64,000 nt of DNA from positions 434,001 to 498,000 of the forward strand of contig NZ_CAKAKL010000002.1 in assembly GCF_916619195.1 (NCBI RefSeq), given 5' to 3'. Origin of the DNA: Inquilinus sp. Marseille-Q2685 (GTDB taxonomy: Bacteria; Pseudomonadota; Alphaproteobacteria; DSM-16000; Inquilinaceae). The translations under genes and the position numbers were made by a program. The notes below the pieces were generated by a model. The model did no database searches. It saw only the letters and a list, made by a program, of their open reading frames with translations, and was not told the origin of the DNA. Within the stretch, counting starts at the first letter, position 1; each line of letters starts with the position of its first letter. Positions 1-64,000 of the stretch are shown piece by piece.

Positions 1-2896
1 CGGCCTCCGGCCGCGACGGGGTCAGCGGCCGGGTCGGGTCGGGCTCCGGCGGCGGCGGGCGGTGCAGCCAGTCCGGAGGCGGAGCCTCGGCCTCTAGGGA
101 AGGCGCAACCGTATCGGGCCCGGCCGGCCGGTCGGCCTGCGGCCGGTGCAGGCGCAGGCCTTCGCCGTCGACGCCGTCGATCGCCACCGTCGCGGCGTCC
201 GGCAGCGTCGCCAGACCGTCGCGGACCAGATGGTACCAGCAGCCCTCGGCCGGCTTGCCGCGCTCGGTGGCGTAGTGACCGCAGAGGTAGAGGCGGTCCT
301 CGGCCCGCGTCAGGGCGACATAGAGCAGGCGGCGGTATTCCTGGTCGCGGCGGTGGTCGGCGCGCTCCATCGCCTCGCGATAGACCGGCGGGCGGTCGGC
401 GGCGCGCGGCGCCCACAGCGGCACCGGCAGGGCCTCGTCGGGCCACAGGATCTTCTCCCCGGCCCGGGCGCCGCCGCGCGGCATGCCGACCAGGTCGGGC
501 AGGATCACGATCGGCGCCTGCAGGCCCTTCGACCCGTGCACGGTCATGATCCGCACCTGGCCGTCACCCTGCTCCTGCTCGCGCTTGACCTCGGTCTCGC
601 CGGTCTCCAGCCAGTGCAGGAAGCGCTGCAGCGACGGCGGCAGCTGCCGCTCGAAGCCCAGCGCCAGCGACAGGAACTCGTCCAGCGGGTCCTCCGCCTC
701 CGGCCCCAGCCGGCCCAGCATGGCCCGGCGGCCGGAGATCTCGTCGCCCGGGCAGGGCCGGGCCAGCACGCCGGAGAACAGCTCGAACGGCGCCTGGAAG
801 TCGACCCGGTCCAGGATCTCCGCCAGCCAGGCGCGGGCCGCCTTCACCGCCGGATCGGGCGACGCCGCCATCGCCGTCCACAGCGTGCCCGGCCGGCCAT
901 GGGCCAGGGCGAACAGCCGGTCGTCGTCGAACCCGATCAGCGGGCCCTTCAGCAGCTCGGCCAGGGACAGGTCGTCCTCCGGCAGCAGCAGGAAGCGGGC
1001 CAGCGCCATCAGGTCCATCACCGCCAGCTGCTCGGTCAGCACCATGCGGTCCATGCCGCCGACCGGGACATTGGCGGCCTTCAGCGCCCGCATCAGCTCG
1101 ACGAAGAAGCGGTTGCGGGTGCGCACCAGGATCAGCACGTCGCCGGGCCGGATCGGGCGGCCCTGGGACTCCAGGATCGCGCCGTCGCGCAGCCAGCCGG
1201 CGATCCGGGCCGCGATCAGCCGGGCCAGCCGCGCGCCGGGGTCGCTGATGCCGCGCTGCTCGGTCGGCGGCTCCCAGGCCGGCGGCTCGTCGCTCTCGCT
1301 CGGGCCCAGCAGCGGCCACAGCTCGACCAGCCCGCCATGCAGCCGCCGCCGCTCGGACACGAAATGGCGCGGCGGCTCCGGCGCCACCCCGTCCAGCGCC
1401 GGGCCGCGGGCGAAGACGGCGTCGACCAGCTCCAGCACGGCGGAGACGGAGCGGAACGAGGTCTCCAGCGGGATGGTGTGGAACGGCCGCTCGGCCTCGC
1501 GGCTGCGGCGGTCGAACAGGCCGTGCACGCGGCTGAACTCGGCCGGGTCGGCGCCCTGGAAGCTGAAGATCGACTGCTTCTCGTCGCCGACGACGAAGAC
1601 GGTGCGGTCGACATCCTCGCGGGCGCCCAGCCCGGCGAAGAACTCCGCCGTGAGCGCCTGGACCACGCGCCACTGTTCCGGGCTGGTGTCCTGCGCCTCG
1701 TCGATCAGCACGTGGTCGATGCCGCCGTCCAGCTTGAACAGCACCCAGGCGGACTTGCCCGGCCGCTCCAGCAGGTCGCCGGCCTGCAGGATCAGGTCGT
1801 CATAGTCCAGCAGGGTCCGCCGCGCCTTCTCCGCCCGGTAGCGCTCGATCAGCGCCGCGCCCAGGGTCAGCAGGGCGGCGGTGGCGTCGGCGGTCTCGGC
1901 GGCGCGCAGCCGCTCGGTCAGGGCCAGGATGCGGTCGGCCTCGGCCATCAGCGCGTCCAGCACGCCGGGCATGGCGGCGACGGCCTTGGTCGCCAGCGTC
2001 TTGTAGACCGTGCCCTCCTTGGTCAGGAAGGCGCGCAGATAGTCACCCCAGCGTCCGACGCGGCCGTCGGCGTTCTCCAGCCAGTTGGCGATAGCGGTGC
2101 CGCGGTCCTGGTCCTTGGTCGCGCTGCTGTTCAGCAGGGCATAGGCCGCGGCGCGCACCGCGTCGCAATCCAGGGCCGAATCGGCGCAGGCGTCGCGCAG
2201 CAGGCTGTCGGCGGTGGCGCCCGCGGGCAGGTCCAGCAGGGCGCGGATCTGCGCCACCAGCGGGGCCAGCCCGCCATGCTCGTCCAAGAGGCGGGTCAGC
2301 TGGCCGCGCTCGGCCACCAAAGCGCGCACGATCTCACTGAACTCGTCGGCACCGACCGAGGCGGCGACCCGGTCCACCGCCCAGCCCAGGTCGTCATCCG
2401 CCAGCACCTGGCGGCGCACCCGCTCCAGCATCTCGGCGGCGCTGCGGTCGTCGATCAGCTCGAATTGCGGTGGCAGCCCGGCCTCGACCGGGAAACGGCG
2501 CAGCAGCGACTGGCAGAAGCTGTGCACGGTCTGGATGCGCATGCCGCCGGGCACGTCCAGCACCCGGGCGAACAGGCGCCGCGCCTCGGTCTGCACCGCG
2601 GTCGTCGGCGGCGCGCCCATCAGGTCGGCCAAGGCCAGCTGCAGCGCGTCGTCCGGCATCGTCGCCCAGCGCGCCAGGGTGGCGGCGATGCGGTTGGCCA
2701 TCTCCGCCGCGGCGGCGCGGGTGAAGGTGATGCACAGGATGCGGTCGGGCGGCGTGCCGGCCAGCATCAGCCGCAGCACCCGGTCGGTCAGCACCTTGGT
2801 CTTGCCGGTGCCGGCCGAGGCGCCGACCCAGACCGAATGCTGGGGGTCGGAGGCACGGCGCTGCGTCGCCGTGGGATCAGGGCGGATCGCGCTCAT
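1..2896 (-). CDS. addA: AddA, ATP-dependent helicase/nuclease subunit A (partial, C-terminus off window)
   Basis: UvrD/Rep-type helicase subunit of AddAB, which processes double-strand DNA ends for RecA-dependent repair. The frame opens with ATG at 2896 and stays open to base 1 (about 965 codons). An N-terminal Q-motif region (TATQRRASDP) is followed by Walker A GASAGTGKTKVL and by motif Ia CITFTRAAAAEMA. The Walker B/DEAD-like motif LIDEAQDTSPEQW is read around 1690-1720. The last visible codons are Pro-rich, like the linker that precedes the RecB-type nuclease domain in AddA proteins, so that nuclease domain should lie just beyond the left edge. The start overlaps the addB stop as ATGA (2893-2896), which indicates translational coupling in tsaE-addB-addA. 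The gene is cut only by the window edge and shows no sign of being broken. Family assignment is firm. Confidence 0.95.
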   Translation of the reverse strand, partial: MSAIRPDPTATQRRASDPQHSVWVGASAGTGKTKVLTDRVLRLMLAGTPPDRILCITFTRAAAAEMANRIAATLARWATMPDDALQLALADLMGAPPTTAVQTEARRLFARVLDVPGGMRIQTVHSFCQSLLRRFPVEAGLPPQFELIDDRSAAEMLERVRRQVLADDDLGWAVDRVAASVGADEFSEIVRALVAERGQLTRLLDEHGGLAPLVAQIRALLDLPAGATADSLLRDACADSALDCDAVRAAAYALLNSSATKDQDRGTAIANWLENADGRVGRWGDYLRAFLTKEGTVYKTLATKAVAAMPGVLDALMAEADRILALTERLRAAETADATAALLTLGAALIERYRAEKARRTLLDYDDLILQAGDLLERPGKSAWVLFKLDGGIDHVLIDEAQDTSPEQWRVVQALTAEFFAGLGAREDVDRTVFVVGDEKQSIFSFQGADPAEFSRVHGLFDRRSREAERPFHTIPLETSFRSVSAVLELVDAVFARGPALDGVAPEPPRHFVSERRRLHGGLVELWPLLGPSESDEPPAWEPPTEQRGISDPGARLARLIAARIAGWLRDGAILESQGRPIRPGDVLILVRTRNRFFVELMRALKAANVPVGGMDRMVLTEQLAVMDLMALARFLLLPEDDLSLAELLKGPLIGFDDDRLFALAHGRPGTLWTAMAASPDPAVKAARAWLAEILDRVDFQAPFELFSGVLARPCPGDEISGRRAMLGRLGPEAEDPLDEFLSLALGFERQLPPSLQRFLHWLETGETEVKREQEQGDGQVRIMTVHGSKGLQAPIVILPDLVGMPRGGARAGEKILWPDEALPVPLWAPRAADRPPVYREAMERADHRRDQEYRRLLYVALTRAEDRLYLCGHYATERGKPAEGCWYHLVRDGLATLPDAATVAIDGVDGEGLRLHRPQADRPAGPDTVAPSLEAEAPPPDWLHRPPPPEPDPTRPLTPSRPEA

Positions 2897-5838
2897 CCCT
2901 CGCCCCCTCCCGCCGACCATTCCTTGTCCCGGGCCAGATGGGCGTAGTCGGAGAAGCGCGGCGCCAGGCCGCGCGGCTGGGACAGATACGGCGTCTCCGG
3001 CAGGTCGAAGCGGGCGATCAGCCCCATCAGCCCGCCCAGCGCCTGGTCGGCCAGGGCGGCGAGGTCGCCCTCGGCCGGCTTCACCGGCTTGATCTCGCCG
3101 GCCGTGGCGGCGCCGGACAGGCGCCAATGCTCCAGCCCGGCCACCGGCACGCCCTCGGGCACGCCGGGGAAGCCGCCGTCGCGGATCATCATCGCCTCCA
3201 ACGGCAGCTGCGGCTGGTGGCCGGCCAGGATCTGCTCGTTCGACGGCACCACGCCGGTCTTGTAGTCGACCACCACCAGCCCGTCCGGTCCCCGGTCGAT
3301 GCGGTCGGCGACGCCGGACAGGGCGAAGGGCCCGCCCGGGGCGGGCAGGGTGACCAGCCCCTTCTGCTCGGTCAGGATGGCGCGCCGCCCGGCCGCACGC
3401 AGCCGTGCCTCGGTCTCGACGAACCAGGCGGCGATGCGGGCGAAGCGCGGCCACCAGAAAGTGCGGATGTCCGGACCCGGCGGCAGCCTGGCGAACTCCG
3501 CCCGGCCCAGCGCCAGCAGCCGGTCCAGCGCGTCCGGCGGCAGCGTGTCGGGATGGGCCTGCAGGAAGGCGGCCAAAGCGGCATGGATCGCGGTGCCGCG
3601 CTCCGACGCCCCGGGCTCGGCCTCGATCGGGTCCAGCGGCGAGAGATTCAGCACCATCCGGGCGTAGATGGCATAGGGATCCTGCATCCAGACCGAGATC
3701 TGGGTGACCGACAGGCGCCGCGGCCGGGCCGCGACCGGCGGCTTCGGCCGGGGCGGCGCCACCGGCCGCACCGCCTCCGGCTCGTCGATGTGGCGGGCCA
3801 AGGCGCGCCAGTCGCGCGCCGGCGGCGCCAGGGCCAGCCCGGCGCCGTCCAGCACCGCCTGCAGCCGCAAGAGCCAGCGCGACGGCACGGTCGGCGTGCC
3901 CTCCACCTTCTCCGCCCGGGTCAGGATGACCTCGGCGCCGGCGGCGGCCTGGGCGAAGTCGTTGGCGGCCAGGCCGATCCGCCGCTCCGGCGCCGGCAGG
4001 CCGAACTGCCGCCGCATCGGCCGCGACAGCCAGGGGTCGGCGGCGGGCGCGGCCGGCCAGGTGCCCTCGTTTAGCCCGCCCAGCACGATGCGGTCGAACC
4101 GCGCCATCCGCGCCTCGACCGGGCCCAGGATCGCCAGCCGCGGGTGCCGGCCCCAGCGCGGCCGCACCACCGCTCCGTCCATCATCGCCTCGAACAGTCC
4201 GGGCCAGTCCTGGCCGGGGATCGCCGGGAAGCCGTCGAAGCCGGCCAGCAGCTCGTCCATCAGGGTCTGCGCCGCCTCGCCGTCCTCGGCCCGCCACAGC
4301 CGGGCCGGGCCGGGCTCGGCATCGGTGGCGGCCAGGGCCTCGGCGCATTCGATGTGCAGCCGCAGCAGCTCGGCCGGGGACTGTGACTCCTCGCGCACCG
4401 CGGCGACGAAGGGGCCGAGGATGCCGCCCACCTTGTCCAGCCAGCCGGCCAGCGCCGGGCCGCCGCCGCCGGCGGCCAGCGCCGCCTTCAGGCCGGCGAT
4501 GCCCGGCTCCGGCGCCGGGCCGCGCAGCACCTCGCGCTCGAGCCGCCGCAGCGCCTCGCGGAACAAGCCGATCGGCTCACCGCCGGCCGCCAGCGGGTGC
4601 TTCAGCAGCGCCAGCACCGACAGCGGCGAGGCGTCGCGGAAGGCGACGTCGCCGGCCAGCCGCAGATAGGCGCCGACCGGAGTGTCGGCCAGCGGCCGGC
4701 CGGCCGAATCGTCGACCGCCACCTGCCAGCGGGTGAGGTGGGCCGCCACCCGGCGGGCCAGGTCGCGGTCCGGCGTTACCAGCGCGGCGGTGCGGCCGGG
4801 CGTCTCCAGCACCTCGCGCAGCAGCAGGGCGATCACGCCCGCCTCCTCCTGCGCCGTGGCGCAGTCGATCCGGGCGAGGCCGGCCAGCGCCGCGGCGTCC
4901 AGCCCGGCCGGGCTGCGCCAGGCGTCGGTGGTGGCGGCGGGCCGCATCACCTCGCGCAGCAGCACCGTGCGGTCGGGACCGCCCGGGCCCGGGGCGGGCC
5001 AGTCGGCGACCGCCGTCCGGTCGACGCCCAGCCCCTCCAGCATCCGCTTCAGCGGCTGCTGCGGGTGGCCGTCGTCGAGCTGATCCCAGCTCTCGCCGTC
5101 CATGCCCCGGTCCAGCCCGGGCAGCACCAGCGCGCCCTGCGGCAGCGACGCGACGACGCGCAGCAGCTCGATCTCGGCCGGGTTGGTGCCCAAGAGGCCG
5201 GCGGCGATCACCGGGGCAGCCGGCGGCGCGGCCTTCCACGCCTCGGCCTGGGCCAGGGTCAGCCGGCTGCGCCATTCGGCGGGGTCCAGGGCGTCGCGCT
5301 CGCGCAGCACCTCGGGCCAGGTCTCGGTGACGATTCGCAGGAAGCGCAGCGTCTCCTGCCAATGCTCGGCCAGCTCTTCCGGCACCAGCCCGTCCAGCCG
5401 GTCGAAGCCGAGTCCCTCGGCCTGCACCTCGTCCAGCAGCCGGGCCAGCGCCGCCGCCAGATGCATCGCCTGGTCGGCGCCCACCTCCTGATCCCGGCGC
5501 GCCAGGACCAGCTGCGCCAGCAGGATCTGCCGCTGCCGGGGCGCGATCGCCGGCGGCAGGTCCAGTGCCTCGGCCACCGCCGGGGTCTCGCCCGCCGCCA
5601 GGCCCAGCGCATCGGCGTCGATGTCGCCGACCGGCAGCAGCCGGGGCAGCAGCAGGGGTTTGCCCTCCGCCGCGCGCAGGAAGGCGTCGCGCAGCGTGGT
5701 CCCGGCCCTGCGGCCCGGCAGCAGCACGGTCATGGCGCCCAGCGCCAGCGGGTCGCCCGCCGCTTGCGCCAGCAGGCCGCGGGCCAGGGCGTCGGCGACG
5801 CCGCCGCCGGCCGCGATCGTGTACACGCGCGCGGTCAT
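2893..5838 (-). CDS. addB: AddB, double-strand break repair nuclease/helicase-like subunit B
   Basis: Partner of AddA in end resection, 981 aa, of the alphaproteobacterial AddB type. The N-terminus (MTARVYTIAAGGG) leads to LLPGRRAGTTLRDAFLR, the usual alphaproteobacterial replacement for a classical P-loop. Near the C-terminus, GVADRIDRG followed by VVVDYKTG and then QLPLEAMMI is a RecB-type PD-(D/E)XK nuclease motif set. ATG at 5838 was chosen because it overlaps the tsaE stop in ATGA (5835-5838), and the gene ends in the same kind of overlap with addA. From memory, many alphaproteobacteria carry a sugar nucleotidyltransferase and a phosphotransferase between tsaE and addB; here those two are absent and the genes are fused head to tail. 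Assignment is firm. Confidence 0.95.
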   Translation of the reverse strand: MTARVYTIAAGGGVADALARGLLAQAAGDPLALGAMTVLLPGRRAGTTLRDAFLRAAEGKPLLLPRLLPVGDIDADALGLAAGETPAVAEALDLPPAIAPRQRQILLAQLVLARRDQEVGADQAMHLAAALARLLDEVQAEGLGFDRLDGLVPEELAEHWQETLRFLRIVTETWPEVLRERDALDPAEWRSRLTLAQAEAWKAAPPAAPVIAAGLLGTNPAEIELLRVVASLPQGALVLPGLDRGMDGESWDQLDDGHPQQPLKRMLEGLGVDRTAVADWPAPGPGGPDRTVLLREVMRPAATTDAWRSPAGLDAAALAGLARIDCATAQEEAGVIALLLREVLETPGRTAALVTPDRDLARRVAAHLTRWQVAVDDSAGRPLADTPVGAYLRLAGDVAFRDASPLSVLALLKHPLAAGGEPIGLFREALRRLEREVLRGPAPEPGIAGLKAALAAGGGGPALAGWLDKVGGILGPFVAAVREESQSPAELLRLHIECAEALAATDAEPGPARLWRAEDGEAAQTLMDELLAGFDGFPAIPGQDWPGLFEAMMDGAVVRPRWGRHPRLAILGPVEARMARFDRIVLGGLNEGTWPAAPAADPWLSRPMRRQFGLPAPERRIGLAANDFAQAAAGAEVILTRAEKVEGTPTVPSRWLLRLQAVLDGAGLALAPPARDWRALARHIDEPEAVRPVAPPRPKPPVAARPRRLSVTQISVWMQDPYAIYARMVLNLSPLDPIEAEPGASERGTAIHAALAAFLQAHPDTLPPDALDRLLALGRAEFARLPPGPDIRTFWWPRFARIAAWFVETEARLRAAGRRAILTEQKGLVTLPAPGGPFALSGVADRIDRGPDGLVVVDYKTGVVPSNEQILAGHQPQLPLEAMMIRDGGFPGVPEGVPVAGLEHWRLSGAATAGEIKPVKPAEGDLAALADQALGGLMGLIARFDLPETPYLSQPRGLAPRFSDYAHLARDKEWSAGGGEG

Positions 5839-6305
5839 GCGCCCTCGCGCAGGGCCCGCGCCAGGGCCGCGCCGCGGCCGCCCAGGCCGGTGACGGTGGC
5901 GATGCGCCCGTCGGCCGGGCCGTGGGACAGCTCGATCTTCAGCCGGTCGGCGGGGACCAGCGGGCCCAGCCGGTCCGGCCATTCCACCAGGCAGATGCCC
6001 AGCCGCGCCTCGTCCCAGCCCAGCTCCAGCACCTCCTCCGGCGCTGCCAGCCGGTACAGGTCGAAATGCCACAGCAGGCCGGCCGGCAGGTCGTAGGACT
6101 GGACCAGGGTGAAGGTCGGGCTCGGCACCTCGAGCTCCGGCTCGCCCGCGGCGGTGCGGATCAGGGCCCGGGCCAGGAAGGACTTGCCGGCGCCGAGGTC
6201 GCCGGCCAGGAGAACGATGTCGCCGGGCCGCAACAGCGCCGCCAGGCACGCCGCCAGGGCTTCGGTCGCGGCTTCGTCCGGCAGGTCGAGGGTGAATCGG
6301 AACAT
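5835..6305 (-). CDS. tsaE: TsaE, tRNA threonylcarbamoyladenosine biosynthesis ATPase
   Basis: P-loop ATPase of the TsaBDE complex that makes t6A37 on ANN-decoding tRNAs. The protein is 156 aa, typical for the family. Walker A is GDLGAGKS, followed by the family signature SPTFTLVQSY and by WHFDLYRL and EWPDRLG, all characteristic of TsaE. The frame extends 18 codons further upstream (to 6359), but the conserved family N-terminus begins at MFRFTLDLPDE, so 6305 is preferred. It is the first gene of a minus-strand set coupled by ATGA overlaps to addB and addA. Divergently placed at 6404 is the ferredoxin-NADP reductase gene, leaving about 98 bp to hold both promoters. Confidence 0.94.
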   Translation of the reverse strand: MFRFTLDLPDEAATEALAACLAALLRPGDIVLLAGDLGAGKSFLARALIRTAAGEPELEVPSPTFTLVQSYDLPAGLLWHFDLYRLAAPEEVLELGWDEARLGICLVEWPDRLGPLVPADRLKIELSHGPADGRIATVTGLGGRGAALARALREGA

Positions 6306-6403
6306 CGGCCGATTGTTCGCACAGCCCGTCCGTTGCGTCACCCCCGTGCACGGCGGCACGGAACCGGCTATCCCTGGGGAGTCTGGATCACCGGAGGACC
6401 ACC

Positions 6404-7420
6404 ATGCCGACCCCGCACCGCACCGACGTCGCCATCATCGGGGCCGGCCCGGTCGGGCTGTTCGCGGTGTTCGAATGCGGCATGCTGAAGATGAAATGCC
6501 ACGTCGTTGACGTGCTGGACGTCCAGGGCGGGCAATGCGCCGCCCTCTATCCGGAGAAGCCGATCTACGACATCCCCGGCCAGCCGCGGATCGAGGCGGC
6601 GGAGCTGATCGACCGGCTGGTGGCGCAGGCCGCGCCCTTCGCCCCGGTCTACCATCTCGGCCAGCGGGTCGAGACCCTGGCGCGGCAGCCGGACGGCCGC
6701 TGGCTGGTCGGCACCAGCGCCGGCACGCAGATCGACGCCGCGGCGGTGATCGTCGCCGCCGGGGTCGGCGCCTTCGGCCCGAATCGGCCGCCGCTGGCCG
6801 GGATCGAGGCCTATGAGAACACCTCGGTCTTCTACATGGTGACGCGGAAGGAGGCGCTGCGCGGCAAGCGGGTGGTGGTGGCCGGCGGCGGCGACAGCGC
6901 GCTGGACTGGTCGATCCTGCTGGCCGACATCGCCGCCAAGGTCATGGTGGTGCACCGGCGCGACAAGTTCCGCGGCGCGCCGGACAGCGTGGCCAAGCTG
7001 CACGCCCTGGCGGAGGCCGGGACGATCGAGTTGGTCACGCCCTACCAGCTGCACGGGCTGGAGGGGGCAGGCGGGCAGCTCTCCGCCGTCACCGTGGCGA
7101 CGCTGGACGGCGAGGTGCGGCGGCTCGACGCCGACGTGCTGCTGCCCTTCTTCGGCCTGTCGATGAATCTGGGGCCGATCGCGGAGTGGGGCCTGGCGCT
7201 GGACCGGAACCACATCGCCATCGACCAGGCGACGGCGGCGACCAGCGCGCCCGGCATCTTCGCGGTCGGCGACATCGCCACCTATCCGCACAAGCTGAAG
7301 CTGATCCTGACCGGCTTCGCCGAGGCCGCCTCCGCCGCCCACGCCATCCACCCGCTCGCCCATCCGGGCGAGGTGCTGCATTTCGAGTATTCGACCACGT
7401 CCGGGGTGCCGTCGGCTTGA
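6404..7420 (+). CDS. Ferredoxin--NADP(+) reductase, thioredoxin-reductase-like type
   Basis: FAD/NADPH flavoprotein of 338 aa. The FAD Rossmann motif GAGPVG is at 13-18, the second NADPH-binding motif GGGDSA at 151-156, and the C-terminal FAD motif FAVGDIATYP lies near 285-295. The CxxC redox pair of thioredoxin reductase is absent from the NADPH domain, which separates this group (TrxR-like ferredoxin/flavodoxin-NADP reductases, YumC type) from true TrxB. The early motif QGGQCAALYPEKPIYDIPG is diagnostic of the group. A strong Shine-Dalgarno, GGAGGACC, precedes the ATG. It probably supplies reduced ferredoxin in the cytosol; FdxA, encoded at 41464 in this window, is one possible partner, but that is inference. 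It ends one base before the convergent LysE-family gene. Confidence 0.92.
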   Translation: MPTPHRTDVAIIGAGPVGLFAVFECGMLKMKCHVVDVLDVQGGQCAALYPEKPIYDIPGQPRIEAAELIDRLVAQAAPFAPVYHLGQRVETLARQPDGRWLVGTSAGTQIDAAAVIVAAGVGAFGPNRPPLAGIEAYENTSVFYMVTRKEALRGKRVVVAGGGDSALDWSILLADIAAKVMVVHRRDKFRGAPDSVAKLHALAEAGTIELVTPYQLHGLEGAGGQLSAVTVATLDGEVRRLDADVLLPFFGLSMNLGPIAEWGLALDRNHIAIDQATAATSAPGIFAVGDIATYPHKLKLILTGFAEAASAAHAIHPLAHPGEVLHFEYSTTSGVPSA

Positions 7421-7421
7421 G

Positions 7422-8027
7422 TCAGCCGATCAGCTCCGCCGCGATCGGGTACAGCGAGGCGACCAGCAGCAGGGCCATGCCGACATTGAAGGCGCGGACC
7501 GCGGCGGGGGCGTGCAGCACCCGGCGCAGCGCCGTGCCGAACAGGGCCCAGCAGCCGACGCTGGGCAGGTTCACCAGCCCGAACACCACGGTGACGATCG
7601 CCAGGTTGCCCAGGAATCCCGCCTGCGGCGTGTAGGTGGCGATGGCGCCGACCGCCATCACCCAGGCCTTGGGGTTGACCCATTGGAACGCCGCGGCCTC
7701 CAGGAAGGTCATCGGCCGTCCGGCCTCGCCGCCGGCGGCAATTGGCCCGGAGCGCGCGATCTTCCAGGCGAGAACCAGCAGATAGGCGGCGCCGCCGTAT
7801 TTCAACAGCTCGTACAGCAGCGGCCAGGCGGCGAAGGCGGCGCCCAGCCCCAGCCCGACCGCCGCCACCATCACCGTGAAGCCGGCGGCGATGCCGACCA
7901 TGTGCGGCACCGTGCGGCGGAAGCCGAAGCTGAGGCCGGAGGCGGTCAGCATGATGTTGTTCGGCCCCGGCGTGATCGAGGTGACGAAGGCGAACAGGAC
8001 GAAGGAGGAGAGCAGCTCGGGCGTCAT
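7422..8027 (-). CDS. LysE/RhtB-family amino-acid exporter
   Basis: Small inner-membrane exporter of 201 aa. It has the family signature ITPGPNNIML near residues 20-28 and about six hydrophobic segments, including VGIAAGFTVMVAAVGLGLG and the C-terminal ALLLVASLYPIAAELIG. ATG at 8027 starts the conserved MTPELLSSF N-terminus; the frame is open another 26 codons upstream, but that extension is not family-like. The gene is divergent from a YheO/DauR-type regulator at 8151, with two short inverted repeats between them. A PLP aminotransferase follows the regulator. The arrangement suggests inducible export or detoxification of an amino acid. The substrate cannot be told from sequence. Confidence 0.9.
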   Translation of the reverse strand: MTPELLSSFVLFAFVTSITPGPNNIMLTASGLSFGFRRTVPHMVGIAAGFTVMVAAVGLGLGAAFAAWPLLYELLKYGGAAYLLVLAWKIARSGPIAAGGEAGRPMTFLEAAAFQWVNPKAWVMAVGAIATYTPQAGFLGNLAIVTVVFGLVNLPSVGCWALFGTALRRVLHAPAAVRAFNVGMALLLVASLYPIAAELIG

Positions 8028-8069
8028 AGCAGCAGGATGGCGCGGCTGCAGAATTGGTACAATCAGAAC

Positions 8070-8084
8070 ATTGTCTCGAACAAT
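8070..8084. promoter_or_regulatory. Inverted repeat, operator candidate in LysE/regulator gap
   Basis: ATTGT-N5-ACAAT, perfect 5-bp arms, in the AT-richer gap between the divergent LysE-family exporter and the YheO-type regulator. It lies 43 bp upstream of the exporter start, where a repressor or activator would act. A related half-site (TGTCT/AGACA) recurs at 8130-8144. Prediction from symmetry and position only. Confidence 0.4.
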
Positions 8085-8129
8085 CCCGCGATGGAACGGG
8101 ATCAATCTTCATGCTAGACTCATATAAAC

Positions 8130-8144
8130 TGTCTGATTTAGACA
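8130..8144. promoter_or_regulatory. Inverted repeat next to regulator start, autoregulatory operator candidate
   Basis: TGTCT-GATTT-AGACA, perfect 5-bp arms, ending six bases before the ATG of the YheO/DauR-type regulator (8151). The sequence around it (CATATAAACT) is AT-rich and could include a -10 element. No Shine-Dalgarno sequence precedes the ATG, so the mRNA may be leaderless or may start further downstream. A bound protein here would cover the start region. Confidence 0.45.
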
Positions 8145-8150
8145 ATTTGT

Positions 8151-8774
8151 ATGACATGGTCTTCCCGATACGACGCGATTGCCGAAGCGATCGCCGCCCT
8201 GCTCGGCCCCGAAGCCGAGGTGGTGCTGCACGATCTCGCCACCGACACGATCCTGCGGATCGTCAACCCGCTGTCGCGCCGCGAGGCCGGCGACCCATCG
8301 TTGCTGGACCTGGAGGAGGGCGACCTGGCGCCCGGCCGCAGCGTGCTCGGCCCCTATGAGAAGGCCGGGCCGTCCGGTGACCGGATCCGCTCGGTCAGCG
8401 CCGTGCTGCCGGGCGATGACGGCCGGCCCGCCGGGCTGCTCTGCGTCAATCTCGGGCTCGGACGCGTCGACGCCGCGGCCCGCCTGCTGGCCGGGCTGTT
8501 CCCGCCGCCCGCGCCGCGGCCGGAGCCGCTGTTCCGCCGCGACTGGCGCGAGGCGATCAACCTGATCCTGCGCGACCGCCTGGCCGCTGCGGGCCTGTCC
8601 GCCGATCGGCTCGACCGCGCCGGGCGCATCGCCCTGGTCGCCGCGATCGATGCCGAAGGCCTGTTGGAGATGCGTCACGCCGCGGCCTATGTCGCGGCCC
8701 AGCTCGGCATCTCCCGCGCCACCCTTTACGCCGACCGGGCCGCGGCCCGGGCCCGGTCTCAAGCTGCCGCCTGA
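8151..8774 (+). CDS. YheO/DauR-type transcriptional regulator (PAS + HTH)
   Basis: 207-aa regulator. The N-terminal half (about 8-115) matches the YheO-like PAS fold, with EVVLHDLATDTILRIVNPLS and a GLLCVNLGLG segment. The C-terminal 60 residues form an HTH_22-type helix-turn-helix ending in AAYVAAQLGISRATLYADR. This is the architecture of DauR (D-arginine utilization regulator) and its relatives, which sense amino acids or derived metabolites. It is divergent from the LysE-family exporter and its stop codon overlaps the Shine-Dalgarno of the aminotransferase (CTGAGGAG), so regulator and enzyme are probably co-transcribed. ATG at 8151 is the first in-frame start but has no clear ribosome-binding site. 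Confidence 0.85.
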   Translation: MTWSSRYDAIAEAIAALLGPEAEVVLHDLATDTILRIVNPLSRREAGDPSLLDLEEGDLAPGRSVLGPYEKAGPSGDRIRSVSAVLPGDDGRPAGLLCVNLGLGRVDAAARLLAGLFPPPAPRPEPLFRRDWREAINLILRDRLAAAGLSADRLDRAGRIALVAAIDAEGLLEMRHAAAYVAAQLGISRATLYADRAAARARSQAAA

Positions 8775-8784
8775 GGAGTTCCCG

Positions 8785-9921
8785 ATGTTCCTGCCCGAAT
8801 TCGCGCTCGAAGCCTATTTCGCGCGCTGGGATTCCCCCGCCCGCCACAATCTCTGCGCCTCCGACATGCAGTCGCTGACGCTGGCCGATCTGCTGGCCCT
8901 CGGCACGCCGCAGCAGCGCGAGGCCTGGGACCGGCTGTGGCTCGGCTACACCGAGACGGCCGGGGCGCCGTCGCTGCGGGCCGCGATCGCCGGGATGTAT
9001 GCCGGGCTCGAGGCCGACGACGTCGCGGTCACGGTCGGGGCGGGGGAGGCGATCTTCCAGTCGGTGCGGGCGCTGCTGGGGCCGGACGACCACGCGGTGA
9101 CGCTGATCCCGAACTACCAGTCGCTCGAGGCGGTGGCCGCAAGCGTCTGCGCCGTCACCGGCGTGCCGCTGGAGCCCGACCCCGGCGCGGCGGGCGGCTG
9201 GTCGCTCGACCCGGGCCGGATCGCCGCGGCGCTGCGGCCGAACACCAAAGCCATCATCCTGAACCTGCCGCACAACCCGACCGGCTGGCTGCCGCCGCGG
9301 CCGGTGTTCGACGCCGTCGTCGACATCGCCCGGTCGCGCGGGATCTGGATCCTGTCGGACGAGGTCTATCACGGGCTGGAGCGGCGCGAGGAGGACCGCC
9401 TGCCGCCGGCGGTCGAGCTGTATGAGCGCGCCCTGTCGATCGGGGTGCTGTCCAAGACCTACGGCCTGCCCGGGCTGCGCCTCGGCTGGGTCGCCTGCCG
9501 CGACCGCGAGCTCTTGCGCCGGATCGTGCGGCAGAAGGACTACACCACGCTCTGCGCCCCGGCGCCGAGCGAGGCGCTGGGCGAGATCGCGATCGGCGCG
9601 CGCGACCATCTGGTGGCGCGCAGCCGGGCGCTGGTGGCCCGGAACCTGCCGCTGCTCGACGCCTTCTTCGCCCGCCATGCCGACCGGTTCGAGTGGCAGG
9701 TGCCGGCGGCCGGCTGCATCGCCTATCCGCGGTATCTCGGCGGCGAAGGGGTGGACGCCTTCGCCGACGACCTGGTCGAACGCTCGGGCGTGCTGCTGCT
9801 GCCGGCACGGGTCTCCCGCTCCGCCCTCGGCCGGGTGCCGGCGGACCGGTTCCGCATCGGCTTCGGCCGGGCCGACCTGCCGCAGGCGCTCGAAGCCTTC
9901 GAGGCGCATCTCGGCGCCTGA
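8785..9921 (+). CDS. PLP-dependent class I/II aminotransferase
   Basis: Fold-type I aminotransferase, 378 aa. The PLP-anchoring lysine is K224 in SKTYGLPGLRLGW, with N164 in NLPHNPTGW and D192 in LSDEVYHG. ATG at 8785 follows GAGGAG at good spacing; the frame is open upstream, but that stretch overlaps the regulator in another frame. The SKTYGLPGLRLGW stretch resembles the aminotransferase/capreomycidine synthase-like branch, but the substrate is not predictable. Context (LysE exporter, DauR-type regulator) suggests degradation or modification of a basic or unusual amino acid. It acts in the cytosol and is probably co-transcribed with the regulator. Confidence 0.88.
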   Translation: MFLPEFALEAYFARWDSPARHNLCASDMQSLTLADLLALGTPQQREAWDRLWLGYTETAGAPSLRAAIAGMYAGLEADDVAVTVGAGEAIFQSVRALLGPDDHAVTLIPNYQSLEAVAASVCAVTGVPLEPDPGAAGGWSLDPGRIAAALRPNTKAIILNLPHNPTGWLPPRPVFDAVVDIARSRGIWILSDEVYHGLERREEDRLPPAVELYERALSIGVLSKTYGLPGLRLGWVACRDRELLRRIVRQKDYTTLCAPAPSEALGEIAIGARDHLVARSRALVARNLPLLDAFFARHADRFEWQVPAAGCIAYPRYLGGEGVDAFADDLVERSGVLLLPARVSRSALGRVPADRFRIGFGRADLPQALEAFEAHLGA

Positions 9922-9998
9922 CGGCGCTGCGACGCGATGGCGGGAGGCGCGGCGGGGCCGCAGCGTGTAGGGTGCGGCCGGATCACCGGGAAGAGATC

Positions 9999-10961
9999 AT
10001 GCTGCGCCGTCTCGCCTTCGCCCTTCTGCTGCTGCCGGCCCTGCCCGCGGCGGCGGCCGACCAGACCCTCGGCACCTTCCACGGCACGGTCGCGGGCACC
10101 GGCGGCGAGACCGAAAAGATCGAGGGCTTCGCCCTGGCGGTGAAGGACGACCGCGGCCGCTTCGTGGTCGGCATGACCGCGACCGGCGAAGGGGTGATCC
10201 GCGCCCGCCAGATCCAGCTGCTGCTGCCGGCCGATGTCGCGCCGGGCGATCTTCCGGTCGGCAGCTACGATTCGGCCCGGCACGACAAGGACGGCAAGGC
10301 CGCCGGCGCGCTGTACCTCGCCATCGGCGCGGACGGGTCGCGGGTGCGCGACTGCCGCCTGGTGCCGCAGGGCACGGTCGAGGTCTCGGCCGTCTCGCCC
10401 TTCGCCGGCACGCTGAACTTCACCTGCCGCGATTCGGCCGAGGCGACGCTGTCGCTGACCTTCGACGCGGTGCCGGTCGACCCGAACCAGGTGGTGCCGT
10501 CCGAGCCGGCCGCGGCCTCGGCCGGCCCGGGCCGGGTCAGCACCAAGGTCGGCGCGCCAGTCAACGCCACCATCACCGGCACCGGCTCGGCCAAGCGCCA
10601 GGCCGCCGGCAGCCGTCTCCTGATGCTGTATCTGGAGCAGGAGCGCGAGGTCCACGGCGCCAAGCAGATGATGCCGGTCGGCGCCGTGGTGGTCGCGCTG
10701 CCGAAGGATGCGGCTCTCGGCGCGCACGACCTGAAGCCGTTCTCCCGGGCGGTTGCGGCCGACAAGTCGGCGACCGATTACGGCGTGTCCTTCAGCCTGG
10801 AGGCGGGGGACGGCTCGATCGCCGGCTGCGACCAGGCGGCGAGCGGCACGCTGACCCTGACCGGCCTCGATCCCCTCGCCGGCTCGGCCCGCTTCACCTG
10901 CGCCGACCAGAACGACCTGTCGGTCGAGAGCGATTTCGACGGCATCCCGACGACCGACTGA
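9999..10961 (+). CDS. Exported protein of unknown function with two tandem repeats
   Basis: 320 aa with a clear signal peptide (MLRRLAFALLLLPALPAAAA, cleavage near 20). The mature part is two similar halves of about 145 residues. Each carries a cysteine pair in the same register: DCRLVPQG followed by LNFTCRD in half one, and GCDQAASG followed by ARFTCAD in half two. The halves are joined by a Pro/Ala/Ser-rich linker near 165-180. This suggests an internal duplication of a disulfide-bonded beta-rich domain. I do not recognise the family. ATG at 9999 has AGAGA upstream as a modest ribosome-binding site. It is a probable periplasmic or secreted single gene, convergent with the RTX gene 15 bp downstream. 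Confidence 0.75.
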   Translation: MLRRLAFALLLLPALPAAAADQTLGTFHGTVAGTGGETEKIEGFALAVKDDRGRFVVGMTATGEGVIRARQIQLLLPADVAPGDLPVGSYDSARHDKDGKAAGALYLAIGADGSRVRDCRLVPQGTVEVSAVSPFAGTLNFTCRDSAEATLSLTFDAVPVDPNQVVPSEPAAASAGPGRVSTKVGAPVNATITGTGSAKRQAAGSRLLMLYLEQEREVHGAKQMMPVGAVVVALPKDAALGAHDLKPFSRAVAADKSATDYGVSFSLEAGDGSIAGCDQAASGTLTLTGLDPLAGSARFTCADQNDLSVESDFDGIPTTD

Positions 10962-10976
10962 CGGTCGGTCCGGCCC

Positions 10977-12083
10977 CTAAAGCACGAAGTCGCTCGCCAC
11001 CAGGGCCACGCTGCCGATCAGGACGATCTGGAAGTCGGAGGTGCCGTCGCCGTTGAGGTCGCCCCCGATCGTCGTGGTCGAGCCGGAAACGGCATAGCGC
11101 AGCTCGCCGGCATGAAGGGTGTACGGCGCGGTGCCGATGAAGGAGAAGGACTGGTTGCCGGCCACGGCCGAGTTGGCATCGATGGCCGCGAGGTCGATGA
11201 CGTCGTCCTGGGCGTGGCTGAAATCGGTGATCCGGTCGGCATTGGCGCCGGTCGCACTGTGGCTGGCGGCCGTGAAGGCGAAGCGGTCGGCCCCGCCGCC
11301 GCCGGTCAGCGTATCCTTGCCGGCCCAGCCGTTCAGCCCGTTGGCGGCCGAGGTCCCGACCAGGGTGTCGCCGCCGTTGCCGCCCCTGACATTCTCGATG
11401 CCGAGATAGGTGTCTCCCTGCGCGTTGCCGCCGCTGCCGACCCCGGTGGCAAGGTTCACGGTCACGGCCACGCTGTCCTCGGTGTAGATGACGGCGTCGA
11501 TGCCGTTGCCGCCGACGAGGACGTCCGGGCCGGCCCCTCCGTTCAGCACGTCGTTGCCGTCGCCGCCCGACAGGAAATCGGCCCCGCCATTGCCGGTCAG
11601 CGTGTTGGCGGCGGCGTTGCCGACCAGCGTGTCGGCCGCGCCGCCGCCGGTCGCGTTGATGTTGGCGCTGCCGGTCAGGATCAGGCGTTCGACGAATTGC
11701 GGCAGGGTGTAGGAGACGCTGGCATGGATCGTGTCGGTGCCGTCCGACGCCGCATATTCCGTGATCGTATCGCCGGCCGAGTCGACGACATAGGTGTCGT
11801 CGCCGAAATTGCCGATCAGGGAGTCGGCGCCCGTGCCGCCGTTGAGATAGTCGTCGCCGCCGCCGCCATCCATGGTGTCGGCTTCGGAGCCGCCGTAGAC
11901 GATGTCGTTGTCGGCCCCGGCCTGGATGGTGTCGGCTCCGGCGTCGCCGTAGATCAGGTCGTTGCCGGAGCCGGCCTGGATCTGGTCGTTGCCGGCGAGC
12001 CCGCGGAAGATGTCGTCGCCGTTGTCGTCGGAACCGAAGGGCGGAAGAGAATCGTCGCCGTTCGTGCCGGTGAACGTCGTCAT
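10977..12083 (-). CDS. RTX calcium-binding repeat protein, type I secreted
   Basis: 368 aa, acidic and Gly/Asp-rich. There is no N-terminal signal peptide. From about residue 10 onward it carries RTX nonapeptides of the form GGxGxDxLx: GLAGNDQIQAGSGNDLIYG, GGGGDDYLNGGTGADSLIG, and a second block GGDGNDVLNGGAGPDVLVGG. These bind Ca2+ and fold as a beta-roll outside the cell. The C-terminus ends in hydrophobic residues after an acidic stretch (ALVASDFVL), which fits an uncleaved type I secretion signal. ATG at 12083 is preceded by GGAGG at ideal spacing. No type I ABC exporter, membrane fusion protein or enzymatic domain is seen, so its effector role is unknown; it may be an adhesin or matrix protein. 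Confidence 0.88.
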   Translation of the reverse strand: MTTFTGTNGDDSLPPFGSDDNGDDIFRGLAGNDQIQAGSGNDLIYGDAGADTIQAGADNDIVYGGSEADTMDGGGGDDYLNGGTGADSLIGNFGDDTYVVDSAGDTITEYAASDGTDTIHASVSYTLPQFVERLILTGSANINATGGGAADTLVGNAAANTLTGNGGADFLSGGDGNDVLNGGAGPDVLVGGNGIDAVIYTEDSVAVTVNLATGVGSGGNAQGDTYLGIENVRGGNGGDTLVGTSAANGLNGWAGKDTLTGGGGADRFAFTAASHSATGANADRITDFSHAQDDVIDLAAIDANSAVAGNQSFSFIGTAPYTLHAGELRYAVSGSTTTIGGDLNGDGTSDFQIVLIGSVALVASDFVL

Positions 12084-12227
12084 GAGGCCTCCGTCAAATA
12101 GGATGAAATATCGGTTTCTGTGGCGAGAGGGATCGTGGACGGGGGCGGCGGCCGGGTTTGGGCGCAAATGCGTTGAATCTGAGATTTCCGTTGCGGCGCG
12201 ATGACGAAGGCTTTCGCCGCCGTGACG

Positions 12228-12257
12228 AAAAAAAGCCCCCGCCGGAGGGCGGGGGCT
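12228..12257 (-). terminator. Rho-independent terminator of ahcY
   Basis: Read on the minus strand, the stem AGCCCCCGCC (12257-12248) pairs with GGCGGGGGCT (12243-12234) around a 4-nt loop and is followed by seven T residues. It lies 22 bp past the ahcY stop codon. Stem strength and T-run make this a textbook intrinsic terminator, and it isolates ahcY from the RTX gene downstream. Confidence 0.92.
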
Positions 12258-12278
12258 GTTCGGGTCGATCGGAGCCGA

Positions 12279-13583
12279 TCAGTAGCGGTAGTGGTCCGGC
12301 TTGTACGGACCCTGCGTCGGCACGCCGATGTATTCGGCCTGCTTCGGGGTCAGCTGGGTCAGCTTGGCGCCGATCTTCTCCAGATGCAGCGCCGCGACCT
12401 TCTCGTCGAGGTGCTTCGGCAGGACGTAGACCTTGCGCTCGTAGTTGGCGTGGTTCTGCCACAGCTCGATCTGCGCCAGCACCTGGTTGGTGAAGCTGGC
12501 CGACATCACGAAGCTGGGGTGGCCGGTGCCGCAGCCGAGGTTCACCAGGCGGCCCTTGGCCAGGACGATCAGGCGCTTGCCGTCCGGGAACACCACCTCG
12601 TCGACCTGCGGCTTGACCTCCTCCCACTTGTAGTTGCGGAGGGCGTCGATCTGGATCTCGCTGTCGAAGTGGCCGATGTTGCTGACGATGGCGCGGTCCT
12701 TCATCTGCCGCATGTGGTCGAGCGTGATGACGTCGATGTTGCCGGTCGCGGTGACGAAGATGTCGCCGATCGGCGCCGCCTCTTCCATGGTCACGACCTG
12801 ATAGCCTTCCATCGCCGCCTGCAGGGCGTTGATCGGGTCGATCTCGGTGACCAGCACGCGGGCGCCCTGGCTGCGCAGCGAGGCGGCCGAGCCCTTGCCC
12901 ACGTCGCCGTAGCCGGCGACGACCGCGACCTTGCCGGCCATCATCACGTCGGTGGCGCGCTTGATGCCGTCGACCAGGCTCTCGCGGCAGCCGTAGAGAT
13001 TGTCGAACTTCGACTTGGTGACGCTGTCGTTGACGTTGATGGCGGGGACCTTGAGGGTGCCCTTCTTCATCATCTCATACAGGCGGTGCACGCCCGTGGT
13101 CGTCTCCTCGGACAGGCCGCGGACCTCGGCCAGCAACTCCGGATACTTGTCGTGCATGATCTGGGTGACGTCGCCGCCATCGTCCAGGATCATGTTCGGG
13201 GTCCAGCCGCCCGGGCCGCGCAGCGTCTGCTCGATGCACCACCAGAACTCCTCCTCGGTCTCGCCCTTCCAGGCGAAGACCGGGACGCCGGCGGCGGCGA
13301 CCGCCGCGGCGGCCTGGTCCTGGGTCGAAAAGATGTTGCAGGACGACCAGCGCACCGTGGCGCCCAGCGCGGTCAGCGTCTCGATCAGCACCGCGGTCTG
13401 GATGGTCATGTGCAGGCAGCCGACGATGCGGGCGCCCTTCAGCGGCTGCGACGGGCCGAACTCCTGCCGCAGCGCCATCAGGCCGGGCATCTCGGTCTCG
13501 GCGATCGCGATCTCCTTGCGGCCCCAGTCGGCGAGGCTGATGTCCTTGACCTTGTAGTCGGTGAAGGTGGCGGCGTCGGGCAT
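12279..13583 (-). CDS. ahcY: Adenosylhomocysteinase (SAH hydrolase)
   Basis: NAD-dependent hydrolysis of S-adenosylhomocysteine to adenosine and homocysteine, which recycles the product of SAM-dependent methyltransferases in the cytosol. 434 aa. The NAD-binding motif [12 protein letters not shown] covers about 222-233. Substrate-site sequences include [16 protein letters not shown] and [21 protein letters not shown], and the C-terminus KPDHYRY is the conserved tail that reaches across the tetramer. ATG at 13583 follows CGAGGAGC. The gene is monocistronic: it has its own terminator and a perfect 18-bp palindrome 66 bp upstream. In rhizobia ahcY sits directly beside ptsH; here about 5 kb of other genes separate them. 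Confidence 0.97.
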
Positions 13584-13648
13584 CGGGTGCTCCTCGAGGC
13601 AATGCGGAATTGCCGCAGGGTGTAGCAGCCGGGCCCGTCCGCCACAAG

Positions 13649-13666
13649 CATAAAGATATCTTTATG
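13649..13666. promoter_or_regulatory. 18-bp perfect palindrome upstream of ahcY, SahR/SamR-type operator candidate
   Basis: CATAAAGATATCTTTATG is a perfect 18-bp palindrome centred about 74 bp upstream of the ahcY ATG, in the gap shared with the divergent DeoR-type gene. It stands out as an AT-rich block in GC-rich DNA. From memory, it resembles the operators described for ArsR-family SAH/SAM-responsive regulators of methionine-cycle genes in Proteobacteria; the match should be verified. No such regulator gene is in the window. Confidence 0.7.
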
Positions 13667-13734
13667 TATTTGATTTCGCCTCGGATCTGCAGAAGAGGCA
13701 GGAGAGCATATTCTGCCGGCTGTTGCGTGTTTCT

Positions 13735-13766
13735 GCCTGATCGTGCAGGATCGGGCAAAATCAGGC
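13735..13766. promoter_or_regulatory. Inverted repeat upstream of DeoR-type regulator
   Basis: GCCTGAT (13735-13741) and ATCAGGC (13760-13766) form perfect 7-bp arms separated by 18 bp, ending 7 bp before the DeoR-type ATG. The spacing is compatible with an autoregulatory operator of a DeoR-family protein. The evidence is symmetry and position only. Confidence 0.4.
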
Positions 13767-13773
13767 ATCGCCC

Positions 13774-14541
13774 ATGACCGACATCCTGCTGCCGGAGGAG
13801 CGGCGCCGCCGCCTCCTCGACCTCCTCGCCCTCGACGGCAAGATCCTGGCCACCGCGGCCAGCGCCGCGCTCGGCGTGTCCGAGGATACGATCCGGCGCG
13901 ACCTCAACGACCTGGCCCGTGCCGGCGCGGTGCGCCGCGTCCACGGCGGGGCGCTGCCGCTCACCCCTGCCGCCGGCACCTTCACCACCCGGGCCCGCGA
14001 GCATCCGGAGGCCAAGGCCATGCTCGGCCGGGTGGCGGCCGGGCTGATCCGGCCGGGCGAGGTGGTGCTGCTCGACAGCGGCACCACCATGCTGGCGGTG
14101 GCCGAGGCGCTGCCGCCCGACCTGCGGGCCACCATCGTCACGCCCAGCCTGCCGGCGGCGCTGGCCCTGACCCGGCACCCGGCGGTGGAGGTGGTGCTGC
14201 TCGGCGGCCGGGTCGACAAGGCCGACCAGGCCACCGTCGGCACCTCGGTGCTGGCGGCGCTCGACGGCCTGCGCGCCGATCTCTGCCTGCTCGGGGTCTG
14301 CAGCCTGGATGTCGAGGCCGGGCTCGGCGGCATGGACCATGAGGAGGCGCTGGTGAAGCGGCGCATGGCCGGCTGTGCCGGCCGGGTCGCCGCCGCGGTC
14401 ACCGCCGACAAGCTGGGCACCGCCGCCCCCTTTCCGATCCTGCCGATCACGCGGTTGAACGCGTTGATCACGGAGAAGGCGGCCGACACCGCCCTTCTGG
14501 CCGCCTATCGCCAGGCCGGCCTTACCCTGATTCTCGCCTGA
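13774..14541 (+). CDS. DeoR/GlpR-family sugar-phosphate-responsive repressor
   Basis: 255-aa regulator with the DeoR N-terminal winged helix: RRRLLDLLALDGKILATAAS, then the recognition helix SEDTIRRDLNDLARAGAVRRVHGGAL at about 37-60. The C-terminal DeoRC effector domain shows the sugar-phosphate sensing motif LLDSGTTMLAVAEAL near residues 106-118 and a KADQATVG segment. ATG at 13774 is divergent from ahcY. An MFS transporter begins 11 bp after the stop codon, so the two are almost certainly co-transcribed and the regulator probably controls that transporter. The inducer cannot be identified. Confidence 0.9.
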   Translation: MTDILLPEERRRRLLDLLALDGKILATAASAALGVSEDTIRRDLNDLARAGAVRRVHGGALPLTPAAGTFTTRAREHPEAKAMLGRVAAGLIRPGEVVLLDSGTTMLAVAEALPPDLRATIVTPSLPAALALTRHPAVEVVLLGGRVDKADQATVGTSVLAALDGLRADLCLLGVCSLDVEAGLGGMDHEEALVKRRMAGCAGRVAAAVTADKLGTAAPFPILPITRLNALITEKAADTALLAAYRQAGLTLILA

Positions 14542-14552
14542 CCGGAGCCGAC

Positions 14553-15713
14553 ATGACCAGCCTTGCCCAGACCGAGGGCTCGACCGCCGACCTCCGTGGC
14601 GCGCGCCTCGCCACCCGCGCCATGTTCCTGATCTGCGGCACCGTCACCGCCAGCTGGGCGCCGCAGGTGCCGCTGGCCAAGGCCCGGCTCGGGATCGACG
14701 ACGGCGTGCTGGGCCTGGCCCTGCTCGGCATGGGCGCCGGGGCGATGGTGGCGATGCCGCTGGCCGGCTTTCTCGCCGCCCGCTTCAGCAGCCGGCTGAT
14801 CACGGCGCTCGGCGGGCTGGTGATCTGCCTGTCGCTGCCGCTGATCATCCTGGCGCCGGATGCCCTGATGCTCGGCCTGGCCCTGTTCCTGTTCGGCGCC
14901 GCCACCGGGTCGATGGACGTGGCGATGAACGTCCAGGCCGCGGCGGTCGAGGCGCGCGGCGGGCGGCCGCTGATGTCCTCCTTCCACGGCATGTTCAGCG
15001 TCGGCGGGCTGATCGGCGCCGGCGGCGCCAGCCTGCTGCTCGGGCTCGGCCTGTCGCCCCTGGCGGTGGCCCTGATCGTCAGCGGCCTGATGCTGGCGCT
15101 GCTGGCGGTCCAGGCCGGGTCGATGCTGCCGCCGGAGCGCGGCGCCGCCCAGGCCGGGATGCGCTTCGCCCTGCCGCGCGGCATCGTGCTGGTGCTCGGC
15201 CTGCTGACCTTCGTGCTGTTCCAGGCCGAGGGCGCGGTCCTGGACTGGAGCGCCGTGTTCCTGCACGAGAGCCGCGGCCAGGATCCGGCGGTGGCCGGGC
15301 TCGGCTATGCCATGTTCGCCGTGGCGATGGCGGTGATGCGGCTGGCCGGCGACGGCATCACCAGCCGCTTCGGCGGCGAGGCCGTGGTCCGGCTCGGCTC
15401 CGCCCTGGCGGCGGCCGGATTCCTGCTGGCGATCCTGGCGCCCTGGCCGGCGGCCGGGCTGATCGGCTTCGCCCTCGTCGGGGTCGGCGCCGCCAATGTC
15501 GTGCCGGTGCTGTTCAGCGCCGCCGGCCGGGTGCCTGGCATGGCCCCGGGGCTGGCGATCTCGACCATCGCCACGCTCGGCTATTGCGGCATCCTGGTCG
15601 GCCCGGCGGCTATCGGCTTCATCGCCGACCATCTCGGCCTGCCGGCCGCTCTCGGGATCGTGGCCGCCCTGCTGGTCGCGACCGCGGCCTCGGCGCGGGC
15701 GGTTCGGGTCTAG
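14553..15713 (+). CDS. MFS transporter
   Basis: 386-aa inner-membrane transporter with about 12 hydrophobic segments. The best preserved are LGLALLGMGAGAMVAMPLAGFLA, ALMLGLALFLFGAATGSMD and GFALVGVGAANVVPVLFSAAG. The motif GSMDVAMNVQAAAVE after TM4 and SSFHGMFSVGGLIGAG in the centre resemble the YbjJ-like/FucP-related branch of MFS. Shine-Dalgarno GGAG lies 7 nt before the ATG. It follows the DeoR-type repressor closely and probably takes up or exports a carbohydrate or sugar-derived compound under its control; the substrate is not predictable. The cytosolic loop between TM6 and TM7 is short. Confidence 0.88.
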   Translation: MTSLAQTEGSTADLRGARLATRAMFLICGTVTASWAPQVPLAKARLGIDDGVLGLALLGMGAGAMVAMPLAGFLAARFSSRLITALGGLVICLSLPLIILAPDALMLGLALFLFGAATGSMDVAMNVQAAAVEARGGRPLMSSFHGMFSVGGLIGAGGASLLLGLGLSPLAVALIVSGLMLALLAVQAGSMLPPERGAAQAGMRFALPRGIVLVLGLLTFVLFQAEGAVLDWSAVFLHESRGQDPAVAGLGYAMFAVAMAVMRLAGDGITSRFGGEAVVRLGSALAAAGFLLAILAPWPAAGLIGFALVGVGAANVVPVLFSAAGRVPGMAPGLAISTIATLGYCGILVGPAAIGFIADHLGLPAALGIVAALLVATAASARAVRV

Positions 15714-15719
15714 GGCGGG

Positions 15720-16112
15720 CTAAACCCTCCGCAGCTCGACGACTGTCGAAGCCAGAGTGCCGACGTGGTGCCGGTCGGTCGGGGAACTGGCGGAGCCCGA
15801 TGCGGCCGGGACCGGCCTGTTGCCATCCGGCAGGGCGGCGGTGACGAAGACTCCGCTCAGCCCGGCGATCGTGGCGACGACGTCGCGGCGCAGCTCGGGG
15901 GCCAGATGGCCGGCATCGATCGCGGCCTCGACCCGCGCCAGCAGGCCTTCCAATTCCAGGATCTGGTTCTTGCCGGCTGTCGGGCTGCGCATCAGCGATG
16001 TACATTTCCGGCCCAGCCAATCGGCAAGGTCGTCGGCGTCGCTCAGGGCGATCGGCGACCGGTTCTCATCCCGGATCCAGATCGCCGGCGTGATGTGAAC
16101 GGAGCCATGCAT
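15720..16112 (-). CDS. Small protein of unknown function
   Basis: 130 aa. The family is not recognised. The central part (about 35-95) is predicted helical (ADDLADWLGRKC, LELEGLLARVEAAIDAGHLA), and the C-terminal tail is rich in Pro/Ser/Thr. No signal peptide or membrane segment. ATG at 16112 was preferred because GGGGAA lies at plausible distance upstream; an in-frame ATG 30 bases earlier is also possible. The gene converges on the MFS gene, with 6 bp between stop codons. The upstream region is AT-rich, as expected of a promoter. Coding status is likely but not certain. Confidence 0.5.
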   Translation of the reverse strand: MHGSVHITPAIWIRDENRSPIALSDADDLADWLGRKCTSLMRSPTAGKNQILELEGLLARVEAAIDAGHLAPELRRDVVATIAGLSGVFVTAALPDGNRPVPAASGSASSPTDRHHVGTLASTVVELRRV

Positions 16113-16214
16113 GCCTGTTCCCCAGGTGCGAGTCGGCATCATGCAGTTTTGTGTAAAATACTATGCGATGCAAGGAGCGAATGCGTTTTATTCACGCAAG
16201 GAGCCGTCCTCGGC

Positions 16215-17198
16215 TCAGCCAACCGGGTAGGGCCCCTCGATGAAGGTTTCGGCATGGTAGCCCTTCGATCCGACCAGCCGGGCCAGCGGGCTCCACAACG
16301 CGCCGCCCGTCCGTAGCCGGTCGATCACGGCCCGGAAGTCGTGACGGGGCTGCCAGCCCAGCTCGGCGCGGGCCCGGTCGTTGACATAGACCCGGTCGAT
16401 GCTTGGCAGCATGCGCCAGCCGCGGCGGGCATATTCCGCCTCATGGCCGGGGACATGTCGCCGCACCACCGCCGGTGCATCGCGGCGCAGCTCCGCAAGG
16501 TCCTCCGGCCGGAACGGCGTGGTGGCGCTGACGATGTAGCGGCCGAAGCCGATCGCCGGCGCCTTCTGCAGCGCCAGCAGATGGGCGTCGACGACATCCT
16601 CGATGTCGACCCGCCGGAACAGGAACTCGTTGGCCTTCAGGTTGTCGTCGGCATAGGCCGCGCGCTTGGTCCCGTCGTCGTCGGCCTCGGGGAAGAAGCG
16701 CGAGGTCCGCAGCACCAGGCAGGGCAGGCTCTGGTTGCGATGGAACAGCTGGCACAGGTCTTCGGCCGCGGCCTTGGTGACGCCGTAGATGTTCTTCGGC
16801 ACCGGCACGACATCCTCGGTCACCCAGGCGGCCGGGGCCTCCGGGGGCGGCACCAGGGCGTCACCGAACACGCTGGTGGTGCTGGTGAAGACGAAGGCGC
16901 CGACACCCGCGGCCGCGGCCTCCTCCAGCAGGTTCAGCGTGCCGGTGACGTTGGTGTCAACGAAGTCCTGCCGGCCATGGGTGGCGACATGCGGCTTGTG
17001 CAGCGTGGCGGCGTGCAGCACCGCCTCGATCCCCGCCATCGCCTGCCGCACGACGGCGCGGTCGGCGACCGAGCCGACCTGTGCCGTGAACGGCCCGGGC
17101 AGGATGTCGAGGCCGACCGCCTCATGCCCCCGGTCCCGCAGGCTGCGGACCAGCGCCTCGCCGAGATGGCCGGAACTGCCGGTGACCAGGACTCTCAT
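16215..17198 (-). CDS. NAD-dependent epimerase/dehydratase (extended SDR)
   Basis: 327-aa extended short-chain dehydrogenase. The cofactor motif GSSGHLG is at 7-13, and the catalytic pair Y138/K142 lies in IYGVTKAAAEDL, with Thr/Ser residues near 105-108 (FTSTTSVFG). A C-terminal substrate domain of about 120 residues is present. The family acts on nucleotide sugars or other hydroxyl/keto substrates; the exact reaction is not predictable. It lies only 9 bp after the ptsI stop codon region in the same direction, so it may be read as the last gene of the PTS block, although it has no obvious functional tie to it. Confidence 0.85.
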   Translation of the reverse strand: MRVLVTGSSGHLGEALVRSLRDRGHEAVGLDILPGPFTAQVGSVADRAVVRQAMAGIEAVLHAATLHKPHVATHGRQDFVDTNVTGTLNLLEEAAAAGVGAFVFTSTTSVFGDALVPPPEAPAAWVTEDVVPVPKNIYGVTKAAAEDLCQLFHRNQSLPCLVLRTSRFFPEADDDGTKRAAYADDNLKANEFLFRRVDIEDVVDAHLLALQKAPAIGFGRYIVSATTPFRPEDLAELRRDAPAVVRRHVPGHEAEYARRGWRMLPSIDRVYVNDRARAELGWQPRHDFRAVIDRLRTGGALWSPLARLVGSKGYHAETFIEGPYPVG

Positions 17199-17207
17199 CC
17201 GCCGCTC

Positions 17208-18995
17208 TCAACCACCCTCGTTGAAATCGTCCAGCAACGCCGCGATCCGGCCGGAATCGGTCTGGTCCAGCATCATCCGGGCGCGGCGGGCGGCGGCGAC
17301 GCTGTCCAGCGTCAGGATCCGGCGCTTGACCTCCAGGAGGCGCAGCGGCGCCATCGACAGGTCGCGGATGCCCAGGCCCACCAGCAGCGCGGTGAAGCGC
17401 GGATCACCCGCGATCTCGCCGCAGGCGCTGACCGGGATGCGGGCGCGCAGCGCCGCCTCGACCGTGAACTGCACCAGCCGCAGCACCGAGGTGTGCAGCG
17501 GGTCGTAGAGATGCGACACGGCCTCGTCGCCGCGGTCGGCGGCCAGGGTGTACATCACCAGGTCGTTGGTGCCGATGGCGAAGAAATCGACCTCGCGCGC
17601 CAGGGCGTCGGCGATCAGCGCCGCCCCCGGCACCTCGATCATGACCCCGAGCGGCGGCATCGCCGCCGGCACAGGCACCCGGCGCCGCTTCAGCCGCCGC
17701 ATCGTCCGGTCCAGCGCCGCCTTGACCGCGCGGATCTCGCCGATGGCGGTGATCATCGGCAGCAGCACCCGGATCGGCCCGTGCGCCCCGGCCCGCAGGA
17801 TCGCCGCCAGCTGCGTCTCCAGCAGCTTCGGCTCCTTCAGCGACAGCCGGATGGCGCGCAGGCCGAGCGAGGGGTTGGCGGTCTCGGCGAAGCGGCCGCC
17901 CAGGGCGGACGCGATCTTGTCGCCGCCGAGGTCGAGGGTGCGGATCGTCACCGGCTTGCCGGCCATGCCCTCGACCACGCCGCGCAGGATCGAATACTGC
18001 TCCTCCTCGCCCGGCAGGTCGTCCCGGTTCATGAACATGAACTCGGTGCGCAAGAGGCCCACCCCGGCGGCGTTGAGCTCGGCCGACATCTGCACGTCGC
18101 GCGGCAGCTCGACATTGGCCGACAGGGTGACGTCGACGCCGTCGCGGGTCCGCGAGGGCAGACCGACCAGCGCCTCGAGCTGCTTGCGGTCGGCCCGCGC
18201 CAGGTCGCGCCGGATGCGGTAGGCGGACAGGGTCTCCGGCGTCGGGTCGATGATCACCTGGCCGGCGGTGCCGTCGACGATCACGGTCTGGCCGGGGCGG
18301 ACCCCGGCCAGGAGGCCCGGCACGCCCAGCACCGCCGGCAGGCCGAGCGACCGCGCCATCACCGCGGTGTGGCTCTGGGCGCCGCCGAGGGCCGAGGCGA
18401 AGCCCGCCACCCGGCGCGGGTCCATCAGCGCGGTGTCGGCCGGGGTGATCTCCTCGGCCAGCACGATGCTGCCCTCGGGCAGGTTGGCGAAGGCCTGGAA
18501 CTGGCGCTTGGTCAGGTTGCGGATCAGCCGGGCGCCGACCTCGCGGATGTCGTCGATCCGGCTGGCCAGATAGCTGTCGTCCATCGCCGCGAACTGGGCG
18601 GCAATCGACGCGATCTCCGACTGCACCGCGTATTCGGCGTTGACCCGCTCCTCGGCGATGCGGGTCTCGACCCCGCGCAGCAGGCGCGAGCCGGACAGGA
18701 TCGCGGCATGGGCGTCCAGCAGGTAGCCGACATCCTCCGCCGCCTGCTCCGGCAGCGCCTGGGCCTTGGCCTTCAGCTTCTTGATCTGGCGCCGGGACTT
18801 GGCCAGGGCTTCGGCGAAGCGCTCGCGCTCGCCGGCCAGGTCGGCCTCCTCCAGCCGGTATTCCGGCACCTGTTCGAAGCCGCTCTCGATCAGATGGGCC
18901 GGGCCGATGGCGACGCCGCCGGAGACGGCGAGGCCGCCCAGCACGATCTCCCGGCTGGGCGCGGGCGGGGGCAGGTCGGCGATCCGGGTCGCCAT
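17208..18995 (-). CDS. ptsI: PTS Enzyme I, phosphoenolpyruvate--protein phosphotransferase
   Basis: First enzyme of the phosphorelay: it autophosphorylates with PEP and passes phosphate to HPr. 595 aa. The phosphohistidine is H209 in GGAQSHTAVMARS, the HPr-binding helical region lies in the first 140 residues, and the PEP-binding TIM barrel includes LRTEFMFMNRDDLPGEEEQ and the active-site Cys in SACGEIAGDP. No N-terminal GAF domain is present, so it is built like classical EI and not like EI-Ntr (PtsP). It follows ptsH by 4 bp. With EIIA(Man), HPr, HprK and RapZ upstream and no EIIB/EIIC permease nearby, the relay probably serves regulation and not sugar uptake (inference). Confidence 0.94.
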   Translation of the reverse strand: MATRIADLPPPAPSREIVLGGLAVSGGVAIGPAHLIESGFEQVPEYRLEEADLAGERERFAEALAKSRRQIKKLKAKAQALPEQAAEDVGYLLDAHAAILSGSRLLRGVETRIAEERVNAEYAVQSEIASIAAQFAAMDDSYLASRIDDIREVGARLIRNLTKRQFQAFANLPEGSIVLAEEITPADTALMDPRRVAGFASALGGAQSHTAVMARSLGLPAVLGVPGLLAGVRPGQTVIVDGTAGQVIIDPTPETLSAYRIRRDLARADRKQLEALVGLPSRTRDGVDVTLSANVELPRDVQMSAELNAAGVGLLRTEFMFMNRDDLPGEEEQYSILRGVVEGMAGKPVTIRTLDLGGDKIASALGGRFAETANPSLGLRAIRLSLKEPKLLETQLAAILRAGAHGPIRVLLPMITAIGEIRAVKAALDRTMRRLKRRRVPVPAAMPPLGVMIEVPGAALIADALAREVDFFAIGTNDLVMYTLAADRGDEAVSHLYDPLHTSVLRLVQFTVEAALRARIPVSACGEIAGDPRFTALLVGLGIRDLSMAPLRLLEVKRRILTLDSVAAARRARMMLDQTDSGRIAALLDDFNEGG

Positions 18996-18999
18996 GGAA

Positions 19000-19302
19000 T
19001 CAGTCCTCGTCGAAGCCGCGCTCGACCAGGGAGACGAGCGCCGTCAGGGCTTCCGCCGCCTGCGGCCCGGCCGCGGCGATGGCGATGTCGGTGCCGGGGC
19101 CGGCCGCCAGCATCATCAGCCCCATGATCGACTGGCCGCCGACCTCGGTGCCGTTGCGCTCGACCCAGATCTCGGCGTCGAACTCGGCCACCAGCTTGAC
19201 GAACTTCGCCGCCGCCCGGGCGTGCAGGCCGCGCTGGTTGCAGATGGTAACGCTGCGGGTCAGCCGTTCCTCGGCCATGTCCGGGGTCCCCGGGCCGGTC
19301 AT
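19000..19302 (-). CDS. ptsH: HPr phosphocarrier protein
   Basis: 100 aa from the ATG at 19302, which overlaps the EIIA stop codon in ATGA; a second in-frame ATG at 19278 (MAEERL) would give the more usual 92 aa. The phosphorylatable histidine is H27 in NQRGLHARAAAKFVKLV. A serine in GGQSIMGLMML sits 31 residues later (S58), the same spacing as His15-Ser46 in model HPr, so this HPr can be a target of the HprK encoded upstream. Cytosolic. Its partners are EI (4 bp downstream) and EIIA(Man) (overlapping upstream). Confidence 0.95.
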   Translation of the reverse strand: MTGPGTPDMAEERLTRSVTICNQRGLHARAAAKFVKLVAEFDAEIWVERNGTEVGGQSIMGLMMLAAGPGTDIAIAAAGPQAAEALTALVSLVERGFDED

Positions 19303-19724
19303 TTGCGCTTCTCGGGCTTCAGCAGGGCCGAGGCCACGCTGATGTATTTCTGCCCCGCTTCGCGGGCCGCGGTCACGGCGTCGGTCAGGGTGTCGGTCTT
19401 CCGCACCGAGGCCAGCTTGATCAGCATCGGCAGGTTGATGCCGGCGATCACCTCGACATTGGCGCGGTCGAGGATCGAGATCGCGAGGTTCGACGGCGTG
19501 CCGCCGAACATGTCGGTCAGCAGCACCACGCCGCGCCCGCCATCGACCGCGGAGACCTTGTCCATGATCTCGGCCCGGCGCTGCTCCATATCGTCCTCGG
19601 GCCCGATGCAGACCGTGGCGACCTGGGGCTGCGCGCCCACCACATGCTCCATCGCCGCGACGAACTCGTCGGCGAGACGACCATGGGTCACGAGGACCAT
19701 GCCGATCATCGGGTGGGTGGTCAT
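19299..19724 (-). CDS. manX: PTS mannose-family EIIA component
   Basis: 141-aa standalone EIIA of the mannose family. The active-site histidine is H14 in MVLVTHGRLADEF, and LLTDMFGGTPSNLA is the family signature at the dimer interface. In alphaproteobacteria this stand-alone EIIA receives phosphate from HPr and is thought to act as a regulatory output because no EIIBC partner exists; none is seen here either. The start ATG at 19724 has an AGGAAGG tract somewhat far upstream. It is coupled to ptsH by an ATGA overlap and follows rapZ by 28 bp. Confidence 0.93.
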   Translation of the reverse strand: MTTHPMIGMVLVTHGRLADEFVAAMEHVVGAQPQVATVCIGPEDDMEQRRAEIMDKVSAVDGGRGVVLLTDMFGGTPSNLAISILDRANVEVIAGINLPMLIKLASVRKTDTLTDAVTAAREAGQKYISVASALLKPEKRK

Positions 19725-19752
19725 GTCGTTCCGGTTGCCTTCCTGTCAGCCC

Positions 19753-20637
19753 TTACGTCGGCATGTCGCGATGGACCAGCCCGCGGCGATAGCCCTGGCC
19801 GTCCAGCCAGGCCGCCAGCGTCTCCGCCACGAACACCGATCGATGTTTGCCGCCGGTGCAGCCGACGGCGATGGTGAGATAGCTCTTGCCCTCGCGGTTG
19901 TAGCGCGGCAGCAGCGGTTCGAGCAGGCCGAACAGCGAGGCCATGAACGGGTCGAACTGGGCGTCGCGCCGGATCATCGCCTGCACCGCCGGGTCCTGGC
20001 CGGTCTGCGGCCGCAGGTCCGGCACCCAGTGCGGGTTGTCGAGGAAGCGGACGTCGAACACCAGGTCGGCCTCGCGCGGCAGGCCGCGCTTGAAGGAGAA
20101 CGACATCACCGTGACATAGAGGCCGGGCGTGGTGTCGAGGCCGAAATGCCCCTCGATCAGCCGCCGCAGGTCCTGCGGGCTGGTCAGCGAGGTGTCGACC
20201 ACCACATCGGCCAGGAGGCGCAGCGGATACAATTCCAGCCGCTCGCGCCGGATGCCGTCCGCCACCGGCCGGTCGATCGCCAGCGGGTGGCGCCGCCGGG
20301 TCTCGGTGTAGCGGCGCTGCAGCACCTCGTCGTCGGCGTCGACGAACAGCAGCCGCACGTCGACGTCGCCGCGGGCGCGCAGGGCCGCGATCTCGGCCTC
20401 CAGCGCCTCGACCGAGAAGCCGCGGGTGCGGGTGTCGATGGTTACAGCCATCGGCCGGCCCTCGGCATGGTCGACCAGGGGGCCCAGCAGCGCGATCGGC
20501 AGATTGTCGATCGCCTCGTGGCCGAGATCCTCGAGGGTCTTGAGCGAGGTGGAATGGCCGGCGCCGGACAGGCCGGTCACCAGCACCAGACGATGGCGGA
20601 CGCCGGGATGCGCCGTGGTTTGGGGATCAGCCTGCAT
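19753..20637 (-). CDS. rapZ: RapZ-family nucleotide/RNA-binding adaptor (YvcJ-like)
   Basis: 294 aa. The N-terminal P-loop domain and C-terminal domain (GCTGGKHRSVFVAE at 259-272) are those of RapZ/YvcJ. In E. coli RapZ binds the GlmZ sRNA and senses glucosamine-6-phosphate; in alphaproteobacteria it is always near hprK and PTS genes. The P-loop reads GLSGAGHST (22-30): the invariant Lys is His28, so ATP hydrolysis is doubtful. The start codon and codons 2-3 lie inside the left arm of a 268-bp palindromic repeat (20629-20896), so the repeat supplies the translation start. No other ATG precedes the conserved LVLVTGLSG, and the first 14 residues are not family-like. Confidence 0.92.
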   Translation of the reverse strand: MQADPQTTAHPGVRHRLVLVTGLSGAGHSTSLKTLEDLGHEAIDNLPIALLGPLVDHAEGRPMAVTIDTRTRGFSVEALEAEIAALRARGDVDVRLLFVDADDEVLQRRYTETRRRHPLAIDRPVADGIRRERLELYPLRLLADVVVDTSLTSPQDLRRLIEGHFGLDTTPGLYVTVMSFSFKRGLPREADLVFDVRFLDNPHWVPDLRPQTGQDPAVQAMIRRDAQFDPFMASLFGLLEPLLPRYNREGKSYLTIAVGCTGGKHRSVFVAETLAAWLDGQGYRRGLVHRDMPT

Positions 20638-20896
20638 TTCTCAGACCCCTTGTGCCCTGCGCCGACGCCACAGGCCGCCAGGGCAGGAGAGCGGCGCAGC
20701 GCGATGTCGCACATCGGGCAAGCCGCTCGACGCACCCTGGCGGCCTGTGGCGTCGGCCCGGAGGGTCGCCTTGCGGCGGCCGCCTGCGGGCGCGGGCCGC
20801 TCGACCGTATGGCCTGATACGCTCTTCGCAGCCCGCGCCCTCATTCGACTCGCCGCAAGGCGACGCAGGGCGCAAGGGGTCTGAGAAATGCAGGCT
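20629..20896. repeat. 268-bp nested palindromic element between hprK and rapZ
   Basis: Terminal inverted repeats of 33 nt (20629-20661 and 20864-20896) match with one mismatch; the inner part reads TTCTCAGACCCCTTG on the left. Inside are two further perfect hairpins. Hairpin A pairs 20661-20683 with 20735-20757 (23 bp). Hairpin B pairs 20765-20778 with 20851-20864 (14 bp) and then 20788-20797 with 20831-20840 (10 bp). Folded as RNA or single-stranded DNA it would form a three-way junction with two long arms. No transposase is encoded, and no target duplication was recognised. The element fills the whole hprK-rapZ gap: it ends 5 bp before the hprK stop codon and includes the first three rapZ codons. 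It resembles a MITE or palindromic intergenic repeat; the family is unknown to me. Confidence 0.9.
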
Positions 20897-20901
20897 AGTG
20901 C

Positions 20902-21339
20902 TCATCGTGCGAGACGGTGTTCGGGCAGGGCCAGCGCGGTCAGGGCCAGGCGCAGCTTGACCGGCGCCGAGGCCTCGAACGGCGCCACCGAGACCAGCGG
21001 CAGGCGGATGCCGAGATAGGCGCACACCGCCGGCTCCGGCAGCCGCTCGATCGCCTCGGCCGGCTTCAGGTCGGCGACCAGCAGCACCGGGGCGGCCGGC
21101 ACGAAGGGCACCGGGATCGGGCCGAAGCCGCGGGCCTCGATCAGCCCGGCCAGGACGGCGGGCGGGCGCGCCACCACGACGCCGCCCTCGAGCGAGAGCT
21201 GCACGCGGTCGTCGGCGACCAGACGCCCCCCGGCATCGATCAGCCGGAGGGCCAGGTCGGATTTGCCGCTGCCCGACGGCCCGCGCAGCAGCACGCCGCG
21301 GCCGTCGACTGCGACGCAGGTCGCATGGATCGTCGCCAT
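20902..21339 (-). CDS. hprK: HPr kinase/phosphorylase, short alphaproteobacterial form
   Basis: 145 aa from the ATG at 21339 (MATIHATCVAVDG), the conserved start of the short HprK that consists only of the C-terminal kinase domain. Walker A is GPSGSGKS at 20-27, and VADDRV near 41-46 holds the acidic residues used for Mg2+ and catalysis. The frame extends upstream to a TTG at 21405 but that extension is not family-like. The enzyme phosphorylates HPr on its regulatory serine. It lies downstream of the SH3/PPC protein gene and chvG, and a palindromic element separates it from rapZ. Cytosolic. Confidence 0.93.
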   Translation of the reverse strand: MATIHATCVAVDGRGVLLRGPSGSGKSDLALRLIDAGGRLVADDRVQLSLEGGVVVARPPAVLAGLIEARGFGPIPVPFVPAAPVLLVADLKPAEAIERLPEPAVCAYLGIRLPLVSVAPFEASAPVKLRLALTALALPEHRLAR

Positions 21340-21411
21340 CGCGGGTGGGAAGGTGACCGGCCCCCCGACGCCTGTCAATCGCAACGGCAAATCGTCTGAC
21401 AACAAGACGCG

Positions 21412-22899
21412 TTATTTCGCCGGCACCGCCTTGGCCTCCAGCGTGTAGGGCGTGTCGCCCTGATAGGAGTAGACGCGCAGCAGATAGGTGCCGGGGTCCA
21501 GCCTCAGCTGCAGCTCCTCCGGATCGGTGCCGGATTCGGCGCCGCTGATCAGGCTTTCCTGGTCCGAGGCGCGCAGGAGGTCGATGTCGGCGTCGCCCTG
21601 CTCCATGGTCATGCGGATGGTGACGTCGGCGCGGTTGACCAGGGTGAAGCGCCAATAGTCGTCGCGGTCGGTGAAGCCGACCCAGTCCTTGACGGTCACC
21701 GGCTGCGGCCCGACGCGCTCGATCGTGCCGGCCTCGTCGGGGGTGTTGCCGGCATGGTCCGGCGGCGGCGGGGCGGCGGCCGCGCCGGCCACGGTGACCC
21801 GGTATTCGGTGGCCTCGCTGCCGGCCGGATAGACGTTCAGGTAGTAGGTGCCGGGATCGAGCGTCGCGGTCAGCGCCTCCGCCTCGGTGTCGGTGTTGGT
21901 GCCGCTCAGCAGATAGGCGCCGTCGGTCCCCTCCAGGTTGATGTCGGCGTCGGCTGACAGGCCGTCCAGGCCGATGGTGACGGCCTGCCGCTCGCGGATC
22001 GTGAAGGCGTAGTAGTCGCTGGAATCGGCCGGGCCGACCCAGTCGCTGGCCTCGGCGCTGCCACCGGTGACGTCGCCCAGGTCGCGGGCGCCGGACTGGT
22101 TCGATCCCGCCGAATCCGGCGGCGGCGCTTCGCCCGGGGTGCCGGAGACGGAGAGGCGGTACGGCGTGTCGTCGCCGTAGCTGGTGATCACCAGGTAGTA
22201 GGTGCCGGGCCCGACCACCGTGGCGATGCGCTCGTCGTCGGAGCCGCCATTGGCCGAGGAGCCGAGGGTGCTGTCGTCGCCGTCCTTCAGTTCGATATCG
22301 GCATCGCCGGTCATCCCGGCGAGCGTGACGGTCAGGTCGGTCCAGCCCTCGGTGGTGATGGCATAGACGTCGGTCTGGTCGCTGTTCGAGACCCGGCCCT
22401 CGGCGGCGAGCGGGGAGGAGCCCACGGTCCCGAGCGGCGTCGCGGTCCCGATCGTGTCGTCGGCGGAGCCGTCGGCCGGGTCCAGGTCGGGCGCGCCGGC
22501 ACCGGCGCCGGGCATGGCGATGCGCATCGGCGCCAGCGTCTGCGCCCACATGTAGCCGACCGGCGTCTTCGGCGTCTGCACCCGCCCCCAGCCGCCCGCG
22601 GCCAGCCGGCCGGTGACGATGACCTGGGACCCGAAGGGCAGCGTCTCCTTCAGCTCGGCGGTGCCGTTCGGGGCGCCGCGGACCGAGGCGCTGGCCCAGG
22701 TGACGAAGGACAGCGCGTCCATCTCCTCGAGCACCGCCGGAGCGGCCGGTGCCTCGGCCGGCGCCGCCGGCTCGGCCGCATCGGCCTGGACCTGGACGAC
22801 CACCGGCGGCGGCACCACCGTCTGGGTCTGGGCCAGGGCCGGCGCCGCGGCCAGGGCGAAGACGCTGCCGAGCAGCAGCCCGCGCAGGCTCGATGTCAT
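21412..22899 (-). CDS. Exported protein with SH3-like domain and three PPC-type repeats
   Basis: 495 aa. A signal peptide (MTSSLRGLLLGSVFALAAAP, cleavage near ALAQ 24) and a Pro/Ala linker lead to a bacterial SH3-like domain at about 60-115 (ASVRGAPNGTAEL, GWGRVQTPKTPVGYMWA). Three pre-peptidase C-terminal (PPC)-like beta domains of about 100 residues follow. Each contains a DxYxF/I core and a PGTYYL or PGTYLL strand: VGPGTYYLVITSYGDD, LDPGTYYLNVYPAGS, LDPGTYLLRVYSYQGD. ATG at 22899 follows GGGGG. A GTG start overlapping the chvG stop (22944) is possible but would hide the signal peptide. Its place between chvG and hprK suggests a link to envelope sensing by ChvG. It has no catalytic motif. 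Confidence 0.82.
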   Translation of the reverse strand: MTSSLRGLLLGSVFALAAAPALAQTQTVVPPPVVVQVQADAAEPAAPAEAPAAPAVLEEMDALSFVTWASASVRGAPNGTAELKETLPFGSQVIVTGRLAAGGWGRVQTPKTPVGYMWAQTLAPMRIAMPGAGAGAPDLDPADGSADDTIGTATPLGTVGSSPLAAEGRVSNSDQTDVYAITTEGWTDLTVTLAGMTGDADIELKDGDDSTLGSSANGGSDDERIATVVGPGTYYLVITSYGDDTPYRLSVSGTPGEAPPPDSAGSNQSGARDLGDVTGGSAEASDWVGPADSSDYYAFTIRERQAVTIGLDGLSADADINLEGTDGAYLLSGTNTDTEAEALTATLDPGTYYLNVYPAGSEATEYRVTVAGAAAAPPPPDHAGNTPDEAGTIERVGPQPVTVKDWVGFTDRDDYWRFTLVNRADVTIRMTMEQGDADIDLLRASDQESLISGAESGTDPEELQLRLDPGTYLLRVYSYQGDTPYTLEAKAVPAK

Positions 22900-22940
22900 G
22901 AAAATCCCCCTTCGATGCGGAATGTCGTGGATGCCGTCGC

Positions 22941-24689
22941 TCACTTCGCCGGAATCTTCACCGTGAAGCGGGCGCCCGGGCGGCCCTCGCGGTTCTCGGC
23001 GAAGATCTCGCCGCGATGGGCGGTGATGATCTGCTTGGAGATGCTGAGGCCCAGGCCGGAATGGGTGCCGAACTTCTCGCCGGCCGGGCGCTCGGTGTAG
23101 AACCGGTCGAAGATCGCCTCCAGCTTGGCCGGCGGGATGCCGGGCCCGTCATCCTCGATCGTGGCGATCACCCAGGCGCCCTCGCGCCGGGCGCGCAGGG
23201 TGATGGCGCCGTCGGGGGGCGAGAACGAGATCGCGTTGGTGATCAGGTTGCGGAACACCTGCACCAGCCGGTCCTCGATTCCGGGCACGGTCAGGGCCGA
23301 GCCGGGCGGCAGGCTCAGGCTGATCTTGAGGCCGGTGTCCTCCAGCGTGGTCTTGTACAGCTCGGTCAGCATGCCCAGCATGCGGGCGATGTCGACCGTC
23401 CCGGTCTCGGCCCGCGACAGCTCGGCGTCCAGTCGCGAGGCGTCGGAGATGTCGGTGATCAGCCGGTCCAGCCGCTGCACGTCCTCCAGGATGATGGCCA
23501 TCAGCCGGCGCTGCTGCGCCGGATCGGTGATCCGGGCGGTGGTCTCGACCGCGCTGCGCAGCGAGGTCAGCGGGTTCTTGATCTCGTGCGAGACGTCGGC
23601 GGCGAAGCGCTCGATCGCATCGATCCGGGTCCACAGCGCCGCGGTCATGGCCCGCAGCGCCGAGGCCAGCTCGCCGATCTCGTCGCGCCGGCCGCTCATG
23701 TCCGGGATCTCGATCTTGCGGCCGCGGCCCTGCTGCACCCGCTCCGCCGCCCGGGCCAGCCGGCGGATCGGCCGGGTGATGGTGCCGGCGAGATACAGCG
23801 ACAGGATGATGGTGACGCCCAGCGCGATGGCGAAGACCTTCAGGATCTCCTCGCGCACGGTCTGCAGGTTGCCCTCGATGTTGACGCCCTCGCGGGTCAT
23901 CAGCACCGCGCCCAGCACCAGCCGCACGCGCTGCACCGGCACGGCGACGCCGAGCATCAGCTTGCCGTCCTCGCGGGTCCAGATCTGGCGGCCGACGCCG
24001 CCGCCGAGGGCGGCGCGGACGCTGGCATAGTCGTTCGCCTGCTGGTCCTGGCGCTCGACATAGCTCGGCCAGCGCTTGCGTGGCCCGGCGAACTCGGTCG
24101 ACCAGTCGTAGATCGCGTCCCAGATGCTGCGCAGCCAGCCCTTCGACTGGGGCGGCAGCAGCGGCCGCACCTCGATGATGCCGCCGGGCTGGCCCAGCAT
24201 CCGGCTGTCGGCCACCAGCTTGCCGTCGGCGCCGAACAGCCGGGCCCTGGTGTCGTTGGTCTGGTACACCCGGCGCACGATCTGGCGGGCGTTGTCGGGG
24301 TCCAGCGACTGCACCGTGTCGACGCCGCCGACCACCGCCGCCTCGGCCAGGTTGGCGGCCAGGATCGTGGCCTCGGCGTCGAGCGAGGACAGCTCGTTCT
24401 CGATCAGCCGCTCCTGGTAGGACGACAGGTACAGCATGCCGCCGACCAGCATCATCAGCGCCATCATGTTGACGGCCAGGACGCGGGCGGTGAGCTTGGA
24501 GAAGAAGCGCCGGCGCAGGCGCGCGACCGGGGCGTCGACGGTACGGCCGCCGACCGGGGTCGCGGTGATCGGCTCGGCAGCCGGCTCCGGCGCGGCGGCC
24601 TGGGCGGCGCCGGTCTGGGGCGGGCTGTCCTCGGCCGGCTCGCCGAGGCGCGGCGCCGGGCCGCGGGAGGCTCGTAACGGGGCCGTCAT
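22941..24689 (-). CDS. chvG: ChvG-type sensor histidine kinase
   Basis: 582-aa inner-membrane kinase. It has a cytosolic Ala/Pro-rich N-tail, TM1 around 68-88 (VLAVNMMALMMLVGGMLYL), a periplasmic sensor of about 200 residues, TM2 (FAIALGVTIILSLYLAGT), HAMP, and the H-box FAADVSHEIKNPLTSLRS with H368. The N, G1 and G2 boxes are present (NLITNAISFS, DDGPGIPP, HSGLGLSISKQI). The gene order with chvI and hprK is the conserved alphaproteobacterial ChvG/ChvI (ExoS/BatS) locus, which responds to acid or envelope stress. ChvI is encoded 59 bp upstream. Target genes in this window are unknown. Confidence 0.95.
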   Translation of the reverse strand: MTAPLRASRGPAPRLGEPAEDSPPQTGAAQAAAPEPAAEPITATPVGGRTVDAPVARLRRRFFSKLTARVLAVNMMALMMLVGGMLYLSSYQERLIENELSSLDAEATILAANLAEAAVVGGVDTVQSLDPDNARQIVRRVYQTNDTRARLFGADGKLVADSRMLGQPGGIIEVRPLLPPQSKGWLRSIWDAIYDWSTEFAGPRKRWPSYVERQDQQANDYASVRAALGGGVGRQIWTREDGKLMLGVAVPVQRVRLVLGAVLMTREGVNIEGNLQTVREEILKVFAIALGVTIILSLYLAGTITRPIRRLARAAERVQQGRGRKIEIPDMSGRRDEIGELASALRAMTAALWTRIDAIERFAADVSHEIKNPLTSLRSAVETTARITDPAQQRRLMAIILEDVQRLDRLITDISDASRLDAELSRAETGTVDIARMLGMLTELYKTTLEDTGLKISLSLPPGSALTVPGIEDRLVQVFRNLITNAISFSPPDGAITLRARREGAWVIATIEDDGPGIPPAKLEAIFDRFYTERPAGEKFGTHSGLGLSISKQIITAHRGEIFAENREGRPGARFTVKIPAK

Positions 24690-24748
24690 GGCGTCATGCG
24701 GCGGTCAGCTCCGCACCGCGGCCGGGAAGGGGGCGGCCGCCGGTACGT

Positions 24749-25447
24749 TCAGGCCTCCTTGTAGCGATAGCCGACGCCGTACAGCGTCTCGATGTGGCTG
24801 AACTCCGTGTCGACCGCCTTGAACTTCTTGCGGATGCGCTTGATGTGGCTGTCGATGGTGCGGTCGTCGACATAGATGTGCTCGCCATAGGCGGCGTCCA
24901 TCAGCTGGTCGCGGCTCTTGACATGGCCGGGGCGGATCGCCAGCGCCTTGACCAGCAGGAACTCGGTGACCGTCAGGTCGATGGTCTCGCCGCGCCACAG
25001 GCAGGCGTGGCGGTTGCCGTCCAGCGTCAGGTCGCCGCGGGTCACCACGGCGGAGGGATCGGCGGGCGTGGTGTCGGCCGCCAGCTGCTCGCGCCGCAGC
25101 AGGGCCCGGATGCGCTCGATCAGCAGGCGCTGCGAGAACGGCTTCTTGATGTAGTCGTCGGCGCCCATGCGCAGGCCGAGCAGCTCGTCGACCTCGTCGT
25201 CCTTCGAGGTCAGGAAGATCACCGGCATGTTGGTGGTCTTGCGCAGCCGGCCCAGCAGCTCCATCCCGTCCATGCGCGGCATCTTGATGTCGAGCACGGC
25301 GAGGTCGACCGGCTTCTGCGCCAGCCCGCGCAGCGCTTCGTCGCCGTCGGAGAAGGTGCGGACCTCATAGCCTTCCGACTCCAGTGACATCGCGACCGAT
25401 GTCAGGATGTTGCGATCGTCGTCGACCAGCGCGATGGTCTGGGCCAT
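24749..25447 (-). CDS. chvI: ChvI-type response regulator (OmpR family)
   Basis: 232 aa. Receiver domain with acidic pair D9/D10, phospho-acceptor D53 in [14 protein letters not shown]80 and K102 (KKPF), followed by an OmpR/PhoB winged helix with [19 protein letters not shown] and [12 protein letters not shown] at 25447 follows GGAGGGGGCC; the longer upstream frame lacks family similarity. ChvI controls exopolysaccharide, motility and envelope genes in rhizobia and brucellae, and the family is conserved in this order. In rhizobia pckA sits divergently upstream of chvI; here a HugZ-like gene takes that place. Confidence 0.95.
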
Positions 25448-25472
25448 GGCCCCCTCCACTCTCACCACCCGC

Positions 25473-25501
25473 CCCCGGCAGGCACATGCATATTGCCGGG
25501 G
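25473..25501. promoter_or_regulatory. Inverted repeat in the chvI/hugZ divergent gap
   Basis: CCCCGGCA (25473-25480) and TGCCGGGG (25494-25501) are perfect 8-bp arms around a 13-bp AT-richer core, 26 bp upstream of the chvI ATG. They could be an operator for either gene or a leader hairpin of the chvI mRNA. Symmetry is the only evidence. Confidence 0.35.
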
Positions 25502-25588
25502 ACGCTGAACGCCCAATATGGCGTATCTGCGGCCAAAATGTCACTCGGACGAGGTAATCCTCAGGAAAACCAGCGAGGTAGCGGCGCG

Positions 25589-26314
25589 ATGACGATCTCA
25601 GAGCTCGCCCCGGCCGAACGGGCCCGGATCCTGCTGCGCAGCCTGGACCGCGCCGCCCTGGCGACGCTGGACGGCGAAGGCGGTCCCTACGCCTCCCTGG
25701 TGCTGGTAGCGACCGACCCGGCGGGGCAGCCGCTGCTGCTGATCTCGCGGCTGGCGGAGCATACCGGAAACCTCGAGGGCGACTCCCGCGCCTCGCTGCT
25801 GTTCGACGGTACGGCCGGCTTCGACCAGCCGCTGACCGGGCCGCGCCTGACCGTCTCCGGCCGGGCCGAGCCGGCGGACGACCCGGCGCTGCGCGCCCGC
25901 TACCTGGCGCGGCACCCGGATGCGGCGACCTATGCCGGCTTCCCGGATTTCAGCCTGTGGCGGGTACGGGTCGAGCGCGGCCACATGGTCGCCGGCTTCG
26001 GCGCCATCCACCGCTTCGACGCCGAGGACCTGCTGATCGACCCGCCGCCGGCGCTGACCGCGGCCGAGCCCGGCATCATCGGCCATATGAACGACGACCA
26101 CGCCGACGCCGTCGATCTCTACGCCCAGGCGCTGCTCGGCCGCAGCGGCAGCGGCTGGCGGATGACCGGCATCGACGCCGACGGCGCCGATCTGCGCCTC
26201 GGCGCCGCCGTCGCCCGGCTGGCCTTCGCCGCGCCCGTGACCGACGCCGAGTCGGCGCGGAAGGAGCTGGTGCGCCTGGTCCGCCACGCCCGCGGCGGCG
26301 GGCTGGCCGACTAG
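25589..26314 (+). CDS. HugZ-like heme utilization / PNPOx-fold protein with DUF2470
   Basis: 241 aa. The N-terminal split-barrel domain (about 5-135) belongs to the pyridoxamine-phosphate-oxidase-like fold (LLRSLDRAALATLDGEGGPY, DSRASLLFDG). The C-terminal DUF2470 domain (about 155-238) contains the signature HMNDDHADAVDLYA. This two-domain layout is that of HugZ/HutZ heme-degrading proteins and related proteins. ATG at 25589 follows GAGGT at a distance of 10 nt. It converges with the pip gene, and both stop codons use the same CTAG (26311-26314). Whether it binds heme here is inference. Confidence 0.85.
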   Translation: MTISELAPAERARILLRSLDRAALATLDGEGGPYASLVLVATDPAGQPLLLISRLAEHTGNLEGDSRASLLFDGTAGFDQPLTGPRLTVSGRAEPADDPALRARYLARHPDAATYAGFPDFSLWRVRVERGHMVAGFGAIHRFDAEDLLIDPPPALTAAEPGIIGHMNDDHADAVDLYAQALLGRSGSGWRMTGIDADGADLRLGAAVARLAFAAPVTDAESARKELVRLVRHARGGGLAD

Positions 26315-27261
26315 GCTAGAACCTTCAGCCGCTCCATGGTCTCGACCAGGGCGGTGCGGATCCCGGGCTCCATCGCCGAATGGCCGGCGTCCGGCACCAC
26401 CACATAGGTCGCCTCCGGCCAGGCGCGGTGCAGCTCGTCCGCGGTCGTGATCGGGCAGACCGTGTCGTAGCGGCCCTGCACGATCGTCGCCGGGATGTGC
26501 CGGATCCGGTCGACCTCGCGCAGCAGCCGATCCGGCGGGGCGAACAGGTTGTTCAGGAAATAGTGCGCCTCGATCCGGGCCAGGCCCAGCGCATGCGCGT
26601 CCTCCCCGGCCGAAGCCACGATCTCCGGGTTCGGCAGCAGGGTGGAGCAGGAGCCCTCATAGATGCTCCAGGCCCTCGCGGCCGGCAGGTGCACCGCCGG
26701 GTCGGGGTCGGTCAGCCGGCGGTGATAGGCGCGGGTCAGGTCGCCGCGCTCGGCCGGCGGCAGGAAGTCGACGAAGCTGCGATGCGCCTCCGGGAAGAAG
26801 GTGCCCATGCCGTGGAAGAACCAGTCGATCTCCGTCGGCCGCATCAGGAAGATGCCGCGCAGGGTCAGTGACCGGCAACGCTGCGGATGCGCCTGGGCGT
26901 AGGCGAGGGCCAGGGTCGAGCCCCAGGAGCCGCCGAAGACGTGCCAGCGCTCGATACCCAGCATGCGGCGCAGCTGCTCCATGTCCCCGACCAAGTGCTC
27001 GGTGGTGTTCTGCCGCGTCTCGCCCAGGGGGCGCGACCGGCCGGCGCCGCGCTGGTCGAAGATGATGATGCGGTAGAAGCCCGGGTCGAAGAAGCGGCGA
27101 TGGGTGGGCGAGGCGCCGGCGCCGGGGCCGCCATGCAGGAACACCACCGGCACGCCGTCCGGCTTGCCGCACTGTTCCCAGTAGATGCTGTGCAGGTCGT
27201 CGACCGGCAGCAGGCCGGTGGCGAAGGGCTCGATGGTCGGGAAGATCAGGTCGCGCGGCAT
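26311..27261 (-). CDS. pip: Proline iminopeptidase (alpha/beta hydrolase, S33)
   Basis: 316-aa alpha/beta hydrolase that removes N-terminal proline from peptides in the cytosol. The oxyanion motif HGGPG is at 43-47 and the nucleophile elbow GGSWGS at 110-115 (Ser112). The FDQRGAGRSRP block and the C-terminal VPDAGHSAMEP segment carrying the catalytic His are those of the S33 family, and a cap domain is present. Length is normal. The TAG stop shares the palindrome CTAG with the stop of the convergent HugZ-like gene. Divergent from the SNase-like gene at 27395. No sign of disruption. Confidence 0.94.
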   Translation of the reverse strand: MPRDLIFPTIEPFATGLLPVDDLHSIYWEQCGKPDGVPVVFLHGGPGAGASPTHRRFFDPGFYRIIIFDQRGAGRSRPLGETRQNTTEHLVGDMEQLRRMLGIERWHVFGGSWGSTLALAYAQAHPQRCRSLTLRGIFLMRPTEIDWFFHGMGTFFPEAHRSFVDFLPPAERGDLTRAYHRRLTDPDPAVHLPAARAWSIYEGSCSTLLPNPEIVASAGEDAHALGLARIEAHYFLNNLFAPPDRLLREVDRIRHIPATIVQGRYDTVCPITTADELHRAWPEATYVVVPDAGHSAMEPGIRTALVETMERLKVLA

Positions 27262-27394
27262 GGATCTCGCTGTCGGGCTGAGTCTCGACCCTTACTCTAC
27301 GGTCTCTGCGGCGCATTGCACAAAGCCGATCGAAGCGATGCCCTGCGATGCGAAGGCGCAGCCGAATCCGCATCGCCTGTCCTATGCTGCACCG

Positions 27395-28144
27395 ATGCGC
27401 CGCGCCCTGCTGCTTCTGATCCTGCTCTGCGCCGCCGGCAGGGCCGGTGCCGATCCGGCGGACGGGCTCGACTACGGCCCGCCGGTCGCGGTCGCCGCCG
27501 TGCCCGACGGCCGCACCGTGAGCCTCGCCGATGGCACGGCGGTGCGGCTGAGCGCGCTCGACATCCCGGCCGGCCGCTGGCGCGACTTCGCCCGGTCGGC
27601 ACTGGCCGGGCTGCTGCAGGACCGTTCGGTCAGCCCGGCCCGGCTGGCGCCGCCCGACCGCCACGGCCGGGTGCCGGCCCAGCTGCGGCGCGAGGACGGC
27701 GCCTGGATCCAGGCGGCGCTGCTCGGCCGGGGCCTGGCGCGGGTCGACGCCGCCGGCGCCGATCCCGCCCCGGCGCTGGCCGCGCTGCTGGCGGTGGAGG
27801 CCGAGGCCCGCGCCGCCGGCCGCGGCCTGTGGGGCGATCCCGGGCTCGCCGTGCGGCCGGCCGAGGCGCTGGGCCGCGGCGACCTCGACCGCTTCCAGAT
27901 CGTCGAGGGGCGGGTGCTGCAGGCGGCTCTGGTGCGCGGCCGCGCCTATCTCAATTTCGGCCCGGATCCGCGGCAGGATTTCACGGTGACGGCCGAGCCG
28001 GACCTCGTCCGCCGCCTGGCCGGGGCCGGGCAGGACCTGACGGCGCTGCAGGGTCGGCGCATCCGGGTGCGCGGCTGGCTCGACTGGTCGGGCGGGCCGC
28101 GCATCGCCCTGGTCCGGATGGAGCAGATCGAGAGGCTGGATTGA
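27395..28144 (+). CDS. Exported thermonuclease-like (SNase fold) protein
   Basis: 249 aa with a signal peptide (MRRALLLLILLCAAGRAGA). The SNase-type beta barrel at about 30-140 shows the typical order VPDGRTVSLADGTAVRLSAL, then PPDRHGRVPAQL, then the G-rich closing helix ARAAGRGLWGD. The catalytic Arg/Glu set of staphylococcal nuclease is only partly preserved, so nuclease activity is uncertain. The C-terminal 90 residues look like a second small beta domain. Stop and the M48 gene start overlap as TGATG (28142-28146), so the two are translationally coupled. Cellular location: periplasm. Confidence 0.82.
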   Translation: MRRALLLLILLCAAGRAGADPADGLDYGPPVAVAAVPDGRTVSLADGTAVRLSALDIPAGRWRDFARSALAGLLQDRSVSPARLAPPDRHGRVPAQLRREDGAWIQAALLGRGLARVDAAGADPAPALAALLAVEAEARAAGRGLWGDPGLAVRPAEALGRGDLDRFQIVEGRVLQAALVRGRAYLNFGPDPRQDFTVTAEPDLVRRLAGAGQDLTALQGRRIRVRGWLDWSGGPRIALVRMEQIERLD

Positions 28145-29475
28145 TGATTCGCCGTGACCTGCTGGTCGGCCTGATGGCGGCGCCGCTGCTGCCGCGTCCG
28201 GCCCTGGCCGATACCGCCGAGGCGCGGGCGGTCCGCGCCGCCTTCGGCGGTCCCTATCACGCGCCGGCGCTGCGCGACCACGTCGCCCGCATCGCCCGGC
28301 GGGTGGCGGATGCCGAGACCGGCGGCCGCCTGCGGGTGGCGGTCGAGCTGCTCGATTCCGACCAGGTCAACGCCGCCGCCCTGCCGGACGGCCGCCTTCT
28401 GGTCAATCGCGGCCTGCTGGCCCTGGCCCGCAGCGAGGCCGAGGTCGCCTCGGTGCTGGCGCATGAGATCGGGCATGTCGTCGCCGGCCACGCCAGGTCG
28501 CGCGCGGCGCGGCCGCCGGTCGATCCGGCGGTCGCCGGCCTCGCCGAGGTCGAGGCCCAGGCCGAGTTCGACCGGGCGCAGGAGCAGGAGGCCGACCGGA
28601 TCGGCATCGAGGCCCTGGCCCAGGCCGGCTTCGACCCTGCGGCGGCCCCCGCCTTCCTGGCCCGGCTCGGCGCCGCCCAGAGCCTCGCCGCATCCCTGTC
28701 CGGCCGCCCGGAGCTGGCCACGGCGTCGATCAGCGGCGGCGACCATCCGGAGACGGCGGAGCGGCTGGCGGCCGCCCAGGCCCGGGCGGCGGCGCTGCCG
28801 CCGGGCGAGACGGGGGAGGAGGCCTGGCTCGATGCCGTCGACGGCCTGCCCTGGGGCGAAGGGGCCGGCCAGATCCCGATCCGCGGCCAGGCCGTGATCG
28901 ATCCTGCCGCCCGGTTCCGCTGGGACGCGCCGCGGGGCGTGGCCCTGCTGCGCCAGCGCCAGCGGGTGATGGGGCTGGGGCCGGACGATTCGGTGATCCT
29001 GTTCGACCATCTGTCGCAGCCGCGGGCCCTGCCGGCGCGGCTGTTCCTGGAGCGGGTCTGGGGGCGCAGGGCGGGGGGCGTGCAGAGCGTCGGCGAGGGC
29101 GATCTCGGCGGCTTCGCGGCCGCCTGGGGCGTCGCCGGGATCGCGGTCGGTCCCGACCGGTGGGAGGCGCTGCTGGTGGTGATCGAGACCACGCCGGAGC
29201 GACGCGAGCGCTTCAACGTTCTGACCCGGGCCGGCAGCCCCGCCACGGCTTTGGCGCGCAGCGCGGTCGAGAGCTTCCGCCGGATCGGCGCGGCCGAGGC
29301 CGCCGCGGTGCGGCCGCGCCGCCTCGTCGTCGTCCGGGTGCGGCCGGGCGACACCGTGTCGTCGCTGGTCGGGCGGATGCGGGTGGAGGCGGCGGAGGCC
29401 CGGTTCCGGCTGCTGAACGACGTCGTGGGCGACGAGGTGACGCCGGGGGCACGGGTCAAGCTGATCGTGGAGTGA
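28144..29475 (+). CDS. Exported M48-family metallopeptidase with C-terminal LysM-like region
   Basis: 443 aa. Signal peptide (MIRRDLLVGLMAAPLLPRPA), zinc motif HEIGH at 107-111 and a downstream EQEAD at 147-151 that supplies the third ligand: the M48 (BepA/LoiP-like) arrangement. The C-terminal about 60 residues (VRVRPGDTVSSLVGRM through TPGARVKLIVE) look like a LysM domain, consistent with peptidoglycan association in the periplasm. Such proteins degrade or assist misfolded envelope proteins. It is coupled by TGATG to the SNase-like gene. Two palindromic repeats lie after the stop codon. Confidence 0.88.
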   Translation: MIRRDLLVGLMAAPLLPRPALADTAEARAVRAAFGGPYHAPALRDHVARIARRVADAETGGRLRVAVELLDSDQVNAAALPDGRLLVNRGLLALARSEAEVASVLAHEIGHVVAGHARSRAARPPVDPAVAGLAEVEAQAEFDRAQEQEADRIGIEALAQAGFDPAAAPAFLARLGAAQSLAASLSGRPELATASISGGDHPETAERLAAAQARAAALPPGETGEEAWLDAVDGLPWGEGAGQIPIRGQAVIDPAARFRWDAPRGVALLRQRQRVMGLGPDDSVILFDHLSQPRALPARLFLERVWGRRAGGVQSVGEGDLGGFAAAWGVAGIAVGPDRWEALLVVIETTPERRERFNVLTRAGSPATALARSAVESFRRIGAAEAAAVRPRRLVVVRVRPGDTVSSLVGRMRVEAAEARFRLLNDVVGDEVTPGARVKLIVE

Positions 29476-29481
29476 TCGTTG

Positions 29482-29561
29482 CGTAGGTTGGGTTCGCGTC
29501 CGCGAACCCAACATCGTGCGACTGGAACCAGGTTGGGTTCGCCGGGCGAACCCAACCTACG
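29482..29561. repeat. Palindromic intergenic repeat (GTAGGTTGGG type)
   Basis: Outer arms CGTAGGTTGGGTTCGC (29482-29497) and their perfect complement (29546-29561). Each arm also belongs to its own small hairpin: GGGTTCGCG/CGCGAACCC at 29490-29509 and AGGTTGGGTTCGC paired across a 3-nt loop at 29530-29558. Repeats of this GTAGGTTGGGTT kind are scattered in intergenic DNA of many proteobacteria. No coding capacity. It lies directly after the M48 peptidase stop codon. Confidence 0.85.
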
Positions 29562-29623
29562 ACGCGCCGCCGCCTCATACCGGCGAGCTCGTGATCAGAC
29601 TCATCCCTCTCCCAAGAAAGAAC

Positions 29624-29709
29624 CGTCATTGCGAGGAGGCGAAGCCGACGAAGCAATCCAGGGGCCGGTGCGAGCCGCCCTGGATTGCTTCGCTGCGCTC
29701 GCAATGACG
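29624..29709. repeat. Palindromic intergenic repeat (CGTCATTGCGAG type)
   Basis: Outer arms CGTCATTGCGAG (29624-29635) and CTCGCAATGACG (29698-29709); inner arms GAAGCAATCCAGGG (29650-29663) and CCCTGGATTGCTTC (29678-29691). This is the widely distributed proteobacterial palindromic repeat with the CGTCATTGCGAG end. It sits 23 bp past the rpoH stop codon (minus-strand reading) and could act as a transcript-end hairpin for rpoH, although no T-run follows. Confidence 0.88.
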
Positions 29710-29732
29710 ATCCTTTCATGGGCTCGCTGGTA

Positions 29733-30620
29733 TCACTCCTCCAGGAACAGCTCCTCCGGCTCGGCGACGTGGCGGGAGATCGAGGCGCGCAGCTTGGTCA
29801 TCGCCCGGTGCTCGAGCTGGCGCACCCGCTCCTTGCTGACGCCGAGCTGGCGGCCCAGCTCCTCGAGCGTGGCGCCGCTGTCGCGCAGCCGGCGCTGGCG
29901 GATGATGGTCTGCTCGCGCGGGCTCAGCGCGCCGATGGCCTCGGCCAGCCAGCGCGAGCGGGTGACGTTGTCGCGCAGGCCGATCACCACCTCCTCCGGC
30001 GAGGGGCGGGTGTCGGCCAGCAGGCCCTGCCAGTCGTCCTCGCCTTCTTCGGAGATCGGGGCGTTGAGCGACTGGTCGGCGGCGGCCAAGCGCATCTCCA
30101 TCGCCTCGACATCGGCGACGTCGACCCTGAGCTCGCCGGCGATCCAGTCGCGGCCGGCCTGGGTCAGCCCGGTCTGGCCGCCGGCATTCTCGATCTTGGC
30201 GCGCAGCCGCCGCAGGTTGAAGAACAGCGACTTCTGCGCCGCGGTCGTGCCGGTGCGGACGATCGACCAGTTGCGCAGCACATAGTCCTGCATGGCGGAA
30301 CGGATCCACCAGGCGGCGTAGGTCGAGAAGCGGACCTCGCGGTCGTGCTCGAAGCGGGCGGCCGCCTGCATCAGCCCGACATTGCCCTCCTGCACCAGGT
30401 CGCCGATCGGCAGGCCGTAGTTGCGGAAGCGCGAGGCGGTGGCGATGACGAGGCGGGTATAGGCGCGCACCAGGGCGTGCAGCGCCGGTTCGTCGTGATC
30501 CTGGCGCCAGCGTCGGGCGAGCTCGAACTCGGTCTCGCGCGACAGCAGCGGCTCGTTCATCGACGCCTTGATGAACTTCAGGTTGGCGCGCTGGGTCTCG
30601 GGATCGTCGAGATGCGGCAT
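29733..30620 (-). CDS. rpoH: Heat-shock sigma factor RpoH (sigma-32)
   Basis: 295 aa. Region 2 is seen in DLVQEGNVGLMQAAARFE and FSTYAAWWIRSAMQDYVL, the RpoH box in QKSLFFNLRRLRAKI (unique to sigma-32), and region 4 in GATLEELGRQLGVSKERVRQLE. ATG at 30620 follows GAGGGGG. It directs RNA polymerase to chaperone and protease genes. It lies immediately downstream of htpG, itself often an RpoH target, in the same direction with a 243-bp gap. Alphaproteobacteria may carry two rpoH paralogs; no second copy is in this window. The gap upstream shows no clear promoter to the eye. Confidence 0.96.
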   Translation of the reverse strand: MPHLDDPETQRANLKFIKASMNEPLLSRETEFELARRWRQDHDEPALHALVRAYTRLVIATASRFRNYGLPIGDLVQEGNVGLMQAAARFEHDREVRFSTYAAWWIRSAMQDYVLRNWSIVRTGTTAAQKSLFFNLRRLRAKIENAGGQTGLTQAGRDWIAGELRVDVADVEAMEMRLAAADQSLNAPISEEGEDDWQGLLADTRPSPEEVVIGLRDNVTRSRWLAEAIGALSPREQTIIRQRRLRDSGATLEELGRQLGVSKERVRQLEHRAMTKLRASISRHVAEPEELFLEE

Positions 30621-30863
30621 GGACGCCCCCTCTTCGGCCGAACGATGCCGCGGAAGCGTCCCGCGACCTCGATAGACGAACACCCTGCCACATGGCGGCG
30701 TTCCCTCGCCGGAGTGGAGCGTGTCCCCACAGCACGGTTCGCCGGACTCGGGCGGCCGGTTACAAGGGCCTGGGCGCCGGGAATGGGAGCGGAAAGGAGC
30801 GACGCCGGCCGTCGATGCCGGCGGATCGCCGTGTCCGGAGGCGGCGGGCCTATGCGGCCCGGA

Positions 30864-32729
30864 TCAGGCCGCGAGGCCGCGCACCAGGGCGTCGGAGAGG
30901 CGGCGCGAGAAGGCGGCGGGGTCGGGCAGCGGCTCGCCCTCGACGATCCGGGCCTGGTCCAGCAGCAGGAAGGCGCAATCCTCCAGCTGCGCATCCTTGG
31001 CCGCGGCGCGCTCCGCCAGCCGGCGGATCAGCGGGTGGCCGGGATTGACCTCGAGGATGCGCTTCGAGCTGGCGTCGACCCGCCGGTGCTGTTTCAGGAG
31101 CCGCTCCAGATGCAGGTCGGTGTCGCCCTCGTCGGCGACCAGGCAGACGGCGCTGTCGGTCAGGCGCTGCGAGGCGCGGACGTCCTTGACCTGGTCGGCC
31201 AGCGCCAGCTTCAGCGCCGCGACCAGCTCGTCCACGCCTTCGCCGGCCTCGGGCTTGGGCGCCTCGGCCGGGGCCTCGATCTTCGACAGGTCGGCGCCGC
31301 CGCGGGTGGCCGACTTGAACGGCTTGCCCTGGAACTCGCCGAGCGAGGGCACGGCGAACTCGTCGACCGGGTCGGTCAGCAGCAGCACCTCGACGTCGCG
31401 GGCGCGGAAGCCCTCGAGCTGGGGCGAACGGGCCAGCGCCGCCGCGTCGTCGCCGGTGATGTACCAGATCGCGTCCTGGCCCGGCCGCATCCGGCCGACA
31501 TACTCCTCCAGGCTGACCAGGCCGTCGCCCTTGGTCGAACGGAAGCGCAGCAGCGGCAGCAGGGCGTCGCGCTGCTCGCGGTCCTCGTAGATGCCTTCCT
31601 TCAGCACCGCGCCGAAGGCAGTCCAGAACTTGGCATAGGACTCGGCGTCGTCCTTGGCCTTGCGGCCGAGCTCGGCCAGGATCTTCTTGGTCACGCCCTG
31701 GCGGATCTTGGCCACGGTCGGGTTCGACTGCAGCAGCTCGCGGCTGACGTTGAGCGGCAGGTCCTCGCTGTCGATCACGCCGCGCAGAAATCGCAGATAG
31801 GGCGGGATCAGACCTTCCGCCGCCTCGGTCACGAACACCCGGCGGACATACAGCTTGACCCGGTGCTTGCGCTCCGGCTCCCACAGGTCGAAGGGCTGGC
31901 TGGACGGCACGAACAGCAGCGAGCTGTACTCGATCGCCCCCTCCGCCTTCCAATGCGCGGTCAGCCACGGCTCGTCGAAGGCGTGGGCGGCGTGGTGGTA
32001 GAACTCCTTGTACTCGTCGGCCGTGATCTCGGATTTCGGCCGGGTCCACAGCGCCGAGGCACGGTTCAGCGTCTCGGTCTTGCCGTCCTCGCCCAAGAGC
32101 ACGATCGGGATGGCGATGTGGTCGGAGTGGGTCTTGACGATCTGGCGCAGGCGCAGCGGCGACAGGAATTCGTCCTCGCCCTCCGACAGATGCAGGACGA
32201 TGCGGGTGCCGCGGGCGACATCCTCGGCCGCGCCGACGGTGAAGGCGCCCTTGCCGTCGGAGATCCAGCGCCAGCCCTGGTCCTCGCCGGCCTTGCGCGA
32301 GAACACCTCGACCTCGCGCGAGACCATGAAGGCGGAGTAGAAGCCGACGCCGAACTGGCCGATCAGCCCGACATCCTTCTTGGCGTCGCCCGACAGCGTC
32401 TCGATGAAGGCGCGGGTGCCGGACCGGGCGATGGTGCCGAGATTGCCGACCAGCTCCTCGCGCCCCATGCCGATGCCGTTGTCGGCGACGGTCAGGGTGC
32501 GCGCCTTGGGGTCGACGGACAGGGTGATGCGGTAGTCGGCGTCGCCGGCCGAAAGCTCGGGCGCCGTGATCGCGGCATAGCGCAGCCGGTCGCAGGCGTC
32601 GGACGCATTCGAGATCAGCTCGCGGAGGAACACCTCCTTCTGGCTGTAGAGCGAATGCGCGACGATATCGAGAAGGCGGCTGACTTCGGCCTGGAAGGTC
32701 AGGGTTTCGTCGGTCTTCTGCTGATCCAT
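30864..32729 (-). CDS. htpG: Chaperone HtpG (Hsp90)
   Basis: 621-aa cytosolic Hsp90. The GHKL ATPase motifs are all present: LRELISNASDACDRLR near 35-50, VADNGIGM near 80-87, and GQFGVGFYSAFMVSREV near 120-135. The middle domain carries the catalytic-loop region LPLNVSRELLQSNPTVAKIR, and the C-terminal dimer domain is complete. ATG at 32729 is the only plausible start, and a TTGCGG-N16-CCATAT promoter-like element precedes it. The length is slightly short of E. coli HtpG but normal for alphaproteobacteria. It neighbours rpoH, and three exported paralogs lie 99 bp upstream in the same orientation. Confidence 0.97.
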   Translation of the reverse strand: MDQQKTDETLTFQAEVSRLLDIVAHSLYSQKEVFLRELISNASDACDRLRYAAITAPELSAGDADYRITLSVDPKARTLTVADNGIGMGREELVGNLGTIARSGTRAFIETLSGDAKKDVGLIGQFGVGFYSAFMVSREVEVFSRKAGEDQGWRWISDGKGAFTVGAAEDVARGTRIVLHLSEGEDEFLSPLRLRQIVKTHSDHIAIPIVLLGEDGKTETLNRASALWTRPKSEITADEYKEFYHHAAHAFDEPWLTAHWKAEGAIEYSSLLFVPSSQPFDLWEPERKHRVKLYVRRVFVTEAAEGLIPPYLRFLRGVIDSEDLPLNVSRELLQSNPTVAKIRQGVTKKILAELGRKAKDDAESYAKFWTAFGAVLKEGIYEDREQRDALLPLLRFRSTKGDGLVSLEEYVGRMRPGQDAIWYITGDDAAALARSPQLEGFRARDVEVLLLTDPVDEFAVPSLGEFQGKPFKSATRGGADLSKIEAPAEAPKPEAGEGVDELVAALKLALADQVKDVRASQRLTDSAVCLVADEGDTDLHLERLLKQHRRVDASSKRILEVNPGHPLIRRLAERAAAKDAQLEDCAFLLLDQARIVEGEPLPDPAAFSRRLSDALVRGLAA

Positions 32730-32766
32730 CTCGGGGTCCGGGGTGCTTCTTCGTGGCTGCCGCCGG

Positions 32767-32794
32767 ATATGGTCAAAGCCGCGCCGGGCCGCAA
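32767..32794 (-). promoter_or_regulatory. Promoter candidate of htpG
   Basis: On the minus strand, TTGCGG (32794-32789) and CCATAT (32772-32767) are separated by 16 bp and lie 38 bp upstream of the htpG ATG. The -10 starting with CC recalls the heat-shock sigma-32 type, but the -35 is a weak match to the CTTGAA consensus. Sequence resemblance only. Confidence 0.35.
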
Positions 32795-32828
32795 CCCCTG
32801 CCTGGGCAGCTCTCGCCTGCGTCGATGG

Positions 32829-34883
32829 TCACTTCGGCATCACTGCGGCGAGGTCGGTGCCGTTGACCAGCATGCGGCCCGCGGGGTCGACCACGAGGTC
32901 GTAGTCGCGCGCCGGCCTGCCCTCGGCGGTCTTGGCCTCGTGCCCCAGCATCTGGAAGATGGTGATGCCGGCGGCGGCGTCCGCGCCGTCGGGCTGGGTC
33001 TGCAGGAACTTGACGAAATCGTCGAGCCCGGCGACCTGCAGCTTCGCCCGGGCCGTCACGCCGAAGGCCGCCCGCGGATCCACCGTGCCGCCGCCGCCGA
33101 GGTCGATCGCCCCCTTGGGGGCGGTGATGCGGAAGCTGTCGATCGACAGGCGGGCGTCGGATTGCAGCAGCCGGTCGACGATCCGCTGCATCGCCTCGTC
33201 GAAGGCCTGGTCGCCGTCCGGCAGCGCAGGGTCGCCGTCGTGCCGCTGGTCGGCCTGGATGGCCGCCTCGACGCCCTCCCAGAACAGCGCCTGGACCGAG
33301 CGGCTGGGGATGTCCTTCAGCGCGATGTCGATCCTGGCCTGGCGCGGCACCCAGTCGCCGAAGGGCAGGCCGGGATCGAGCGTCAGATCGTCCAGCGCCA
33401 GGCGCAGCCCGTAGCCGGCCTGGTCGCCGTCGAGCCCGGCATAGGTCTCGCCATAGCCAACCGCGCCGATCGCGAGATTCACGTCAGGCGTCCGCAGCCG
33501 CAGGTCGCTCAGGCCGATCTCGGCCCCGTATTGCGACAGCGCGGCGACCGTCGTCCGGACCCGGGCCAGCACGGGGGACAGATCCTCGGCCGGCGGGGCG
33601 TCGTCGCCATGCTTGGCCAGCAGCGACTCGAACCCGCCGATCACCGCGATCAGGCCGGCGACGTCGAGGCCCTGGGCCGACAGCGCATACCGGGCCTTGC
33701 CGAGGTCGAACCGCGCCTCCGACGGGGTGCCGCCCGGCGGCGGCTCCTCGGTCAGGGTGAAGGACACCTTGTCGACATCGAGGGTCAGCGCCGCCCCGGC
33801 GGTCGGCCCGCCGGCTGTGGGGGTCAGCGCGCCCGACAGCCCGACCCGGTCGATCGACAGGCTGCCCGGCTTCGCCTTGGTCGGCGCGTCCGCGACCTTC
33901 AGGCCGCGCAGCTCCAGGGCCACGTCACCACCCAGGCCGCGACCCGGGGCGGCGCGGTCCAGCCCGCGATAGCCGCCGCCGACGGTCAGCGACTCGAAGC
34001 CGACCGTGGTGTCGTCGCCGCCGCCCTGCAGATCCGTCAGCTCCAGCTGGGTCTGCGACGCGCTGCCGACCAGCTCCAGCACCTGCCGCATCAGCACGTC
34101 CAGCTTGCGCTCGACATTCGGCGGCGGCGGCGCCTGGGGGTCGCGCCGGGCGGCGTCGAGGGCGAAGGCGATCACCCGCCACGTCCGGTCGCGCAGCGCC
34201 GCGGCGTCGACATCCTCCAGCCGCCCGGCATAGCGCAGCCGGCCCAGCGTGACGCCGTCGCCGGCCGCGGGATCGCCGGCGGACAGGCCTTCCGCCTCCA
34301 GCTGCAGGGCGATGTCTTGGTGGGTCGAGCCGGGCCGCGGCGTGGTGGCGCTGGTCAGGCTCAGCCGATGAACGGCGAGCTGCGTCTTGTCGCCTTCGGT
34401 CACCGTCACGCCCTCGGACTCGTCGGTCGAGGCGGTCAGCAGAGACGCGGCGAGGTCGACGGTCAGCTCGGCATGGCGGGTTCGGCTGGTGATCGTGACC
34501 GGCGGCTCGCCCCCGCCCGGGCGGATCTCGCAGCGGAGCGGCGTCTCGCCTTTCAGCCGATAGGCCTGCCCGTTCCCGGCCGTGGCGGTGTAGCGGTCGC
34601 CGTCGCAGCGAATCCGCACCACCCGTTTGCGGCCGTCGGCGTCGTCGCGCAGGGCCAGCGCCAGGGCGGGACCGGTGACGCGGTACTCCGCCCCGGCCGG
34701 CTCGACCGTCCAGCTTCCCTCGAAGATCGGCTCGCCCAGCCCGGCCGTCGCCAGGGTCGGCGTCAGGATGCCGGTCAGGCCCTTCTGCAGGGCGGCGGCG
34801 CCTTCCGCCGTCGCCTGGGCAAAGGCCGGGCCGGCGGCCAGGACGAGGACGGCGCCGAGCAGGGCCGGAGCGAGACGGTGCAT
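32829..34883 (-). CDS. Exported protein of unknown function, tandem paralog 1 (684 aa)
   Basis: Signal peptide (MHRLAPALLGAVLVLAAGPA, cleavage after AFA near 22). The mature protein is rich in alternating beta strands, including several LDVDKVSFTL and LSIDRVGLSG type repeats. The C-terminal 150 residues (SIDSFRITAPKGAIDLGG through DYDLVVDPAGRMLVNGTDL) are clearly homologous to those of the next two genes. Two Cys near 90-115 (IRCDGD, LRCEIR) are shared with paralog 2 in position. The strand pattern and the NGTDL end recall DUF945/YdgA-like or DUF2125-like periplasmic proteins, but I cannot confirm the family. It is the longest copy; the extra length lies in the middle. Function unknown. Confidence 0.78.
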   Translation of the reverse strand: MHRLAPALLGAVLVLAAGPAFAQATAEGAAALQKGLTGILTPTLATAGLGEPIFEGSWTVEPAGAEYRVTGPALALALRDDADGRKRVVRIRCDGDRYTATAGNGQAYRLKGETPLRCEIRPGGGEPPVTITSRTRHAELTVDLAASLLTASTDESEGVTVTEGDKTQLAVHRLSLTSATTPRPGSTHQDIALQLEAEGLSAGDPAAGDGVTLGRLRYAGRLEDVDAAALRDRTWRVIAFALDAARRDPQAPPPPNVERKLDVLMRQVLELVGSASQTQLELTDLQGGGDDTTVGFESLTVGGGYRGLDRAAPGRGLGGDVALELRGLKVADAPTKAKPGSLSIDRVGLSGALTPTAGGPTAGAALTLDVDKVSFTLTEEPPPGGTPSEARFDLGKARYALSAQGLDVAGLIAVIGGFESLLAKHGDDAPPAEDLSPVLARVRTTVAALSQYGAEIGLSDLRLRTPDVNLAIGAVGYGETYAGLDGDQAGYGLRLALDDLTLDPGLPFGDWVPRQARIDIALKDIPSRSVQALFWEGVEAAIQADQRHDGDPALPDGDQAFDEAMQRIVDRLLQSDARLSIDSFRITAPKGAIDLGGGGTVDPRAAFGVTARAKLQVAGLDDFVKFLQTQPDGADAAAGITIFQMLGHEAKTAEGRPARDYDLVVDPAGRMLVNGTDLAAVMPK

Positions 34884-34906
34884 GGGGTTCTCCGGATCGG
34901 CGGCGG

Positions 34907-36445
34907 CTACTGCTTGGGCGCCAGCGCGGCCAGGTCGGTGCCGTTGACCAGGATCTTGCCGGCGTCGTCGACGACGATGTCGTAGTCCCGCGCCGATCGG
35001 CCGTCATCGGTCTTGGCCTCGCGCCCCATCACCTGCGCCATGGTCAGCCCGGCCGCCGCCTCGGCCCCGTCGGGCAGCCCCTGGATGAACTTGATCAGCC
35101 CGTCGAGATTGGTGATGCGGAGATCGAGATCGGCGGTCACGCCATGCGCGGCCGCATCCTTGCCCTGCACCGAGCCGCCGAGATCGACCGCCGCCTCGGG
35201 GGCGGTGATGCGGAAGCTGGTGATGTCGAGCCGGCTGCCGGCCCGGCGCAGGATACCGCCGATCTCCATCATGGCCTGCGCGATCTGCTGCTGCGCCTCC
35301 TCCGGCTTCTCGAGCTGGATCGCCGAGGCCTCCATGACCTTCATATAGGCGGTTCCGACCTCCGTCCACGGGATGCCGCTGGCGTTCAGGCGGATCGTTC
35401 CGTCGGTCGGGATCCATTGGGCGAAAGGCGGCTTCGGCGCCAGCGCCAGACCGGCCATCTCGACCTCGATCAAGCCGGTTCCCGTCGGGGCGGTCGCACC
35501 GTCATAGCCTTCGCCGATGCGCAGCCGGTCCATCGTCACCTGCACATCCGGCGCCTTCACCCGCAGGTCGGTCACCGTCGCCGCAAGCTGTCCGCCGGTG
35601 CCGTAGGCGGCCGTCATGCGCTTGATCGGCTCCATCAGCTTCTTCGTCAGCTCGGCCTGTGCCGCGAGAGTCTGCTGCGGATCCGCCGGTGCCGGCCCGG
35701 ACGGGATGACCGTGTCGATCATCTCGGCATAGACGTCTAGCACCTCGCCGGTGGCGGCGATGGCCTGCCGCACATCCGCGCCGTCCACGGTCGCGTCGTA
35801 GACGACATGACCGAGGGCGAAGCGCTCCACTCCCTTTTCGTCGAGGGCGCTGATGCCGCTGGCCTCGATCTTGAAGGCGATGTCGTGCTTGGCCGGGTCG
35901 GAAGCCGGCTGGATCCGGCTGGTGCCGGACAGGGTGTCGATCGTGACCTTGACGGGCTCGCCCTCCTGGACGAGGGCGGTGGCCTGGGCCCGCCATTCGC
36001 CCTCGGTGAACAGCTTCTGGTCGAGATCGACCACGAAATGCGCCTGCAGGGCCCGGCTGCTCAGCGTGACCCGGGGCTCGCCCTCCGGCTCGGCGACGCA
36101 GGTCAGCGGCTGGTCGCTCTCCAGCCGCCAGGTCGCGCCGCCGGTCGGGGATGCGCGGTAGGTCTGGGCGTCACAGTGCACGGCCACCGATTTCGGGCCC
36201 TTCTCCCCGCCCTTCAGCGTCAGGTCGATGCCCGGGAACACCACGGTGGTGCCGGAGCCGGCCGGCTCGACCGTGACCGGCCCCGTGAACAGCGGCTGCT
36301 GCTGCACCTGGATGCCCAGGATCGGCTTCAGCATCTCGTTCAGCCCGTCGCGCAGCGCGGCGGCGTCCGGCGCCGCCTGGGCCAGGGCGCTGCCGGCGAG
36401 CCAGAGCGGGGCCGTGCCCAGCAGGAGTGAGATCGCCCGTGTCAT
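34907..36445 (-). CDS. Exported protein of unknown function, tandem paralog 2 (512 aa)
   Basis: Signal peptide (MTRAISLLLGTAPLWLAGSA, cleavage near 22). It shares with paralog 1 the order SWTVEPAG/VTVEPAGSG, two early Cys (VHCDAQ, LTCVAE), the SRIQPAS segment and the full C-terminal domain: ITSFRITAPEAAVDLGGS, TNLDGLIKFI, DYDIVVDDAGKILVNGTDL. It starts 23 bp from paralog 1 and 35 bp after paralog 3, so all three look like one transcript. No membrane anchor other than the signal peptide; periplasmic or outer-membrane-facing location inferred. Function not known. Confidence 0.78.
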   Translation of the reverse strand: MTRAISLLLGTAPLWLAGSALAQAAPDAAALRDGLNEMLKPILGIQVQQQPLFTGPVTVEPAGSGTTVVFPGIDLTLKGGEKGPKSVAVHCDAQTYRASPTGGATWRLESDQPLTCVAEPEGEPRVTLSSRALQAHFVVDLDQKLFTEGEWRAQATALVQEGEPVKVTIDTLSGTSRIQPASDPAKHDIAFKIEASGISALDEKGVERFALGHVVYDATVDGADVRQAIAATGEVLDVYAEMIDTVIPSGPAPADPQQTLAAQAELTKKLMEPIKRMTAAYGTGGQLAATVTDLRVKAPDVQVTMDRLRIGEGYDGATAPTGTGLIEVEMAGLALAPKPPFAQWIPTDGTIRLNASGIPWTEVGTAYMKVMEASAIQLEKPEEAQQQIAQAMMEIGGILRRAGSRLDITSFRITAPEAAVDLGGSVQGKDAAAHGVTADLDLRITNLDGLIKFIQGLPDGAEAAAGLTMAQVMGREAKTDDGRSARDYDIVVDDAGKILVNGTDLAALAPKQ

Positions 36446-36480
36446 GTTCGCCTCCCCAATGCGACGTCGCGGCCGGTGCG

Positions 36481-37983
36481 TCAGCGCATGCCGAGCAGCG
36501 GCTTGAGATCGGTTCCGTTCAGCAGGATGTCGCCGTTCTCGCCGATCACGAGCTTGTAGGTGCGGGCCGGCTTGCCGTCGACCTCCTCCTGGGCGCCCAT
36601 GGTCTGCAGCACGGTCAGCCCCTGCACCATCTCCTGCCCGTCCGGCATGGCCTTGGCGGCCTCCAGCGCCTGCTCCATCCCGGTCACCACCAGCCGGGCG
36701 TCGCCGGTCATCATCAGCGGCGCCTTGGGATTCGGCCGCAGCGTGCCGGTCAGGTCGATGCTGGTCAGGGGCGACGACGCCTTGAACGACCGGATCTCGA
36801 GCGCGCCGTTGCTGTTCAGCACCGCCTGCTGCAGCTGCGCGGTCGCGATCTCCGCCGCCTGGTCGGGACCCAGCGTGGCCGAGCTGTCGAGCATTCCGGT
36901 CAGCGCCTGCAGCAGCGTGTGGTTCGGCAGGTTGGTCAGCGCCAGCTCGACGGTCGCTGTGTGCGGCACGAACTGGCCGAACTCCGGCAGTGGGTCGATG
37001 CCGAGCTGGGCGAGGTCGAAGGTGATGCGGAAGGTCGAGGCGCCCTTGGCCAGGCCGGCGATGCCGACGCCGAAGCCGCCGGACGCGAGCGTCACCTTGT
37101 TGACGTCGCCGGTCCCGGGGGTGACCTCCAGCCCGTTCAGCCCGTAGGTGAAGCCGAAATCGTCGAACAGCTTCGGGCTTGCCCCGAACACGCGGCCGAG
37201 CTCGGCCAGGAACTCCTTCGGCATCTCGCCGTCGGCCTGCGGCGGGTAGCGCTTCTGCCGGTCGGTCAGCTTGTCGCTGGAGGCGCGCCGCGCCGCCATG
37301 TCCGCCGCCGCCGCCTTGCCCTCGACCGTGGCGCCGTCGAGGCGGAAGAGCTGGGCGCCGGTCTCGTCGAGGAAGGAGATGCCCGACAGCGCGATGGTGC
37401 CGCTGCTGTCATAGGTGTCCTGGCCGACCGCCTTGCTGTCGCCGGTCAGCGCGATCTGGTCGATCTTGAACGCGCCCTTTGCCTCGGCCGGGTTCAGCGA
37501 ATGGGCGGTGATCTGCCCCAGCTTGCCGTCCAGCGACATGAAGGCGTGGTATTGCGGGGCGAAGACGCCGCGCAGCGCCTGCGTCCCGATCGTCACCTCG
37601 ACGCCCTTGTCGTCGCCCTTGGCCGGGACGACCCGGTAGGTCGAGGGGATGGTCGCGACCGTGTCCAGCCAGCCGTTCTCCAGCGGCGTCAGCACCAGCT
37701 CGACCGGGTCGAGGGCGAGGCGGGAGGGGTTGCCCTCGTCCGCGAACACGACCTCCGACCGCGGGATCACCGCCTTGTAGGACTTGCCCTGCGGCTCGAC
37801 CGTGATCGGGCCCTGGAAGTTGAACACCACCGACTTGTCGGGGGTGGCCAGATGGGTGGCGATCCAGTCCTTGAGGCCGAGCCGGATCCTGTCGGCGCCC
37901 TCCGCCGTCGCCTGCGCCTGGGCGGCGGCCGGCAGGAGAAGCCAGGCGGCGACGCCGGCGGCGAACAGCGAAAGGGCACGCAT
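36481..37983 (-). CDS. Exported protein of unknown function, tandem paralog 3 (500 aa)
   Basis: Signal peptide (MRALSLFAAGVAAWLLLPAA). It is the most divergent of the three, but its C-terminal domain aligns: IRSFKASSPLTSIDLTGTL, MEQALEAAKAMPDGQEMVQG, TYKLVIGENGDILLNGTDL. The two Cys of the other copies are missing. It is the first gene of the array (ATG at 37983 after CGGAG) and is divergent from the Suv3-like helicase at 38105, with 121 bp between. Three diverged copies in a row suggest an old duplication kept for distinct partners or ligands. Confidence 0.77.
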   Translation of the reverse strand: MRALSLFAAGVAAWLLLPAAAQAQATAEGADRIRLGLKDWIATHLATPDKSVVFNFQGPITVEPQGKSYKAVIPRSEVVFADEGNPSRLALDPVELVLTPLENGWLDTVATIPSTYRVVPAKGDDKGVEVTIGTQALRGVFAPQYHAFMSLDGKLGQITAHSLNPAEAKGAFKIDQIALTGDSKAVGQDTYDSSGTIALSGISFLDETGAQLFRLDGATVEGKAAAADMAARRASSDKLTDRQKRYPPQADGEMPKEFLAELGRVFGASPKLFDDFGFTYGLNGLEVTPGTGDVNKVTLASGGFGVGIAGLAKGASTFRITFDLAQLGIDPLPEFGQFVPHTATVELALTNLPNHTLLQALTGMLDSSATLGPDQAAEIATAQLQQAVLNSNGALEIRSFKASSPLTSIDLTGTLRPNPKAPLMMTGDARLVVTGMEQALEAAKAMPDGQEMVQGLTVLQTMGAQEEVDGKPARTYKLVIGENGDILLNGTDLKPLLGMR

Positions 37984-38104
37984 CTCAATTCTCCGTCGAG
38001 TCGGGTGAGCCCCCGACCAATATCGTCCGCGACCAATGGGCCGCCCGCGCAGTCCGCGGGGCGGCAGTCTTGCATTAGCACCCGCCAGCGTTCAATTGTC
38101 GGGT

Positions 38105-40589
<2,485 letters not shown>

Positions 40590-40597
<8 letters not shown>

Positions 40598-40970
40598 GCG
40601 GGGGGCTGAGCGCGAGGAGACCGAGCGGCCGCGACTCGACAAGTGGCTGTGGCAGGCGCGCTTCTTCAAGACCCGCAGCCTGGCCGCCAAGGTTTGTGCC
40701 GCCGGCGGCATCCGCATCGACGGCGTCCCGACCCAGAAGGCGCATGCGGCAATCCGCCCCGGCCAGGTGCTGACCTTCGTCCAGGGCCGGCACATCCGGG
40801 TGATCGAGGTGGTGTCGCTGGCCGAGCGCCGCGGCCCGGCCAGCGAGGCGCAGACCCTCTACCGCGACCTGCAGCCGCCGACGCCCGAGGCGGCGCTGCC
40901 CCCGTCCGGCGGCCCCCGGCCGACCGGCCGCGACCGCCGGTCCCTTCCGCCGAAGGGCGGCAGCGACTAA
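40590..40970 (+). CDS. hslR: S4-domain RNA-binding protein (HslR/Hsp15-like)
   Basis: 126 aa. The S4 fold lies at about 15-75 (RLDKWLWQARFFKTRSLAAK, then GIRIDGVPTQKAH, RPGQVLTFVQGRH). In E. coli Hsp15 recycles stalled 50S subunits carrying a nascent chain after heat shock. The last 40 residues are Pro/Arg/Gly-rich and unstructured. It overlaps the helicase by 8 bp and is followed 12 bp later by the TerB-like gene, so helicase-hslR-terB-like-fdxA read as one transcription unit. The family also includes tRNA- and rRNA-binding relatives, so the role is assigned by similarity. Confidence 0.88.
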
Positions 40971-40982
40971 ATCTGCTGCGCC

Positions 40983-41456
40983 ATGCTGAACCATATTCTC
41001 GACTGGGCCCGCGGCGATGCCCGGCCGGTCCCGCAGGACGGCACGCTGCGCCGCGCCGTCGCCGCGCTGCTGACCGAAGCCGCCAGGGTCGACGATTCGC
41101 TGGACGAGCCGGAGCGCGAGCGCATCCAGGCCCTCCTGGCCTGGCGCTTCCGGCTGGGCCCCTTCGAGGCGGCGCAGCTCGGCACCGATGCCGAACGGGC
41201 CAGCGACGGCGCTGTCTCCTGGCATGCTTTGACCCACGCCATCCGCGAGCATTGCGACGAGCCCGCGCGCATCCGCATTGTGGAAATGCTGTGGGATGTC
41301 ATCCTCGCGGATGGTAAAGTCGACGACCTCGAAGCCAATCTGATGCGGCGAGTCGCAGCGCTTCTATTCGTCTCGGATGCGGATAGCGGCGCTGCCCGCC
41401 GCCGCGTGCTTGCCCGCAACGGCGCCGCGGCGGCCGCCAATGGAGACCCGGAGTAA
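40983..41456 (+). CDS. TerB-like (DjlA N-domain type) protein
   Basis: 157 aa, mostly helical. It matches the TerB/tellurite-resistance fold seen in YtfP-like and DjlA N-terminal domains: [29 protein letters not shown], and [29 protein letters not shown]. The repeated acidic spacing ADGKVDDLE in the second half is the family's metal-binding pattern. The C-terminus is a Ala/Arg tail. No signal peptide. Found routinely between hslR and fdxA in alphaproteobacteria; its exact role is unknown, and the name should not be read as tellurite resistance. Confidence 0.85.
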
Positions 41457-41463
41457 ATCAAGT

Positions 41464-41805
41464 ATGGCCTATGTGGTGGGTGAAGCTTGCATCAAGTGCA
41501 AGTACACGGATTGCGTCGAAGTCTGCCCCGTGGATTGCTTCTACGAGGGTGAGAACATGCTGGTCATCCACCCGGACGAATGCATCGACTGCGGCGTTTG
41601 TGAGCCGGAGTGCCCGGCCGAGGCGATCAAGCCGGACACCGAGGCCGAGGCCGCGGAAAAATGGGGTGAGCTGAATCGCGAATACTCCGCGATCTGGCCG
41701 AACATCACGCGCAAGAAGGACGCCCCTGAGGACGCCGACTCCTGGAAGGAGGTCGCGAACAAATTCGCCGAGCATTTCAGCCCGAATCCGGGCGAAGGCA
41801 ATTGA
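41464..41805 (+). CDS. fdxA: Ferredoxin FdxA, 7Fe type
   Basis: 113-aa soluble electron carrier. It binds two clusters: the first motif C9-I-K-C12-x4-C17-x3-C21P and the second C40-x2-C43-x2-C46-x3-C50P, the layout of the [3Fe-4S]/[4Fe-4S] ferredoxins. The C-terminal extension (about 62-113) with [19 protein letters not shown] is the FdxA-specific tail. ATG at 41464 begins [13 protein letters not shown], the universal start. Located between the TerB-like gene and carD. It may be reduced by the ferredoxin reductase at 6404 in this window (inference). Confidence 0.97.
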
Positions 41806-41890
41806 CGATTCGCCGAGTCCGCCGGCCTGCATTGCAAAAAAAGCGTCATGTCGGGGCGGGCCCGGTCTTCATATCGGGTCCGCAACGTAT

Positions 41891-41896
41891 TATAAT
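41891..41896 (+). promoter_or_regulatory. Promoter -10 element upstream of carD
   Basis: TATAAT, an exact -10 consensus, within the AT-rich run GTATTATAATC 185 bp upstream of the carD ATG; the best -35 candidate (TTCATA, 41868-41873) is weak. Because ATTATAAT is palindromic it could serve either strand. The 41806-42080 gap between fdxA and carD is otherwise GC-rich and has no gene; the resulting leader would be about 180 nt. Confidence 0.4.
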
Positions 41897-42080
41897 CTAC
41901 ATCCATTCCCGGTGCTGACGACCACTTCCGACCCTCCCCATGCGGGCCGGAATCGATTTCTGCGTCTTTGTTTCGGTGCGGAGGTCAAGCGCGGTCAGCG
42001 GCGCGGCGAAGCGCGGGGCGGCGGCCGGTTTCGGCCTCCGCCACTGGGTCCGACCACAGAGGGTGACTCCATTGGCAGAC

Positions 42081-42581
42081 ATGGCTCAGGAACTTGAGTA
42101 CGACGTCGGCGACTACGTTGTGTACCCGGCGCATGGCGTCGGCCGCATCGAGGCGCTCGAGACGCACAGCATCAGCGGCATGACCGTGCAGCTGTATGCC
42201 ATCAGCTTCGAGAAGGAGCGGATGACGCTCAAGGTTCCTGTCGGCAAGGCCAAGAAGTCGGGCCTGCGCAAGCTGTCGTCGAAGGACCGGATCAAGACCG
42301 CGCTGGAGACCCTGACCGGGCGCAGCCGCGTGCGCCGCACGATGTGGAGCCGCCGGGCCCAGGAATACGAGGCCAAGATCAACTCCGGCGACCCGGTGTC
42401 GATCGCCGAGGTGGTGCGCGACCTGCACCGCGCCACCGACCAGCCGGAGCAGTCCTACAGCGAGCGCCAGATCTACCAGGCGGCGCTGGAGCGCCTGGCG
42501 CGCGAGCTGGCCGCGGTCGAGAAGATCGACGAGGTCAAGGCGACCCAGAAGCTGGAGCAGGTGCTGAAGAAGGCGGCCTGA
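42081..42581 (+). CDS. carD: CarD-family transcriptional regulator (CdnL)
   Basis: 166 aa. The N-terminal Tudor-like RNA-polymerase-interaction domain (about 5-62: VGDYVVYPAHGVGRIEALET, and VPVGKAKKSGLRKLSS) contacts the RNAP beta subunit; the C-terminal helical domain (about 75-165) binds upstream DNA near the -10 element. In alphaproteobacteria CarD/CdnL stabilises open complexes at housekeeping and rRNA promoters. ATG at 42081 is used, but a TTG at 42072, three codons upstream, has better spacing to GAGGG (42059-42063) and may be the true start. An intrinsic terminator follows. Confidence 0.95.
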   Translation: MAQELEYDVGDYVVYPAHGVGRIEALETHSISGMTVQLYAISFEKERMTLKVPVGKAKKSGLRKLSSKDRIKTALETLTGRSRVRRTMWSRRAQEYEAKINSGDPVSIAEVVRDLHRATDQPEQSYSERQIYQAALERLARELAAVEKIDEVKATQKLEQVLKKAA

Positions 42582-42601
42582 GACCTTCTTCCCACGAAAA
42601 C

Positions 42602-42625
42602 AGGCGGCCTTCGGGCCGCCTTTTT
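42602..42625 (+). terminator. Rho-independent terminator of carD
   Basis: Stem AGGCGGCC (42602-42609) and GGCCGCCT (42614-42621) with a stable TTCG tetraloop, followed by a T-run to 42625, 20 bp after the carD stop codon. Typical intrinsic terminator; it separates carD from the phosphatase-like gene. Confidence 0.93.
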
Positions 42626-42710
42626 CATGACGATGATTAGGGCTGGTTTCACCGGGGCGAGCCGCTAAACTGCGGCGGCAGATGACCAGTTCCTCTCCCC
42701 CCGTTCCCGC

Positions 42711-43514
42711 GTGACCCGCGACAGCGAGAAATTCGCCCGGCTCGGCCGCCCGAGGCGAATCTGGGCCGTGGGCGCCGTGCATGGCGAGGTCGACCGCCTG
42801 GCCGTGCTGCACGACCATGTCGCGGCCCGGTTTCAGCCCGGCGACCGGCTGGTCTATCTCGGCAACCTGATCGGCCGGTCCGTCCGGGTGCATGACCTGG
42901 TCGACGAGGTGCTGTCGATGCGGCGGGCCCTGATCGCCCGCCCCGGCGTGCTGGCCGAGGACGTCGTCTTCCTGCGTGGGGCGCAGGAGGAGATGTGGCA
43001 GAAGATGCTGCAGCTGCAATTCGCGCCGAACCCGCAGGACGTGCTGCGCTGGATGCTGGCGCAGGGCGTCGAGGGGACGCTGCGCGCCTATGGCGGCCGG
43101 CCCGAGGAGGGCATGGCCGCGGCGCGCGAGGGCGCCGTCCGGCTGACGCGCTGGACCAACGGCCTGCGCGAATCGATTCGCGCCGCACCCGGCCACAACG
43201 CGCTCTATGCCGCGCTGCGCCGGGCCGCCTTCACCGAGGGCGACGGCATCCTCTTCGTCAGCGCCGGGATCGACCCGAGCCGGCCGCTCGCCGCCCAGGG
43301 CGATGCCTTCTGGTGGTCCCATGCCGCTTTCGCCGGTCTCGCCGAGCCCTATGCCGGCTTCCAGCGCCTGATCCGCGGCCACGACCCGGCGGGCGGGGGG
43401 CTTCGGCTCGAAGGGCTGGCGGTGACGCTCGATTCCGGCTGCGGCCGCGGCGGCCGCCTCGCCGCCGGGCTGTTCGAACCCGACGGCACGCTGGCCGAGA
43501 TCGTCGAGGCCTGA
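42711..43514 (+). CDS. Calcineurin-fold protein with degenerate active site (pseudo-phosphatase)
   Basis: 267 aa, GTG start at 42711 after the carD terminator. The overall plan is that of bacterial PPP-type Ser/Thr phosphatases, but nearly every metal ligand is changed. GDIHG appears as GAVHG (21-25), GDxVDRG as GNLIGRS (51-57), RGNHE as RGAQE (89-93), and FVHAGI as FVSAGI (182-187); only the GH motif near 223-224 remains. That fold without ligands should not hydrolyse phosphate. It may be a regulatory or structural protein. The Rossmann-like core and length are intact, so it is not a decaying gene. It converges with the cyclase gene through TGATCA. Confidence 0.82.
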   Translation: MTRDSEKFARLGRPRRIWAVGAVHGEVDRLAVLHDHVAARFQPGDRLVYLGNLIGRSVRVHDLVDEVLSMRRALIARPGVLAEDVVFLRGAQEEMWQKMLQLQFAPNPQDVLRWMLAQGVEGTLRAYGGRPEEGMAAAREGAVRLTRWTNGLRESIRAAPGHNALYAALRRAAFTEGDGILFVSAGIDPSRPLAAQGDAFWWSHAAFAGLAEPYAGFQRLIRGHDPAGGGLRLEGLAVTLDSGCGRGGRLAAGLFEPDGTLAEIVEA

Positions 43515-44663
43515 TCAGGCCTCGATCGCGAAGACCGGCTGCGGCTCCGCCAGGCCGCGGATCGGATGCGCCCCCAGCGGCTCCGTGGTTCCCGCCCAGG
43601 CCTGCCGGAACGGGTCGGAGCACACGGTCGGCCGGTCGAACTGCTTGGCCAGGCCTTCCAGCCGGCTGGTCAGGTTGACCGCCGGCCCCAGCACGGTGAA
43701 GTCCAGCCGGTCAGGGCTGCCGATGTTGCCGTACAGCACCGGCCCGAGATGCAGTGCCGCGGCGAAGGCCACGGGGTCGGGCCCGGTGGCCAGGCCGTCA
43801 CGGATCGCCCGCACCGCGCCGACCGCGGCGTCGCAGGCGGCCTGCGCGCTCCCGGCCTGCTCGACCGGAAAGATCGCCAGCACGCCGTCGCCGAGGAATT
43901 TCAGCACGTCGCCGTCGCGGTCCACGATGGCCTGGGCGACGGTCTCGAAATAGCGGTCCAGCACCGCCAGCACGGCGGCCGAGGTCAGGCGCTCGGACAG
44001 GGCGGTGAAGCCGCGCATGTCGACGAACAGGATCGCCGCCTCGACGGCGACGACGTCGCCGCGGCGGATCGCGCCTTCCGCCACCCGGTCGGCCGGGCCG
44101 ACGCCCAGATAGGTGCGCAGCAGGCTGGCGGCGGAGCGGCGCATCGCGGTCGGCTCCAGCGCCGCCGCCAGCGGATGGCGCAGCCGCTCCAGCAGCGCCG
44201 CCTCGTCGTCGCCGAAGCCGCCCGGCCGGTCGGTGACGAAGCTCGCCACCTGCACCGTGTCGTTGCCGTAGACGATCGGCACGGCGACGTAGTCGGTGCC
44301 GCCGGCCGCCGCCAGCTCATGGAACACGCCGTGGTCGTCCGGGCCCAGCCCGTCCAGGCGGCGGCGCAGCGGCCGGCGGCTGCGGATCACCGCCTCGAAC
44401 GGGCTGCCGACGAAGGTGCTGGTCGCCAGCACCTTGCGGTCGATGACGTATTCCTCGCCGCCCTTGGCCGCGGTCCATACCACGCCCCAGGCGCTCAGCA
44501 GCGGGTGGGTGATGCTCTGGCCGATCCGCACCCGCTGCAGCGGCACGCCGGCGGCGATCAGGCGGCGGCAGAACGCGTCGACCAGCGCCACCGGGTCGGT
44601 CAGCAGCCGGCCCTCGGCGACCAGCCACTCCGCGACGTCCCTGCCGCCGTCCGCCACCGCCAT
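43515..44663 (-). CDS. Class III adenylate/guanylate cyclase with N-terminal sensory region
   Basis: 382 aa. The C-terminal catalytic domain (about 205-375) has metal-binding D215 in ILFVDMRGFTALS, K255 and D259 in LKFLGDGVLAIFP, and LDFTVLGPAVNLTSRLEGLAK for substrate and transition-state contacts. All key residues are present, so activity is expected; the Thr in FTVLG suggests adenylate specificity (class IIIb type). The first about 200 residues form an unassigned GAF-like sensory region (YVAVPIVYGNDTVQVASF). The soluble protein has no membrane segment. It converges with the pseudo-phosphatase and is followed by mlaC in the same orientation. Confidence 0.9.
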   Translation of the reverse strand: MAVADGGRDVAEWLVAEGRLLTDPVALVDAFCRRLIAAGVPLQRVRIGQSITHPLLSAWGVVWTAAKGGEEYVIDRKVLATSTFVGSPFEAVIRSRRPLRRRLDGLGPDDHGVFHELAAAGGTDYVAVPIVYGNDTVQVASFVTDRPGGFGDDEAALLERLRHPLAAALEPTAMRRSAASLLRTYLGVGPADRVAEGAIRRGDVVAVEAAILFVDMRGFTALSERLTSAAVLAVLDRYFETVAQAIVDRDGDVLKFLGDGVLAIFPVEQAGSAQAACDAAVGAVRAIRDGLATGPDPVAFAAALHLGPVLYGNIGSPDRLDFTVLGPAVNLTSRLEGLAKQFDRPTVCSDPFRQAWAGTTEPLGAHPIRGLAEPQPVFAIEA

Positions 44664-44693
44664 GGCATCATCCCCGGTCAGGGTTCCGGCGGA

Positions 44694-45308
44694 TCAGCCG
44701 CCGGCCCGCTGGCGCACCGCCTGCAGCAGCCCGTCGAGGCTGCCGCCGTTCGGGGCGATCACCGAGGCGAACTCGTCGCGCTGGGTCACGCTCATGCTGA
44801 CCGGGGCGACGAGGACGCCCCCCCCCTTGTAGCCGCCACCGGCCGGGCGCACCCGCCAGTCGACCTGGATCGGCGGCCCGTCCTTCTGCCGGATCTCGGT
44901 CGCGACCAGGGTGTCGCTGCCGCCGACCGCGCGGGTGCCCTTCACCACCAGGGTCTCGCCCTGGTAGTTCTGGAACCGCCGGGAATAGGTCTCGACGATC
45001 ATCCGCTCGAACAGGTCCATATATTCCTGCTGCTGCTGCGGGGTGGCGCTGTTCCAGTAGCGGCCCAGCACGAAGCGGCCGATGGTCGGCAGGTCGAAGC
45101 CCTGGTTCAGGATCCGGGTGAACTCGGCCTTGCCCTGCGCCGTCGCGGCGCCGCCGGCCTGGAGGATGCCGATCGCCCGCTTGGCCATGCCGTCGATGAA
45201 GTCCGCGGCCCCGTCGGCCTGGGCCGAGGCCGGTCGCGTCAGCCCCGCCAGCAGCAGCGAAGCCGTCGCCATGGCGCCCGCGGTCAGCACCGTCCGTCTG
45301 TCGATCAT
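44694..45308 (-). CDS. mlaC: MlaC/Ttg2D-family periplasmic lipid-transport protein
   Basis: 204 aa. N-terminal twin-arginine-like signal (DRRTVLTAGAMATASLLLAG, cleavage after ASA near 30), then the MlaC fold: FTRILNQGFDLPTIGRFVLG, WNSATPQQQQEYMDLFERM, YSRRFQNYQGE, VDWRVRPAGGGYK. MlaC carries phospholipid between the outer membrane and the MlaFEDB ABC complex. No mlaFEDB or mlaA gene is nearby, so this is an orphan copy or an unlinked part of the system. ATG at 45308 has AAAGG upstream. The gene is preceded by a 135-bp gap that holds a 9-bp inverted repeat. Confidence 0.88.
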   Translation of the reverse strand: MIDRRTVLTAGAMATASLLLAGLTRPASAQADGAADFIDGMAKRAIGILQAGGAATAQGKAEFTRILNQGFDLPTIGRFVLGRYWNSATPQQQQEYMDLFERMIVETYSRRFQNYQGETLVVKGTRAVGGSDTLVATEIRQKDGPPIQVDWRVRPAGGGYKGGGVLVAPVSMSVTQRDEFASVIAPNGGSLDGLLQAVRQRAGG

Positions 45309-45341
45309 GTCTGGACCTTTGTTGTTCTGGGAATACCGGAC

Positions 45342-45386
45342 CCTGCCGTCTCCCCGCCCTGGGCTGGGGCCCCCAACGACGGCAGG
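45342..45386. promoter_or_regulatory. Inverted repeat in mlaC upstream region
   Basis: CCTGCCGTC (45342-45350) and GACGGCAGG (45378-45386), perfect 9-bp arms separated by 27 bp of GC-rich sequence, 33 bp upstream of the mlaC ATG. Could be a leader hairpin or part of the upstream gene's transcript end (the YqjE-like gene ends at 45444). No T-run. Symmetry alone. Confidence 0.35.
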
Positions 45387-45443
45387 AGGCGGGATTATAG
45401 ACGAAACGCAGCGGCGGTCATGGGGCAACACGCTGCAGCGGTA

Positions 45444-45890
45444 TCAATCCCGCTTGCGGCCACTCCCCAGCAGTGGCAGGGCCCCGACCGCGATGCCGAT
45501 CACCAGCGCCGCCAGGGCGGCCTTCGGCGCCGCCTTGGCGGCGGACAGGCCGAGGCCGGCGGCGATGCCGTCCAGCCCGGCTCCGGCGGTCGAGGCGGGG
45601 GCGGGGCGGCGGCGCGGGCGGCGGCCGGCGAGAACGCCGATCAGGGCGACGACGGCGGCGAGGCCGAGCACGACCAGCCCGACCACCAGCGCGGCGCCGG
45701 CCGGCCCCAGCCTCGGCAGCAGCAGGTAGAAGCCGGACCAGGCCAGCAGGACCAGCGCGATCACCGCCAGGACGAGAGCGACCGCGAACAGCGCGGCCGC
45801 GATGCAGGCCCGGCGCAGCGCCTGGCCGAGCCGGAGACGCTGGCGGGCGGCGAGGGCACCCAGCAGGGCGGCGCCGAGGTCCGTCTTCAC
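45444..45890 (-). CDS. YqjE-like / DUF1469 (phage-holin superfamily) membrane protein
   Basis: 148 aa, GTG start at 45890, 7 bp after the YqjD-like gene in the same direction. Two long hydrophobic segments (about 31-57 and 63-88) and a third at about 125-140; the middle is Arg/Pro-rich. The pair of a DUF883 protein followed by a DUF1469-type protein matches the YqjD-YqjE order in enterobacteria, where the proteins associate with ribosomes and membrane in stationary phase. The match rests on topology and context, since the sequence itself is low-complexity. Confidence 0.7.
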   Translation of the reverse strand: MKTDLGAALLGALAARQRLRLGQALRRACIAAALFAVALVLAVIALVLLAWSGFYLLLPRLGPAGAALVVGLVVLGLAAVVALIGVLAGRRPRRRPAPASTAGAGLDGIAAGLGLSAAKAAPKAALAALVIGIAVGALPLLGSGRKRD

Positions 45891-45897
45891 GCCGGCC

Positions 45898-46209
45898 TCA
45901 GCGGTCCAGCAGCTTGCCGATGACGAGGCCGACGCCGAAGGCGACGAGGACGCTGGTGATGGGGTTCTGCTCGATCCGGTGCTCCAGCGCGGCGATCCCC
46001 TCCTCGCCCTGGGCGCGGGCGCTGTCGGCGAGGCGCTGGGCGCGCTCCTTGGCGGCGTGGGCCGCCTCGTTCAGCCGGGCGCCGCCGGCCTTGACCTCGG
46101 CCGCGGCGGCGTCGCCCAGGGTGCGGGTCAGCGCCGCGATGTCCTCACGGATCTTGCCGAGATCGGCGCGCAGCGTATCAAGCTCCTGATCCAGGTTCCG
46201 CGTGGCCAT
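45898..46209 (-). CDS. DUF883 / YqjD-ElaB-family protein
   Basis: 103 aa. A long amphipathic helical stretch (LDQELDTLRADLGKIREDIA through KERAQRLADSARAQGEEG) followed by one C-terminal transmembrane segment (PITSVLVAFGVGLVIGKLL). This tail-anchored plan, with the helix on the cytosolic side, is that of ElaB/YqjD/YgaM proteins, which bind ribosomes and attach them to the membrane. ATG at 46209 follows GAGGAACG. It is the first gene of a two-gene unit with the YqjE-like gene. Confidence 0.85.
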   Translation of the reverse strand: MATRNLDQELDTLRADLGKIREDIAALTRTLGDAAAAEVKAGGARLNEAAHAAKERAQRLADSARAQGEEGIAALEHRIEQNPITSVLVAFGVGLVIGKLLDR

Positions 46210-46280
46210 GTCCGTTCCTCGCTCCGTTGATTGCGCAGGCCCCTGATGGCGTGGGTGGGCGCACCCCGAAAAGCAAACGA

Positions 46281-46347
46281 GGACAGAGGCGACTCTGTCC
46301 CCGATCATATAACCTTAAACGAGGCGCCGGAACCTGCGGCGCCTCGT
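46281..46347 (-). terminator. Two hairpins between glycine-zipper gene and yqjD-like gene
   Basis: Hairpin one: GGACAGAG (46281-46288) with CTCTGTCC (46293-46300), 4-nt loop, followed on the minus strand by a T-rich tail (TCGTTTGCTTTT). Hairpin two: ACGAGGCGCC (46319-46328) with GGCGCCTCGT (46338-46347), followed on the minus strand by TTTAAGG. Both lie downstream of the glycine-zipper lipoprotein and upstream of the yqjD-like gene; the tails are weak, so they may be terminators of moderate strength. Confidence 0.5.
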
Positions 46348-46367
46348 ATCGTCCGTCGGCCCGGAAA

Positions 46368-46601
46368 TCAGCAGCGGCCGCCCAGATTGATGGTCCGGCA
46401 GCTCGTCGCCGCGCCACCGACCGCGCCCACGGCGCCGCCGATCAGCGCGCCCGTGGCGGCGTTGCCGCCGGTCAGCGCCGAGATGCCGGCGCCCGCGCCC
46501 GCGCCGATCAGGCCGCCGGAGAGGGCCCGGCCGCCCGTATCACGACCGCACGCCGCAAGCGCCAGCGCGGCCGCGAGCACGATCATGGTGGGTTTCAACA
46601 T
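46368..46601 (-). CDS. Glycine-zipper lipoprotein
   Basis: 77 aa. A lipoprotein signal peptide (MLKPTMIVLAAALALAAC) ends in lipobox LAAC. The mature part is a Gly/Ala zipper (GGLIGAGAGAGISALTGG and ATGALIGGAVGAVGG) that forms a membrane-inserting hairpin, ending with two Cys (SCRTINLGGRC). This is the 17-kDa-surface-antigen/osmotic-inducible lipoprotein-like class of small envelope proteins. ATG at 46601 was preferred because GGAG precedes it by 8 nt; an upstream ATG (46616) adds METKT only. Function: envelope stability, from family knowledge. Confidence 0.78.
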   Translation of the reverse strand: MLKPTMIVLAAALALAACGRDTGGRALSGGLIGAGAGAGISALTGGNAATGALIGGAVGAVGGAATSCRTINLGGRC

Positions 46602-46897
46602 CGTCTTCGTCTCCATGCTCAAGCGCCGGTTGCAGCCGGGCACTTCACCGTTGAAAAACGGGCCGTGCGACGGTTTGTTCCCATGGCCGGCGGTGACCAC
46701 TTTGCGGCCCGGTGATGGCTTTTCCAAGGCTGCTGTCGTAGAACCCGGCCGCAGGCTGTCGGGCCGTCCCGGCGCCGCAGCTGCGGGTTGGAATCGCGCG
46801 GGGCTCGCTTCAGGATGGGACCGATGACGTCGGGACAGGATATGCGCTCGAGGATTCCGGCCGACGCCGCCTCCCACCGCCGCCGGCCGCCGTCGCG

Positions 46898-48577
46898 ATG
46901 AACCTGTTGTCGCGCCTGTTCCTGCTGGTCGCCCTCGCCGTCGTGCCCGGCATCGCGCTGCAGGGCTACAACGAGTACGCGCTGCGCATCGCCCGCACCA
47001 ACGAGATCCAGGACGACGCGATCCGCCTGGCCAACGTCGCCGCCGGGGCGCAGTTCCGCATCGTCGACGGGGTCCGCCAGCTGCTCGCGGCCATGGCCCG
47101 GGTGCCGGCGATCCGCGAGGGCCAGGGCGGCCGCTGCACCGAGGTGGTGGACGATCTGCGGTCGGAGGTGCCGAGCCTGAACGCCATCGCCGTGGTCGAC
47201 GCCGAGGGCAACCTCCTGTGCGGTGCCAACCACACCGCCGCGATCTCGACCTCGGTCGGCCATCAGGGCTTCTTCCAGCGCGCGCGGGAGATCCGCGGCT
47301 TCGCCGTCGGCGGCTTCGCCACCACCGACGCGGTCGGCGAGAAGGTGCTGCACGTCGCCTATCCGATCTTCGACGGCGACAGCTTCCAGGGCGCCGTGGT
47401 GGCGGCGCTCAGCGTCGACGCCATGGCCGCGGCGATCAACATCGACACCGAATCGCGCAACGCGGTGATCATGATCACCGATCGCGCCGGGGTGGTGATG
47501 TCGCGCCTGCCCGGGCCGGACGGGCCCTGGGTGGGCAAGCAACTGCCGAACAAGTTCCTCGACCTCCTGGCGTCGCCGCAGGCCGGGTCGGTCAGCAGCG
47601 GCGCGATCGACGACACCAGGCGCATCTACGGCTACGTGCCGATGCGGTCGGAGGAGCTGGACCTGTTCGTGCTGGTCGGCATCGACCAGGCGGCGGCCTT
47701 CGCCACCATCAACGCCGCGACCCAGCGCGGCATCGCCCTGATCGTCGCTGGCCTCCTGGTCTCGCTCGCCGCCGCCGGCATCGGCGGCCGGCTGTTCCTG
47801 CTGCGGCCGATCGACCGGCTCCTGGCCGCCACCCGCGACTGGCAGCGCGGCCGGCTCGACGCCCGCGTCCGGCTGCGCCACGGACGCGATGAATTCGGCC
47901 GCCTGGCCACCGCCTTCGACGCCATGGCCGACAAGATCGAGGAGAACCTGAAGCAGAAGGACCTGCTGCTGCGCGAGATCAACCACCGGGTGATGAACAG
48001 CTTCCAGCTGCTGTCCAGCCTGTTCGGGCTGCAGGCTCGCCGGGCGCAGACTCCGGAGGCGAAGCACGCCCTGGCCGAGGCGAACGATCGGATCCAGGCG
48101 CTGGCCATTGTCCACCGCCGGCTCTACGCCAATGTCTCGGTCGACCGGGTCGAGGTGAAGGACTACCTGACCGGGCTGTGCGAGGACCTGTCGCGGGCCC
48201 TCCTGCCGGAGAACGGCGGCATCTCGATCCTGGTCGAGGCGGCGCCGGCCGAGCTGCCGCCGTCGCGGATCGTGCCGATCGGGCTGATCGTCAACGAGCT
48301 GGTCACCAATGCGGTGAAATACGCCTTTCCCGACCGCCGCGAGGGGCGGGTGGAGATCCGGTTCCAGCCGCGGGCGGAGGACGGCTGGCGGCTCGAGGTG
48401 GCCGACAACGGCGTCGGCCTGCCGGAGGGCAAGATGCCGGCGAACGGCAGCGGCCTCGGCATGATGGTGCTGCAGGCCCAGGTGCGCCAGCTCGACGCCG
48501 CCATCGAGATCGACAGCGGGCCTGCCGGAAGCCGCTTCACCATCGACATCCCGGCCCAGCGCGACCCGGAGGCGTGA
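46898..48577 (+). CDS. Sensor histidine kinase, HisKA_2 type with Cache-like sensor and HAMP
   Basis: 559 aa. TM1 at about 7-27, a periplasmic Cache-like sensor to about 285 (IAVVDAEGNLLCGAN, SVGHQGFFQRAREI, VLHVAYPIFDGDSF), TM2 at about 287-310, HAMP (LRPIDRLLAATRDWQ) and a HisKA_2 dimerisation domain, LREINHRVMNSFQLLSSL, with phosphorylated H363. The HATPase has NELVTNAVKYAF and DNGVGLPEG. HisKA_2 kinases in alphaproteobacteria often feed general stress or motility control. Translationally coupled (TGATG) to a TPR gene; no response regulator is adjacent, so its partner is encoded elsewhere. Confidence 0.92.
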   Translation: MNLLSRLFLLVALAVVPGIALQGYNEYALRIARTNEIQDDAIRLANVAAGAQFRIVDGVRQLLAAMARVPAIREGQGGRCTEVVDDLRSEVPSLNAIAVVDAEGNLLCGANHTAAISTSVGHQGFFQRAREIRGFAVGGFATTDAVGEKVLHVAYPIFDGDSFQGAVVAALSVDAMAAAINIDTESRNAVIMITDRAGVVMSRLPGPDGPWVGKQLPNKFLDLLASPQAGSVSSGAIDDTRRIYGYVPMRSEELDLFVLVGIDQAAAFATINAATQRGIALIVAGLLVSLAAAGIGGRLFLLRPIDRLLAATRDWQRGRLDARVRLRHGRDEFGRLATAFDAMADKIEENLKQKDLLLREINHRVMNSFQLLSSLFGLQARRAQTPEAKHALAEANDRIQALAIVHRRLYANVSVDRVEVKDYLTGLCEDLSRALLPENGGISILVEAAPAELPPSRIVPIGLIVNELVTNAVKYAFPDRREGRVEIRFQPRAEDGWRLEVADNGVGLPEGKMPANGSGLGMMVLQAQVRQLDAAIEIDSGPAGSRFTIDIPAQRDPEA

Positions 48578-49071
48578 TGAGCGGCGAACTCGGCTGGGAG
48601 CAGCGGATGGCGGATCTCTGGGCCGCCTTCGACTCCCTCGACCCGGCCGGTTTCCTGGCCCGGGTCGAGGCCCTGGCTGCCGAACGCCCGCCGGGCGATG
48701 CGGCCGCGCTGTTCGAACGCGCTTCGGCGCATGATTCGACCGGCCATGAGGCGCGGGCGGAGGAGCTGTACCGCCAGGCCCTGGCGGCCGGCCTGACCGG
48801 CCTGCGCCGCCGCCGTGCCGTGATTCAGCTGGCCAGCACGCTGCGCAACCTGGGCCGGGCGGATGAGGGCGTGGCGCTGCTGGCCGCCGAGCGCGACGCC
48901 GGCTCCGACGAGCTCGACGATGCGGTCGCCGCCTTCCTGGCCCTGGCGCTGGCCGACACCGGGCGCGAGCGGGAGGCGGCGGCGCTGGCCCTCGCCGCCC
49001 TGGCCCGCCACCTGCCGCGCTACAACCGGTCGCTGGCGAACTACGCCAAGGCCTTGGCCGAACGGCCCTAG
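48577..49071 (+). CDS. Tetratricopeptide-repeat protein
   Basis: 164 aa, all-helical. Three to four TPR-like pairs are seen: AALFERASAHDSTGHEARAE, LYRQALAAGLTGLRRRRAVI, LASTLRNLGRADEGVALLAA, and a last pair at 125-150. No signal peptide. ATG lies within the TGATG overlap with the upstream kinase gene, so the two are expressed together and may interact. The 3' end converges with the acetylpolyamine amidohydrolase gene, sharing CTAG (49068-49071). The family has a scaffold function; no enzyme motif is seen. Confidence 0.83.
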   Translation: MSGELGWEQRMADLWAAFDSLDPAGFLARVEALAAERPPGDAAALFERASAHDSTGHEARAEELYRQALAAGLTGLRRRRAVIQLASTLRNLGRADEGVALLAAERDAGSDELDDAVAAFLALALADTGREREAAALALAALARHLPRYNRSLANYAKALAERP

Positions 49072-50105
49072 CGGGCGGCTCCCTCCAGCGCCTGCAGCAG
49101 GTTGGCGACGTTGACGCCCAGCGCGTCGACGGCGTAGCCGCCCTCCATCACCGTCAGGGTCGGCACGCCCAGGCCGCGGCCCAGGATCTCGCCCATGCGG
49201 GTGAAGTCGTCGCTGTTCAGCTTGAAGCGCGAGATCGGGTCCTCCTGGAAGGTGTCGGCGCCGAAGGACAGCACCACCGCGTCCGGGCCGTAGTCGCGGA
49301 TCCGCGCCAGGGCGGCGTCCAGCGCCTCGCGGTAGCGGTCCCAGGTCGTGCCGAACGGCATCGGCAGGTTCAGGGTGTAGCCCTCGCCGGGGCCCTCGCC
49401 GCGCTCCTCGGCATAGCCGAGATAGTAGGGGTATTCGACATTCGGGTCGGCGTGCAGCGACACGAACAGCACGTCGTCGCGGCGCCAGAAGATCTCCTGC
49501 GTGCCGTTGCCGTGGTGGTAGTCGATGTCCAGCACCGCCACCCGGGCGGCGCCGTTGTCGCGGAACCACTGCGCCGCCACCGCGGCGTTGTTGAAGAAGC
49601 AGTAGCCGCAATAGACGTCGGTCGAGGCGTGGTGCCCGGGCGGCCGGCACAGCGAGAACACCGGCCTGCCGTCGGCCGCCACCAGTTTCGCCCCGGTCAG
49701 GGCGACGTCGACCGAGCTCAGCGCCGCGCGCCAGGTGCCGGCGGTGATCGGGGTGCCGCAGTCGCTGGCGTAGTAGCCGAGGCGGCCGTCGATCGAGCTG
49801 GGCACGACCTGGCGCATGTTGCGCACCGCCCAGTTGGTCGGCAGCGCGTCGATCTCGCCGTGCTCGGCGACCCATTCGTCCCAGGCGGTCTCCAGGAAGC
49901 GGATGAAGCCGCGGTCGTGCACCCGGGCGATCGGGTCGGTGCCGAAGCGCTCCGGCGCCCGCACCTCGCCCAGGCCGACGGCCTTGATCCGCGCCAGGAT
50001 GGTCTCGGCCCGCTCGGGCTTCTCCACCACCGGGATGAAATGGCCGCCGGTCAGCTCCACCTTGCCGTGCTGCAGCCGATGGTCCTCGGAATAGATCGTC
50101 AGCAT
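49068..50105 (-). CDS. aphA: Acetylpolyamine amidohydrolase (histone-deacetylase family)
   Basis: 345 aa, zinc-dependent. It deacetylates acetylated polyamines such as N8-acetylspermidine or N-acetylputrescine. The start MLTIYSEDHRLQHGKVELTGG is diagnostic of the bacterial APAH group within the HDAC family. Catalytic and Zn residues: the tandem H158/H159 in CRPPGHHASTDVY, and D193, D195 and H197 in VLDIDYHHGNG. The C-terminal metal Asp is in SFGADTFQEDP. ATG at 50105 is the only good start. The gene is convergent with the TPR gene through a shared CTAG. No other polyamine gene is nearby. Confidence 0.92.
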   Translation of the reverse strand: MLTIYSEDHRLQHGKVELTGGHFIPVVEKPERAETILARIKAVGLGEVRAPERFGTDPIARVHDRGFIRFLETAWDEWVAEHGEIDALPTNWAVRNMRQVVPSSIDGRLGYYASDCGTPITAGTWRAALSSVDVALTGAKLVAADGRPVFSLCRPPGHHASTDVYCGYCFFNNAAVAAQWFRDNGAARVAVLDIDYHHGNGTQEIFWRRDDVLFVSLHADPNVEYPYYLGYAEERGEGPGEGYTLNLPMPFGTTWDRYREALDAALARIRDYGPDAVVLSFGADTFQEDPISRFKLNSDDFTRMGEILGRGLGVPTLTVMEGGYAVDALGVNVANLLQALEGAAR

Positions 50106-50175
50106 CGCGTCCCCGCTTGGTCCCTGTCGCCGCCGACAGTAGCGGATCGATGGCAGGGCCGGAACCGGCGACGCG

Positions 50176-52056
50176 CTATTCGGGCCGGCCGGCCGGCGCC
50201 GTCTCGTCCGCCGGGGGCGGCTCCGTCACCGGGGCCGCCGGCGGCGACCGCCGGGCGCGGCGCTCGCGCAGCCGGCCGCGGACCCAGGCGGCGATCTCCG
50301 ACAGGTTCTGGAACACCGGCAGCTTCGGCTGGGCGCCGCGGCTCGGCTCCAGCGCCAGCCCGACCTCGGTCACCTCGTTCTCGTCGTCGACGGCGCGGAC
50401 GATCAGCTCGACCCCGCCCACCGGCAGCCGGTCGCCGACCTCGACCCGGCCGCCGAAGCCGTCCTGCAGGAAGGCGCCGATCGTCCGGGTCTCGGCCGGG
50501 TCGGGCAGGGCGAAGCCGTAGCTCTCCGCCACTTCGGCCAGCGGCGCCTCGGCGTGCAGGGTGAAGTCGCCGAAGAAGTCGCGGTCGTCCTCGGCCAGCC
50601 GGGCCGGGGTGGCGAACAGCCGGTCCAGCAGGCGCACCTGCTGCGGCGGGGTGAAGATATAGACCTGGTCGCCGGTCTGCAGCCGGCCGGCATGGTGGAT
50701 GTCGACCGACTGGCCGTCGCGCACGATCAGCGCCGGCCGGGCCCAGCGCGGGATGCGCTCGCCGCGTGCCACCGGGCTCTGCGCCGCGATGCGGTACACC
50801 ACCAGCTCGTGGTTGGCGCGGCCCGGCAGCTCCAGCTCCACGCGGTCGACCGGGCCGATCCGCGGCGGCACGATCAGGCCCAGCCACTTGGCCAGCGGCC
50901 GGATGGTCCAGCCCTGCAGCAGCAGCGAGACGATCACCACCAGGAAGACGCCGTTGAACATCGTCCGCCCGTCCGGCAGCTGCGCGATCAGCGGCAGGAT
51001 GGCCAGCAGGATCGACACCGCGCCGCGCAAGCCCACCCAGGCGACGAAGGTGGTCTCGTTGCGCGAGAAGCCGTAGGGCAGCAGGCACAGCCACACCGCG
51101 ATCGGCCGGGCCACGAAGGTCAGCGCCAGGGCCACGGCCAGTGCCGGCAGGGCCACGGCGGGGAACTGCGACGGCGTGGCCAGCAGGCCGAGGGGCAGGA
51201 ACATGCCGATCTGCGCCAGCCAGGTCATGCCGCTCTGGAACCGCCGGATCAGGGCGGCGGCCCGCAGCGTGGCGTTGCCGGCGACCAGGCCGGCGACGTA
51301 GACGGCGACGAAGCCTGATCCCTCCAGCATGCCGGTGGCGGCGAAGATCAGCAGGGCGAGGCTCAGCACGATCACCGGGTACAGGCCGGGGTCGAGGCTG
51401 ACCCGGTTGATCACCCGCACGATCAGGAAGCCGCCGGCCAGGCCGAAGACGATGCCGATGCTGGCCTGCAGCGCGAAGGCCGTGGCCAGCGACCAGGTCA
51501 GGGTCTCCGCCCCGGTGCCCAGGCGCGCCGCCTCGACCAGCGCCAGCGTCAGGAAGATCGCGATCGGGTCGTTGCTGCCGGATTCGATCTCGAGGGTCGA
51601 GCGCATGCGGTCGCGCAGGGTGATGCCGCCGACCCGCAGCAGGAAGAACACCGCGGCCGCGTCGGTCGAGCTGACGATGGCGCCGGTCAGCAGCGATTCG
51701 TACCAGCCGAAGCCGAAGGCCTGGCGGGCGGCGACGGCGACCAGGCCGGTGGTGATCAGCACCCCGGCCGTGGCCAGGGTCAGGGCCGGGGCGGCGGCTG
51801 CGCGCAGGCTCTGCAGCCGCGTCTCGAAGCCGCTGTCGAACAGGATCAGGGCCAGGGCGACGCTGCCGATGAAATAGGCCGCGGGCGCATCGTCGAAATG
51901 GATCCCGCCGATGCCGTCCTCGCCGGCGCCGAGGCCGACCGCGAGGAACACCAGCAGCAGGGGGGCGCCGACCCGGAAGGAGATCAGGCTGGTGAAGACG
52001 CTGAGCGCAATGAGTCCCGCCGCGACGAGAATGGCGAGGTTCATCGCCTCGATCAT
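50176..52056 (-). CDS. K(+)/H(+) antiporter, NhaP2/CvrA type
   Basis: 626 aa. The N-terminal 390 residues form about 12 membrane segments of a CPA1 antiporter, with the ion-binding STDAAAVFFLL, ESGSNDPIAIFLTLALVEA and RGAVSILLAILPLIAQLP. The soluble C-terminal half includes a TrkA-C/RCK-like domain (VARGERIPRWARPALIVRDG and TGDQVYIFTPP) and a CorC/HlyC-type transporter-associated domain (about 495-575: TIGAFLQDGFGGRVEVGDRL). This is the domain order of NhaP2 (CvrA), a potassium/proton antiporter of the inner membrane. ATG at 52056 or 52044 are both possible. It is the largest membrane protein of the window. Confidence 0.92.
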   Translation of the reverse strand: MIEAMNLAILVAAGLIALSVFTSLISFRVGAPLLLVFLAVGLGAGEDGIGGIHFDDAPAAYFIGSVALALILFDSGFETRLQSLRAAAAPALTLATAGVLITTGLVAVAARQAFGFGWYESLLTGAIVSSTDAAAVFFLLRVGGITLRDRMRSTLEIESGSNDPIAIFLTLALVEAARLGTGAETLTWSLATAFALQASIGIVFGLAGGFLIVRVINRVSLDPGLYPVIVLSLALLIFAATGMLEGSGFVAVYVAGLVAGNATLRAAALIRRFQSGMTWLAQIGMFLPLGLLATPSQFPAVALPALAVALALTFVARPIAVWLCLLPYGFSRNETTFVAWVGLRGAVSILLAILPLIAQLPDGRTMFNGVFLVVIVSLLLQGWTIRPLAKWLGLIVPPRIGPVDRVELELPGRANHELVVYRIAAQSPVARGERIPRWARPALIVRDGQSVDIHHAGRLQTGDQVYIFTPPQQVRLLDRLFATPARLAEDDRDFFGDFTLHAEAPLAEVAESYGFALPDPAETRTIGAFLQDGFGGRVEVGDRLPVGGVELIVRAVDDENEVTEVGLALEPSRGAQPKLPVFQNLSEIAAWVRGRLRERRARRSPPAAPVTEPPPADETAPAGRPE

Positions 52057-52164
52057 CGGTGCCTGTTCCTCACTCCGGGGGTCGCGGCCGCGGCCGCGCG
52101 ACTCGCCTCCTGCAATCCACCCGAGAAAGGTGACGGAAATCGGGCCCTTTGGCGAGATCCCTGC

Positions 52165-52755
52165 TCAATCCAGGACCTTCGCCGCGGCCAGGGCTGCGGC
52201 CGTCAGCTCCTCGCGGGACGCGCCGTCGCGGGCCTGCAGCGACAGGCCCTGCATCACCGTGCCGAAGAAGGTGGCGAGGCCGTCGATGTCGGTCCCGGCC
52301 GGCAGGTCGCCGTCCTCGACGCCGCGCCGCAGCCGCCGGCGGATCCGCTCGATGGTCTCGCGCCGCAGCCCGGCGAGATGGAGGCGCAGCCCATCGTTCT
52401 CCGGCAGGCCGTTGACCAGGCCCAGGATCAGCATGCAGCCGCGGGCCCCGGGCGAGGCCAGGGCGATGCCGGCGCTCGCCGTCAGCATGCCGAGGATCGA
52501 CTCGCGCGCGGTCGCGCCCGTCTCCAGCGCCTGCATGCTGCCGGCGCCGTCGGTCGCCAGGTACTGGTCGAGCGCCTCCCGGAACAACGCCTCCTTCGAG
52601 CCGAAGGCGGCGTAGAAGCTGGGCGGGTTGATGCCCATCGCCGCGGTCAGGTCGACCAGCTGCGCTCCCTCGTAGCCCTTGGCCCAGAACACCTCGATCG
52701 CCCGCCGCAACGCCGCGTCGCGGTCGAAGCTGCGCGGCCGGCCCCGCGTCGCCAT
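52165..52755 (-). CDS. TetR-family transcriptional repressor
   Basis: 196 aa. TetR N-terminal HTH (about 10-55): FDRDAALRRAIEVFWAKGYE, and helix 3 with GINPPSFYAAFGSKEALFREAL. The ligand-binding C-terminal domain is helical and diverged (TetR_C-like; QGLSLQARDGASREEL). Gene and neighbour (SnoaL-like protein at 52858) are divergent with a 102-bp gap that contains two copies of a 26-bp repeat, the likely operator, overlapping both promoters. The repressor therefore probably controls itself and the SnoaL-like gene. Ligand unknown. Confidence 0.91.
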   Translation of the reverse strand: MATRGRPRSFDRDAALRRAIEVFWAKGYEGAQLVDLTAAMGINPPSFYAAFGSKEALFREALDQYLATDGAGSMQALETGATARESILGMLTASAGIALASPGARGCMLILGLVNGLPENDGLRLHLAGLRRETIERIRRRLRRGVEDGDLPAGTDIDGLATFFGTVMQGLSLQARDGASREELTAAALAAAKVLD

Positions 52756-52764
52756 CGCTGCTCC

Positions 52765-52846
52765 TTTCTGTAGCTGAACTTACATAATTCCCTTGACCAC
52801 CGCCGCGCAAGCCGACAGCATTTCTGTAGCTTAAATTATAGAATTC
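52765..52846. promoter_or_regulatory. Two 26-bp direct repeats, TetR operator candidates
   Basis: Copy 1 at 52765-52790 and copy 2 at 52821-52846 match at 22 of 26 bases, 56 bp apart start to start. The core is TGTAGCT-(G/T)-AA-(C/A)-TTA. Each core is an imperfect palindrome. The pair lies in the gap between tetR (start 52755) and the SnoaL gene (start 52858); copy 1 is close to the tetR start and copy 2 is 11 bp from the SnoaL ATG. This is the expected layout for a repressor that controls both genes. Confidence 0.75.
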
Positions 52847-52857
52847 GGAGATCCGCG

Positions 52858-53700
52858 ATGACGACCGGCCCCGACCTGACCGATGCCCGGCTGAAGGTGA
52901 TCGACGCCTATTTCCGCCGGGCGGACGACCGCGACCCGGCCTGGCTCGACCTGTTTACCGAGGATGTGGAGCTGTTCTTCCCGAAATTCGGCCTGGCCCG
53001 CGGCAAGGCGGCGGTGGCCGAATTCGCCGCCCGGCTGGCGGCCGAGCTGGAGAGCCTGCAGCACGACATCCCCGGGCTGCGCAAAATCGTCGCCGGCGAC
53101 ACCGTCGTGGTCGAAGGCAAGGAAGGCGGCGTCACCCGCGCCGGGCTGCGCTGGCCGGACGGGGTGGTGTCGCAGGGCCGGTTCTGCGACGTGTTCGACT
53201 TCGACGGCACGCTGATCCGCAGCGTCCACATCTATGTCGACCCGGACTTCACCAGCGCCGACCGCGACCGCATCCGCATCCTGCGCGGCGATGCGGCGGC
53301 CGGCGGCACGGCCCGGGGGGCGCTCGAGCGCTACATCGCGGCGATGCGCTCGGACGCGTCGCCGGAGGCGGTGGCCTCGCTGTTCACCGAGGACGCCGAC
53401 TGGGATATCCCCGGCGCGGTCGACCGCGTGCCCTGGATCGGGCGCCGCAGCGGCCGGGCGGGCGTCGCCGATTTCGTCCGCGCCCTGTGGGAGGGGATCG
53501 AGCCGATCCGCTTCGACGTCACCGCCATCGCCGCCGAGGGCGACCGCGCCTTCGCCGCCGGCGCGCTGGAATCGCGGGCGAAGCGCACCGGGCGGATCAT
53601 GCGCAGCGACTTCACCATCGACGTCGCCGTGCGCGATGGTCTGATCTCCCGCTTCCGGCTGCTCGAGGACAGCTTCGCGGTGGCCGAGGCCGTTGCCTGA
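52858..53700 (+). CDS. Protein with two SnoaL/NTF2-like domains
   Basis: 280 aa. Two SnoaL-like NTF2 folds in tandem: domain 1 at about 10-125 (IDAYFRRADDRDPAWLDLFT, QGRFCDVFDFDGTL) and domain 2 at about 155-275 (YIAAMRSDASPEAVASLFTE, FTIDVAVRDGLISRFRLLED). SnoaL-like proteins bind small ligands and include cyclases, isomerases and ketosteroid-like enzymes; no catalytic set could be identified here. Shine-Dalgarno GGAG precedes ATG. It is divergent from the TetR gene with two operator copies between, so it is probably the repressor's main target. It abuts the M20 gene, with stop codons meeting in TGATCA. Confidence 0.82.
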   Translation: MTTGPDLTDARLKVIDAYFRRADDRDPAWLDLFTEDVELFFPKFGLARGKAAVAEFAARLAAELESLQHDIPGLRKIVAGDTVVVEGKEGGVTRAGLRWPDGVVSQGRFCDVFDFDGTLIRSVHIYVDPDFTSADRDRIRILRGDAAAGGTARGALERYIAAMRSDASPEAVASLFTEDADWDIPGAVDRVPWIGRRSGRAGVADFVRALWEGIEPIRFDVTAIAAEGDRAFAAGALESRAKRTGRIMRSDFTIDVAVRDGLISRFRLLEDSFAVAEAVA

Positions 53701-54888
53701 TCAGGACAACAATTCGACCGCGCTGCGGACCAGGGCGGCGGCGCCCAGGCCGATGCAGCGCTCGTCGGGCTGGTAGTCGGAGTTGTGCAGGTGGTCGTTG
53801 CGTTCCGGCTGGCCGGCGCCGACCCGCAGATGGAAGGACGGCACGCGCTCGGAGAAGAAGGCGAAATCCTCGGCGCCGAAGCCGGGCGCGGTCTCGTGCA
53901 CCACGTCGCCGAACTGCGCCCGCACCGCGGCGACCGACGCCTCCAGCACGCGGTTGTCGTTCATCAGCGGCGGCACGCCCAGCTGGTAGTCGAGGTCGCA
54001 GGTCACGCCCTGGGTCAGCTCGATGCCCTGGACGATCCGGCGGATCGCCGCCTCCGCCGCCGTCCGCGCCTCGGGCGACCGGGCGCGCACCGTGCCGCGC
54101 AGGGTGCAGCTGTCGGGGATGATGTTGTGGGTGGCGCCGCCGGCGATGCTGCCGACCGTCACCACGGCGCCCTGGGCCGGGTCGATGGTGCGCGACACCA
54201 CGGTCTGCAGCTGGGTCACCAGATAGGCCGCGGCGACGATCGGGTCGGCCGCGTCCTGCGGCCGTGCCGCATGGCCGGACCGGCCGCGCACGGTGATGTC
54301 GAAGGTGTCGGCCGAGGCGGTGCTGGCGCCGCGGAGGTAGCCGAACTGGCCGACCGGCATGGTCGGGCTGTTGTGGAAGGCCAGTGCCATGTCGGCGCCG
54401 TCCGCCGCGCCGTCCACGATCATCGCGGCAGCACCGCTCTCCGGCGTTTCCTCGGCCGGCTGGAACACCAAGCGCACCGACCCGCGCAGCCGCGGCGCCA
54501 GGTCCTTCAACACGGCGCCGACGCCGATCAGCGTCGCGGTGTGGATGTCGTGGCCGCAGGCGTGCATCTTGCCCGGCACGGTGCTGGCGAAGGGCAGGCC
54601 GGTCATCTCCTGGATCGGCAGCGCGTCCATGTCGGCGCGGATCAGCAGGCACGGGCCGGGGGCGCCGCCCTCGATCTCGGCGACGATGCCGGTGCGGCCG
54701 ATCCCGGTGCGGTAGGGGATGCCGAGCCTGTCGAGCTCCGCCGCCACCACACCGGCGGTGCGCTGCCCCTCGAAGCCGATCTCGGGATGGGCATGGATGT
54801 CGCGCCGCACCTCGACCAGCCCGGGGGCGATGGCTTCGACCGCCGCATCGATCGAGGCGCCGATGTCGTTGATGCCGCGCGTGTCCAT
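53701..54888 (-). CDS. M20-family amidohydrolase (hippurate/IAA-amino-acid hydrolase type)
   Basis: 395 aa. Zinc-dependent cleavage of N-acyl amino acids. The catalytic motif is HACGHDIHTATLIG near 100-113, with the Cys and His of the dinuclear site, the FQPAEETPESGAAAMI motif follows, and a dimerisation domain is in the middle (about 180-290, VRGRSGHAARPQDAADPI). ATG at 54888 begins MDTRGINDIGAS; the longer frame upstream is not family-like. Sequence places it with the bacterial HipO/AmhX-type hydrolases; the substrate is not predictable. Convergent with the SnoaL-like gene, with no intergenic base. Confidence 0.92.
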   Translation of the reverse strand: MDTRGINDIGASIDAAVEAIAPGLVEVRRDIHAHPEIGFEGQRTAGVVAAELDRLGIPYRTGIGRTGIVAEIEGGAPGPCLLIRADMDALPIQEMTGLPFASTVPGKMHACGHDIHTATLIGVGAVLKDLAPRLRGSVRLVFQPAEETPESGAAAMIVDGAADGADMALAFHNSPTMPVGQFGYLRGASTASADTFDITVRGRSGHAARPQDAADPIVAAAYLVTQLQTVVSRTIDPAQGAVVTVGSIAGGATHNIIPDSCTLRGTVRARSPEARTAAEAAIRRIVQGIELTQGVTCDLDYQLGVPPLMNDNRVLEASVAAVRAQFGDVVHETAPGFGAEDFAFFSERVPSFHLRVGAGQPERNDHLHNSDYQPDERCIGLGAAALVRSAVELLS

Positions 54889-55091
54889 GGACCGGTGAGC
54901 TCCCCTTGGGCCGAAAAGATGGCGTCGTGCCGAGGGCGGCATGGCCGGCCGGCTGACGAGCATCGAGTCATTGCACCCGAAGGGACAGGCGTCCACCCCC
55001 GCAATTCGCAGCCCAGGCAGCGCCTTTACATCCGGCGGGGCGGACCCCAGCTTGGCCGGGATGGGGCGCGACGGGCAGAACGGAGCAAGCG

Positions 55092-56015
55092 ATGCGTATG
55101 TTGGTTGTCGGCGCCGGCGCGCCGGGCGGGTATTTCGGCGGCCGGCTGGCCCGGGCCGGCCGCGACGTGCCCTTCCTGGTGCGGCCCGCCCGCGCCGCCG
55201 CGCCGCGGGCCGACGGCCTGCGCATCGTCAGCCCGCATGGCGACGTCGCCCGGGCGCCGCGGCTGGTCACCGCCGATGCGGTCGACGGCCCCTATGACGT
55301 CGTGCTGCTGGCGGTGAAGGCCTATGGCCTGGCCGGGGCGATGGCCGACTTCGCCCCCGCGGTGGGGCCGGAGACCATGATCCTGCCGCTCCTGAACGGC
55401 ATGCGGCACATGGATCTGCTGTCGGCCCGCTTCGGCTCTGCTTCGGTGCTCGGCGGCGTCTGCAAGATCGCCGGCACGGTCGACGCGGAGGGCCGGATCG
55501 TGCAGCTCGCCGGCTTCCACGAGCTCGCCTATGGCGAGCGTGACGGCACGCTCTCGGCCCGCACCGACCGGCTCGACTCGGTGCTGCGCGGCGCCGGCTT
55601 CGACGCCCGCCTGACGACCGGGATCGAGCGCGAGATGTGGGAGAAATGGGTGATGCTGGCGGCGCTGGGCGGCATCACCTGCCTGATGCGCGGCAGCACC
55701 GGCGAGGTGGTGGCCGCGCCCGGCGGGGCCGATTTCGCCGGCCGCTTCCTCGACGAGGTGGTCGCGGTGGTCAGCGCGGTCGGGACCCCGCCCGGCAGCG
55801 CCTTCCTGGCCAGCACCCGGGCCTTCCTGACCGAGCCGGGCGCCGGCCGCACCTCGTCGATGTACCGCGACCTGCAGCAGGGCGGGCCGGTCGAGGCCGA
55901 CCAGATCATCGGCGACCTGCTGGCCCGCGGCCAGGCTGCGGGGATCGACACGCCGCTCCTGGCCCTGGCCGCCACCCATCTCGCCGTCTATCAGCAGCGC
56001 CTAGCCGGGGGCTAG
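55092..56015 (+). CDS. 2-dehydropantoate 2-reductase-family (PanE-like) protein
   Basis: 307 aa. The N-terminal NADPH Rossmann motif reads GAGAPGGYFGGRLA at about 8-21, with Pro where most family members have Ile (GAGAIGG). The helical C-terminal domain carries the catalytic-region EMWEKWVMLAALGGITCL and SSMYRDLQQGGPVEAD, where the Lys/Asn/Ser/Asp set of PanE is expected. Full-length family size. PanE makes pantoate for coenzyme A, but many PanE-like proteins act on other 2-oxo acids, so the symbol is left open. Start ATG at 55092. Convergent with the LuxR gene through CTAG. Confidence 0.86.
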   Translation: MRMLVVGAGAPGGYFGGRLARAGRDVPFLVRPARAAAPRADGLRIVSPHGDVARAPRLVTADAVDGPYDVVLLAVKAYGLAGAMADFAPAVGPETMILPLLNGMRHMDLLSARFGSASVLGGVCKIAGTVDAEGRIVQLAGFHELAYGERDGTLSARTDRLDSVLRGAGFDARLTTGIEREMWEKWVMLAALGGITCLMRGSTGEVVAAPGGADFAGRFLDEVVAVVSAVGTPPGSAFLASTRAFLTEPGAGRTSSMYRDLQQGGPVEADQIIGDLLARGQAAGIDTPLLALAATHLAVYQQRLAGG

Positions 56016-57181
56016 CGCCCCTTCCGCGCGGGCGTGTCCGCCTTCGTCGCCGGCGGGATCAGCCGCGTGACCAGGGCCACCAGCTCCCCGCGCCGGGACA
56101 CACCCATCTTGGCGAAGATGTGCTGGCGGTGCGTCCGCGTGGTCGCCTGGCTCACGCCCAGCGCCTCTGCCGCCTCGGCCACGCTGTCGCCGGTGACCAG
56201 GCGATGCAGCTGCCGCGTCTCCGCCGGGGTCAGGTCGTAGATCCGGGCCACGGTGTCGAGGTCCAGCCGCAGCGGCGTGCCCGCGGCGGCGATAAAGACG
56301 GCGGCGGCGGCCTGCGGCACCAGGCGGGTGCGCAGCTGGCCGCGCGCCAGGGGCAGGACATGGGCGGTGGCCGGGACCAGGTCCTCGCCCACCAGGGGGA
56401 CGCCGATGCCAATCGCGCCGATCCGGCTCTCATCGGCCTGGGCGACGGCGATCGCCTGCTGCAGCTCTCGGTTGGAGTCCGGGTTCAGCGCGGTCAGCCG
56501 GCCGCGGACCGAGATCACGGGGGTGCCCGCCTCGAGCATGGCGCGGGCCATGTCGTTGGCGTGCAGGATCCGGCCTTCGGCGCCGACCACGACGATGCCG
56601 GCGGCCACGCTGTCGAGCGTCGCGTGCAGCGCCTGCCGTTCCAGGTTCTTCATCTCGATCACGTCGCCGATCGTGACCGATCGTCGGATATGCGGCGCCA
56701 GCAGCCGCAGCAGGCCGAGATCCTGGTCGGTCACCGGGCCGTGATCCTGGTGGCGGTACAGGGCCAGGTCGGCGACCCGGTCCGCCTCGCGGATCAGCAT
56801 CAGATGCATCGAATCGACGATGCCGCGCGGGATCATGAGATCCTGGGCCCAGCTCGATTCGCCGTAGGTCTCTGGCGCCTCGCGCATGGACGAGCCGGGC
56901 CGGTCCAGGTCACGCGTCCAATAGTCGGGCAGGCTCTGCCAGACCTGGGCGCTCTCGGCGGCGAAGCTCGGCAGGCAAGCCAGGATCTGGTCGTCGAAGT
57001 TCCAGCTCTTGACCAGCCGCAGCGCCGGCGGCTCGAAGGTGCTGACGACGATCGACCCGGCCCAGCAGCGCGTGGCGTCGCAGATCGCGCCGATCGTCTC
57101 CGGCCACAGCGCCGAATCGATGGCGCAGTCGTAGATCTGTCCGATCAGGTCGGAAAACCGCTCCACGTCGCGGGATTGCAT
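56012..57181 (-). CDS. LuxR-family HTH regulator with PAS-like sensory region
   Basis: 389 aa. The C-terminal LuxR/FixJ HTH (about 325-380) reads LTPAETRQLHRLVTGDSVAE and SQATTRTHRQHIFAKMGVSR. The preceding 320 residues form a sensor region without a receiver: a first domain with DLALYRHQDHGPVT and a PAS-like segment HATLDSVAAGIVVVGAEGRI. ATG at 57181 is preferred over an upstream frame. It belongs to the large group of standalone LuxR-type regulators; the ligand is unknown. It lies convergent with the PanE-like gene, and codirectional with the SDR gene, 96 bp upstream. Confidence 0.87.
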   Translation of the reverse strand: MQSRDVERFSDLIGQIYDCAIDSALWPETIGAICDATRCWAGSIVVSTFEPPALRLVKSWNFDDQILACLPSFAAESAQVWQSLPDYWTRDLDRPGSSMREAPETYGESSWAQDLMIPRGIVDSMHLMLIREADRVADLALYRHQDHGPVTDQDLGLLRLLAPHIRRSVTIGDVIEMKNLERQALHATLDSVAAGIVVVGAEGRILHANDMARAMLEAGTPVISVRGRLTALNPDSNRELQQAIAVAQADESRIGAIGIGVPLVGEDLVPATAHVLPLARGQLRTRLVPQAAAAVFIAAAGTPLRLDLDTVARIYDLTPAETRQLHRLVTGDSVAEAAEALGVSQATTRTHRQHIFAKMGVSRRGELVALVTRLIPPATKADTPARKGR

Positions 57182-57277
57182 GGACCAGCCGCCCCTATCG
57201 CCTGTCCAGGTCCGAAATCCTATCAGCACTACCCCGCGACGCCAATGCCCGGGCGGGCGGTGCCCGCCCGGCTTCGG

Positions 57278-58099
57278 TCAGCGGCCCACCGCCAGCGCGG
57301 CGACATCCTGCCACTGCTCCCAGCCGGCAAGCCGCTTCTGGTATTCGGCCCGCGTCATCTCCAGGTTGTTCGGGCCGAAGAACACCCGCAGCGGCGGCTC
57401 GGCGGCGTCGACCACGCGCAGGATGGCTGCGCCGCTCGCGCCCGGATCGGCGAATTCGGCGTCGCGCCACCGCGCCAGCCGCCCGGCGCGGATCTCGTCA
57501 TAGGCGGCGATCGGCTCGGCATGCACCATCGACCCGCCCTTCCATTCGGTGGCGTAGCCGCCGGGCTCGACCAGCGTGACCTTGACGCCGGTGCCGGCCA
57601 GCTCGCCCTGCAGCGCCTGGCTCAGCCCCTCCAGCGCCCATTTCGAGGCATGGTACAGGCCCAGCATCGGGAAGGCGTTGACGCCGCCGACCGAGGACAC
57701 CTGGATGATGTGGCCCGACCCCTGGGCCCGCAGGATCGGCAGCGCCGCCTGGGTCACCCACAGCGCGCCGAACAGGTTGGTCTCGATCTGCGCCCGGGCC
57801 TGCGCCTCGCTGACCTCCTCGACCGCGCCGAGCAGGCCGTAGCCGGCGTTGTTGACCACCACGTCCAGCCGGCCGAACCGCTCCTGCGCCGTGGCCACCG
57901 CCGCGAACACCGCGGCGCGGTCGGTCACGTCCAGCCGGATCGGCGCCACCTGGGCGCCGTATTCGTGCACCAGGCCGCAGAGGCTGGAGATGTCGCGGGC
58001 CGTCGCCGCGATCTGGTCGCCGCGCGCCAGCGCCGCCTCCGCCCAGGCCCGGCCGAGCCCCTTCGACGTGCCGGTGATGAACCAGACCTTGCCTGCCAT
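57278..58099 (-). CDS. Classical SDR oxidoreductase
   Basis: 273 aa. Cofactor motif TGTSKGLG at about 8-15; NNAGYGLLG at about 82-90; catalytic Ser in VSSVGGVNAFPML and the YHASK (Tyr-x3-Lys) at about 150-154; PGGYATEW after it. This is the SDR family with keto/hydroxyl substrates. ATG at 58099 is preceded by GAGGAC. It is divergent from a TetR gene, with two perfect operator palindromes in the gap, so it is most likely a target of that repressor. Cytosolic; substrate unknown. Confidence 0.91.
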   Translation of the reverse strand: MAGKVWFITGTSKGLGRAWAEAALARGDQIAATARDISSLCGLVHEYGAQVAPIRLDVTDRAAVFAAVATAQERFGRLDVVVNNAGYGLLGAVEEVSEAQARAQIETNLFGALWVTQAALPILRAQGSGHIIQVSSVGGVNAFPMLGLYHASKWALEGLSQALQGELAGTGVKVTLVEPGGYATEWKGGSMVHAEPIAAYDEIRAGRLARWRDAEFADPGASGAAILRVVDAAEPPLRVFFGPNNLEMTRAEYQKRLAGWEQWQDVAALAVGR

Positions 58100-58118
58100 A
58101 GTGTCCTCGTCGGGATTG

Positions 58119-58169
58119 AAGCGGAGGATCCTCCGTTTTCCTGATCTAAGCGGAGGATCCTCCGTTTTC
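58119..58169. promoter_or_regulatory. Two identical 22-bp repeats, each with a 14-bp perfect palindrome: TetR operators
   Basis: Both copies (58119-58140 and 58148-58169) are identical over 22 bases and contain CGGAGGATCCTCCG, a perfect 14-bp palindrome, at 58122-58135 and 58151-58164. Centres are 29 bp apart, close to three helical turns. They lie between the divergent SDR (58099) and TetR (58184) starts, the standard arrangement for a TetR dimer pair that represses both genes. Confidence 0.88.
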
Positions 58170-58183
58170 AACCAGCGCCGTGA

Positions 58184-58810
58184 ATGGTGCATGATGGCGG
58201 CGGCTGGATGGAGACGAGCGTGACGGCGGCGGACGGGCAGGAGACGGGTGGCGGGCGCGCCGATGCCCGGCGCAACCGCGAGCGGCTGCTGGCTGCGGCG
58301 GCGGAGCTGTTCGGCGCGGTCGAGGGCGAGGTCACGCTGTCGGCGGTGGCGGCCCGGGCCGGGGTCGGCATCGGCACGCTCTACCGCCACTTCCCGACCC
58401 GCGAGGCGCTGGTGGAAGCCGTGTACCGCAACGAGGTCGACCGGCTGTGCGAGGCCGCCGAGACGCTGCTGCGCCGGCTGCCGCCGGAGGAGGCGCTGGT
58501 CGACTGGATGGACCGCTATGCCGCGATGGTCGCGGCCAAGCGCGGCATGGCCGAGGTGCTGACCCGGGCGCGGGAGTCCGATTCTGAAGGCATGGCCCGG
58601 ACCAAGGCGCGGATCCGGCAGGCGATGGCGCTGCTGCTCGACGCCGCCGCCAAGGCCGGGGCAATCCGGGGCGATGCCGACCCCGACGACGTGCTGCTGG
58701 CGGCGGCGGCCGGCATCTGGTCGATCGCGGGCCAGCCCGACTGGCGCCAGCGTGCCGGTCGATTGCTGCGGCTGGTGCTCGACGGCCTGCGCTACCGGCC
58801 GGGCGGCTGA
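58184..58810 (+). CDS. TetR-family transcriptional repressor (SDR-linked)
   Basis: 208 aa from ATG 58184 (a second ATG at 58208 would give 200 aa). The HTH is at about 32-75: RERLLAAAAELFGAVEGEVT, then VAARAGVGIGTLYRHFPTREALVEA. The C-terminal domain is TetR_C-like (SBP-type). The protein is divergent from the SDR gene and has two exact palindromic operators upstream, so it probably represses itself and the SDR. Start 58184 overlaps no operator; the second copy ends 14 bp before it. Confidence 0.91.
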   Translation: MVHDGGGWMETSVTAADGQETGGGRADARRNRERLLAAAAELFGAVEGEVTLSAVAARAGVGIGTLYRHFPTREALVEAVYRNEVDRLCEAAETLLRRLPPEEALVDWMDRYAAMVAAKRGMAEVLTRARESDSEGMARTKARIRQAMALLLDAAAKAGAIRGDADPDDVLLAAAAGIWSIAGQPDWRQRAGRLLRLVLDGLRYRPGG

Positions 58811-58897
58811 AGCGGAGTGACGCGAGGCCGGGTCATTGTTCCGGGCTTGCGTTCAAGTTAGAGCTGGGCGCCGGTCGGGTTGGTCGAAGGCGTCGCA

Positions 58898-59629
58898 ATG
58901 GGATGGGAAGCGCTCGGGCAGTGGGGTGAAGATGTCGCCCGCATCGAACGGCTCGCCGGCGGGGTCGCCAACGACGTGTGGAGCGTGCGCGTCCGCGGGC
59001 ACCTCGCGGTCGGTCGTCTCGGCACCAGGAGCGACGCCGATCTCGCGTGGGAGACCGGGCTCCTCCAGCATCTCGACCGTGCAGGTCTGGCCGTGCCGGT
59101 GCCGATCCCGACGACGGCCGGCCGGCTGTTCGCGGACGGCCTGGTGGTGATGACATATGTGGAGGGCGGACCGCCCGAGACGGAGGCTGACTGGCGTCGC
59201 GTGGCCGACACGCTCCGCCGGCTGCATCGGTTGACGCAGGGCTGGCCGCAGCGCCCGGGCTGGCGATCGTCGACCGACCTCCTGCACGCCGATACCGGGA
59301 CGAAGATCGACCTCGGCGCGATGCCGCCGGAGGGCGTTGCCCGGTGCCGGGCGGCGTGGGCGAGACTCGTCGGACGCCGGACATGCGTCGTCCACGGCGA
59401 CCCCAATCCGCGCAACATCCGCATGACCGCGGATCGGGTCGCGCTGATCGACTGGGACGAGTCGCATGTCGACGTCCCCGACCTCGACCTGGTGCTGCCC
59501 TACAACGCCGCCGGCCTCGACGGCGACGCCCATGACATCGCCGCCCAGGCGTCGGCCGCGTGGGAGGCCGCCGTCTGCTGGGACGACGAATATTCGATCA
59601 GGCGGCTCGCCGAAGTTCGGGCGGTCTGA
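58898..59629 (+). CDS. Aminoglycoside phosphotransferase (APH)-family kinase
   Basis: 243 aa from ATG 58898 (TTG at 58880 gives six more residues). Protein-kinase-like APH fold: the Brenner motif VVHGDPNPRNIRM with catalytic Asp, and the DFG-like LIDWDESHVDVPD that follows. N-terminal lobe: LAGGVANDVWSVRVRGHLAV. The family phosphorylates aminoglycosides, homoserine, choline, fructosamines or other small substrates; resistance cannot be inferred. A TetR gene precedes by 87 bp in the same direction, and the DUF899 gene follows. The neighbouring genes give no clue to the substrate. Confidence 0.86.
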   Translation: MGWEALGQWGEDVARIERLAGGVANDVWSVRVRGHLAVGRLGTRSDADLAWETGLLQHLDRAGLAVPVPIPTTAGRLFADGLVVMTYVEGGPPETEADWRRVADTLRRLHRLTQGWPQRPGWRSSTDLLHADTGTKIDLGAMPPEGVARCRAAWARLVGRRTCVVHGDPNPRNIRMTADRVALIDWDESHVDVPDLDLVLPYNAAGLDGDAHDIAAQASAAWEAAVCWDDEYSIRRLAEVRAV

Positions 59630-59704
59630 GCAGCGGCAGCGAGGGGGGCGCATCGAATCCCGCCAGACTTGTCACTCTCACCGTTTCGATGTCCGGCGCT
59701 AGCT

Positions 59705-59734
59705 CTTTCTCCGCGACCTGCCAGGTCGAGAAAG
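59705..59734 (+). promoter_or_regulatory. Hairpin just upstream of the DUF899 ribosome-binding site
   Basis: Stem CTTTCTC (59705-59711) with GAGAAAG (59728-59734), extended by GACCT (59715-59719) with AGGTC (59723-59727), with a 3-nt bulge on one side. The right arm ends at the GGGAG ribosome-binding site of the DUF899 gene. It may be the transcript end of the APH gene or a translational control element; no T-run follows. Confidence 0.35.
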
Positions 59735-59747
59735 GGAGAACGAGACG

Positions 59748-60494
59748 ATGAAAGACGCCAAACGAAAGCACCCTGCCGCGCCCAGGATCGTCGACCGCGG
59801 CACCTTCCAGGCGGAGCTGGACGCCCTGCGGGTTCGAGAGAAGGCTCATACGAGGGAAGGCGATGCCCTTGCGGCCGCCCGCCGGCGACTGCCCATGGTC
59901 GAGGTGGACGGCGCCACGCCGCTCATCGGCGACCATGGCCCGGTGACGCTGCTGGACGCGTTCGAGGGACGCCGGATCCTCATCGCCTACTACTTCATGT
60001 GGCACGCCGGCCGCCCGGCGGCGGAGCAGTGCGAGGGCTGCTCCCTCTACACGGCGCAGGTCCGCGAGCTGTCCTTCCTGCAGTCCCGCGGCGTCACCTA
60101 CGCCACGATCTGCCAGGGCCCGTACGAAGAGAGCGCCCGGTACCGCGACTTCATGGGCTGGGAGATGCCCTGGTACGCGGCCGACCGGGGCTCGCTCGAG
60201 ACGCTCCTGGTCGGCCGCAGGGTGGGCATGATGCACATCGTCTGCTACCTGCGGCAGGGCTCCGATGTGTTCGAGACCTACTGGACGACGCAGCGCGGCG
60301 TCGAGGTGATGGGGAACAGCTACGCCCTGCTCGACCTCACGGTCTATGGGCGGCAGGAGCCGTGGGAGGACTCGCCGGCCGGCTGGCCCCGGTGGGAGGG
60401 CGAGCACTACTATCGTGTCGGCGACCGTCCCATCGTCCAATGGCCCCGCGTGAAGGCCGGGCATTCCGATGACCTGGGGACCGGCGGGCGGTGA
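59748..60494 (+). CDS. DUF899 thioredoxin-like protein
   Basis: 248 aa. DUF899 family: FQAELDALRVREKAHTREGD at the N-terminus, then the thioredoxin-like core with CEGCSLYTAQVRELSFL, where the CxxC-type Cys pair is at about 98-101, and RDFMGWEMPWYAAD. The C-terminal half continues with DVFETYWTTQRGVE and YALLDLTVYGRQE. The family is common in actinobacteria and proteobacteria; function is not established. No signal peptide; cytosolic. GGGAG precedes ATG at suitable distance. The neighbours (APH-type kinase, cupin) suggest nothing definite. Confidence 0.88.
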   Translation: MKDAKRKHPAAPRIVDRGTFQAELDALRVREKAHTREGDALAAARRRLPMVEVDGATPLIGDHGPVTLLDAFEGRRILIAYYFMWHAGRPAAEQCEGCSLYTAQVRELSFLQSRGVTYATICQGPYEESARYRDFMGWEMPWYAADRGSLETLLVGRRVGMMHIVCYLRQGSDVFETYWTTQRGVEVMGNSYALLDLTVYGRQEPWEDSPAGWPRWEGEHYYRVGDRPIVQWPRVKAGHSDDLGTGGR

Positions 60495-60528
60495 ACCGGC
60501 GGCGCCGACGCGGCGGATTCAACGACGC

Positions 60529-60945
60529 TCACTTGGGGTCCGGAGTCACCAGCTCCGTCTCGTCGGTGTTCACGACGAACACGGCGAGGAGCTTGGAGGG
60601 CTCGGTCTCGCTGGCATTGGCGCTGACGCCGTGATGGTCGCCGGGCATTTCGGTGAAGTTCTCGCCAGCCTTGTATGTGCGCACCGGCCCCTGGTTGATC
60701 TGCATCTTGACGGCGCCTTCCAGCACGGTGGCGTAGATCAGCGCCGATTTCGGGTGGGTGTGCGCGGGCGAGTAGCCGCCCGGTCCGTATTCGACGAGCA
60801 CGCCTTTGATGCTCTTCCCGGGCACGTCCGGCAGGGCGTGCTCATAGACCAGCGTGACCCTCGCGTTCTTGGAGCCCGGAGCGTCCGCGAAGACGGCGCC
60901 CGAGGAAGCGACGAGCAGGAGGGCTGCGATAACCGGATGTTTCAT
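60529..60945 (-). CDS. Exported cupin-domain protein
   Basis: 138 aa. Signal peptide (MKHPVIAALLLVASSGAVFA), then a single cupin barrel: GGYSPAHTHPKSALIYATVLEG (motif 1, with His-x-His), and motif 2 EMPGDHHGVSANASE. The histidines could bind a metal. Small exported cupins of this kind often sit next to SDR genes and may detoxify or sense an oxidised compound. It lies 27 bp downstream of the NmrA-like SDR gene and codirectional with it, so the two form an operon. The convergent DUF899 gene ends 34 bp away. Confidence 0.86.
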   Translation of the reverse strand: MKHPVIAALLLVASSGAVFADAPGSKNARVTLVYEHALPDVPGKSIKGVLVEYGPGGYSPAHTHPKSALIYATVLEGAVKMQINQGPVRTYKAGENFTEMPGDHHGVSANASETEPSKLLAVFVVNTDETELVTPDPK

Positions 60946-60972
60946 GGGGATTGCCTTGGTCGGGTGTCGGTC

Positions 60973-61725
60973 TCACGCGGGGCTGTGGTCGCGCAGCCAT
61001 GTGCCGAGCGAGATGCGGCCGAGCCGCGCCTCGCCGAGCGGCACCAGCGACGTTTCCTCGACCGTGCCGCCGAAGTAGCGCGCCCGGGGGTCTTGCACGA
61101 CGGGGCGGGGATCGGCCATGGCTTCGAGGTACTGGGCGATGATGCGATCGAAGGGGGCGCGGTCCGGGCCGGCGATATCGAACGTCCCGTTCCGCGGCGC
61201 GGCGATTGCGGTCTCCGCCAGGACTGCCGCGACGTCATCGGCGGCGATGGGCTGGAACATGCCGCCGGGAAGGCGGATTGCCCCGTCCACGGCGCTCGAA
61301 TCGGCAATCGCGCCGAGGAATTCCATGAACTGGGTGGCGCGGACGATGGTGTAGGGCACGCCGGACGCCTTGATCAGCGCCTCCTGGGCCACCTTTGCCC
61401 GGAAATAGCCGTTGTCGGGCATCCGATCGGTGCCGACGATGGAGAGCGCCACGTGGTGCCGGATTCCAGCTGCGCGTTCGGCGGCGAGCAGATTGCGGCC
61501 CGCGGTCTCGAAGAAGGTGAGCACGGCTTGTGGCTCGAACGAGGGCGAATTGGCGACGTCGACGACCACATCGGCGCCGGCGAGGGCTTCGGACAAGCCT
61601 TCTCCGGTCAGGGCGTTGACCCCGGTGTTCGGCGAAGCCGCGAGGGCCTGATGGCCTTCCCGGGTCAGCCCGGCAACGATCTTCGAGCCGATCAGGCCGG
61701 TCCCGCCGATGACGACGATCTTCAT
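60973..61725 (-). CDS. NmrA/NAD(P)H-binding SDR (atypical)
   Basis: 250 aa. NAD(P)-binding motif GGTGLIGSKIV at about 8-18. It lacks the Tyr-x3-Lys catalytic motif; instead YFRAKVAQEALIKASGV resembles NmrA-like or HSCARG-type binding proteins. This group senses redox state through NAD(P) and regulates, or acts as an uncharacterised reductase. It lies upstream of the exported cupin gene in the same orientation. A hairpin, CGAAGGGA with TCCCTTCG (61764-61783), is 39 bp upstream of the ATG and may be its operator. ATG at 61725 is well conserved. Confidence 0.86.
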   Translation of the reverse strand: MKIVVIGGTGLIGSKIVAGLTREGHQALAASPNTGVNALTGEGLSEALAGADVVVDVANSPSFEPQAVLTFFETAGRNLLAAERAAGIRHHVALSIVGTDRMPDNGYFRAKVAQEALIKASGVPYTIVRATQFMEFLGAIADSSAVDGAIRLPGGMFQPIAADDVAAVLAETAIAAPRNGTFDIAGPDRAPFDRIIAQYLEAMADPRPVVQDPRARYFGGTVEETSLVPLGEARLGRISLGTWLRDHSPA

Positions 61726-62327
61726 GAATGCACCTCTTGCGAACAGGGGAACGCCATCCCGTTCGAAGGGACGGTTCCCTTCGCTTCACGGCCGGTGTTC
61801 GGAACCAGATGCAGGATCATGGGCCCGTTCGACCAGTATGCGGACCGGCACCTTCGGCACACCGAAGGTTTGGAGATCCTGGACTTCGGCATAGTGGACA
61901 TTCGCGGCGGCGCTCGCCGGGCCGTCCGGCACCGTCCGGAGCGGCGATCGCACATGGCTTCCGGGGCTGGATAACAGAATCTGTGCCCTCGACTGGCTCG
62001 TCTGCCTCGGATTCTGCGGATTCGAGCGTTGTCCGGTGTGCGCCGGATGAGCGAACATCATGTCCGGTCCGCATGGGCCGGGCCGCGGTCTGGTCGGCGT
62101 CATGATCTCGACGCCGCCTCGTGGATCGCCGCCGGGGAAAATCGCGATCAGGGGCGTCGAACTCGGCCAGCCACAAGTTCTGATGGATAACGTCATGAGC
62201 CGCTCCGAGCCTGCGCTTTTCCGGCATCGCCGATGCGCGTCCGGGGGCAACGTCCGGCCGTGGACAGGGCCATGTGCCGCCTCTAGCTTGGCGCCGTTCC
62301 GAAGACCCGGGGCGTCCAGGGGGACCA
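61726..62327. other. 602-bp region without a recognised gene
   Basis: The gap between the NmrA-like gene (start 61725, minus) and prs (62328, plus). It is less GC-rich than its surroundings. Several short frames are open in it, but none has a ribosome-binding site, family motif or codon bias typical of the neighbours. It contains a perfect 8-bp hairpin (61764-61771 with 61776-61783). It holds the promoters of both divergent genes and perhaps remnants of a lost gene, which I could not identify. Confidence 0.5.
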
Positions 62328-63269
62328 ATGGCGGATCTAGCTGTCTTCTCCGGAACCGCGCATCCCGGCCTGGCGGCGGAGATCTGCGCCGCGCTGGGCG
62401 TGCCGCTCCTGCCGTCCAGGGTGCAGCGCTTCGCCAATGACTGCCTCCAGGTCCAGCTGCAGGCGAATTGCCGCGAGCGCGACGTCTTCCTGGTCCAGCC
62501 GCTCAACCCTCCGGTCCAGGAGCATCTGGTCGAGCTGCTCCTGATGATCAACGCTGCCCGCGGCGCTTCGGCCTCGCGGATCACCGTGGTCATGCCGCAC
62601 TACGCCTATGCGCGGTCGGACAAGAAGGACGCGCCGCGCATCTCGATCGGCGGCCGGCTGGTGGCGGATCTGCTGGTCGCGGCGGGGGCCGACCGGGTCC
62701 TGACCGTCGCCCTGCACTCGCCCCAGGTCCATGGCTTCTTCAGCGTGCCGGTGGACCATCTCCACGCCCTCGGTGAGCTCGCCGGCCATTTCCGCCGGTA
62801 CGACCTCTCCAACGCCGTCGTGGTTTCGCCGGACCTCGGCTATGCGAAGGAAGCGTCCGCCTTCGCGCGCCTGCTGGGCGCCGGCGTCGCCATGGGCGCC
62901 AAGCAGCGCTATGAAAACGACCGCGTCGAGATCAGCACCGTCATCGGCGAGGTGCGCGGCAAGGACGTCATCGTCATCGACGACGAGATCGCCAAGGGGA
63001 GCACGGTGCTGGAGCTGCTGGGCCATCTCCGCCGCCAGGGCGCGCGGTCGATCCGCGTGGCCTGCACGCACGGCCTCTTCTGCGGCGGCGCGCTGGAGCG
63101 GCTCGGCGCCCAGGACGACGTGCTGGAGATCGTCTGCACCAACACCATTCCGGTGGACGGGGCCGACCGCCATCCCAAGCTCGTGGTCCTCTCCATCGCT
63201 CCCGCCCTGGCCGAGGCGATGCGCCGGATCCACGCCGGAGAGTCCGTCAGCGAACTGTTTCACGCCTAG
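62328..63269 (+). CDS. Ribose-phosphate pyrophosphokinase paralog (PRPP synthetase-like)
   Basis: 313 aa, with the overall fold of PRPP synthetase. Family landmarks are changed: the PRPP loop reads VIDDEIAKGST (canonical DDIIDTAGT), the flexible loop KRR is AKQRYENDR, and ALHSPQVHGFF replaces DLHAPQIQGFF, though the catalytic His is kept. ATP-binding and R5P-binding residues elsewhere (MPHYAYARSDKKDAPR) are recognisable. This divergent subfamily occurs in several proteobacteria next to a canonical prs; whether it makes PRPP or is regulatory is uncertain. ATG at 62328 follows AGGGGGACC. Confidence 0.86.
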   Translation: MADLAVFSGTAHPGLAAEICAALGVPLLPSRVQRFANDCLQVQLQANCRERDVFLVQPLNPPVQEHLVELLLMINAARGASASRITVVMPHYAYARSDKKDAPRISIGGRLVADLLVAAGADRVLTVALHSPQVHGFFSVPVDHLHALGELAGHFRRYDLSNAVVVSPDLGYAKEASAFARLLGAGVAMGAKQRYENDRVEISTVIGEVRGKDVIVIDDEIAKGSTVLELLGHLRRQGARSIRVACTHGLFCGGALERLGAQDDVLEIVCTNTIPVDGADRHPKLVVLSIAPALAEAMRRIHAGESVSELFHA

Positions 63270-63343
63270 CGCCCATGGCGCAGCCTCCGCCGGTTCCGCC
63301 CGGCTACTGAACACAATGTTCATTGCGCGAGCCTGCGCGGCTC

Positions 63344-63358
63344 GTTCATGATATGTTC
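63344..63358. promoter_or_regulatory. LexA-box match upstream of the last gene
   Basis: GTTC-N7-GTTC (GTTCATGATATGTTC), an exact match to the alphaproteobacterial LexA consensus, ending one base before the ATG at 63360. If functional, LexA would block transcription of the last gene until DNA damage. About one chance match is expected in a window of this size and composition, so position is the main argument. A second short symmetry, GAACA-N3-TGTTC, lies upstream at 63309-63321. Confidence 0.5.
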
Positions 63359-63359
63359 C

Positions 63360-64000
63360 ATGAAGGAGATCCCCGCCGATTTCGATGTCCAGGCCTATGG
63401 CCGCGGCTGCGCCCTGCAGCAGTGCGAGATGCTCTCGCGCCTGGCCGAGATCGGCATGCAGCTGGCCGAGGCCGCCGGCGCCCGCGCCCTCGCCGCCCAG
63501 GCGGCAGAGCCCCAGGCTGAGGCTGCGGAGAGTCGGCCCGAGGCCGCCCCGGCCGGAGACCCCGGGCTCGCCTTCACCCGCTATGCCCATCTGGTGCGCC
63601 AGACCCTGGCCCAGCGCGCCCGCGCCGTGCGGGACCTGTCCCTCCGCGACGGCGGCCGCGACGCCCGCCGCGCCCGCCACCGCGAGCAGGTCCAGACCCT
63701 GATCGGCCGTCTGGTCTGGAGCGATGCCGAGGACCGCGGCCGCGCCGCCGCCCTCGACCTGCAGGTCTCCCAGGCCTTCGCCGACCTCTATGGCGACGCC
63801 GAGGACCCGGTCGAGGACCGCCCGGTCGGCTCGGTCGTGGCCGGGCTGGCCTGCGGCCTCGGCCTGGCCGACAAGTGGAACCGCTGGGCGCCGCACCGCG
63901 TCAGCCGGCCGCGCCCGGGCCGGCCGGACGGCAGCCCGGAGGAGATCCGGGCCGAGCGCGCCCGCCGCCGCGCCGCGGTCACCGCCTGGATCGAGCAGGC
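63360..64000 (+). CDS. Unknown protein (partial, runs off the right edge)
   Basis: At least 213 residues are read in an open frame from the ATG at 63360 (MKEIPADFDVQAYGRGC) to the window end. It is Ala- and Arg-rich; the first half includes predicted helices (LQQCEMLSRLAEIGMQLAEA), a Glu/Ala linker and RYAHLVRQTLAQRARAV. No signal peptide or membrane segment, and no family that I recognise. No Shine-Dalgarno precedes ATG; the LexA-type box abuts it, which would need a leaderless mRNA or a start further in (ATG at 63429). The gene continues past the window. Confidence 0.6.
   Translation, partial: MKEIPADFDVQAYGRGCALQQCEMLSRLAEIGMQLAEAAGARALAAQAAEPQAEAAESRPEAAPAGDPGLAFTRYAHLVRQTLAQRARAVRDLSLRDGGRDARRARHREQVQTLIGRLVWSDAEDRGRAAALDLQVSQAFADLYGDAEDPVEDRPVGSVVAGLACGLGLADKWNRWAPHRVSRPRPGRPDGSPEEIRAERARRRAAVTAWIEQ

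Follow-up and report, generated by a model that had tools for sequence, protein, structure and literature searches.

The locus between hprK and rapZ in Inquilinus sp. Marseille-Q2685 raises the question of how a gene comes to take its start codon from a long palindrome, and of what that palindrome is. In the window analyzed here, a stretch of 64,000 nucleotides, both genes lie on the minus strand: rapZ at 19753..20637 (RapZ, PF03668/PF22740) and hprK at 20902..21405 (HPr kinase C-terminal domain, PF07475, with the start taken from a mechanical ORF list). The junction is occupied by a nested palindromic element of 268 nt (20629..20896, AGCC...GGCT, no strand assigned) that contains the ATG of rapZ; the length is 264 nt (CC...GG) when a putative 4-bp target duplication is left out. 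The terminal arms, which are of the IS1380 inverted-repeat type, are located at 20629..20661 (plus strand) and 20864..20896 (minus strand) and are 94% complementary over 36 nt (20629-20664 and 20861-20896). The inner repeats at 20661-20683/20735-20757 (23 nt) and 20765-20778/20851-20864 (14 nt) are each 100% complementary. They delimit internal hairpin A (20661..20757, a perfect 23-bp stem) and internal hairpin B (20765..20864, a 14-bp stem plus an inner stem), neither with an assigned strand. Hairpins A and B match their own reverse complements at 79% and 77%, respectively, and neither matches the other. The nested palindrome described in the initial annotation is confirmed by this complementarity, and the coordinates agree with its placement of the element 5 nt from the hprK stop codon (20902-20904).

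The minus-strand reading of the left arm carries the new rapZ start codon (ATG CAG GCT) at 20635..20637, inside the arm as first annotated, preceded by a Shine–Dalgarno-like AAGGGG at 20646..20651 (minus strand) that is identified from sequence and family statistics. The ancestral rapZ start codon (20903..20905, minus strand) lies outside the element and overlaps the hprK stop as ATGA. From this old start a leader ORF of 92 codons runs through the whole element (20627..20905, minus strand) and ends on a TGA (20627-20629) that is located 8 nt past the new ATG. The minus-strand RNA can fold as had been proposed, with a calculated energy of −234 kcal/mol versus a shuffle mean of −140 (z −17.3; 0 of 200 shuffles as stable). 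An Rfam search of 20000-21500 returned nothing above the gathering score, the only two matches being chance-level miRNA matches far below the cutoff.

The element is an insertion that the five congeners lack at this site. The hprK–rapZ site was found without it in 5 of 5 congeners, where the two genes overlap as ATGA. The comparison of N-termini gives M-(T/S)-D in all five congeners, beginning at the ancestral start that is retained in the source genome, versus M-Q-A for the element-derived start. The order in the source genome is ATGAGCACT, element, GATCCCCAA, and the two flanks summed equal the length of the empty site, so this copy sits between codons 3 and 4 of rapZ.

The same element occurs in at least 26 places in its own genome (7.29 Mb, 18 contigs) at 76–100% identity, a minimum given that scoring covered 40 of 142 candidates. 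It is present in 6 of 6 Inquilinus genomes searched, which bears out the suggestion of a repeat family. Across 41 genomes, its own among them, the search gave matches in 15, and those beyond Inquilinus were mostly weak. For 20 further insertions, none of 79 orthologous genus rows contains the element, where "empty" denotes no match in the fetched stretch for three 3′-end sites with diverged flanks (L027, L028, and L040). Six other insertions appear common to two species, and some insertions are therefore presumably older. No match was obtained in plasmids at the blastn level. The copies compared below are the 76 with both arms intact from 92 places kept; L179 and L230 (contig ends, not boundable) and 14 truncated, remote, or weak copies (L065, L066, L191, L192, L207, and L220-L228) were dropped, and some partial copies, mostly at contig ends, lie outside the set. 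Two copies from a genome of another family (L063 and L064) were excluded from the structure counts, which use 74 copies. Another GC-rich, palindromic-looking repeat of the GAGTCCCCCCTC...GGGAGGGGGGACT type, intergenic in Inquilinus and unrelated to the rapZ element, was observed at approximately 1244-1500 of L219 and beyond position 3703 of L055, after the second M20 gene.

The ends of the element match those of IS1380-family transposons (CTAGCCCGnATTTCTCA), and no transposase is encoded. The domain PF13701, which we take to be the marker of the IS1380 family, gave a strong match in 19 of 190 genomes of the class. Thirty PF13701 loci were inspected: eight have both ends within three mismatches of the motif, and two are exact at both ends. 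The loci with exact element ends carry CTAG or CTAA at both edges. The terminal CTAGCCCGnATTTCTCA / TGAGAAATnCGGGCTAG and the CTAG-like flanks at PF13701 loci are common to IS1380-family insertion sequences, to MITEs derived from them, and to the element described here, which differs from the former in being approximately 268 nt long, in lacking a transposase, and in folding end to end as two hairpins within a long stem. The flanks of the copies strongly but not strictly favor YT|AR (29 of 76 have T and A at both edges), and an exact 4-bp YTAR duplication is putative for most copies. The element is short (268 nt), multicopy (at least 26 places in its own genome), and free of a transposase, and judged by its ends it is an IS1380-type MITE. 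No PF13701 transposase was found in the six Inquilinus genomes; a transposase in the same genome would be supportive of the MITE class and is not required for it. A search of the own genome for an autonomous full-length partner gave seven end-motif matches outside the copies, with no convincing inverted partner in the fetched sequence, which reached less than 3 kb beyond the motif. An IS630/mariner origin (TA target) was also considered and was rejected on the absence of PF13358 (DDE_3) from the own genome and on the match of the ends to IS1380.

The supply of a start codon is not peculiar to rapZ. An in-frame ATG is supplied to a gene by 31 of the 76 copies (L063 and L064 among them), where a start donor is defined as an arm ATG opening a gene-like frame of at least 60 codons with a GC3 of at least 0.86. 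Two candidates antisense to known genes (the left arms of L034 and L038) were removed, and a GTG donor (L204) stands outside the 31. A Pfam or NCBIfam match was obtained for 29 of the 31 genes (E values up to 1e-8). Pfam matched 16 of the 17 genes scanned with it, and NCBIfam matched 10 of 10, four of them above the curated cutoff and several cut by the fetched stretch; the last four genes were scanned together with the Pfam miss, and three matched. The remaining two, L178 and L206, are one gene in two species with no Pfam or NCBIfam family match. Genes above NCBIfam cutoffs are PurN, ornithine carbamoyltransferase (L052), TilS, Ddl, PurM, and CcmE. ScpB, chorismate mutase, diacylglycerol kinase, and an ABC transporter domain are identified by Pfam, while HdaA, HisZ, and a CCA-type nucleotidyltransferase fall below the NCBIfam cutoffs. 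The initial annotation had suggested that a structured RNA at the rapZ start could be autoregulatory through RapZ itself. This is not supported: the same element stands at the starts of purN, argF, ddl, tilS, scpB, and others, which leaves an autoregulatory RapZ target as a coincidental possibility only.

Comparison with empty alleles indicates that 13 of 15 start sites have kept an old start in the gene frame, upstream of the element. The distance from the old start to a fixed downstream anchor equals that in at least one empty congener at 11 of the 15 and differs by multiples of three at two (L032 and L059); the other two sites (L036 and L055_1) are without a matching old start in the gene frame. 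An ATG is present at both ends in 43 of 76 copies, and the mean length of the Shine–Dalgarno match is slightly higher on the donor side (4.87) than elsewhere (3.78–4.39). Several individual sites were observed in passing. The purN start of G000 (L030) and the purM start of G001 (L205) carry independent insertions in two species at what is probably the same purMN pair. Copies at L055:673-941 and 2212-2479 lie on both sides of one M20 peptidase gene; two M20 genes follow one another here, and each copy supplies the start codon of one of them. At arm pair 21, a G–G mismatch is present in 10 of 74 copies; six of these (L028, L044, L052, L054, L057, and L061) retain AAGGAG in the right arm and not in the left, which looks like retention of the Shine–Dalgarno side.

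The donated starts are associated with the position at which the frame crossing the element ends. Among the 31 start copies, 28 have the first stop of element frame 0 between −6 and +8 nt from the new ATG, versus 16 of 45 other copies read in the same orientation (Fisher p 1.4e-6, a statistic that ignores kinship). The statistic reads element frame 0, which is usually the frame of the old start, and does not demand an old start. In the opposite orientation such a stop is found in 5 of the 45 other copies, and on the opposite strand in 8 of the 31 start copies; donor orientation is 27 to 4 among the start copies. For a length of 268 nt, the leader frame ends on the TAR or TGA of the element edge, 8 nt past the ATG, and for lengths such as 267 nt its stop is the TGA of TGAGAAATG, 6 nt upstream of the ATG. 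The exceptions are L036, L055_1 (whose own GTG frame does end in this manner), and L182. The last of these, a 264-nt copy in G002, has its leader in frame with a downstream FecR-like gene and would be a natural N-terminal fusion. The probability that the Shine–Dalgarno to ATG segment is unpaired is calculated as 0.029 in the whole fold and 0.414 when only the last 33 nt and the downstream sequence are folded.

The reading that we favor, and hold to be reasonably likely, is that this family is a non-autonomous IS1380-type MITE whose ends act as a portable translation start, with a translational relay across the element. On the sequence patterns just described, the relay at donated starts is probable. 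Ribosomes leaving hprK would use the ancestral ATGA overlap to start again at the old rapZ ATG and would read the 92-codon leader through the hairpin, melting the stem that would otherwise hide the Shine–Dalgarno sequence and the ATG. Leader translation would end 8 nt past the new ATG, where the same or a fresh ribosome would start RapZ as M-Q-A. We propose that by this handover the insertion keeps the operon translationally coupled. The location of copies at gene boundaries would reflect in part the target, since YTAR is scarce within genes at 72% GC, and in part the survival of tolerable insertions. The association of the relay with start sites is not proven to be free of descent. A quick tree of the 74 copies requires at least 20 changes in start-site use, and a kinship test found only four supported independent pairs, of which 2.4 on average go the same way for the relay and 0.1 the opposite way (sign-test median p 0.5). 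In a relocation null, the leader frame is open in 58 cases versus a mean of 46.4 (range 34–55), and two other frames also exceed their nulls (41 versus 15.7 and 16 versus 5.4), so this null is too simple.

The main competing account is plain survivorship, in which YTAR-like sites at any location serve as targets, insertions that do harm disappear, and in-frame start donation is what is left. On this account the leader frame would be without function, and the new Shine–Dalgarno sequence and ATG would initiate alone. YTAR targets are rare in the window and lie mostly at gene ends: the 26 sites (one of which is the element's own edge at 20895) comprise 10 intergenic, 8 at stops, 7 interior, and 1 near a start by crude gene calls. 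Target choice would therefore largely explain the gene-end positions, and the overlapping stop follows automatically from the 268-nt length and the TAR/TGA edge once the frame is open. Target choice does not explain the 31 of 76 insertions near starts, to be compared with 1 of 26 targets in this one window. The nearly complete pairing of the Shine–Dalgarno sequence and ATG in the whole fold and the association of an open leader with start sites also speak against independent initiation, and we regard survivorship as rather unlikely. Five of the 76 copies may be interior to genes; in four of them a stop codon lies at the element edge, and the fifth (L184) donates a start. A further reading, that the new ATG is unused and that RapZ is made from the old one by bypass, splicing, or frameshifting across the element, is very improbable. 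The old start is indeed retained in frame at rapZ and other sites, but the donated ATG is by definition in the gene frame in all 31 start copies, and this phase is preserved at the 13 of 15 sites that have kept a matching old start; both points count against bypass.

The pairing of the arms bears on another alternative, that of a selected device in which the Y-shaped RNA is maintained as a processing or regulatory site. The very stable fold is in its favor, and double changes occur in 53 of 99 consensus pairs, whose cells comprise 6895 Watson–Crick, 277 G–U, 86 A–C, 41 other, and 27 gapped. Eight pairs have a non-Watson–Crick type in more than eight copies, and the type is G–U on the plus strand in seven and A–C in one. 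Among rare mismatches, however, G–U and A–C are equal (73 and 73). Six orthologous insertion pairs show 31 one-sided, 4 two-sided, and 31 unpaired changes, with 11 G–U versus 13 A–C. Pairing is thus not visibly defended in place, the host genes are unrelated, and a selected RNA device appears distinctly improbable. DNA-level homogenization looks like the better fit to the arm covariation. Replication template-switching or hairpin repair may copy arm onto arm with no compensatory selection, and the former is a described process for the homogenization of arms (PMC8604942). Within a copy the arms mismatch at 1.85 of 26 positions, a level attained by 0 of 10000 shuffles, versus 7.88 for arms of different copies, and the arms are perfect over 26 nt in 7 of 74 copies. 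Paired changes prevail between paralogs (14.3 paired versus 7.4 one-sided, mean of 500 sampled pairs) and not between the six ortholog pairs (4 versus 31). Paralogs are nevertheless more diverged (47 changes versus approximately 12 for orthologs), leaving room for slow compensation, and the high-frequency G–U bias hints at some constraint at the RNA level. Arm copying is accordingly given an even chance.

The favored reading, a MITE with a portable start and a relay, can be set beside several known systems. Rickettsia palindromic elements are likewise dispersed palindromes that keep the frame open at genes (PMC10969869). They are in-frame fusions inside proteins, whereas the Inquilinus element stands at the gene start, donates the ATG, and ends its own frame there; its copies are start-proximal or intergenic rather than in-frame inserts within ORFs, with one in-frame fusion (L182). 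Termination–reinitiation and the coupling of overlapping genes (ATGA/TGATG) through upstream translation likewise have stop and start a few nucleotides apart and a Shine–Dalgarno sequence in the upstream frame (PMC6728339). That coupling is a fixed genomic arrangement, whereas here its parts would travel on a transposon. REP/BIME, Correia/NEMIS, and QMITE sequences also form families of short palindromes or MITEs dispersed in intergenic positions (for a part of them, PMC5896051), and the passages considered here describe no donation of a start codon with a leader frame. Neither PMC10969869 nor PMC5896051 contains the term "start codon", and none of the open-license PMC papers listed in the searches deals with a MITE whose donated start codons come with a bridging frame.

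The MITE ends extend far beyond Inquilinus. When genome contigs were searched for this palindrome of the ends with 255–285 nt spacing, at least 119 stretches were found, and among the 80 listed (L236-L315) are Thioalkalivibrio, Thiodiazotropha, Tistlia, Pelagibius, Mesorhizobium, Acanthopleuribacter, Bryobacterales, Calothrix, and several other groups. By record titles these include Alpha- and Gammaproteobacteria, Acanthopleuribacter and Bryobacterales (Acidobacteriota), the cyanobacterium Calothrix, and other phyla; an Omnitrophica MAG is also among them, and the internal sequences differ. Outside the genus, start donation looks clear at two loci, L240 (an ABC gene of Mesorhizobium) and L252 (ribH in a proteobacterial MAG), and L237, titled Inquilinus sp., is a further clear-looking case. 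Among 71 of these loci (the 80 listed minus nine titled I. limosus), ORFs of at least 100 codons in the donated frame were found on 31 of 142 sides, not above the neighboring frame (49 of 142), and no general claim of start donation in distant phyla is therefore made.

Insertions in operons mostly silence the downstream genes. It is possible, though we put it at somewhat less than an even chance, that this transposon family has evolved as a relay cassette, with an outward Shine–Dalgarno sequence and ATG, a stop-free crossing frame, and a length that sets the stop on the new ATG. Were this the case, the element would jump into tightly coupled operons, and even into likely essential genes, without breaking them, rewriting N-termini to M-(Q/R)-A and adding a leader peptide of approximately 90 residues. 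A mobile element that carries a start, a stop, and a bridging frame with it would illustrate how transposons can come to do almost no harm in tightly packed bacterial operons, and how the starts of genes and the coupling within operons come to be rewritten. Some misassigned gene starts and short hypothetical ORFs in annotations would find an explanation as well.
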